Positions 1-29,532 of a DNA stretch of 29,532 bases are shown piece by piece. The stretch is from a virus, in the IMG/VR virus record IMGVR_UViG_3300000128_000012, positions 1-29,532 of that record; one strand, given 5' to 3'. Both the position numbers and the translations under genes were made by a program. The first letter of the stretch is position 1. Each line of letters starts with the position of its first letter. The notes beneath the pieces are model-generated. The model did not search any database, was not told the origin of the DNA, and saw nothing but the letters and a program-made list of their open reading frames with translations.

Positions 1-321
1 CACAAAGGATTAGTTGTTGCTCACGCCGATTACGTTAAATTAAATGATGTGGAATTTAGAGTTAGAAAAACCGGTAAGAAAAAGGTTAGAGATGAAAAAC
101 GTAAAAATGTTCACGCGTTTGTTGTTGGTAAGTTAGAGGATTTTTGTAAACACCCTTGTGAGGATTTACCTAAAGAAAGTGAGGGTAATGTTATAACATA
201 CGACCCATATAAATATGATTCATTTGTATATAAGAAAAATGGTGAGCCAGTATACAAAGCAACTGAGGTTGAGATGATTAATCGAAGAAATAAAATTTTT
301 ATTATAAAAGAAAACTTTTAA
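1..321 (+). CDS. Unrecognised phage protein, C-terminal part only
   Basis: The reading frame is open from the first base (HKGLVVAHADYVKLNDVEFR...) to TAA at 319-321, so the gene starts upstream of the window. The GTG at 49 is only an internal codon and I see no reason to use it as a start. The visible 106 residues begin with a very basic stretch (RKTGKKKVRDEKRKNVHAF) and end with a Tyr/Lys-rich segment. There are two nearby cysteines (CKHPC) and no catalytic motif that I recognise. It ends three bases before the gp15-like tail gene and so is probably in the same late operon. That position would suit a neck or tail completion protein, but nothing in the sequence proves it. Function is left open. 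Confidence 0.6.
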   Translation, partial: HKGLVVAHADYVKLNDVEFRVRKTGKKKVRDEKRKNVHAFVVGKLEDFCKHPCEDLPKESEGNVITYDPYKYDSFVYKKNGEPVYKATEVEMINRRNKIFIIKENF

Positions 322-324
322 TAG

Positions 325-1365
325 ATGCCACTACCTAAAAAAATAAAAAAAAATATTCCACTAACAACACAAAAAACTTTGTTGGCTAGAAGGGAAGAGT
401 TGTTGGAAAAAATCAATAAAGATGGTACATATCTACCTAAGTCCTTGCTTCATGCAGATTTAGATAGGGGGTTTTTGGATTTTGTTAAAGAAGACTTAAA
501 AACTGTTGTATCAGGTAAGTTAGTTCCAACGGTCGATATTATTATCACAACACAAAATTGGTCTCAATTTACTGAAACTTGGAATTTCGAAGATTTAGAT
601 AAAAATGTATTACCACCTTTTATAACCACAATTAGAACTCCCGAAGTTAAATATGGTACGAACCCATCATTAATTTATAATATACCAAATCGAAAACAAT
701 ATTATTACGCTCAAGTACCGACTTGGGATGGGGAGAGAAATGGTATGGATATTTATAAAATACCTCAACCTGTTCCTGTTGATATAACTTACTCCGTAAA
801 AATAGTGTGTAACAGAATGAGGGAGTTAAATAAATTAAACCAAATAGTTTTAGAAAAGTTTTCGTCAAGACAAGCATATAGAAATATTAAAGGTCATTAC
901 ATACCAATCATTATGGATAGTATTTCGGATGAGTCAGTTATGGATGTTGAAAAGAGAAAATATTACATTCAAAATTATACATTTACAATGTTAGGGTTTT
1001 TAATCGATGAGGAAGAATTTGAGGTGACTCCGGCAATATCAAGAGTTTTAAATGTGATAGAATCTGACACCCAAGTTCAGAGAAAAAATAGGAAACCGGG
1101 TATCGCCGATGAAGACACTACAGAATTAAAAGTATCATTCGTTTCCGGAAATAATGTTGTTAGCGAATCTTTCTTTTATACTACGGATTTGTTGTTATTA
1201 AAATCGGAAAATGTTGACTCTTTTGATGTGTTTATAAACGATGACTTTTACGGTACTGATGTTCAAGAATTATTAATTAACAATGGTGATAGAATTAAGG
1301 TGGTAGTGGTCAAAATTGATGAAAACAAAGAAAGTTTTATTATTTTTAAAAATAATATTATTTAG
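325..1365 (+). CDS. gp15-like tail terminator / proximal tail sheath stabiliser
   Basis: 346 aa. The core (about residues 65-245) follows the layout of T4 gp15, the protein that caps the head-proximal end of tube and sheath. It has a beta strand with VDIIITTQNW, then a Pro-rich strand region, then YSVKIVCNRMRELNKLNQIV, corresponding to the gp15 stretch of the form YELSIFTRYEDDMFQIV. A stretch IPIIMDSISDESVMDVEKRK-(I)QNYTFTMLGFLID follows, matching the gp15 segment with conserved Arg/Lys before the last strand. About 90 residues follow the core (from about 255), more than in T4 gp15 (272 aa); this part is unassigned. The neighbour on the right is the sheath, consistent with this role. Its stop codon overlaps the end of the antisense RHH gene. 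Family assignment is by motif pattern only and remote, so moderately sure. Confidence 0.6.
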   Translation: MPLPKKIKKNIPLTTQKTLLARREELLEKINKDGTYLPKSLLHADLDRGFLDFVKEDLKTVVSGKLVPTVDIIITTQNWSQFTETWNFEDLDKNVLPPFITTIRTPEVKYGTNPSLIYNIPNRKQYYYAQVPTWDGERNGMDIYKIPQPVPVDITYSVKIVCNRMRELNKLNQIVLEKFSSRQAYRNIKGHYIPIIMDSISDESVMDVEKRKYYIQNYTFTMLGFLIDEEEFEVTPAISRVLNVIESDTQVQRKNRKPGIADEDTTELKVSFVSGNNVVSESFFYTTDLLLLKSENVDSFDVFINDDFYGTDVQELLINNGDRIKVVVVKIDENKESFIIFKNNII

Positions 1366-1526
1366 TATTCTTCACCATATACGTCTTTCTTAATAGAACA
1401 TTTATCAATGATTAACTTCTCTATAAATTTATACATAGTTAACCCATTCTTATCACAGTAAGTCTTTAGAGTGGTATGTACCTCTTGAGATATTTTTAGG
1501 TTCTTTATTTTAGTGGTCTTGTCCAT
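1362..1526 (-). CDS. Small ribbon-helix-helix (Arc/CopG-like) DNA-binding protein
   Basis: A 54-aa reading frame on the minus strand, from ATG (complement of 1524-1526) to TAA (complement of 1362-1364). It is the only gene of the window in this orientation. It reads as a complete RHH fold: a short strand around residues 6-12 (KIKNLKIS), helix A about 14-26 (EVHTTLKTYCDKN), the turn GLT at 28-30, and helix B about 31-43 (MYKFIEKLIIDKC). The alternation of hydrophobic residues and the 'lkis.evh..lk.yc..ngl.my.fiekli' layout are what small phage and plasmid RHH proteins show. RHH proteins bind DNA as dimers and usually act as repressors. It converges on the gp15-like gene (4-base overlap) and diverges from the sheath gene. 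It might control the shared upstream region, which contains a palindrome at 1607-1622. The target is inference. Confidence 0.72.
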   Translation of the reverse strand: MDKTTKIKNLKISQEVHTTLKTYCDKNGLTMYKFIEKLIIDKCSIKKDVYGEEY

Positions 1527-1533
1527 AGGCAGA

Positions 1534-1561
1534 AAAAAGGTAGAAAAAAGTATACCTTTTT
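1534..1561. repeat. Inverted repeat upstream of the RHH gene
   Basis: AAAAAGGTA (1534-1542) and TACCTTTTT (1553-1561) are exact inverted copies with a 10-base spacer. The repeat sits 8-35 bases upstream of the RHH start codon. It could be a hairpin in the RHH leader, part of a terminator, or an operator for the RHH protein; the sequence alone does not decide. Confidence 0.45.
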
Positions 1562-1569
1562 AATAAATA
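1560..1569 (-). promoter_or_regulatory. Candidate promoter element for the RHH gene
   Basis: Read on the minus strand this is TATTTATTAA, one base from the TATTTATAA element in front of the + strand late genes. It lies 34 bases upstream of the RHH ATG. This spacing is like that of the other copies. Evidence is motif similarity only. Confidence 0.35.
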
Positions 1570-1601
1570 GTTCCTTAGGTAAAAAGAACTTTGTTTTTTT
1601 T
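1569..1601 (+). terminator. Candidate terminator after the gp15-like gene
   Basis: AGTTCCTT (1569-1576) pairs with AAAGAACT (1583-1590) with one mismatch and a 6-base loop, followed by TTGTTTTTTTT. It could stop + strand transcription before the sheath promoter. It also lies in the RHH upstream region. Confidence 0.45.
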
Positions 1602-1606
1602 CACAA

Positions 1607-1622
1607 TATTTATCTATAAATA
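1607..1622 (+). promoter_or_regulatory. Late promoter element / palindrome upstream of sheath
   Basis: TATTTATCTATAAATA is a 7+2+7 perfect inverted repeat. Its right half is exactly the T4 late promoter -10 octamer TATAAATA (1615-1622), 24 bases upstream of the sheath ATG, and an A-rich leader follows. Because it is symmetrical it could work in both directions or be bound by a dimer such as the adjacent RHH protein. Confidence 0.55.
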
Positions 1623-1646
1623 AATAAAACAATAAATTAAAAACAA

Positions 1647-4600
1647 ATGGCATCAAATCAAAAAGTATTCGTTTCACCGGGTGTGTTTACCTCTGAAGTT
1701 GACTTAAGTTTCGTAGCACAGAGTGTGGGTGTAACCACATTAGGTCTTGTAGGTGAAACTCTAAAAGGTCCAGCTTTTGAACCAATATTCATACGTAATT
1801 TTAACGAATTTACAACTTATTTTGGAGGAGCATCCCCCGAAAAATTCATAAATACACAAATTCCTAAGTACGAAGCGTCTTATATAGCTAGAGCTTATTT
1901 ACAACAATCGAATCAATTGTTTGTAACTAGAGTTTTAGGTTTATCAGGATATGACGCAGGACCGTCTTGGACAATCACAACAAAAGGTAATGTAAATCCT
2001 ACTACGGTAGATTTTTTCTGTGAAAGTGCAACAACAGTTGATTGCGTTACAGAATGTGTTGATTATAAAACTATTGATTTCTCAATCGATTTCTCAGGTT
2101 GTACTAATAACTTAGATTCGGTTTCATTTACATCACCAAATCAAATACCTGAGGTAATTTCAGAAAAACTGACAATACCTTATGAATTATTTGATGGTAG
2201 TACATCGACATTAAACAATGATATGAAATCTCAGATATTTAGTATCATTAGTACTCCGGCATCCGAAGATTACAATATTAATTATTATGGTGCAATACCG
2301 GGAAAAACTTATGACGATTTTAAAACAGTATTTACTGGAGAAACAAATGTGTTTGGTGTGGATAACGTTAGTTCAACTGAGATTGATTACTCAGCACCCC
2401 AAAACGATTCTTGGTATTACGGTTTATTCGACAATAATGGTGACGCGGCTTACAGTGGTTATTCTTATTGGTCAATAGTAACAGGGTTAACTCTTAATCC
2501 GGTTACGACAACGACAACAATAAATTCAACAACGACTACCACAACAACAGACCCATGTGTAACACCTGTACCACCGTCGACAACAACGACAACAACAGCG
2601 GCACCGGTAAATTGTTATACGGGTACATTAATCGGTAGGATTTATGTTTACTCAGGGACGGCTTATACAGATTACGATGATTTAGTTATCGCAACTTTAC
2701 GTTCAAGAGGTTTGGCAACATATTCAACTGACGACGGAGCGGTATACGAGGTTTCAGGTTTAACCGACGTTACTTTAGATTGTACCGGAACATACTCGGG
2801 TGTTACTAAAAACCCATATTCGGCGTTTGGTGTAAACATTACAAATAAAAATAACGAACAATATTTCTTTGAGACGTCATTCCAAAATTCAGACCCTAAG
2901 TACCTAAGTAAAGTATTTGGTTCATCTAACTTCGCAAAATCGAGAGCAAATGTTCCGTTGTTTGTTGAAGAAAAGTTCCAAACTTTATTAAATTACGGAT
3001 GGAGAAGTGGATTTATTAGAGGTCTTAATTGTAAGTTAAATGCTTTACCTGATGCGAGACAAGGTTCAGACCCTACGTCTATCGCATTTTATTTAGAACA
3101 ATATCAATCGGCAGAATCTCCGTGGGTAGTGTCTGAATTAAGAGGTACTAAAGTTTATAACCTTTTTAAATTTACATCGATTTCTGACGGTAATGCTTCA
3201 AATACTGAAGTTAAAATATCGGTATCAAATATTTCATTTAATAATGGTACATTTGATTTATTAGTTAGAGATTTCTTTGACACGGATGCAAATCCTGTTG
3301 TATTAGAAAAATTCACTAACTGTGCTATGGACCCAAATCAAAATAATTTTGTAGCACAAAAAGTTGGAACTGTTGACGGGGAATACTCATTAAATTCAAG
3401 ATACATAATGTTGACAATGAATGAAGACGCACCGATAGACTCATTACCATGTGGGTTCGAAGGTTATGACTTTAGAGAATATGCTGGTTCAAGACCACCT
3501 TTCCCAATTTATAAAACAAAGTATGATTTCCCAGGTGAAGTTATATATAACCCACCTTTCGGTTTAGCGTCAGGAGATGATGATATAATCAGAAGTAGTG
3601 GTGATAATGTAAGAAGAACTTACTTAGGTATTTCTAATACTATAGGTATCGATGCTGATTTCTTTAACTATAAAGGTAAACAATTACCGTTAGATATTTG
3701 TACTAGTACAACCGGAAATGAGTGGCCTTACAGAACTAAAGGTTTCCACATGGATATTAACGCAAGTGGTATTACAATTCCGGATGTTTACGCGAGTAGT
3801 GGTACTACGGCATTTTCTACGGGTGACGCTCCTTTTGTTAGAGACCCTGATAGTGAAGAAAATCCTTATTATAGATTATTCGCTCGTAAATTTACTTTCT
3901 TAGTTGCAGGTGGTTTCGACGGATGGGACATATATAGAGAAACTAGAACTAACAGTGATAGATTTGTATTAGGAAGGTCAGGATACTTAAACGGTTCTTG
4001 TTCATCAATAAAATACCCAACTGCAACAGGATGGGGAGCGTTTAAACAAATAACTGTAGGTGATAATACTCAAGGTTATGGGAATACTGATTATTACGCT
4101 TATCTATTAGGTCAAAGAACCTTTGAAAACCCTGAAGCGGTTAATATTAACATATTTACAACACCGGGTATTGATTATGTGAACAACTCAGATTTAGTTG
4201 AACAAGCTATTGATATGGTTGAGAACGATAGAGCGGATTCTATATATATCGCAACAACACCTGATTACAATTTATTTACACCAACAACGGGAGTTCAATC
4301 AGATTTGATTTATCCACAAGAAGCTGTAGATAATTTAGATAATACAGGTATTGATTCTAACTATACTGCGACCTACTACCCTTGGGTATTAACTAGAGAT
4401 AGTGTGAATAACACTCAAATCTATTTACCACCAACGGCTGAGGTTGTTAAAAACTTAGCTTTAACCGATAACATTGCTTTCCCTTGGTTCGCCGCGGCGG
4501 GTTACACGAGAGGTATAGTTAACGCAATTAAAGCGAGAAAGAAACTTACTCAAGAAGATAGAGATGTTCTTTATCAAGGTAGAATTAACCCAATTGCAAC

Positions 4601-4976
4601 ATTCTCAGATGTGGGAACTGTTATATGGGGTAACAAAACCTTACAAATTAGAGAAAGTGCTTTAGATAGGATTAACGTCAGAAGATTATTATTACAAGCT
4701 CGTAAATTAATTTCGGCTGTTTCAGTTAGATTATTATTCGAACAAAATGATGAAAAAGTAAGACAGGATTTCTTAGACGCAGTCAACCCGATACTAGACG
4801 CAATTAGACGTGATAGAGGTATCTATGACTTTAGAGTGACTGTTTCATCAGACGCATCTGATTTGGATAGAAACCAAATGACCGGTAGTATTTATATTAA
4901 ACCTACTAAATCATTAGAATTTATCGACATCACGTTCTTTATAACACCTGCGGGAGCATCGTTTGAGAACATATAA
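1647..4976 (+). CDS. gp18: Contractile tail sheath protein with inserted domains
   Basis: 1109 aa against 659 in T4 gp18. The N-terminus (VFVSPGVFTSEVDLSFVAQS, then LGLVGETLKGPAFEPIFI) is the standard start of a myovirus sheath. The last ~190 residues are the conserved sheath C-terminal domain: LPPTAEVVKNLALTDN, PWFAAAGYTRG, INPIATF, a segment around LLLQARKLI, and the closing IDITFFITPAG. Between them lie the variable, surface-exposed domains, much enlarged. Residues 125-152 carry four cysteines (C125, C133, C137, C152). Residues 287-317 contain three runs of five to seven threonines separated by INS and by a Pro/Cys segment. They lead into a compact domain (about 321-381) starting APVNCYTG and ending LDCTG. 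The sheath polymer contracts to drive the tube into the host. The gene has its own promoter and a strong terminator, fitting very high expression. Start at 1647 follows the leader AAAAACAA. Confidence 0.96.
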   Translation: MASNQKVFVSPGVFTSEVDLSFVAQSVGVTTLGLVGETLKGPAFEPIFIRNFNEFTTYFGGASPEKFINTQIPKYEASYIARAYLQQSNQLFVTRVLGLSGYDAGPSWTITTKGNVNPTTVDFFCESATTVDCVTECVDYKTIDFSIDFSGCTNNLDSVSFTSPNQIPEVISEKLTIPYELFDGSTSTLNNDMKSQIFSIISTPASEDYNINYYGAIPGKTYDDFKTVFTGETNVFGVDNVSSTEIDYSAPQNDSWYYGLFDNNGDAAYSGYSYWSIVTGLTLNPVTTTTTINSTTTTTTTDPCVTPVPPSTTTTTTAAPVNCYTGTLIGRIYVYSGTAYTDYDDLVIATLRSRGLATYSTDDGAVYEVSGLTDVTLDCTGTYSGVTKNPYSAFGVNITNKNNEQYFFETSFQNSDPKYLSKVFGSSNFAKSRANVPLFVEEKFQTLLNYGWRSGFIRGLNCKLNALPDARQGSDPTSIAFYLEQYQSAESPWVVSELRGTKVYNLFKFTSISDGNASNTEVKISVSNISFNNGTFDLLVRDFFDTDANPVVLEKFTNCAMDPNQNNFVAQKVGTVDGEYSLNSRYIMLTMNEDAPIDSLPCGFEGYDFREYAGSRPPFPIYKTKYDFPGEVIYNPPFGLASGDDDIIRSSGDNVRRTYLGISNTIGIDADFFNYKGKQLPLDICTSTTGNEWPYRTKGFHMDINASGITIPDVYASSGTTAFSTGDAPFVRDPDSEENPYYRLFARKFTFLVAGGFDGWDIYRETRTNSDRFVLGRSGYLNGSCSSIKYPTATGWGAFKQITVGDNTQGYGNTDYYAYLLGQRTFENPEAVNINIFTTPGIDYVNNSDLVEQAIDMVENDRADSIYIATTPDYNLFTPTTGVQSDLIYPQEAVDNLDNTGIDSNYTATYYPWVLTRDSVNNTQIYLPPTAEVVKNLALTDNIAFPWFAAAGYTRGIVNAIKARKKLTQEDRDVLYQGRINPIATFSDVGTVIWGNKTLQIRESALDRINVRRLLLQARKLISAVSVRLLFEQNDEKVRQDFLDAVNPILDAIRRDRGIYDFRVTVSSDASDLDRNQMTGSIYIKPTKSLEFIDITFFITPAGASFENI

Positions 4977-4988
4977 TAAAAAAAACCT

Positions 4989-5024
4989 AAAGGTGGGGTC
5001 ATAAAACGACTCCACCTTTTATTT
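4989..5024 (+). terminator. Strong intrinsic terminator after sheath
   Basis: AAAGGTGGGGTC (4989-5000) pairs with GACTCCACCTTT (5008-5019) over 12 bp with one G-T pair and a 7-base loop, followed by TATTT. It ends the sheath transcript, 12 bases after the stop codon. Confidence 0.85.
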
Positions 5025-5030
5025 ATATAA
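5020..5030 (+). promoter_or_regulatory. TATTTATA-type element at the HAD gene start
   Basis: TATTTATATAA directly abuts the ATG at 5032 and overlaps the tail of the terminator. If used as a late -10 element, transcription would start at or just after this ATG. That would favour the ATG at 5086 as the translated start. Confidence 0.35.
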
Positions 5031-5031
5031 T

Positions 5032-5847
5032 ATGAAAACACATAATAATATTTTAGAAGGTATTGATGAAGAAGGAACTCCGGATATGAAGTATTACGCT
5101 TTTGACTGGGATGATAATATCATGAATATGCCAACCAAAATTATATTAAAAGACGATGAGGGTGATGAGGTAGGTATGTCTACTGAAGATTTCGCAGAGT
5201 ATAGGACTTTAATAGGTAAAGAAGACTTTAACTATGAAGGTCATAATATTGTTGGTTTTGGGGAAGACCCATTTAAAAATTTTGGAGTTAAAGGTGATAA
5301 ACAATTTATAATTGACTCAATGTTAGCATCTGTAGGTCCGGCTTGGCCAGATTTTGTAGAAGCGATTAATAACGGGTCAATATTTTCGATAATAACGGCT
5401 AGAGGTCATACACCATCAATCTTAAAAGAAGCTTGTTATAATTTAATTGTGTCGAATCATAATGGTATCGATTCAAATGAATTAGTTAAAAACTTAGAAA
5501 AATTTAGAGATATTAATGGTCAAGATGAAGTTTCTAAAAAAGATATGATAAGAGAATATTTAGATTTGTGTCGTTTCCACCCCGTTAGTTATGGTGAGGG
5601 TTCGGCGACAGACCCTGAAGAAGGTAAGGTTAGTGCTTTACGGGAATTTATTGAACACATTAAAGTTATCTCAAATGAAATTAAAAAAAGAGCCTTTCTT
5701 AAAAATAAAGTTTCAAATAATTTCACACCTACAATAGGTTTCTCAGATGACGATATACGTAACGTAGAGGTTATTAAAGATAGATTTAAGGATGAACCTA
5801 TGGTTAAAACATATTCGACCGCTGGTGGGGTTAAGAGACCATATTAA
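5032..5847 (+). CDS. HAD-superfamily-like hydrolase/phosphatase, role unknown
   Basis: 271 aa with the HAD motif set in the right order. Motif I is YAFDWDDN (D25, D27 as nucleophile and acid/base). Motif II is IFSIITARG (T122). A Lys-rich helix near 215-226 (IKKRAFLKNK) could give the motif III lysine. Motif IV is IGFSDDDIRNVE (D239-D241). HAD enzymes transfer phosphoryl groups through an aspartyl-phosphate, and the phage family includes polynucleotide and nucleotide phosphatases; the substrate here cannot be read. The cap-like stretch between motifs I and II is long and acidic. It sits between sheath and tube genes, so it is probably expressed late. The ATG at 5086 (MKYYAFDWDDN) starts just before motif I and is a serious alternative start; an AAGGA lies 9 bases before it. 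I favour HAD-like with unknown role. Confidence 0.7.
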   Translation: MKTHNNILEGIDEEGTPDMKYYAFDWDDNIMNMPTKIILKDDEGDEVGMSTEDFAEYRTLIGKEDFNYEGHNIVGFGEDPFKNFGVKGDKQFIIDSMLASVGPAWPDFVEAINNGSIFSIITARGHTPSILKEACYNLIVSNHNGIDSNELVKNLEKFRDINGQDEVSKKDMIREYLDLCRFHPVSYGEGSATDPEEGKVSALREFIEHIKVISNEIKKRAFLKNKVSNNFTPTIGFSDDDIRNVEVIKDRFKDEPMVKTYSTAGGVKRPY

Positions 5848-5856
5848 AGATTTTTT

Positions 5857-5880
5857 ACTAGTATATAATATATTACTAGT
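5857..5880. repeat. Inverted repeat after the HAD gene
   Basis: ACTAGTA (5857-5863) and TACTAGT (5874-5880) are exact inverted copies with a 10-base AT-only spacer. No T-run follows, so a terminator is doubtful. It could be a protein-binding site or a weak hairpin in the 198-base gap before the tube gene. Confidence 0.4.
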
Positions 5881-5888
5881 TAATTATA

Positions 5889-5900
5889 TATTTATAAATA
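5889..5900 (+). promoter_or_regulatory. 12-bp palindrome TATTTATAAATA upstream of tube gene
   Basis: A perfect palindrome containing the T4 late octamer TATAAATA (5893-5900). It lies 146 bases upstream of the tube ATG, so it is either a distal promoter or a regulator site. The rest of the 5848-6045 gap holds no gene that I can see. Confidence 0.45.
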
Positions 5901-5993
5901 AGTTAATTAAATTTTAAGTATTTATTATTAGAGTTCTAGTTAGAGAATATTTTAAAAAAAATTAAAGTAAATAGAAAAATTTTAGTTAGGCTA

Positions 5994-6003
5994 TATTTAT
6001 AAG
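5994..6003 (+). promoter_or_regulatory. Late promoter element of tail tube gene
   Basis: TATTTATAAG, 42 bases upstream of the tube start, followed by an A-rich leader. It matches the element found in front of the other late genes in this window. Confidence 0.5.
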
Positions 6004-6045
6004 AGAAATAAAAAGATAAACAAAAATAATTAAATACAAAAACAA

Positions 6046-6534
6046 ATGGCTGATTTATTAATGAAAATGCCCATACCATACGAACCAAAAAGACAAAATA
6101 GGTTCGTTCTGAGATTTCCATCATCTCTAGGGATAAATGAATGGTTCGTAGAGTCTACGGCTAGACCTAAAATAACGGTGGCTTCTACAGAGATACAATT
6201 TTTAAACACCTCAACATATGTTGCTGGTAGATTTAATTGGGAACCTCTTAATGTTACATTTAGAGACCCTATTGGACCATCGGCTTCTCAAGCTTTAATG
6301 GAATGGGTTAGGTTATGTGCTGAATCTGTTACAGGTCGTATGGGTTACGCCGCAGGATATAAGAAAAATGTCGATTTAGAATTACTAGACCCAACAGGTG
6401 TAGTTGTTGAAAAATGGATACTTGAAGGAACTTTTCTAACTTCAGTTGATTTCGGAAGTTTAGATTATAAGACTGATGCTATCGCGACTATAACGGCTAG
6501 TATGAGAATGGACCGTTGTGTTTTAGTATATTAA
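6046..6534 (+). CDS. gp19: Tail tube protein
   Basis: 162 aa, practically the length of T4 gp19 (163 aa). Recognisable features are the N-terminal PKRQNRFVLRFPSSLGI, the strand STARPKITVASTEIQFLNTSTYVAGRFNWEPLNVTF seen as separate parts around residues 38-73, the DPIGPSASQALMEWVR helix, and the closing GSLDYKTDAIATITASMRMD. These belong to the gp19/Hcp-like tube fold, whose hexameric rings form the inner tube through which DNA passes. The start follows the leader ATACAAAAACAA. The gene has its own late promoter element and is closed by a long hairpin terminator. It is therefore its own unit, as the sheath is, consistent with high copy number in the virion. Confidence 0.95.
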   Translation: MADLLMKMPIPYEPKRQNRFVLRFPSSLGINEWFVESTARPKITVASTEIQFLNTSTYVAGRFNWEPLNVTFRDPIGPSASQALMEWVRLCAESVTGRMGYAAGYKKNVDLELLDPTGVVVEKWILEGTFLTSVDFGSLDYKTDAIATITASMRMDRCVLVY

Positions 6535-6552
6535 AATGAAAAAATTTTATTT

Positions 6553-6588
6553 AAAAAATCCATACAAATTTGTGTGGATTTTTTTTTT
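6553..6588 (+). terminator. Strong intrinsic terminator after tube gene
   Basis: AAAAAATCCATACAAA (6553-6568) is followed at once by its near-exact inverted copy TTTGTGTGGATTTTTT (6569-6584), with one A/G wobble position, and then more T. A long stem with a minimal loop. Confidence 0.85.
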
Positions 6589-6606
6589 ATTAATATTGTA
6601 GTATAC

Positions 6607-6618
6607 CATTTATAAATG
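6607..6618 (+). promoter_or_regulatory. Palindromic late promoter element of chaperone gene
   Basis: CATTTATAAATG is a perfect 12-bp palindrome containing TATAAATG, one base from the T4 late octamer. It lies 37 bases upstream of the ATG at 6656. Confidence 0.45.
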
Positions 6619-6655
6619 TGTAAAATACTTTATTATAGATTTAAAGAGAATTTAT

Positions 6656-7414
6656 ATGGATGATAACTTAGTAAAGGCTGGTACTGAAAATTTCAATTTA
6701 CCACACGATGTTGTAAAATTACCCTCAGGTGGTAAATTTTATAAAAACAATAAAAAATCCGTTAAGGTTGGTTACCTAACCGCTAGCGATGAAAATATGT
6801 TAATAAATGCATTACAAAATAACGCTAATGATTTAACGTATCAATTACTACGTAATAAAGTTTATGAGCACGATATGAGACCTGAAGATTTTATCGATGG
6901 TGATATTGAAGCAATACTTTTATTTTTACGTAATACGTCTTTTGGTCCTGAATATGAGGTTAAATTACAAGACCCGGGTACTTCAAAAATGTTTGACCAT
7001 ACAATAGTGTTGGATGAACTTGACGTTATAAGACCTGAGGTTGAACCTACTCAAGACGGGTATTTTAATGTAAAATTACCTAAGTCTGAAGCGACAATTA
7101 AACTTAGACCACTTACTTTTGGTGAAAGTCGTAATATAGAATCAAAAAAACTACAATATCCTGCAAGTAGAGTGGCTCCGATTGTTAATTGGAAATTAGA
7201 GTCTCAAATAATTGAGTTAAATGGGAGTGAAGATAAGGCAAATATAAGTAAATTTATTAATGAAATGCCAATATTCGATTCAAAATTTATTAGAAAATTT
7301 TTAGATAAAAACGTTCCGGCCTTGGACTTAAAAAGGTCAATTTACGCCCCATCAGGAGAATTAGTGACATCTAATGTTGCTTTCGGGGTGGAGTTTTTTC
7401 GTCCTTTCTTCTAA
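6656..7414 (+). CDS. gp26/gp51-like baseplate hub assembly protein, probable tail-assembly chaperone
   Basis: 252 aa. The N-terminus has the family signature VKLPSGGKFYKNN (20-32) followed by VKVGYLTASDENMLINA. In T4 gp26 and relatives this reads 'LPSkGkfY...g.v.v..lta.eE..l'. The middle carries the pattern KLPKSEATIKLRPLTFGE. The end is FGVEFFRPFF, the usual 'f..eFFwp' closing strand of these proteins. T4 gp26 and gp51 assist assembly of the central hub around the tape measure gp29, and the tape measure is indeed the next gene here. The stop at 7412-7414 interrupts the usual family layout, in which a region of the type 'yR..ileeif.l' follows; that region exists in another frame directly downstream (see 7374-7556). 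The gene therefore probably gives a short form and a longer form. Confidence 0.8.
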   Translation: MDDNLVKAGTENFNLPHDVVKLPSGGKFYKNNKKSVKVGYLTASDENMLINALQNNANDLTYQLLRNKVYEHDMRPEDFIDGDIEAILLFLRNTSFGPEYEVKLQDPGTSKMFDHTIVLDELDVIRPEVEPTQDGYFNVKLPKSEATIKLRPLTFGESRNIESKKLQYPASRVAPIVNWKLESQIIELNGSEDKANISKFINEMPIFDSKFIRKFLDKNVPALDLKRSIYAPSGELVTSNVAFGVEFFRPFF

Positions 7415-7556
7415 CCACAGACAAGTTCTGCTCGAAGAGTTCTATATGATTAATAAATTCATAACTCTTTCGATGAAAGAATTTAACGAAATGCCGATAT
7501 ACGGTAGAAAATATATTATAAACAGAATAATCGAAGATAATACACCAAAGAGTTAA
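7374..7556 (+). CDS. Out-of-frame C-terminal extension of the tail-assembly chaperone
   Basis: This frame is +1 relative to the preceding gene and overlaps its end. Only the part after about 7407 looks like protein of this family: SNHRQVLLEEFYMINKF, then the segment MKEFNEMPIYGRKYI and a basic/acidic tail. It fits the 'R..i..eif.l......e...mPv..R.fyi..i' pattern that follows the FFRP-type strand in one-frame relatives. The first residues (from ATG 7374) are just an alternative reading of the upstream gene, so an independent protein from that ATG is unlikely. Expression could be by +1 or -2 frameshift (T6 at 7394-7399 or TTC-TTC-TAA at 7406-7414), giving about 299 aa. It could also be by reinitiation at ATG 7448. 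Position just before the tape measure is that of the lambda G/GT chaperone pair. Confidence 0.65.
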   Translation: MLLSGWSFFVLSSNHRQVLLEEFYMINKFITLSMKEFNEMPIYGRKYIINRIIEDNTPKS

Positions 7557-7575
7557 AATTACTTTTTGGTGTATT
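7539..7575 (+). terminator. Stem-loop over the end of the chaperone frame
   Basis: AATACACCAAA (7539-7549) is exactly complementary to TTTGGTGTATT (7565-7575), an 11-bp stem with a 15-base loop. The first arm is coding and the second overlaps the next promoter element. There is no good T-run after it, so it may be a weak terminator or an RNA end/processing structure. Confidence 0.4.
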
Positions 7576-7579
7576 TATG
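7572..7579 (+). promoter_or_regulatory. Late promoter element of tape measure gene
   Basis: TATTTATG, 21 bases upstream of the ATG at 7601. It shares the TATTTAT core with the other late gene upstream regions. Confidence 0.4.
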
Positions 7580-7600
7580 TTATATATACAAATGTAAATT

Positions 7601-9574
7601 ATGGCAACACCAAACGCAGATGGTTATTTAGATAAAATGGAGAAACTACTTTCAGATTCTCTTATACCTAATGCTCAAACTTTAATTGATAAAATAAGAG
7701 AGGTTGACGAAAAAGCATATCAAGTCGTCAAAACTTTTGGTCTAAGTAATACTCAAGTAATGGCGATTAAATCGTCTTTAACTGGAGCGGCTAGTGAAGT
7801 TGAACGATTAGGGGGACAGATGCAAGATGTTCTCGATATTCAAATCGAGTTAGGTAAAGTAACAAATAGAAATATTATACTAACATCAGACTCTTTTGCG
7901 GGTATATTTGCGGCTGCGGAAGTTTCAGGTCAATCTGCGGATGACATGGGTAAGTCATTTAAAAACACCGGATTTTCTTTATATAGTATTAGTGAACAAA
8001 TGGAAGGTGTGGTTAATACCGCTAGGTCCATTGGAGTTAATGCCGCAGCTGTTTCATCACAGGTGATAGATAATATGGGTGAATTAAATAGGTTTAACTT
8101 TGAGGGTGGAGTGCAGGGGTTAGCTAAAATGGCCGCTAACGCAACTAATCTAAGAGTTGACATGAAAACCACAATGGGTTTTGCCGAAAATGTTTTTGAC
8201 CCAGAAAATGCTATTAAAATGGCGGCATCTATGCAGAGATTAGGTGTTAATGTTAGTGGTTTGAAAGACCCATTAGAGTTGATGTACAACGCTATGAATA
8301 ATCCTGAAAAATTACAAGACCAATTAGCTCAATTAGGTAAATCTTTTGTTAAAATGAATGCCGATGGTAATTTTGAAATTATGCCGGGGGCTAAAAGAAG
8401 ATTAAGAGAATTAAATTCAGAATTAAAACTTCCTGCTGGTACACTTGAACAAATGGGGTTAGCATCAGCAGAGTTAGATAAAAAGATGAGTCAAATTAGG
8501 ATGCCTTCAGGGTTAAATCTTAGTAAAGAACAACAAACAATGATTGCTAATATGTCTGAGATGAAAGACGGGGTGGCGACAATTAAATTTACGGATGACA
8601 AAGGGGAATCTCAAGAAAAAAATGTGATGTCGTTAGAGGCGAAAGACTTGGAAGCTATTGCGGAAACAGGGAGACCTAAATCTATTGAGGAGATTCAAAA
8701 AGGACAACTAAATCTTCAAGAAAGAATAAACGCGTCACTTACTGTTATAAAAAATAAAGTGGCTACGGGTGTCGCCGGAGCTAAAACTACGGATGATGCT
8801 TTTAAAGGAGCGGCGAAAGTAGAAACAGTATTATATGATTTTATAAGTGATAGTTTAGGTAAGACTAGTAAAATAAGTAGTACTTTTGATAAAACATCGG
8901 ATGTTTTAATTGACTCTATAGAAAATTTAGTATCGGGTGAACAAAGTCTAAGTGAGGTTTTTACTAATATAGGGTCTGTTGGTAATGAAATTGCAACACA
9001 ATTAAATGAAAATTTTAAAGTCGCTCTCAGTAATGCGGAAACTAACCTTGATAAATTTGCAAGTGGTGATAATAAAATTGTACCTCTGTTGGAGGAGTTA
9101 ATGGGAAAAATGAAGACGGTAGGGAATAATTCTCAAACACCGATTACACCGGTTGAAGATTTTATAAAAATGCCCGGAATGACAATAGAGCCGTTAGCGA
9201 AAGATACAATATTTGGAGGTACAGGGTTCGAAAGTTTTATCGATGGTCTTAAAGAAATGAAGACCCTTCCTAATAAGACAATGGGGGTTAATAATGGTGA
9301 ACTTGAAAGAATGGCGTTAGCTTCGGCAAAGTTAAGTAATAAAAGTAACGAACCTCAAACACCGATTGAGACAAAATCTACCGCAGATATTAATTTAAAT
9401 ATAAAAATAGACGCTCCCAATCAAATAGATACTAATCAAATTATTTTAGCCTTGGAAAACCAAGGGGTAAAACAAAAATTATATCAGTCTATGAAAGAGG
9501 CCATGTACAATAATGGGTTAAGTGCTCCAACTTCTTCTAAAACTAAACTAATGAACCCTTATCTTAACCGCTAA
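7601..9574 (+). CDS. Tape measure protein (gp29-like)
   Basis: 657 aa, close to T4 gp29 (590 aa). It sits directly after the chaperone and before the baseplate genes, the usual place of a tape measure gene. The protein is mostly predicted helix with heptad-like stretches and many Ala, Met and Lys. Segments such as FAGIFAAAEVSGQSADDMG, AAVSSQVIDNMGELN and MAASMQRLGVN are typical of helical tape measure proteins. The end has a beta-strand stretch INLNIKIDAP followed by a final helix NQGVKQKLYQSMKEAMYN, also usual for the family. It fixes tail length and is likely released through the tube on infection. No membrane segment is clear and there is no lysozyme motif. The start follows AAATGTAAATT. 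Family assignment relies on position and composition more than on a signature motif. Confidence 0.78.
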   Translation: MATPNADGYLDKMEKLLSDSLIPNAQTLIDKIREVDEKAYQVVKTFGLSNTQVMAIKSSLTGAASEVERLGGQMQDVLDIQIELGKVTNRNIILTSDSFAGIFAAAEVSGQSADDMGKSFKNTGFSLYSISEQMEGVVNTARSIGVNAAAVSSQVIDNMGELNRFNFEGGVQGLAKMAANATNLRVDMKTTMGFAENVFDPENAIKMAASMQRLGVNVSGLKDPLELMYNAMNNPEKLQDQLAQLGKSFVKMNADGNFEIMPGAKRRLRELNSELKLPAGTLEQMGLASAELDKKMSQIRMPSGLNLSKEQQTMIANMSEMKDGVATIKFTDDKGESQEKNVMSLEAKDLEAIAETGRPKSIEEIQKGQLNLQERINASLTVIKNKVATGVAGAKTTDDAFKGAAKVETVLYDFISDSLGKTSKISSTFDKTSDVLIDSIENLVSGEQSLSEVFTNIGSVGNEIATQLNENFKVALSNAETNLDKFASGDNKIVPLLEELMGKMKTVGNNSQTPITPVEDFIKMPGMTIEPLAKDTIFGGTGFESFIDGLKEMKTLPNKTMGVNNGELERMALASAKLSNKSNEPQTPIETKSTADINLNIKIDAPNQIDTNQIILALENQGVKQKLYQSMKEAMYNNGLSAPTSSKTKLMNPYLNR

Positions 9575-9591
9575 AAAATAACTTATTACTC

Positions 9592-9602
9592 TATTTATAA
9601 TA
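9592..9602 (+). promoter_or_regulatory. Late promoter element of first giant baseplate gene
   Basis: TATTTATAATA followed by AAAACATAAAAA, 18 bases upstream of the ATG at 9621. The stretch TATTTATAATAAAAACA is repeated exactly at 21380, in front of another gene. Confidence 0.55.
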
Positions 9603-9620
9603 AAAACATAAAAACTTATT

Positions 9621-12600
9621 ATGAGTAGTTTATCATTCGCTTCAACATCTACATTTAGGAATGCACTTATGGGTGTTAATTTACCACCATATACTGTTCC
9701 GGGTACTTATACACCTCCGGTAGGTGTTTTAACCTACCCAACACAATTAAGTAATTATAGTGTTGTTGATTCCCCTGATTTTTTAATCGCCAATAGTCCA
9801 TTCCCTAATCAATCTTATGTTTTAAATGAGTTTGGTCCTACGGGTGGTTTTAATAATTCGATTACGTTTAACGGTCCCTTAGTGCCTATTTTACCAACAT
9901 ATGCGGAATATAGTCCTAATCAGACTAATATGGATATATTAAACGATACATTCATTGACGCGGCTTACATACAGAATGCTTACGGACCTAATGGAGGTTA
10001 TCAGTATATGGTTGACATAACGGATATACAGTTAAATAACTTTATTTATCAACCTTATTGGGACCCACCTAATTTTGTGGCATCAAGTTATGACCCTTAT
10101 TCTATACTTTTTTCGGATAATCCTCAAGGTGATGTAGGTCCTTTATCTCAAGATTCGTATTTAGCTAGATTAGGAGCTGAACAACTTAAAATTTCTTTTC
10201 AGAATAGAGTTGACGCTGAAATATATCAAAACACGGTTGGTTTAGTTAATTTGGACTCATTACAAGACCCATTTGAGGCGTCTTTAATTGCGACAGGTAA
10301 AGAACCTTTAATATATAGAAATTGGAGGATTACGGTTCCTGAGAATCCGATATTACAAGCGGTTGATTTTGTTACTAGATTGGGAGGGGCATATTGGCCT
10401 GTATCTCCTATACCGGGTGATTATTTTGATGAACCTAATTTTGATAGTAAACAAACGTCTAATGCTTTAAATGTTGTTAATCAATTAACAGGAGGTTTTT
10501 TAGGTCCTATTCTTAACAAAAGAAGACAACCTTCACAAGTGTTTATTGCCAACACCGGTAATGGTCAAAGGTCGGCTCTTTTTAGGTCGTTAGATTACAA
10601 TAGGTACCAACCAGGTTTTAATAAAGATTTTGGTGGGTTATTGGGTATTGGTCAAGGATTGGTTAATCTTGCAATTGATTTAATAAATCCGGATAACGGA
10701 ACATTAAATGGAGGTTATTACGTTGGTAGTAAAGACGCCGACCCATCTACAATAACATCACCACCTAATCAAGTCCCTGTTAACCCATTTGGTCAACAAG
10801 AACAGTCTCCTGTTTATGGTCCATCTGAGATGGGTAAACTATATGAGGGTAATATTGGTAGTTTAAATTTTGGACTTGCAGGAAAATCATTTAGTGATGG
10901 TGGTGGAATAACGGGAGAGTTTGTTTGGGTTTCACCTAAATATAAACCAAATGCCGGTTTTAAAGCGACTCCGGGAGGTGGTAGTGGTTCTCAAGACGAA
11001 GATTATAATATTATAGCTGGTCAGTTTACTAGAGGGGAATCTACCAATCTTACATTTAAAGAGACCTCAATATTAGACCGAACACAAAGACTTGTTGATT
11101 CGGCGGATAATGTTTCGGGAATTGCTAGATTAAAACACGTAGGTAACGCCATTAATCAAGTTAGTAAAGTTTTTAATGATGGGTATAAAGAGATAACTAA
11201 AGGTTCTCAAGTATTATCATATACTGATAATTCTGACGGGTCTCAAGCCGGTATTGAATATTGTCGAGTTTTTACTAAAGATACTCCTTACTACACTTAC
11301 AATGATTTACAAAAAACAGAAGGTATTGTCGATTCAGGTCGAAAATTTAATAATTCGGTTCTAAAAAATACCTTTAATTTGAATATTGCCCCTGTTATGA
11401 ATGAAAATGTTGTTGAGGTCAGTCAAGATAACTTTATTGCTAAAAAATATATGTTCTCGATTGAAAACTTAGCTTGGAGAACGTCAAGTAAACCAGGGTT
11501 TAGATATGATGATTTACCTAATTGTGAAAAAGGTCCTAATGGTGGTAGAGTAATGTGGTTTCCACCTTATGATATTGAATTTAGTGAGACTAACACCGCT
11601 AATTGGAATTCGACTTCATTTTTAGGAAGACCCGAACCTATGTATACATATAAAGATACTTCTAGAACTGGTAGTTTAAAATGGAAAATAATTGTTGACC
11701 ATCCATCTATAATGAATTTAATCGTTAAGAAACAATTAGAAGGTGTTTCTAAGGATAGGGTGAACTCTATGTTGGATTCTTTCTTTGCAGGATGTTTAAA
11801 ATATGATTTATATGATTTAGGTATTAAATTTAATACTATTCCATCGTCTGATTTATTTACGTATCAAGAGTTATTAAGTAATAACCCTACAACTGAGGTG
11901 GTGAGAACAATCATACAAGAACTACCTGATAAAGATAATTCTAAAGATACCCCTGACCCTAGTATTGAGACTTTTAAAAGTAAATACAAAGGAGTCGCAT
12001 TCTATTTTGACAACGATATTCCTGACCCTAACACTAGAAATACGACATCGTCTGTACCGTTTCAACAAACATATGGACCGTATACTAGTCAATCAAACAT
12101 TGATAATTATGTGTCTAAAGCCGATGGTCTTTTTGTTGATGGTAGTACTGAAAGAAATGTTAAACAATTCTTTGATACCGTTGTAATTGATAATTATAAT
12201 ACTATAGCTAATAATACAAGTGGTAATTTTATTAAAGACGCTTTCGACATATTAAAAGAAAAGAAAGGTCGAATAAATATAAAATTAATAGGGTCGGCTT
12301 CGGCACCCGCATCGGCCGGATATAACGAAACATTATCTCAAAGGAGAATTGATTCGGTAAAACAATTTCTTGAAGGTTTTACATCGGGGGATGCTAATTT
12401 AAAACAATATTTTGACGACAAGACCATTTTAATAAGTGAAACCGCTTTGGGTGAGACTGAAAAAATTGTTTTTCCTCAAAGTAGTGAAGGTTCAGGTTCT
12501 TTTGGGTCATCAGTTGATTGTACACAAGATATTAAAGATAGAGATGGTAAAATTAATAGAGGTTCTCAAATATATTCTGTAAATGCTATGGCTTGTAGAA

Positions 12601-14573
12601 GAGTGTCTATTAATCAAATTGAAGTTATACCTACTGAGACTATACCTGAATTAGAAGATAAAATAATAGAGACTAATGTTACAAAAGATAATTTTACTAA
12701 AACAACTCAAGAGAGATTAAAAGAAGGTATAGGTAAAAGAATTTTAAGAAAACTATTGTCGGAATGTGATTATTTTGAAGTGATTCGACAAGAAAGTCCA
12801 ATGGTATATGATTCTATTAAGGAAAAGATAAAATATTTTAATCCTGCTTTTCATTCTATGACTCCGGAAGGTTTAAATGGGAGGTTGACTTTTTTAAATC
12901 AATGTCTAAGACCTGGTGAGACAATACCTATAGTTAGGACTGATAGTAATGGTAACGATACTTTAGTTAGTAATGACGCTACCAATACTTCATTTGGTAC
13001 CCCACCGATTTTAGTTTTAAGAATTGGGGATTTTTATAATACTAAAATAGTACCTAAGAGTGTAAACATCTCGTATAACCCACTTAATTTAGATTTAAAT
13101 CCGGAGGGTATAGGTGTTCAACCTATGGTTGCGGAGGTTAATATGTCGTTTGATTTTATTGGTGGTCAGGGGTTAACCGGACCGGTTGAACAATTACAAA
13201 ACGCGTTATCATTCAATTATTATGCTAACACTGAAATATATGATGAAAGAGCGGTGGCAACCGAAGATAGGTCAACATTAGACCGAGAGTTAATTAATAG
13301 AATATTAGATACGGAAGAACAGGTAAGAGTTGAGAATGACCTACCGAATGAAGGGGGTAATACTATTGGTACAGTGACTTCTGAGAATACCGTTCCCTCT
13401 GGTTTGACGGGTACTATTACTTATAAAAGTATAGTGGATGATTTATTGAAAGTTGAGAACGACTATTATGTTTCTATACCAAATAAGGTTGAAACATTTA
13501 TTAATGAAGAAAACTTTGGTATTTGGCAGTTAGTTTCTAAAAATAGAAAGTATATCGATGGTAATGGTTTTATTGGTTCGGGAACAACTTTTAACGAGGG
13601 GAGCGATTTTCCAACTCGAATTTATGGAAAACCTGAAAAAACTCAAGAAAATATAGATAATTTATTTCAATTTTTAATTAATGATATAGAAGAACCTTAC
13701 TCTAGTAATAAAAACTTTATAATTAAAGGATTGGTTGATAAGAATATAAGTAAAGGAGATGTAGAATCTGTTCAGACTAACATGGTAAATTATATTAATA
13801 GTTATAGAGCTACGTTTTCATCACCAATATTTACAAAAATTAATGAAATAACGGAACAACAACAAAACATGGTTCAAGTCCTAAGAGAAATTAATTTAAT
13901 CTCAAAAAAGTTTGACGGTAAAATACCGGAGTCAGGTACCCCTATTATATATAATACAACCTCAACCGATAAAGTTGATAATTCATCGACATCTGCTGAA
14001 AATACTTTTCAAGAACTTTGTGATGATTATAAAAAAGTTCTTTCGGCTTTTAACCAGTTCTATGAAGAACTTTTAGTTAATAAAAACAGTACCTCTTCAG
14101 ATGAACCATTTATAACAGAAGATGGTAGTAATTATGATGAAGATACGGGTACATTTAATTGGGTAGGTAATGCTGAAAACGATAACTTGGCGAATCAACA
14201 TATGTTTTTGATTTTATCAAATGTGTTTAATAATGAGGATAAACTTGAAATATTTAATGATGCTGTAATAACCGCACCTATAAATAAAAATGGTAGATTA
14301 AAAAGAATTTTTAGAAGACTCTGTAATGAATTTGCGGATATAGTCAAAGAAGAGTTGGGTGAGGAACAAAAATTAATTGAGAAATTTAAGTCGATGCAAT
14401 CTTACACAAGTTTCATAAATAACTCAGACGGTGTTATTGAAGGTAAAGTTAGGGAATTTGATTATTCCACGGTTGTAATTGCGGCTGATATATCTCAACA
14501 ACAAACACTACTAAAAGAACTCTATAGACCTGCCGGTGGTGATAAATGGGATAGTGTTGTAAAATTTATTTAA
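9621..14573 (+). CDS. Giant baseplate protein with embedded OmpA-like domain
   Basis: 1650 aa. The N-terminal ~250 residues are Pro/Tyr/Asn-rich with a repeated motif (YVLNEFGPTGGF and YIQNAYGPNGGY). Residues about 645-700 hold MWFPPYDIEFSE, NWNSTSFLGRPEP and a strand ending IIVDHPSIMN, a module I associate with large baseplate or tube-initiator proteins of contractile phages. Residues about 826-995 look like an OmpA C-terminal, peptidoglycan-binding domain: a strand INIKLIGSASAPASAGYN, the helix LSQRRIDSVKQFLEG, and the closing NAMACRRVSI, matching the OmpA pattern 'G..d..G...yN..LS..Ra..V..yL ... nRRV'. Residues about 1053-1250 hold FHSMTPEGLNGRLTFLNQC, VLRIGDFYNTKI and MSFDFIGGQGL, another baseplate module. 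The rest is mostly acidic helix. It lies between tape measure and gp53-like gene, so baseplate is likely; the exact T4 counterpart is not clear. Confidence 0.75.
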   Translation: MSSLSFASTSTFRNALMGVNLPPYTVPGTYTPPVGVLTYPTQLSNYSVVDSPDFLIANSPFPNQSYVLNEFGPTGGFNNSITFNGPLVPILPTYAEYSPNQTNMDILNDTFIDAAYIQNAYGPNGGYQYMVDITDIQLNNFIYQPYWDPPNFVASSYDPYSILFSDNPQGDVGPLSQDSYLARLGAEQLKISFQNRVDAEIYQNTVGLVNLDSLQDPFEASLIATGKEPLIYRNWRITVPENPILQAVDFVTRLGGAYWPVSPIPGDYFDEPNFDSKQTSNALNVVNQLTGGFLGPILNKRRQPSQVFIANTGNGQRSALFRSLDYNRYQPGFNKDFGGLLGIGQGLVNLAIDLINPDNGTLNGGYYVGSKDADPSTITSPPNQVPVNPFGQQEQSPVYGPSEMGKLYEGNIGSLNFGLAGKSFSDGGGITGEFVWVSPKYKPNAGFKATPGGGSGSQDEDYNIIAGQFTRGESTNLTFKETSILDRTQRLVDSADNVSGIARLKHVGNAINQVSKVFNDGYKEITKGSQVLSYTDNSDGSQAGIEYCRVFTKDTPYYTYNDLQKTEGIVDSGRKFNNSVLKNTFNLNIAPVMNENVVEVSQDNFIAKKYMFSIENLAWRTSSKPGFRYDDLPNCEKGPNGGRVMWFPPYDIEFSETNTANWNSTSFLGRPEPMYTYKDTSRTGSLKWKIIVDHPSIMNLIVKKQLEGVSKDRVNSMLDSFFAGCLKYDLYDLGIKFNTIPSSDLFTYQELLSNNPTTEVVRTIIQELPDKDNSKDTPDPSIETFKSKYKGVAFYFDNDIPDPNTRNTTSSVPFQQTYGPYTSQSNIDNYVSKADGLFVDGSTERNVKQFFDTVVIDNYNTIANNTSGNFIKDAFDILKEKKGRINIKLIGSASAPASAGYNETLSQRRIDSVKQFLEGFTSGDANLKQYFDDKTILISETALGETEKIVFPQSSEGSGSFGSSVDCTQDIKDRDGKINRGSQIYSVNAMACRRVSINQIEVIPTETIPELEDKIIETNVTKDNFTKTTQERLKEGIGKRILRKLLSECDYFEVIRQESPMVYDSIKEKIKYFNPAFHSMTPEGLNGRLTFLNQCLRPGETIPIVRTDSNGNDTLVSNDATNTSFGTPPILVLRIGDFYNTKIVPKSVNISYNPLNLDLNPEGIGVQPMVAEVNMSFDFIGGQGLTGPVEQLQNALSFNYYANTEIYDERAVATEDRSTLDRELINRILDTEEQVRVENDLPNEGGNTIGTVTSENTVPSGLTGTITYKSIVDDLLKVENDYYVSIPNKVETFINEENFGIWQLVSKNRKYIDGNGFIGSGTTFNEGSDFPTRIYGKPEKTQENIDNLFQFLINDIEEPYSSNKNFIIKGLVDKNISKGDVESVQTNMVNYINSYRATFSSPIFTKINEITEQQQNMVQVLREINLISKKFDGKIPESGTPIIYNTTSTDKVDNSSTSAENTFQELCDDYKKVLSAFNQFYEELLVNKNSTSSDEPFITEDGSNYDEDTGTFNWVGNAENDNLANQHMFLILSNVFNNEDKLEIFNDAVITAPINKNGRLKRIFRRLCNEFADIVKEELGEEQKLIEKFKSMQSYTSFINNSDGVIEGKVREFDYSTVVIAADISQQQTLLKELYRPAGGDKWDSVVKFI

Positions 14574-14576
14574 GAA

Positions 14577-14900
14577 ATGGGAAAAGAATATTATAATAGA
14601 TACAAAGGTTTTGTTATTGAAGGTAAACAAACTACAGTGCCGTATATATCATTACCTAGTAAAAGTAGCGATAAAAAATATATCTATAAAGTTAGTCAGT
14701 CAAGATTAGATAAAGTGTCACAACAATATTATGGGACACCTTTTTTCGGTTGGTTAATAATGAGTGCGAACCCTGAATTTGGCGGACAAGAGTGGAATAT
14801 ACCTGATGCTTCTATCTTGACTATTCCCTATCCTTTAGTAAGTTCTATACAAGACTATAAATCTCAATTAGATAACCACTTCTTCTATTATGGTAGATAA
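14577..14900 (+). CDS. gp53/LysM-like baseplate wedge protein
   Basis: 107 aa. The middle (about residues 36-85) reads YKVSQSRLDKVSQQYYGTPFFGWLIMSANPE and then IPDASILTIPYP. This is the LysM-like/tail protein X layout: a strand, then 'L..is...YG.p..w..i...N', then 'ip.g..l.iP'. T4 gp53 has a comparable stretch with 'LANAIYGNPQLYWVLLMCND'. Such proteins fasten baseplate wedges to the central hub. It begins three bases after the previous stop, and its last 11 bases overlap the start of the next gene (ATGGTAGATAA), so the three baseplate genes are translationally coupled. Confidence 0.75.
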   Translation: MGKEYYNRYKGFVIEGKQTTVPYISLPSKSSDKKYIYKVSQSRLDKVSQQYYGTPFFGWLIMSANPEFGGQEWNIPDASILTIPYPLVSSIQDYKSQLDNHFFYYGR

Positions 14901-17900
14901 TAATGAAAATATTTTTGTTGAATTTGATTATAATAATATTACTTTAATTGACCCTAATAAGGTTGTTGATAGTGAAGGTAAAATCAAAGACCGACTTGTT
15001 AACCATGAAAATTTGGTTATGTACGCAAACTTGGAGTGTAACCTACTACCAAGAACTAAACTTGCTTTAGGGGTGTCTAATGACGATAGAAATCAGACAA
15101 TAACCGTAGGGTCTATTAATTTTCTAAAACAAGGTGATAAAACAAATTTAGACAATTCATATACTGATGAGTTAACAGGTAAAGATTCTCTTAAAGGTAA
15201 AGGGGTTAATCAAGTAAAACAACAATTTAATCGGACCCCTAATGAAACCGCTAAAAATGATGAATCGTTTTATGTTAGACAAAGCCTTCTTTCTGATGGG
15301 GAACAAGGAGGTACCGATAATGGATTATTGGGTATTACTAGTATAAACATAAGACAAGGATTAGATTTCTTACCAAGTATAAGAATTGAATTAGAAGATA
15401 TAAAAGGTCGGGCTATGTTTGAAGGTGGTGATAGTTCACCATATGCCGCGTTCTTTAATTTACCATATCCTAAATTTAATCTAACTATTAAAGGTTATTA
15501 TGGAAAGGCTGTTAGACTACCTTTAATGTTACAAAGTTTTTCTTCTAGATATGACACCTCCAAGGGTAACTTTAGTATAGATTTAGAATTTTATACTTAC
15601 AAATATACTATATTGGCAGAGGTGACTATGGGTTCTTTGTTAGCCGTTCCTCATATGTATTCTTCAAGAATCCAAATACAAACTAAAAAAAATACCTCAA
15701 CAAACTTTTCTGATGTGGAAGATGGGGTTGTTGAGTTGGGTTATCAAAAAATTAAAGAAGTATATGGGGAATATAAATCTAAAGGTCTTATAGATGATGG
15801 TTTTCCTGAGTTAACTTTGATGCAATTAAAGTTTAGGTTGGAATTATTTATAAAAAATACTTTGGATACTTTTACTAAAGAGAATTTAGACCCTTTAACT
15901 AATGTTACTCAATATACTAACGATTTAATAGATTATACAAAGGAGGTTTTTACTTTTACCGGTACCGATAAAAGTGGTTCTTGGTTTAATCAGAATATGG
16001 ATACTCAGAACTTTTTTATTCTTAACGATACCAAAAAAACTAAAGTATATACTTTCAAAAAAGAGTTGAGGGACCCTCAAAAGAGGAGTGTTGCGATATC
16101 AAACTTGAAGGGGTTAATAGTTAAATTTAATTCTAAATTGAGTGAAAACGAAACTTTAGGTGAAAACGGTTCTTATGTTATTGGTGGTAAGCCACCTGTT
16201 CCGTCATCCATACCTAACCCCGTAACTTACGACACATTCTATAAAACAAACGCTACAATAAATGATATCGATTTAAAAGAAACATATATCCAACAAAAAG
16301 GTTTGAGTACCCAACCTACAGATGGTCAAATTGCTGATTTTAAAGTCGAATTAATAACAAAAGGTATTTTTAATAATGTTGAATTAGATTTTTCTTCAAA
16401 TCAAAACTCTTCAGACGCAAACCCTGATAAAGTTAGTTATTACTATGTTTTTGAAGGTGAAGGCGCCTTTATAGGGATTGTCGACAAAATCGAAGTAGCG
16501 GTTAGACAGATTAAAGAAAAAATACAAGAACAATTAACAGACTCTTTAGCAGAATTATTGAAGGATAAGGGAAATAATGGTATTGGTTTTGTCCCGACTA
16601 TTAGAAATGTTTTGGCAGTAATATTTGCCAATGGGGAAGCGTTTCTTAGATTATTGGATAATACCCATAGGGAAGCTTGGGATGTTAGAGATGATAAGAA
16701 TAGACAAGACGCGATATTTAATAGTGAAGTGGCTAACGCTAATCCTGATAATGTTTCGTCGGGTGTTAATAGTGATAATCCGGTTTATCCTTGGCCTCAA
16801 TTTATTGTTGCAACTAATGCTGGTGATGATAGAGAAAAATATGAAATCGCTTATCCGGGTGATAGTAAATATACGAATATAACTAAAGGTTATTTATATA
16901 ATGTTTGGCCTGAAGTTGAATTTGTAGAGGAATATTTAAGGGGGTTAACTAAAAGAGGGTTATCACCTACTCAATCAACATCAATCGCTAATGAATTATT
17001 TGAAACAAATAGAGTTTCGATTAACGCCATTGAATTTCCTATTGATAACAATGTTTATCAAAATAAAGAAAAAATAAAATATTTTTATGAGATATATGAA
17101 AGGTTATTTTTAATTTCTAATTATAGTGGACTTGTTAGGGTTAATAATTTACTTGATTCGGATAAGATTACTAATATAATAGCCGATACTGAAAAAAATA
17201 ATATTGTTGAAAGTTTATCTAATGATAATCCTTTTTTAATACAAGACCTTAAAACTTTTAATATTACCGGTGAAAACTTTTTACCGATTTTAGAGTTAAT
17301 TTCTAATGATGGTCAAGGGTTGAGTTGGAATAATTTAATAAGGGGTATTTTTAATACGGGTTACATAAAAAATGAAGTTGATAATGGTAGTTTTACGTTT
17401 TTTTCTAACTATTTTTTAAATAGTGAAGTGACAAGACCTCAATCCCCATTGCCGGGTAGTGAAAATTTAGTTAATTATTTGAATTCTAGTAAGAGTGATG
17501 TTATTAGTTTTGTGGATACATATCCCTTTACTGATTTAACTTGGATAAAAAATAATTTACAAGATGGTAATAAGATTAGTGGTGTTAAGGGTTCTAAAAG
17601 TACTACCAAAACATTATTCCTCAATGAGGATAAAAAAATAATGTCAAACTTCAAAGTTAACACTACTTCTGATGAGATTAGACCTATAACAAATTTTGGG
17701 TTTAAACAGAGTTTATCCGTTCCAAATTATGGGAACATTAATTTAAGTGATTTTTACCTCTATCGTAGCCCTAATAAACAGTTATTAACTGAAGGTAATT
17801 TAAATTATTATGATTATGATGGTTTGGTAAGGTCAAATCAGACTGTGTCTATTATGAATACACCTTATTTTATAAACTCACTACAGAGTTCAGCCGATAA

Positions 17901-20900
17901 CTTAAGAAATTCTAGTGTGAACCCATTTATTGTCCCCGCTTATTTATTTATTAATAGTTTACCTTTAGCGACACTTAGAGAAAAATTTACAACAAATAAT
18001 AGTGGTTATGTTGACCCTATTAGTTTGGATTATATATTTAGTACAATTAAAAAGTTTGGGGGTATACATAAAGTACCTTATGCTTGGGTTCTAAAGATTG
18101 GTTCTGAGTGGCATAGATATAAAAAGTATATTGAAAGTAATGTTGATATATTAACTAATTCTTGGAATAATTTTGATGAAAACTCAAATTATGACCCAAT
18201 TACTTCTTCACCTGATAAGAAATATATTCTAAATATAAATGGTTCTCCATATGATATGGTGATGGAGGAAACTGTACCAATTACATATAATTCGATATTA
18301 AAAAATGTTACAATGATTAATACCGGGTTTTACCCTAAATTAATTAACGATTTTACTTTTTTATATGATGGTGTGGATGTTTTCGGTGGTTATACTGATT
18401 CGGATATACAATCGGGTATTGATACAAATTTGGATATGACATTTGTAGATGATGCGGTTATAAACTATAGTAGTTCATTTGAAGATATTAAAGTAGTTCC
18501 GTGGAGTGTTTTTTATAAAAGTAATGATGGTGAGTCATCATTTATAATACCATCAAATGGTTCTTTAATTAATCAAACTAAAGATGAATGTATTGATATC
18601 AATGGTGTCATGAAATTTGATATAAAAAATAATCAATCAATGTATAATGGTTCGGTTCGGTTATTTTGGTCGGCCCCTAATTATGGGTATTTCGACAATA
18701 GTAAAGTTGTTAAACCTGAGTATAACCAACATATTAAAAAGGTTTATTCTGATGAATCTAACACTATCACTATCAATGTTTTAGGGTCAAACGTTAGTTT
18801 ACCAAGCCCACCCCAAAACTTTTCAATTAATGGGCTCGTTGAGGAATATAGTAATATTAGTGAAATGTTTTCGGCTTTTGAAAAAGACGTCATGGACCAA
18901 TTTGAAACTGTGTTTTTAAAGTTTACTGAAAGTAGATTTGATTATTTAGGTGACCCTTTTTCTGTAACTCAATCTACAAATACAAGTGTAGAACAATTAA
19001 TAGAAAGTGAATCACCTTCCTTTAATGGTCATTTTCAGAATTTCCATCTTATGTTTATCGATATGTTTAAGTCACCTAAGGTAACTTTAACGACAGGTGA
19101 AGAAACAGTTGGTAATTCACAGAACGACCAAATGGGGAAAATAACCGATTACCTATCAAAATTTTTGGATTATGATGTCGCTTTCAAATATGGTAACCCT
19201 GGTCTTTTTGATAAAAAACTTTTTTATTCTTTTGCAACGAGACTCTCAAATACTATGAGGATAGTTGATGGTTATACTTGGAATCAATACACATTATCTA
19301 CACCAAACGCATTACCAACAGGTAGTAATAGTACGACTCTTGTATCTTCTAAACTTACCTACCCTACTGAGTGGGTAGATTTAGAATTATATGTTGGTTT
19401 TTCAGATATTCCTGAGTTAGAGTATGATGATGACGGTTCTTATATTACCGATTTTTTTGTTGATAATAATATTGCGTTTGAATCTCAAAATATTAAAGAT
19501 TTTTCTCCGATAATTAAAATATATGCAACCCAAAAGTTAGCTGATGCAACAATGACTTCGTCAAAGTTTGAGGTTTTAATGGATACGTATTTAAATGACG
19601 TCGATAGTTTTCAAAATAAAATAACAAATAATTTAGTCACTAAATTAAAAGCTAGTTTGCCGGATGTGGATTCTACGACTTCACTTAATAAAAAAAGTGT
19701 TATTGAGGGTGACCAAACTAAAGTAGAGTTATATGAAATATTTAAAGCTCTAAATGATAAATGGATTGCCGGAAATGACTTTTCGTCTAATAAGACTCTA
19801 TTTGAAGATGTCTTATTATTAGATAGGGCAAGTCGAGACATTGGGGATAAGGTTTTTGTTGATATATACAAGTTAAAAGATTCTTTATTTGATATAGAAA
19901 ATTCTTCAACGGTTGATATGTTAACTTTCATAACAGGAATTTTATTAGAAAATGGTTTTAATGTGATGAACCTTCCTTCGTATGTTAATTTTTATAATGT
20001 ACAAGATGTTGTAAAAAATCCCGTACCTAAATCAGAAGATACTTTAGAGATTGCTAATACTTTATTTGGTACATTCGCGAACGTTGATTATAGAAATTCG
20101 TCGACTAAGTTAGTTTGTTTTTATGGTAATAAGGGTAGTTCGGTTTTAGATTTAAAAGATAATGTTGATTATAGGTTTAAGAGTGATGCTTTTGATTTAC
20201 GTAGAAAAAGTGATAATCCATTACTTGACGATATTAAAGAGGATAAATCAGATTATGCTACTTCTAATAAAGTAGTTGGGTTTAATGTTGATATAGGACC
20301 CCAAAACCAATCAATTTTTACTTCCTTTAGAGTTTCACAAGACCCAGGAAAGGCCACTTACGAATCTATCGAGGCTACAAACTCGTTAGTTAATGGTAAC
20401 CGAAGAGGTGGTTCCACACAAAACTTATCGTTATATAATCTTTATAAAAATAGAAGTTATCAATGTGTACTTAGTATGATGGGTAACGCTGTGATGCAAC
20501 CAACTATGTATTTTAACTTAAGAAATGTGCCTATGTTTAACGGGCCTTATATGATTACAAGAGTTGACCATGTTATTAGCCCCGGTACTTTCGAAACCAT
20601 TATTGAGGGAACTAGACAACCGACAGCAGGATTACCTAAAGTCGATTCATTTTTACAAACTTTAAGAGCTAATTTATTAAACAGTATACTTGATAAAAAT
20701 CAAGATAGAATAGCCACCACTAGTACAACTAAATCAGGAACAACTGATTCTAATGTTATATCTCAAAAAGATGGTATTGTTAATGATTTAACTAATCAAC
20801 CTAACAAAAATGTTTCTAATGTGAGTAATTGTGAACCTAATTCTAATGGTGTATATAGTGGGTTTGATATAGTGACACCATCTTTGACTAAAAGTAGTTA

Positions 20901-21351
20901 TAATGATGTTAAGGTTAATATAGATACTACATTAGGTTCTAATAATAGTAATCTTAAATATATTATATTCGCCTCAATATATTTAAAATCAAAAACAAAC
21001 GACAAGTTCACATCTTATGATAATAATTTCTCAGGTGTTGATATTAAGGAGAAGTACTCTCAAGGTATTGTTAATCAATATATGGCAAGTAAAACTTTTT
21101 ATTGTTCTAAAACTAACACTCCATACGTTTCTTTTAATAGTTTAAGTGACAACGTTGGTTTACTTAAAAGTAGATGGGAAAAAAGAGTTGATAATGTAAC
21201 TAAAGATAAGGTTAGCGTAACTAAATTCTTAATATTGAATAGTGGTCCGGTAACTCTAAAAGAAAATGTTTACAGTGATATGGACAAATTAGATAGGGAA
21301 AATATAGAGGCTTCAGTTGAAAAATCTATTATTTTATATGATGTTGTATAA
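14890..21351 (+). CDS. Giant baseplate hub-like protein
   Basis: 2153 aa, the largest gene of the window. Residues about 150-257 contain INIRQGLDFLPSIRIELED, then GRAMFEGGDSSPYAAFFNLPYP and LTIKGYYGKAVRLPLMLQSF, a beta-rich module seen in large baseplate proteins. Residues about 1850-1911 resemble the last part of gp27/late-control-D hub proteins: CVLSMMGNAVMQPTMYF, then FNGPYMITRVDHVISPGTFET. The following ~100 residues are a Ser/Thr/Asn linker. The C-terminal segment (about 2020-2110) has the shape of a glucosaminidase/lysozyme-like fold (IIFASIYLKSK, SYDNNFSGVD, TPYVSFNSLSDNVGLLKSRW), but I do not find the usual catalytic Glu. The 1500 residues in between are unassigned. It starts by an 11-base overlap with the gp53-like gene and has no terminator of its own beyond a short T-run. 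Confidence 0.7.
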   Translation: MVDNNENIFVEFDYNNITLIDPNKVVDSEGKIKDRLVNHENLVMYANLECNLLPRTKLALGVSNDDRNQTITVGSINFLKQGDKTNLDNSYTDELTGKDSLKGKGVNQVKQQFNRTPNETAKNDESFYVRQSLLSDGEQGGTDNGLLGITSINIRQGLDFLPSIRIELEDIKGRAMFEGGDSSPYAAFFNLPYPKFNLTIKGYYGKAVRLPLMLQSFSSRYDTSKGNFSIDLEFYTYKYTILAEVTMGSLLAVPHMYSSRIQIQTKKNTSTNFSDVEDGVVELGYQKIKEVYGEYKSKGLIDDGFPELTLMQLKFRLELFIKNTLDTFTKENLDPLTNVTQYTNDLIDYTKEVFTFTGTDKSGSWFNQNMDTQNFFILNDTKKTKVYTFKKELRDPQKRSVAISNLKGLIVKFNSKLSENETLGENGSYVIGGKPPVPSSIPNPVTYDTFYKTNATINDIDLKETYIQQKGLSTQPTDGQIADFKVELITKGIFNNVELDFSSNQNSSDANPDKVSYYYVFEGEGAFIGIVDKIEVAVRQIKEKIQEQLTDSLAELLKDKGNNGIGFVPTIRNVLAVIFANGEAFLRLLDNTHREAWDVRDDKNRQDAIFNSEVANANPDNVSSGVNSDNPVYPWPQFIVATNAGDDREKYEIAYPGDSKYTNITKGYLYNVWPEVEFVEEYLRGLTKRGLSPTQSTSIANELFETNRVSINAIEFPIDNNVYQNKEKIKYFYEIYERLFLISNYSGLVRVNNLLDSDKITNIIADTEKNNIVESLSNDNPFLIQDLKTFNITGENFLPILELISNDGQGLSWNNLIRGIFNTGYIKNEVDNGSFTFFSNYFLNSEVTRPQSPLPGSENLVNYLNSSKSDVISFVDTYPFTDLTWIKNNLQDGNKISGVKGSKSTTKTLFLNEDKKIMSNFKVNTTSDEIRPITNFGFKQSLSVPNYGNINLSDFYLYRSPNKQLLTEGNLNYYDYDGLVRSNQTVSIMNTPYFINSLQSSADNLRNSSVNPFIVPAYLFINSLPLATLREKFTTNNSGYVDPISLDYIFSTIKKFGGIHKVPYAWVLKIGSEWHRYKKYIESNVDILTNSWNNFDENSNYDPITSSPDKKYILNINGSPYDMVMEETVPITYNSILKNVTMINTGFYPKLINDFTFLYDGVDVFGGYTDSDIQSGIDTNLDMTFVDDAVINYSSSFEDIKVVPWSVFYKSNDGESSFIIPSNGSLINQTKDECIDINGVMKFDIKNNQSMYNGSVRLFWSAPNYGYFDNSKVVKPEYNQHIKKVYSDESNTITINVLGSNVSLPSPPQNFSINGLVEEYSNISEMFSAFEKDVMDQFETVFLKFTESRFDYLGDPFSVTQSTNTSVEQLIESESPSFNGHFQNFHLMFIDMFKSPKVTLTTGEETVGNSQNDQMGKITDYLSKFLDYDVAFKYGNPGLFDKKLFYSFATRLSNTMRIVDGYTWNQYTLSTPNALPTGSNSTTLVSSKLTYPTEWVDLELYVGFSDIPELEYDDDGSYITDFFVDNNIAFESQNIKDFSPIIKIYATQKLADATMTSSKFEVLMDTYLNDVDSFQNKITNNLVTKLKASLPDVDSTTSLNKKSVIEGDQTKVELYEIFKALNDKWIAGNDFSSNKTLFEDVLLLDRASRDIGDKVFVDIYKLKDSLFDIENSSTVDMLTFITGILLENGFNVMNLPSYVNFYNVQDVVKNPVPKSEDTLEIANTLFGTFANVDYRNSSTKLVCFYGNKGSSVLDLKDNVDYRFKSDAFDLRRKSDNPLLDDIKEDKSDYATSNKVVGFNVDIGPQNQSIFTSFRVSQDPGKATYESIEATNSLVNGNRRGGSTQNLSLYNLYKNRSYQCVLSMMGNAVMQPTMYFNLRNVPMFNGPYMITRVDHVISPGTFETIIEGTRQPTAGLPKVDSFLQTLRANLLNSILDKNQDRIATTSTTKSGTTDSNVISQKDGIVNDLTNQPNKNVSNVSNCEPNSNGVYSGFDIVTPSLTKSSYNDVKVNIDTTLGSNNSNLKYIIFASIYLKSKTNDKFTSYDNNFSGVDIKEKYSQGIVNQYMASKTFYCSKTNTPYVSFNSLSDNVGLLKSRWEKRVDNVTKDKVSVTKFLILNSGPVTLKENVYSDMDKLDRENIEASVEKSIILYDVV

Positions 21352-21379
21352 TAAATTTAATTTTTTTCAGAATAAACGA

Positions 21380-21390
21380 TATTTATAATA
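21380..21390 (+). promoter_or_regulatory. Late promoter element
   Basis: TATTTATAATA followed by AAAACAAAAC and then the ATG at 21401. Identical to the copy at 9592 over 17 bases. Confidence 0.55.
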
Positions 21391-21400
21391 AAAACAAAAC

Positions 21401-21625
21401 ATGGATTTAAAACTAATACTAGATAATTATTTGGGAAAAAACACCAAAATGTCTGAAAAAGATAACGGAGACGGGACTAAACAAGTGTGTGATTTGGATA
21501 CAGGTGATTGTTATACTATAAGTATGAGAGATGGTCTGATTGAGAGAGTCGACAATACTATGAGAACAAATAAACGAATTCAGGTTGAGACTTCTAATGG
21601 AGTTAAACAACTATTAAACGGTTAA
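21401..21625 (+). CDS. Unrecognised 74-aa protein
   Basis: A small, mixed-charge protein starting MDLKLILDNYLGKN. The middle has CDLDTGDCYTISMRDGLIERVD, with two cysteines seven residues apart that could pair. The end is KRIQVETSNGVKQLL. No known motif. It has its own late promoter element and a good A-rich leader (AAAACAAAAC), so it is very probably expressed. It is followed after six bases by the acidic 214-aa gene, with which it forms a two-gene unit. It belongs to the late block by promoter type; a minor virion or assembly protein would fit, but that is only position. Confidence 0.7.
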   Translation: MDLKLILDNYLGKNTKMSEKDNGDGTKQVCDLDTGDCYTISMRDGLIERVDNTMRTNKRIQVETSNGVKQLLNG

Positions 21626-21631
21626 TTTAAT

Positions 21632-22276
21632 ATGGAAATTGATAAAAAAATATTATCGGAGATATCAAGATATAACTCTATTAATAACTACATTGTTGAA
21701 CAAGAGGGTGAATTACCACCACCACCTGATGAAGAGCCGTTACCGGATGGTGAAGTTGGGGGGCCTATGCCAGCTGAGGATGATTTAGGTGTTGAACCAC
21801 CTATGGAACCTGAAACAGGTCAAACTATAGATATTAAAAATGACCCGGATGTTGATAAAATTAATACTGATGGTGATGTTGTTGGTGGTAGTGAAAACAC
21901 GACTGATGGTGAATCTGAAGAATTGGAAATAACCGATTTGGTTAATTCTCAAAAAAACATTGAAACTAAACAGGATGATTATTTTGACAATTTATTTAAA
22001 CAATTGGGTGACTTAGAATCTAAATTAGGTAGTATGGACAATATTGTTAACAAACTTAACAGTTTAGAAGATAAGATTGAAAAATATAGACCTAAAACAC
22101 CTGAAGAGAAACTAGAGTTAAGAAGTATTGATTCAGGACCATATAGTCAGAAGTTAACAGATTTCTTTGTTGATAAACAAGAAGATATGGAGAAGTCAGG
22201 TAAAAATGAGTATATTTTAACTACTGACGATGTTGAAAATTTTACCGACGATGAAATCAGACAATCATTTAGTTAA
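21632..22276 (+). CDS. Unrecognised acidic protein with proline-rich stretch and coiled coil
   Basis: 214 aa in three parts. Residues 1-25 form a short helix (ILSEISRYNSINNYIVEQ). Residues about 26-100 are low-complexity, rich in Pro, Glu, Asp and Gly (ELPPPPDEEPLPDGEV...), probably disordered. Residues about 100-165 are a coiled coil with clear heptads (YFDNLFKQLGDLESKLGSM, then IVNKLNSLEDKIEKY). The tail has KLELRSIDSGPYSQKLTDFF and ends in an acidic stretch. The layout of disordered acidic part plus coiled coil would suit a scaffold, core or virion-linker protein, but I cannot name it. It is the last late-type gene; a strong terminator follows. Confidence 0.72.
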   Translation: MEIDKKILSEISRYNSINNYIVEQEGELPPPPDEEPLPDGEVGGPMPAEDDLGVEPPMEPETGQTIDIKNDPDVDKINTDGDVVGGSENTTDGESEELEITDLVNSQKNIETKQDDYFDNLFKQLGDLESKLGSMDNIVNKLNSLEDKIEKYRPKTPEEKLELRSIDSGPYSQKLTDFFVDKQEDMEKSGKNEYILTTDDVENFTDDEIRQSFS

Positions 22277-22304
22277 CCATACCACAATAATTTAAAATTT
22301 TAAG

Positions 22305-22332
22305 AGAGACCAATTAGGTCTCTTTTTTTTTT
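22305..22332 (+). terminator. Strong terminator between late and replication blocks
   Basis: AGAGACC (22305-22311), loop AATTA, GGTCTCT (22317-22323), then nine T. A classical intrinsic terminator 28 bases after the stop codon of the acidic protein. Confidence 0.88.
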
Positions 22333-22340
22333 AATTATAG

Positions 22341-22372
22341 TTTGACAAATCAGTAAATGTTTATTATCTTTG
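22341..22372 (+). promoter_or_regulatory. Bacteroidota-type host promoter of the SSB gene
   Basis: TTTG (22341-22344) and TATCTTTG (22365-22372), 20 bases apart, match the Bacteroidota sigma factor consensus TTTG (-33) and TAnnTTTG (-7). The start codon at 22405 is 32 bases further on. It is unlike the TATTTATAA elements of the late genes, so host RNA polymerase without a phage sigma factor probably reads this block. Confidence 0.72.
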
Positions 22373-22404
22373 AAGTAATTAAACAATTTAAAACAAAAAA
22401 AAAT

Positions 22405-23265
22405 ATGTCAAACAACGCATTAGATGCTATCTTAAGTCAATATGAGAAAGCACAAAACTCGGGGAATTCCTCAAACAAAATGACTAGTGAAGAAAGACTA
22501 AAAAAGTATTTCGCCGCTATCCTACCAAAAGATGAAAAACAAGGACAAAGAACACTTAGAATCTTACCTACATCAGATGGTTCTTCACCTTTTAAAGAGG
22601 TGTGGTACCATGAAATGCAGGTAGATGGTAAATGGGTTAAATTATATGACCCGGGAGCGAACGATAATGAACGTTCACCATTAACCGAAGTTTATGAAGC
22701 TCTAACTTCAACAGGAAAAGATTCTGATAGACAATTAGCATCTCAATATCGTTCACGTAAATTTTACATTGTAAAAGTTGTCGATAGAGATAATGAAGCC
22801 GATGGGGTTAAATTTTGGAGATTCAAACACAACTACAAAAATGAAGGTATCTTAGATAAAATTATCCCTATCTTCAGAACTAAAGGTGATATTACTGAAC
22901 CTGAAAAAGGTAGAGATATTATCTTGGAATTAACTAAAGCTAAGGCTAACAACGGTAACCAATATACTGTGGTACAAACAGTTATGTTTGACGACCCATC
23001 TCCGGTACACGAAGATAAAGAAACTTCTGATGTGTGGGTAAATGACCCATCAACATTGCATGATGTTTATGCTAAAAAACCGGTAGAGTATTTAGAGGCT
23101 GTTGCGAATGGTGAAACACCTAAATGGGATACGGTAACAGGTAAATATGTTTTCGGAGATAGTAGTCAAGGTGAAGTTTCTTTTGGGGGACAATCACAGA
23201 AAGAAGAGGTTAAGAAAACTGACCCACAATCGAAAGACTCTGCTTCAGATGATATGCCTTTCTAA
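22405..23265 (+). CDS. gp32: gp32-like single-stranded DNA-binding protein
   Basis: 286 aa. It has the gp32 layout: an N-terminal helix region (ALDAILSQYEKAQ; RLKKYFAAILP), an OB-fold core (QRTLRILPTSDG; FKEVWYHEMQVDGKWVKLYDP; SQYRSRKFYIVKVVDRD; VKFWRFKHNYKNEGILDKI), and a C-terminal acidic tail. gp32 coats single strands during replication, recombination and repair and binds partner proteins through its tail. Two oddities: there is no cysteine in the whole protein, so the zinc site of T4 gp32 is absent; and the tail ends SASDDMPF, like the tip of bacterial SSB (DDDIPF in E. coli). I place the start at 22405: the ATG at 22357 lies inside the promoter, while 22405 follows AAAACAAAAAAAAAT. It is a single-gene unit with promoter and terminator. 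Confidence 0.92.
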   Translation: MSNNALDAILSQYEKAQNSGNSSNKMTSEERLKKYFAAILPKDEKQGQRTLRILPTSDGSSPFKEVWYHEMQVDGKWVKLYDPGANDNERSPLTEVYEALTSTGKDSDRQLASQYRSRKFYIVKVVDRDNEADGVKFWRFKHNYKNEGILDKIIPIFRTKGDITEPEKGRDIILELTKAKANNGNQYTVVQTVMFDDPSPVHEDKETSDVWVNDPSTLHDVYAKKPVEYLEAVANGETPKWDTVTGKYVFGDSSQGEVSFGGQSQKEEVKKTDPQSKDSASDDMPF

Positions 23266-23284
23266 ATAACGCAATTAATAACAT

Positions 23285-23319
23285 ATAACCTTCCACATAA
23301 AAATGGAAGGTTATTTTTT
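23285..23319 (+). terminator. Intrinsic terminator after SSB gene
   Basis: ATAACCTTCCA (23285-23295) pairs exactly with TGGAAGGTTAT (23304-23314), 11 bp with an 8-base loop, followed by T5. Only 12 bases remain before the next ATG, so the following genes depend on read-through or on a promoter I cannot see. Confidence 0.82.
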
Positions 23320-23331
23320 AATTAGATAAAA

Positions 23332-23559
23332 ATGAAAATAATAAAATCAAAAACACTACAAGAAAAGATTTACGAATCTTTGGAGTTAAAATATAAAACT
23401 GAAATGGCTGAAGCTGAGGTTATATTAGATTTATATTACAATAACCCTGTTGGGATTGGTGAACACCCACAAATTGTTAAAGAAATTGATGACGCAATTG
23501 CTAAATTGGGTGAATCAAAAGATAAATTAAAGACACTACAGGAAACTTATAAAAAATAA
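23332..23559 (+). CDS. Small helical protein, function unknown
   Basis: 75 aa, starting MKIIKSKTLQEKIYE. Mostly helical: a helix AEAEVILDLYYN, the short turn NPVGIGEHPQIV, and a second helix EIDDAIAKLGESKDKLKTLQETY. The 'gigeHp.i..e' turn between two helices recurs in small proteins of T4-like phages that have no named function, as far as I recall. It sits between SSB and UvsX and is six bases from the UvsX start, so it is probably co-transcribed with the recombination genes. No catalytic or DNA-binding motif is seen. Confidence 0.75.
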   Translation: MKIIKSKTLQEKIYESLELKYKTEMAEAEVILDLYYNNPVGIGEHPQIVKEIDDAIAKLGESKDKLKTLQETYKK

Positions 23560-23565
23560 AATATT

Positions 23566-24570
23566 ATGGCAATAAAGAAAAAAACTGACTTCAAAAGTCT
23601 AAAACAGAAGTTTTCAACTTCGGCGAAATATAAACCACAAAGGTTTTTTGATATTGGTGAATCGTTCTTAGATGCCGTTGGTGTCCCGGGTCCGGCTATT
23701 GGTCATTTGAATATGTTCTTAGGTCATTCGGATACTGGTAAAACGACTGCTTTGGTTAAAACTGCTGTAGATGCTCAAAAGAAAGGTATCCTACCTGTTT
23801 TTATAATTACAGAACAAAAATGGTCTTTTGACCACGCTAAATTGATGGGTTTTGAATGTGAAGAAGTGGTTGATGAAGAAACAGGTGAGTTAGATTGGGA
23901 TGGGTTTTTCTTATTTAATAATAACTTTAACTATATTGAAGAAATAACTGATTATATTAATGAGTTATTAGATTCACAACAAAAGGGTGAATTAGATTAT
24001 AGTCTTTGTATAATGTGGGATTCTGTTGGTTCTGTACCTTGTAAAATGACGTTTGAAGGTAAGGGTGGTGCTATGCACAACGCTAGAACTTTAGCGGATA
24101 AAATTGGTATGGGTGTCAATCAAAGAATTTCAGGAAGTAGAAAGGCGGATTCAAAATATGAAAATACTTTAATTGTTGTTAATCAACCATGGGTTGAATT
24201 ACCTGACAATCCATTCGGACAACCTAAAATAAAGGCTAAGGGTGGTGAAGCTATCTGGTTAAATTCTTCTTTAGTGTTTCTTTATGGTAATCAAAAAAAT
24301 TCCGGAATTACAAAAATATCTGCGGTTAAGGATAAAAGGAAGATTAGGTTTGCTTCAAGAACAAAGGTATCGGTTATGAAGAATCATATCAACGGTCTTG
24401 GGTATGAAGATGGTAAAATATTGGTAACACCACACGGTTTTCTTTCAGGTAAAGATACTACAGAAGAAAAAAAATCAATTGAGAAGTATAAGTTAGAAAA
24501 CGCTGAGTATTGGAAAAAAATTATTGGTACTGATGGTGATTTTGACTTAAAAGAAGAAAGAGGAGAGTAA
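23566..24570 (+). CDS. uvsX: UvsX/RecA-like recombinase
   Basis: 334 aa. Walker A is GHSDTGKT (53-60), followed by the helix with KTAVDAQKKG. E83 in FIITEQKW is in the place of the RecA catalytic Glu. Walker B is SLCIMWDSVGS (D152). The loop-like stretch with KGGAMHNARTLADKIG and the strand TLIVVNQPWVEL follow, then KAKGGEAIWLNSSLVFLYG, all in RecA/UvsX order. It forms the strand-exchange filament for recombination-dependent replication and repair, working with gp32. It is a little shorter than T4 UvsX (391 aa), mainly at the C-terminus. The start at 23566 follows AAATAAAATATT. SSB, UvsX, a 5' nuclease and the helicase follow one another, making a compact replication block. Confidence 0.94.
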   Translation: MAIKKKTDFKSLKQKFSTSAKYKPQRFFDIGESFLDAVGVPGPAIGHLNMFLGHSDTGKTTALVKTAVDAQKKGILPVFIITEQKWSFDHAKLMGFECEEVVDEETGELDWDGFFLFNNNFNYIEEITDYINELLDSQQKGELDYSLCIMWDSVGSVPCKMTFEGKGGAMHNARTLADKIGMGVNQRISGSRKADSKYENTLIVVNQPWVELPDNPFGQPKIKAKGGEAIWLNSSLVFLYGNQKNSGITKISAVKDKRKIRFASRTKVSVMKNHINGLGYEDGKILVTPHGFLSGKDTTEEKKSIEKYKLENAEYWKKIIGTDGDFDLKEERGE

Positions 24571-24588
24571 ATTTTTATAGTGAGAACC

Positions 24589-24602
24589 GGTGAGAAATCA
24601 CC
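24589..24602 (+). promoter_or_regulatory. GNRA-tetraloop hairpin in front of 5' nuclease gene
   Basis: GGTGA (24589-24593), loop GAAA, TCACC (24598-24602). A 5-bp stem with a stable GNRA-type loop in the leader. It covers a possible GTG start at 24590 and ends 14 bases before the GTG at 24617. Confidence 0.4.
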
Positions 24603-24616
24603 ACAACAAAAAAAAT

Positions 24617-25630
24617 GTGATTAAAACATTATTAGTCGACGGAAATAACCTACTTAAGATAGGTTTTCACGGAGTCAAAGATTATTACCATAAGGGTAAA
24701 CATATTGGTGGTATATGGCATTTCTTGAATACTACAAGACGTTTCATTGAGGAATATAATTATGATAAAGTTGTTGTTTTTTGGGATGGTGAAGATAGTT
24801 CTAAAGCAAGAAAAGATATATACCCTCAATACAAAGAAAACCGAAAAAAACATTCTGATTCAAATGAGTATAAAGAAGAGTCTTTTACTGAACAAAAAGG
24901 TAGGGTCAAACTTTATTTGGAAGAAATGTTTATTCGACAAATTGATGTTGACAATAATGAGGCCGATGACTTAATTGCTTATTATTGTCAAATATCAAAC
25001 AATGAGCACAAAACAATCTTTTCGGGAGATAAGGACCTTACTCAACTAATTGGGGAGAACGTCTCTGTATACTCTCCAAACACAAGACAATTCTACCATA
25101 ATGGTGATAAAATTAAGGGTAAAGATTATGAGTTTCCACACTCTAATATTATAACCCTTAAAATTTTTACTGGCGATAAATCTGATAATATTGATGGAAT
25201 ATATTATTTTGGTGAAAAAACTTTAGTTAAATTCTTTCCTGAAATACTTGATAATACAGTTTCCGTTACCGATATTTTAACAAAGGCTCAAAGGTTATTT
25301 GAGAATAAGGAAGGTGGTGCGGCTATTGAAAATTTATTGTCCGGTAAAACTAAAACGGGGATTCATGGGGATGAATTTTTTAAGGTAAATCAAAAAATAG
25401 TAGATTTATCAATACCTTTGATAACCGACGAGGGTAAAGAACTCGTAGAACTGTATTATACTGAAACTTTAGACCCTGAAGGTAGAGGACATCGAAATTT
25501 AATAAAAATGATGATGGATGATGGTATTTTTAAATATCTACCTAAAGGTGATGATAATTGGGTGTACTTTTTAACTCCATTCCTAAAGTTAACTAGAAAA
25601 GAAAAAAGAAATTTTAAACAAAATAAGTAA
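24617..25630 (+). CDS. 5'-3' exonuclease / flap endonuclease (FEN family, T4 RNase H-like)
   Basis: 337 aa from this GTG. All acidic metal-binding positions of the FEN family are seen: D8 in LLVDGNN, D57 in VVFWDGE followed by the basic PQYKENRKK helix, E115, D117 and D118 in NNEADDLIAYYC, D138 and D140 in FSGDKDL, and D187 and D190 in TGDKSDNI. The last motif leads into the usual helix-hairpin-helix part. FEN enzymes remove RNA primers and flaps on the lagging strand. There is no ATG start. GTG 24617 follows CAACAAAAAAAAT, the same kind of leader as other genes here, so I prefer it over GTG 24590, which lies inside a hairpin. The longer start would add nine residues. A polymerase domain is absent, so it is a stand-alone nuclease. 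Confidence 0.9.
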   Translation: MIKTLLVDGNNLLKIGFHGVKDYYHKGKHIGGIWHFLNTTRRFIEEYNYDKVVVFWDGEDSSKARKDIYPQYKENRKKHSDSNEYKEESFTEQKGRVKLYLEEMFIRQIDVDNNEADDLIAYYCQISNNEHKTIFSGDKDLTQLIGENVSVYSPNTRQFYHNGDKIKGKDYEFPHSNIITLKIFTGDKSDNIDGIYYFGEKTLVKFFPEILDNTVSVTDILTKAQRLFENKEGGAAIENLLSGKTKTGIHGDEFFKVNQKIVDLSIPLITDEGKELVELYYTETLDPEGRGHRNLIKMMMDDGIFKYLPKGDDNWVYFLTPFLKLTRKEKRNFKQNK

Positions 25631-25631
25631 T

Positions 25632-26024
25632 ATGATGAATTTAAAAGATTTTGAAAAACAAATAAAAATGATGAGTAGGGGGGGTAATTCTAATATTCCT
25701 AATATTCCTGATATTTCCGACTTTATGAATCCCAAAAAGATGTTTTCTAATATTAAAAATGGATTTAAAAATTGGTGGAAGAGAAACATGAAAAAGATTA
25801 TCGTAGGTGGTTTATCAATTTTAATAACGGTATTTAGTTTAAAAATTATGTTATCGGAAAAAAAAGGAGTATATTTGGTGACAGATTCATTAGGTATTGA
25901 ATATAATACGAACCAATATAAAATTAATGGTCAGTGTATAGAATTTAATAGAAATAAGAAAAATATGTTAATTACCATATGTGGTGATTTTAAAATAGTA
26001 AAACAACAACAACAAAAAAAATAA
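25632..26024 (+). CDS. Small single-pass membrane protein, function unknown
   Basis: 130 aa. A cytoplasmic-type N-terminal part of about 50 residues, with a short repeated motif (NIPNIPDI), is followed by basic residues (WWKRNMKK) and one membrane helix at about 56-74 (IIVGGLSILITVFSLKIML). By the positive-inside rule the N-terminus should be inside and the ~55-residue C-terminal part in the periplasm. That part is beta-like and ends with a Gln/Lys run (KQQQQKK). Two ATG codons in a row (25632, 25635) allow either start. It begins one base after the nuclease stop and ends one base before the next gene, so it is firmly inside the replication operon. Its role there is unknown; anchoring replication to the membrane is only a guess. 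Confidence 0.72.
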   Translation: MMNLKDFEKQIKMMSRGGNSNIPNIPDISDFMNPKKMFSNIKNGFKNWWKRNMKKIIVGGLSILITVFSLKIMLSEKKGVYLVTDSLGIEYNTNQYKINGQCIEFNRNKKNMLITICGDFKIVKQQQQKK

Positions 26025-26025
26025 T

Positions 26026-26478
26026 ATGAAAAACCAAGATTCAACTAAGTTAGAATTACTAATGACGGTTAACGATAACTTTATCGTACAACGTTTCTTT
26101 AACGTGAGAGATTATAACAAAAACGCTAAAAGCTCTTATGAGTTATATAGATATATGAAAGATTTTTCAGAAACATTGACTACTGATTTAAAATATAAGA
26201 CTATGGATTATTTGTCTGAAAATATGTACCAAATTATGAATAATCCAATGATACTAGAAACTTCAAATACTGAAGGTCCGGAACATATTAATATATATCT
26301 TAAAAAAGATGGTGTGACAATGTGTCATAGAATTGTAGACGCAAAACTATTCCCACCTAAAATAAGATACACCGTAGATGTGCGTCCTCACCTAAAAAGT
26401 GTTCTTTATGATTTAACTGACATATTTTCATCCCAAGATTTAAATTACGAATATTTGGGCATTAATCTAACTCAGTAA
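26026..26478 (+). CDS. Unrecognised protein of the replication block
   Basis: 150 aa. Starts MKNQDSTKLELLMTVNDNFIVQRFFNVRDYN. A helical middle (SYELYRYMKDFSETLTTDLKYKTMDYLSEN) is followed by beta-like strands (HINIYLKKDGVTMCHRIVDAKLFPPKIRYTVDVRP) and a final helix. Apart from single Cys and His residues there is no metal or nucleotide motif. It lies between the membrane protein and the replicative helicase, spaced by one base from the former, and a TATTTAT element follows its stop. A role near replication is suggested by position only. In T4 the helicase loader gp59 lies near gp32, but this protein shows no gp59 feature that I can recognise. Confidence 0.7.
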   Translation: MKNQDSTKLELLMTVNDNFIVQRFFNVRDYNKNAKSSYELYRYMKDFSETLTTDLKYKTMDYLSENMYQIMNNPMILETSNTEGPEHINIYLKKDGVTMCHRIVDAKLFPPKIRYTVDVRPHLKSVLYDLTDIFSSQDLNYEYLGINLTQ

Positions 26479-26485
26479 TATTTAT
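26479..26485 (+). promoter_or_regulatory. TATTTAT element before the helicase gene
   Basis: TATTTAT right after the preceding stop codon, 21 bases upstream of the helicase ATG. It shares the core of the late elements but not the following AA, so it is weak evidence. Confidence 0.28.
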
Positions 26486-26506
26486 TTTTACTACAAATAA
26501 AATCAT

Positions 26507-27886
26507 ATGTCAATAACAAAAAAATTCGATTATTTAGGGTCGACATTTCAACAACAATTACTAAACCAAATTATTCTTGATAAGGATTTTTCGAGGTCTA
26601 TTATAGATGTGATAGAAACTGACTATTTTGACAATAAATATTTTAAAATCATAATACAGATGATTAGAGAGTATTATTTAAAATATGAACACGTACCTAA
26701 TTTTGAAACCTTAGAACAATTAACTAAATCTGAAATTAAACAAGAATTAGCCTCTAAAATTATAATTGATACGATAAATAAAATAAAGGGGGTTAGTATT
26801 GAGGGTTCTGAGTTTGTCCAAGAAAAAGCTATGAAATTTTGTAAACAACAAGAGTTACAAAAAGTTATGGTCAAGGCTCAAAAGATAATTGACGATGGTG
26901 AATTTGAAAACTACGATACTTTAGAAAGGTTAGTAAGAGAAGCTCTACTAGTTGGGGAGAGAGAAGACAATATGTCAGACGTTTTTTACAATTTAGATGA
27001 GGTTTTAAATGAGGATTACAGACATCCGGTACCAATGGGTATACCCGGAATAGATAGACTCTTAAAAGGTGGTTTAGCTAAAGGGGAAATTGGGGTTGTT
27101 TTAGCACCTACCGGTGTTGGTAAATCTACATTGTTAACAAAAATAGCTAATCACGCATTTAATATAGGGAATAACGTATTACAAATATTTTTTGAGGATA
27201 ACCCAAAAATTATTCAAAGGAAACACATTACTCTTTGGACTAAGGTTCACCCTGATGAATTATCGGAAAGAAAGGCGGAGGTTATGGTAAAAGTAAACGA
27301 AGTTAAAGATAGTATGGAGAACAAGTTAATTTTGAAAAAACTTCCATCGGATACTGTAACTATGGGTCAGATTAAAAACCAAGTTAGAAAAATGATTGCT
27401 GAAGGTATTAATATTGATGTTATTCTTTTGGATTATATTGATTGTGTTGTACCTGAAAAAAACTTGGGTGATGAATGGAAATCTGAAGGTTCTGTTATGA
27501 GAGCGTTCGAATCTATGTGTCACGAATTAGATTTAGTAGGGTGGACCGCTACTCAAGGAAATAGAAGTTCAATCTCTTCTGATGTTGTTACGACTGACCA
27601 AATGGGTGGTTCAATCAAAAAAGCTCAAGTTGGTCACGTTATTATATCAGTGGCCAAATCTCTACAACAAAAAGAAATGAAACTAGCAACTATTGCAATA
27701 ACTAAATCTAGAATTGGTGATGATGGTATTGTCTTTGAAAATTGTAAATTCGATAACGGTATGTTGGAGATTGATACTGAGAGTTCTGTGACTTTTTTAG
27801 GTTTAGAGGATAACAAAGAAGAAAAAAATAGACAACGAGTTAAAGAATTACTCGAAAAGAAAAAATTAAAACAAACGCAATCTTAA
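26507..27886 (+). CDS. gp41: DnaB-type replicative helicase (gp41-like)
   Basis: 459 aa, close to T4 gp41 (475 aa). The N-terminal domain (1-150) is helical and matches the DnaB N-domain in outline (FQQQLLNQIILDKDF; YFDNKYFKIIIQMIREYY). The RecA-like domain begins MGIPGIDRLLKGGLAKGEIGVV. Walker A is APTGVGKST (200-208, K206). A Walker B-type segment IDVILLDYID follows at about 304-312. GWTATQGNR, near residue 350, holds the conserved Q-N-R of motif H4, and ATIAITKSRIGDDG carries the arginine-finger region. It unwinds the fork on the lagging strand as a hexamer and would work with a primase, not found in this window. The start follows ACAAATAAAATCAT. Confidence 0.92.
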   Translation: MSITKKFDYLGSTFQQQLLNQIILDKDFSRSIIDVIETDYFDNKYFKIIIQMIREYYLKYEHVPNFETLEQLTKSEIKQELASKIIIDTINKIKGVSIEGSEFVQEKAMKFCKQQELQKVMVKAQKIIDDGEFENYDTLERLVREALLVGEREDNMSDVFYNLDEVLNEDYRHPVPMGIPGIDRLLKGGLAKGEIGVVLAPTGVGKSTLLTKIANHAFNIGNNVLQIFFEDNPKIIQRKHITLWTKVHPDELSERKAEVMVKVNEVKDSMENKLILKKLPSDTVTMGQIKNQVRKMIAEGINIDVILLDYIDCVVPEKNLGDEWKSEGSVMRAFESMCHELDLVGWTATQGNRSSISSDVVTTDQMGGSIKKAQVGHVIISVAKSLQQKEMKLATIAITKSRIGDDGIVFENCKFDNGMLEIDTESSVTFLGLEDNKEEKNRQRVKELLEKKKLKQTQS

Positions 27887-27967
27887 TTGGATGGTTGTTC
27901 AATAAAATAAAAAAAAAAAGGTTAATAAAATTAGTAATTTAAATAATTATTATATAAAAGAAGAAAC

Positions 27968-28951
27968 ATGGAAAAACAAAGTATTTTTAACAAAAGGGAA
28001 AACATATTACCTTACGATTATCCTTCATTATTGAAATATAAGGATGCGATTAGACATTCTTATTGGATTGATACGGAGTATAACTTCACTACCGATATTA
28101 ATGATTTTAAAGTGGTGATAAATGACAATGAAAGACAGGTAATAAAAAGAACGATGTTATCTATCGCTCAAATTGAGGTTTCGGTAAAGACTTTTTGGGC
28201 TGACCTTTATAAAAGAATGCCAATCACGGAAATAGGTGATGTTGGTATGACATTTGCGGAGTCTGAGGTTAGACATAAAGATGCCTATGCTAGACTTTTA
28301 AGAATTCTTGGGTTAGAGGAAGAGTTTAAACACGTTATTGAAATTCCGGCGATTAAAGATAGAATTAAATATTTAAGAAAATATTTGGATGGTACTAGAA
28401 GTCGAGATAATAAGATGTATACTAAATCAGTATTACTATTTTCCTTATTTATTGAACACGTTTCATTATTCTCACAATTCTTAATTATGATGTCATTTAA
28501 TAAAGAGAAAAATGTCTTTAAGGGTATTTCTAATGTTGTTGAAGCGACATCTAAAGAAGAGGATATCCATGGTAACTTTGGTGTTGAATTAATTAATATA
28601 ATTAAAAGTGAAAATCCGGAGTGGTTTGATGAGGAGTTTGATAATCTAATTATTTCAGCTTGTAAAAAGGCTTTTCAAGCGGAATGTAAGATATTAGATT
28701 GGATTTTTGAAAATGGTGAATTAGAATTTTTACCTAAAGAAACCATAAAACATTTCATAATGAACAGATTTAACAATTCATTAGGTAAAATTGGGATGAA
28801 ACCCGTATTTGAGGTTGATATCGATAAGTTAGAGAAAACACTATGGTTTGAGGTAGAAATTACATCAACTAAGGAAGGTGATTTCTTTTATAAGAAACAA
28901 ATTGATTACTCTAAAAAACAAAAAGCAATTACAGAAGACGATTTATTTTAA
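27968..28951 (+). CDS. nrdB: Ribonucleotide reductase class I, small (radical) subunit
   Basis: 327 aa. The metal ligands can be placed: E70 in SIAQIEVSVKTFW, E100 and H103 in FAESEVRHKDAY, a Glu in LFIEHVSLFSQF, and E/H in SKEEDIHGNFG. Y107, four residues after H103, is in the place of the E. coli radical Tyr122. The first ligand appears to be Glu, where E. coli NrdB has Asp84. The C-terminus EDDLF is the short tail that docks into NrdA. The protein starts directly with MEKQSIFNKREN, with no N-terminal ATP-cone. With NrdA it makes dNDPs for phage DNA synthesis. The 81 bases before it hold no clear promoter and no hairpin that I trust; nrdA follows after 23 bases. Confidence 0.94.
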   Translation: MEKQSIFNKRENILPYDYPSLLKYKDAIRHSYWIDTEYNFTTDINDFKVVINDNERQVIKRTMLSIAQIEVSVKTFWADLYKRMPITEIGDVGMTFAESEVRHKDAYARLLRILGLEEEFKHVIEIPAIKDRIKYLRKYLDGTRSRDNKMYTKSVLLFSLFIEHVSLFSQFLIMMSFNKEKNVFKGISNVVEATSKEEDIHGNFGVELINIIKSENPEWFDEEFDNLIISACKKAFQAECKILDWIFENGELEFLPKETIKHFIMNRFNNSLGKIGMKPVFEVDIDKLEKTLWFEVEITSTKEGDFFYKKQIDYSKKQKAITEDDLF

Positions 28952-28974
28952 AAACAAAAAAAAAACAAAAAAAT

Positions 28975-29532
28975 ATGAATATGAATAATGGTTATTCTCT
29001 AGAAGAAGTTAGAGAACTTGAAATACAATCGATAATGGGCGGAGATGATAAAGAAGTTAAAACTAGTGAGTATAAAAAATACTATTGGTTGAATGACGAG
29101 TCAAGAACTTTTTTATCCCGGGGATATATTACGGAAACTCCGGAACAAAGAATAAAAGATATGGCTAACAAGGCTGAGAGTATTCTTAAAATTGAAGGTT
29201 GGGCTGAGAAATTTGAAAAATATATGTCTAAAGGTTTCTATAGTTTATCTACACCTGTTTGGATTAACTTTGGAAAAGAAAAGGGATTACCGATTAGTTG
29301 TTATGGGTCAAATATTGATGATTCACTAGATAGTATACTGAACGCGGGTCGAGAAATAGGTATGATGTCTAAATATGGTGGTGGAACATCGGCTTATTTA
29401 GGTAATATTAGACCGAGGGGGTCTGTTATTAAAACAGGTGGTCGTGCAGATGGACCTGTACACTATTCTAGATTGTATGATACTACGGTTGACGTATGTA
29501 AACAATCTGAAGCTCGAAGAGGGGCTTGTGCG
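28975..29532 (+). CDS. nrdA: Ribonucleotide reductase class I, large subunit, N-terminal part
   Basis: The first 186 residues; the frame is open to the end of the window. The start at 28975 follows AAAACAAAAAAAT; a second in-frame ATG at 28981 is an alternative. The protein goes directly into the NrdA N-helical region: YYWLNDESRTFLSRGYI, then GFYSLSTPVWINFGKEKGLPISCYGS. C109 here corresponds to the first redox Cys (E. coli C225). MMSKYGGGTSAYLGNIRPRG and GPVHYSRLYDTTVDV follow, and the window ends in RRGACA. No ATP-cone precedes it, whereas T4 and E. coli NrdA have one. The sequence style is that of Bacteroidota NrdA proteins more than of T4 NrdA. The active-site Cys, Glu and radical-transfer Tyr pair lie beyond the window. 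Confidence 0.93.
   Translation, partial: MNMNNGYSLEEVRELEIQSIMGGDDKEVKTSEYKKYYWLNDESRTFLSRGYITETPEQRIKDMANKAESILKIEGWAEKFEKYMSKGFYSLSTPVWINFGKEKGLPISCYGSNIDDSLDSILNAGREIGMMSKYGGGTSAYLGNIRPRGSVIKTGGRADGPVHYSRLYDTTVDVCKQSEARRGACA

Follow-up and report, generated by a model that had tools for sequence, protein, structure and literature searches.

Results

The locus and its gene neighbourhood

The window, by which we mean the whole analysed stretch of 29,532 bases (32% G+C), is a virus record that carries T4-type tail genes. Within it, ORF1 (Table 1) matches PF12322 with an E-value of 3.8e-10 (40.2 bits, cut-off 24.5) and phrog_150 with an E-value of 5.9e-14. The bit score against phrog_150 is 53.1 for ORF1 alone and 58.7 for the long protein fused across both frames. 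The ORF1 product ends in GVEFFRPFF, and the +1 frame is open from a point 5' of the candidate slip site through to the TAA at 7554-7556. A T6 run lies at 7394-7399 and the sequence TTC-TTC-TAA at 7406-7414. An earlier note on this DNA had placed the ORF1 stop after FFRPFF at 7412-7414 with a continuation in the +1 frame, and these coordinates were confirmed; position 7374, from which that note counted the feature, is simply where a mechanically listed ORF has its first ATG.

Table 1. Features of the chaperone locus, in window coordinates.
Feature	Position	Strand	Evidence
ORF1, short form, 252 aa, T4 gp26/gp51 family	6656..7414	+	PF12322, phrog_150, AlphaFold2 model
G-rich SD-like stretch GGGGTGGAG, possible stimulator	7385..7393	+	GGG conservation, anti-SD pairing
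Candidate slip site TTT_TTT_CGT	7394..7402	+	TTT-TTT-CG in 45/45 distinct junctions, single-codon columns, CGN codon bias
+1-frame extension, 51 codons, proposed C-terminal domain of long form, predicted three helices	7401..7553	+	Open +1 frame in clade A relatives to the end of the extension or contig, profile chain to T4 gp51 C-terminus, structure model
Frame-0 stop TAA, end of short form	7412..7414	+	TAA/TAG/TGA in 45 distinct relatives
Proposed long-form stop TAA	7554..7556	+	Window sequence
Putative tape measure protein, 657 aa, presumed chaperone client	7601..9574	+	Position and length only

Upstream of ORF1 lies a tail tube gene (phrog_4542, E 2.1e-26). The downstream reading frame at 7601-9574 gave no significant match in a family search (best E 0.012), nor did it match the tape measure annotated in phage immuto, and we call it a putative tape measure by position only. 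The likeness to the lambda G/GT arrangement drawn in the earlier note fits in outline, with the tape measure assigned in this way. Elsewhere in the window, 1647-4976 encodes a very long tail sheath protein of 1109 aa that contains Thr-rich runs; matches to sheath domains are confined to residues 810-1100, in the C-terminal part.

Predicted structure

The AlphaFold2 model of ORF1 (window 6656-7411) has a pLDDT of 86.1, and the extension is modelled as three helices with a pLDDT of 92.0. Among predicted viral proteins, 55 matched the ORF1 model at E <= 0.001, T4-like hub proteins included, and the hub protein of SP-15 gave a TM-score of 0.80. A Foldseek comparison of the model with solved structures returned no significant match (2ob9 at rank 6, E 1.9), and a PDB sequence search found no related chain, its single match (E 0.44) being unrelated. 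Of 891 pre-selected PDB chains, the top one was 2ob9, the tail assembly chaperone of HK97 (Z 5.5, 79 aligned, rmsd 3.4), followed by 3klu (Z 5.2, 92 aligned, rmsd 6.2), the protein YqbN, which we take to be a tail chaperone. These two chains align to different halves of the ORF1 model (5-98 and 134-222, respectively). The modelled fold may be internally duplicated.

Conservation of the junction among window-type relatives

The first six related loci, L002-L007, with 55-100% identity, all keep the junction and the open +1 frame; the L007 contig ends inside the extension. A profile scan for window-type relatives (clade A) matched 126, of which the best 80 loci were analysed. The 0-frame stop is reached in 78 of these 80 (L021 and L081 are without their 3' ends), giving 45 distinct junctions. 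Since both scan patterns lie near the ORF1 N-terminus, the junction itself was not selected for. The slip position was located by a script that seeks a Phe-Phe codon pair, and every locus with a 3' end had one. A scan of genome contigs found no relatives.

All 45 distinct junctions from the best 80 of 126 clade A loci carry TTT-TTT-CGN together with an open +1 frame. The +1 extension closes within the locus in 44 of the 45, at 49-61 aa, and contains a conserved P...R motif. Its variability at the three codon positions of the +1 frame is 0.408, 0.305 and 0.561, which reads as the pattern of coding sequence. Furthermore, pN is lower than pS in 123 of 124 pairs, and the median pN/pS in clade A is 0.70, only mildly below 1. 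In the comparison with relatives that the earlier note proposed as a check, both frames, the T6 run and the TTC-TTC pair are kept.

Codon usage at the junction points to the place of the shift. Of the 76 degenerate codon columns that are conserved in clade A, only 7 use a single codon, and five of these seven sit at the junction (GGG, TTT, TTT, TTC and TTC). The corresponding numbers are 3 of 75 in clade B (TTT, TTT and CCT) and 2 of 90 in clade C (TTT and TTC), the two further groups described below. In 55 of 55 distinct clade A ORF1 sequences, both TTC codons keep their third-position C, which is synonymous in frame 0 and forms the second position of Ser codons in the +1 frame. Hence the TTC pair in clade A and the CCT in clade B are explained by +1 coding, which implies that the +1 frame is already in use at these codons and that the slip occurs upstream, at the T run. 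In two clade A loci, L022 and L033, the +1 frame has a stop that ends 5 nt ahead of the slip codon, and frame 0 has its stop 15 nt after this codon.

The codon after the T run is also unusual. Outside the slip, Arg in the clade A ORFs is encoded by CGN in 19% and by AGR in 81% of cases, with CGC in 0 and CGG in 1 of 457. At the slip, the 55 clade A sequences have CGC (22), CGG (15), CGT (9) or CGA (9) and never AGR, such that CGC and CGG make up 37 of 55. In the window's listed genes, TTT followed in frame by CGN occurs once in 9,208 codons, namely at the slip. The constraint on this codon may be the residue that it gives in the +1 frame (Ala, Gly, Val, Asp or Glu) rather than slowness, and in these alignments codon rareness and +1 residue identity appear inseparable as causes of CGN at the slip.

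Clade B and further candidate +1 cases

A scan with gp26 of Microcystis phage Mel-JY01 as the query matched at least 600 viral stretches, of which the best 80 loci were examined (clade B). The 66 distinct junctions with a 3' end in this set have TTT-TTT-TG (61), CTT-TTT-TG (3) or TTT-TTT-TA (2). At this Phe-Phe position, which is the one used in clade A, TTT is followed by T, with an open +1 extension, in 66 of 66, and 64 of the 66 extensions close within the locus, at 65-114 aa. Mel-JY01 ORF1 matches phrog_150 (E 9e-12) and gave no match to PF12322. Since TTT is followed by C in clade A and by T in clade B, re-pairing of the Phe-tRNA one base downstream would be possible in both.

Isolates with a +1 overlap are Flavobacterium phage immuto, Mel-JY01, GXN1, SP-15 and RM378. 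The immuto junction reads AGC TTT CTT TGG, where the slip could fall at either TTT_C or CTT_T. The SP-15 gp26 matched only SP-15 itself among viral contigs. A scan with the LR756508 protein yielded 20 loci. Eighteen of these have a 3' end and together give 13 distinct junctions, of which the 11 with an open +1 frame read TTC-TTT-TGG (9) or TTT-TTT-TGG (2). When loci L268-L285 were compared, L277 and L283 were found to have lost the slip motif, and here the extension is an ORF in another frame that has an ATG of its own. We read these two loci as a natural switch from frameshift to separate gene.

Some small annotated ORFs are the tail ends of extensions, called from an internal Met start. They include 36 aa in immuto (L008:4833-4943), 39 aa in SP-15 (L011:4797-4916) and 40 aa in phiAS5 (L266:3262-3384), the last annotated as a 'baseplate hub assembly catalyst'.

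A probable -1 branch in cyanophage-type relatives

In cyanophage S-SSM7 (L176), gp26 and a 63-aa 'gp51' are annotated as neighbours. With the S-SSM7 gp26 as the query, at least 600 stretches were matched and the best 80 of these were kept (clade C, L181-L260). All 76 distinct junctions from this best 80 have the -1 motif T_TTT_TTC, and in 77 of 77 distinct ORF1 sequences the last base of the codon before TTT-TTC is T. An open -1 frame follows, in one case running off its contig. In four members the -1 frame has a stop that ends 4 nt ahead of the slip codon, and frame 0 has its stop 6 nt after this codon. Of 75 extensions, 59 have their first ATG at codon 3 and the other 16 have it later or earlier. 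As codon 3 holds the ATG in only these 59, the slippery site is better conserved than a separate start for 'gp51'. The annotated cyanophage 'gp51' looks like a -1-frame extension of gp26. The junctions of phiAS5, RL2RES, LR756511 and XacN1 also look like -1 cases; Cygsa01 has an open -1 frame without a good slippery site.

The cyanophage-type pair resembles the window in position, in the Phe-Phe codons and in the homology of its two parts. In contrast to the window, its shift would be -1 rather than +1, an SD-like stretch lies farther upstream and the second part often has an ATG.

Possible stimulators

The Gly codon just 5' of the slip is GGG in 55 of 55 distinct clade A ORF1 sequences, compared with 123 of the 753 Gly codons that these ORFs contain in all. 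Pairing with the anti-SD is strongest in clade A for 8-mers that end 4-5 nt before the second Phe codon (mean -6.9 kcal/mol) and in clade C 11-13 nt before that codon (mean -8.1 kcal/mol), against backgrounds near +0.3 (sd 2.3-2.6). An SD-like 4-mer lies close upstream in 33 of 33 distinct clade A stretches and in 23 of 62 from clade B. SD-like elements that stimulate frameshifting have a short spacing for +1 shifts (about 3 nt in prfB) and a long one for -1 shifts (dnaX). The spacings in clades A and C agree with this rule, which is suggestive, the signal in clade B being weak.

A second SD-like minimum lies about 36 nt upstream of the slip (window about 7341-7360), also in clades A and B, where GGAG or AGGA is found at this distance in 24 of 33 and 46 of 62 stretches, respectively. 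The clade A one-codon columns GCC and GGA lie at this minimum.

Downstream of the slip, clades A and B showed little predicted RNA structure (mean z -0.7 to -0.95), with 5 and 3 of 25 folds below z -2 in clade A and 5 and 4 of 25 in clade B. For clade C, 16 and 13 of 25 fell below z -2 in single-sequence folds compared with mononucleotide shuffles; RNAalifold on 48 clade C sequences predicted no pair and no consensus structure.

Homology to T4 gp26 and gp51

T4 gp26 and gp51 both belong to PF12322, gp51 over residues 1-201 of 249 and with an extra C-terminal stretch. In the alignment to phrog_150 (length 282), gp26 reaches position 235 and gp51 position 280. Profile comparison linked the C-terminus of gp51 to the clade C extension (97.2%, E 2.9e-11), this to the clade B extension (91.2%, E 1e-6) and the latter to the clade A extension (98.3%, E 1.5e-14). 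None of 60 column shuffles reached any of these three scores. Compared directly, the clade A extension and the gp51 C-terminus match weakly (26.7%, E 7e-4). Direct profile matches of clade A ORF1 to T4 gp26 (2.4%) or to the N-terminal part of gp51 (0.8%) were not significant; the link for ORF1 runs via clade C, with 75% between the clade A and clade C ORF1 and 98.7% between clade C and gp26, and through the PF12322 and phrog_150 families.

By this profile chain through clades B and C, the predicted long form carries a C-terminal stretch of the gp51 type, and T4-type phages would carry the short and the long form as two genes. The T4 proteins and those of the window belong to one homologous family, with a short form and a long form that has a C-terminal helical stretch. 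In T4 these are two genes on opposite strands, whereas the window would have one gene with a frameshift.

Discussion

Our favoured reading, to which we give a probability of roughly 90%, is that one gene gives rise to a short and a long tail assembly chaperone through programmed +1 frameshifting, with the slip at TTT_TTT_CGT. Sequence comparison establishes that both frames and the slip site are conserved, that both frames are under selection and that the gene is homologous to gp26/gp51. The suggestion in the earlier note of a programmed frameshift in a gp26/51-type protein is strongly supported by this conservation.

We infer that the shift occurs, at a rate that would let most ribosomes stop at TAA 7412 and release the 252-aa short form. 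A fraction would slip by +1 while the CGN Arg codon, which is rare in this phage, waits in the A site. The Phe-tRNA in the P site would move from TTT 7397-7399 to TTC 7398-7400, so that C7400 is skipped, and the G-rich stretch just upstream possibly helps this slip. The slipped ribosomes would then read GTC CTT TCT TCT AAC and on to TAA 7554, giving a long form of 299 residues whose helical C-terminal domain is homologous to the C-terminal end of T4 gp51. If the roles are like those of lambda gpG/gpGT, the short form would be the one that coats the tape measure, and recruitment of tube subunits would fall to the long form.

The main alternative is that the two frames are separate genes, the second one starting by a restart at ATG 7446-7448 or from the in-frame upstream ATG 7374. 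Both ATGs exist in the window, although the position 7448 given for the restart in the earlier note is in fact the G of that codon, and an SD-like AGGAG lies about 36 nt upstream. In the distant relatives L277 and L283 the extension does form an ORF that has an ATG of its own, and 59 of 75 clade C extensions (from the best 80 of at least 600) have an ATG at codon 3. However, L277 and L283 are the ones that lost the slip motif, and the starts are poorly kept in clade A. An ATG at the position of 7446 is found in only 3 of 45 distinct clade A sequences, which speaks against the reinitiation named as a rival in the earlier note. Moreover, 32 of the 45 have no ATG from the slip to codon 22, and L035 lacks ATG, GTG and TTG alike as far as codon 22, even with the upstream overlap included. 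The +1-frame ATGs that lie upstream vary in place (index -9 in 11 of 33, -11 in 4 and -13 in 1), and separate genes would leave the one-codon TTT-TTT columns and the CGN at the junction unexplained. We consider two separate genes unlikely.

Other routes into the same frame are less probable again. The earlier note had offered two sites, and while a +1 slip on the T6 run fits the data, a shift at the stop codon on TTC_TTC_TAA (7406-7414) is very improbable. TTC-TTC-TRA is invariant save for the type of stop, and a stop codon in the A site is a known pause, but the C positions of the TTC pair are accounted for by +1 reading that has already begun, re-pairing from TTC to TCT would be poor, and clades B and C keep the Phe-Phe codons without TTC-TTC before the stop. 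A -2 slip on the T6 run, also raised in that note, would reach the same final frame with one extra Phe, and the window's TTT could indeed re-pair two bases back within T6. In relatives with TTC-TTT (9 of 13 distinct junctions in the LR756508 set, and GXN1) a -2 slip would land on TCT, whereas +1 re-pairing would still be possible, and we hold the -2 slip to be marginally less probable even than a shift at the stop. As for the idea that the T run carries an error of sequencing or assembly, or that the gene is broken, homopolymers are prone to indel errors, but contigs from different metagenomes with 50-100% protein identity share the frame relation and the extension evolves as coding sequence, with the excess of pS over pN described above. 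The same frame relation and junction in relatives refute a single-base error, and this explanation has a negligible chance. A +1 slip at the T run remains the preferred reading.

The frameshift of lambda G/GT is a -1 shift. Both lambda gpG/gpGT and SPP1 gp17.5/gp17.5* are pairs of a short and a frameshift-extended long chaperone encoded before the tape measure, as is proposed here, and the window likewise has an overlapping second frame and a conserved recoding site. Those systems differ from the window in being -1 and from siphophages, whereas the window would be +1 and is T4-type. As regards a -1 slippery heptamer, the window and clades A and B have the +1 arrangement, and -1 was found only in clade C and some others. 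The SPP1 gp17.5* shift is described as a putative -1 at UUUUUUC (PMC6316719). A frameshift extension has also been proposed, with an argument from conservation, for the TAC of Pakpunavirus Adele and the Andersonviridae, at GTTTTT (PMC12846349); these phages are contractile-tailed like the window's T4-type phage, and their shift is -1 rather than +1.

For the mechanism, parallels are prfB (CUU_UGA) and SPP1 gp17.1* (CCC_UAA), where, as proposed here, the P-site tRNA slips by +1 at a slow A-site codon. Of the three parts of a prfB-type signal, the window has a slippery P-site codon and a presumably slow A-site codon, and the third, a close SD-like stretch, is regular in clade A but found in a minority of clade B; unlike these unrelated genes, the window has a sense codon rather than a stop in the A site. 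In the context of prfB, UUU counts among the codons ranked next in slipperiness, according to a passage in PMC10885494. The influenza PA-X site (UCC UUU CGU C), likewise a P-site slip by +1 at a slow A-site codon, has a UUU CGU C core identical to that of the window, in an unrelated gene (PMC6165434).

A two-gene chaperone, with a short and a fused long form, has been reported in T4-like phages (Vladimirov, Gautam and Davidson, Virology 2022, 566:9-15, PMID 34826709). A passage citing that work (PMC10885494) states that some T4-like phages use a short gene and a fused long gene, not frameshifting; it does not name the genes, and presumably genes 26 and 51 are meant. In PMC12846349 (2025), poly-T -1 signals are cited as known in T4-like TAC-N genes. 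A chaperone of two lengths and its two-gene T4-like version are known already, and we did not find the +1 sense-codon version described. The use of frameshifting in a T4-like gp26/51 would be somewhat less notable than the earlier note expected, as the short and long T4-like chaperone has, by these accounts, been in print since 2022. No literature report of a +1 shift in the T4 gp26/gp51 family was found, which is weak evidence of absence given a thin coverage of subscription journals.

Taking the clades together, we lean towards a model where one orthologous chaperone gene has repeatedly changed its route, between +1 at UUU_YGN with an SD-like stretch nearby, -1 at U_UUU_UUC with one farther away, a separate downstream gene and two full paralogs as in T4. 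What is kept would be the short and long chaperone and not the mechanism, with the direction of the shift set by the spacing and the base after the slip. Three of these four routes turn on the same Phe-Phe codons.

If the favoured reading is true, a large group of environmental T4-type phages relies on +1 shifting at a sense codon to make its long chaperone, clade B alone having at least 600 matches, of which the best 80 were examined. The PRFect paper describes +1 shifts as having no known general motif (PMC10885494). A compact motif of the kind proposed here would aid the annotation of a C-terminal domain that is now labelled 'hypothetical' or 'gp51', or is cut short.
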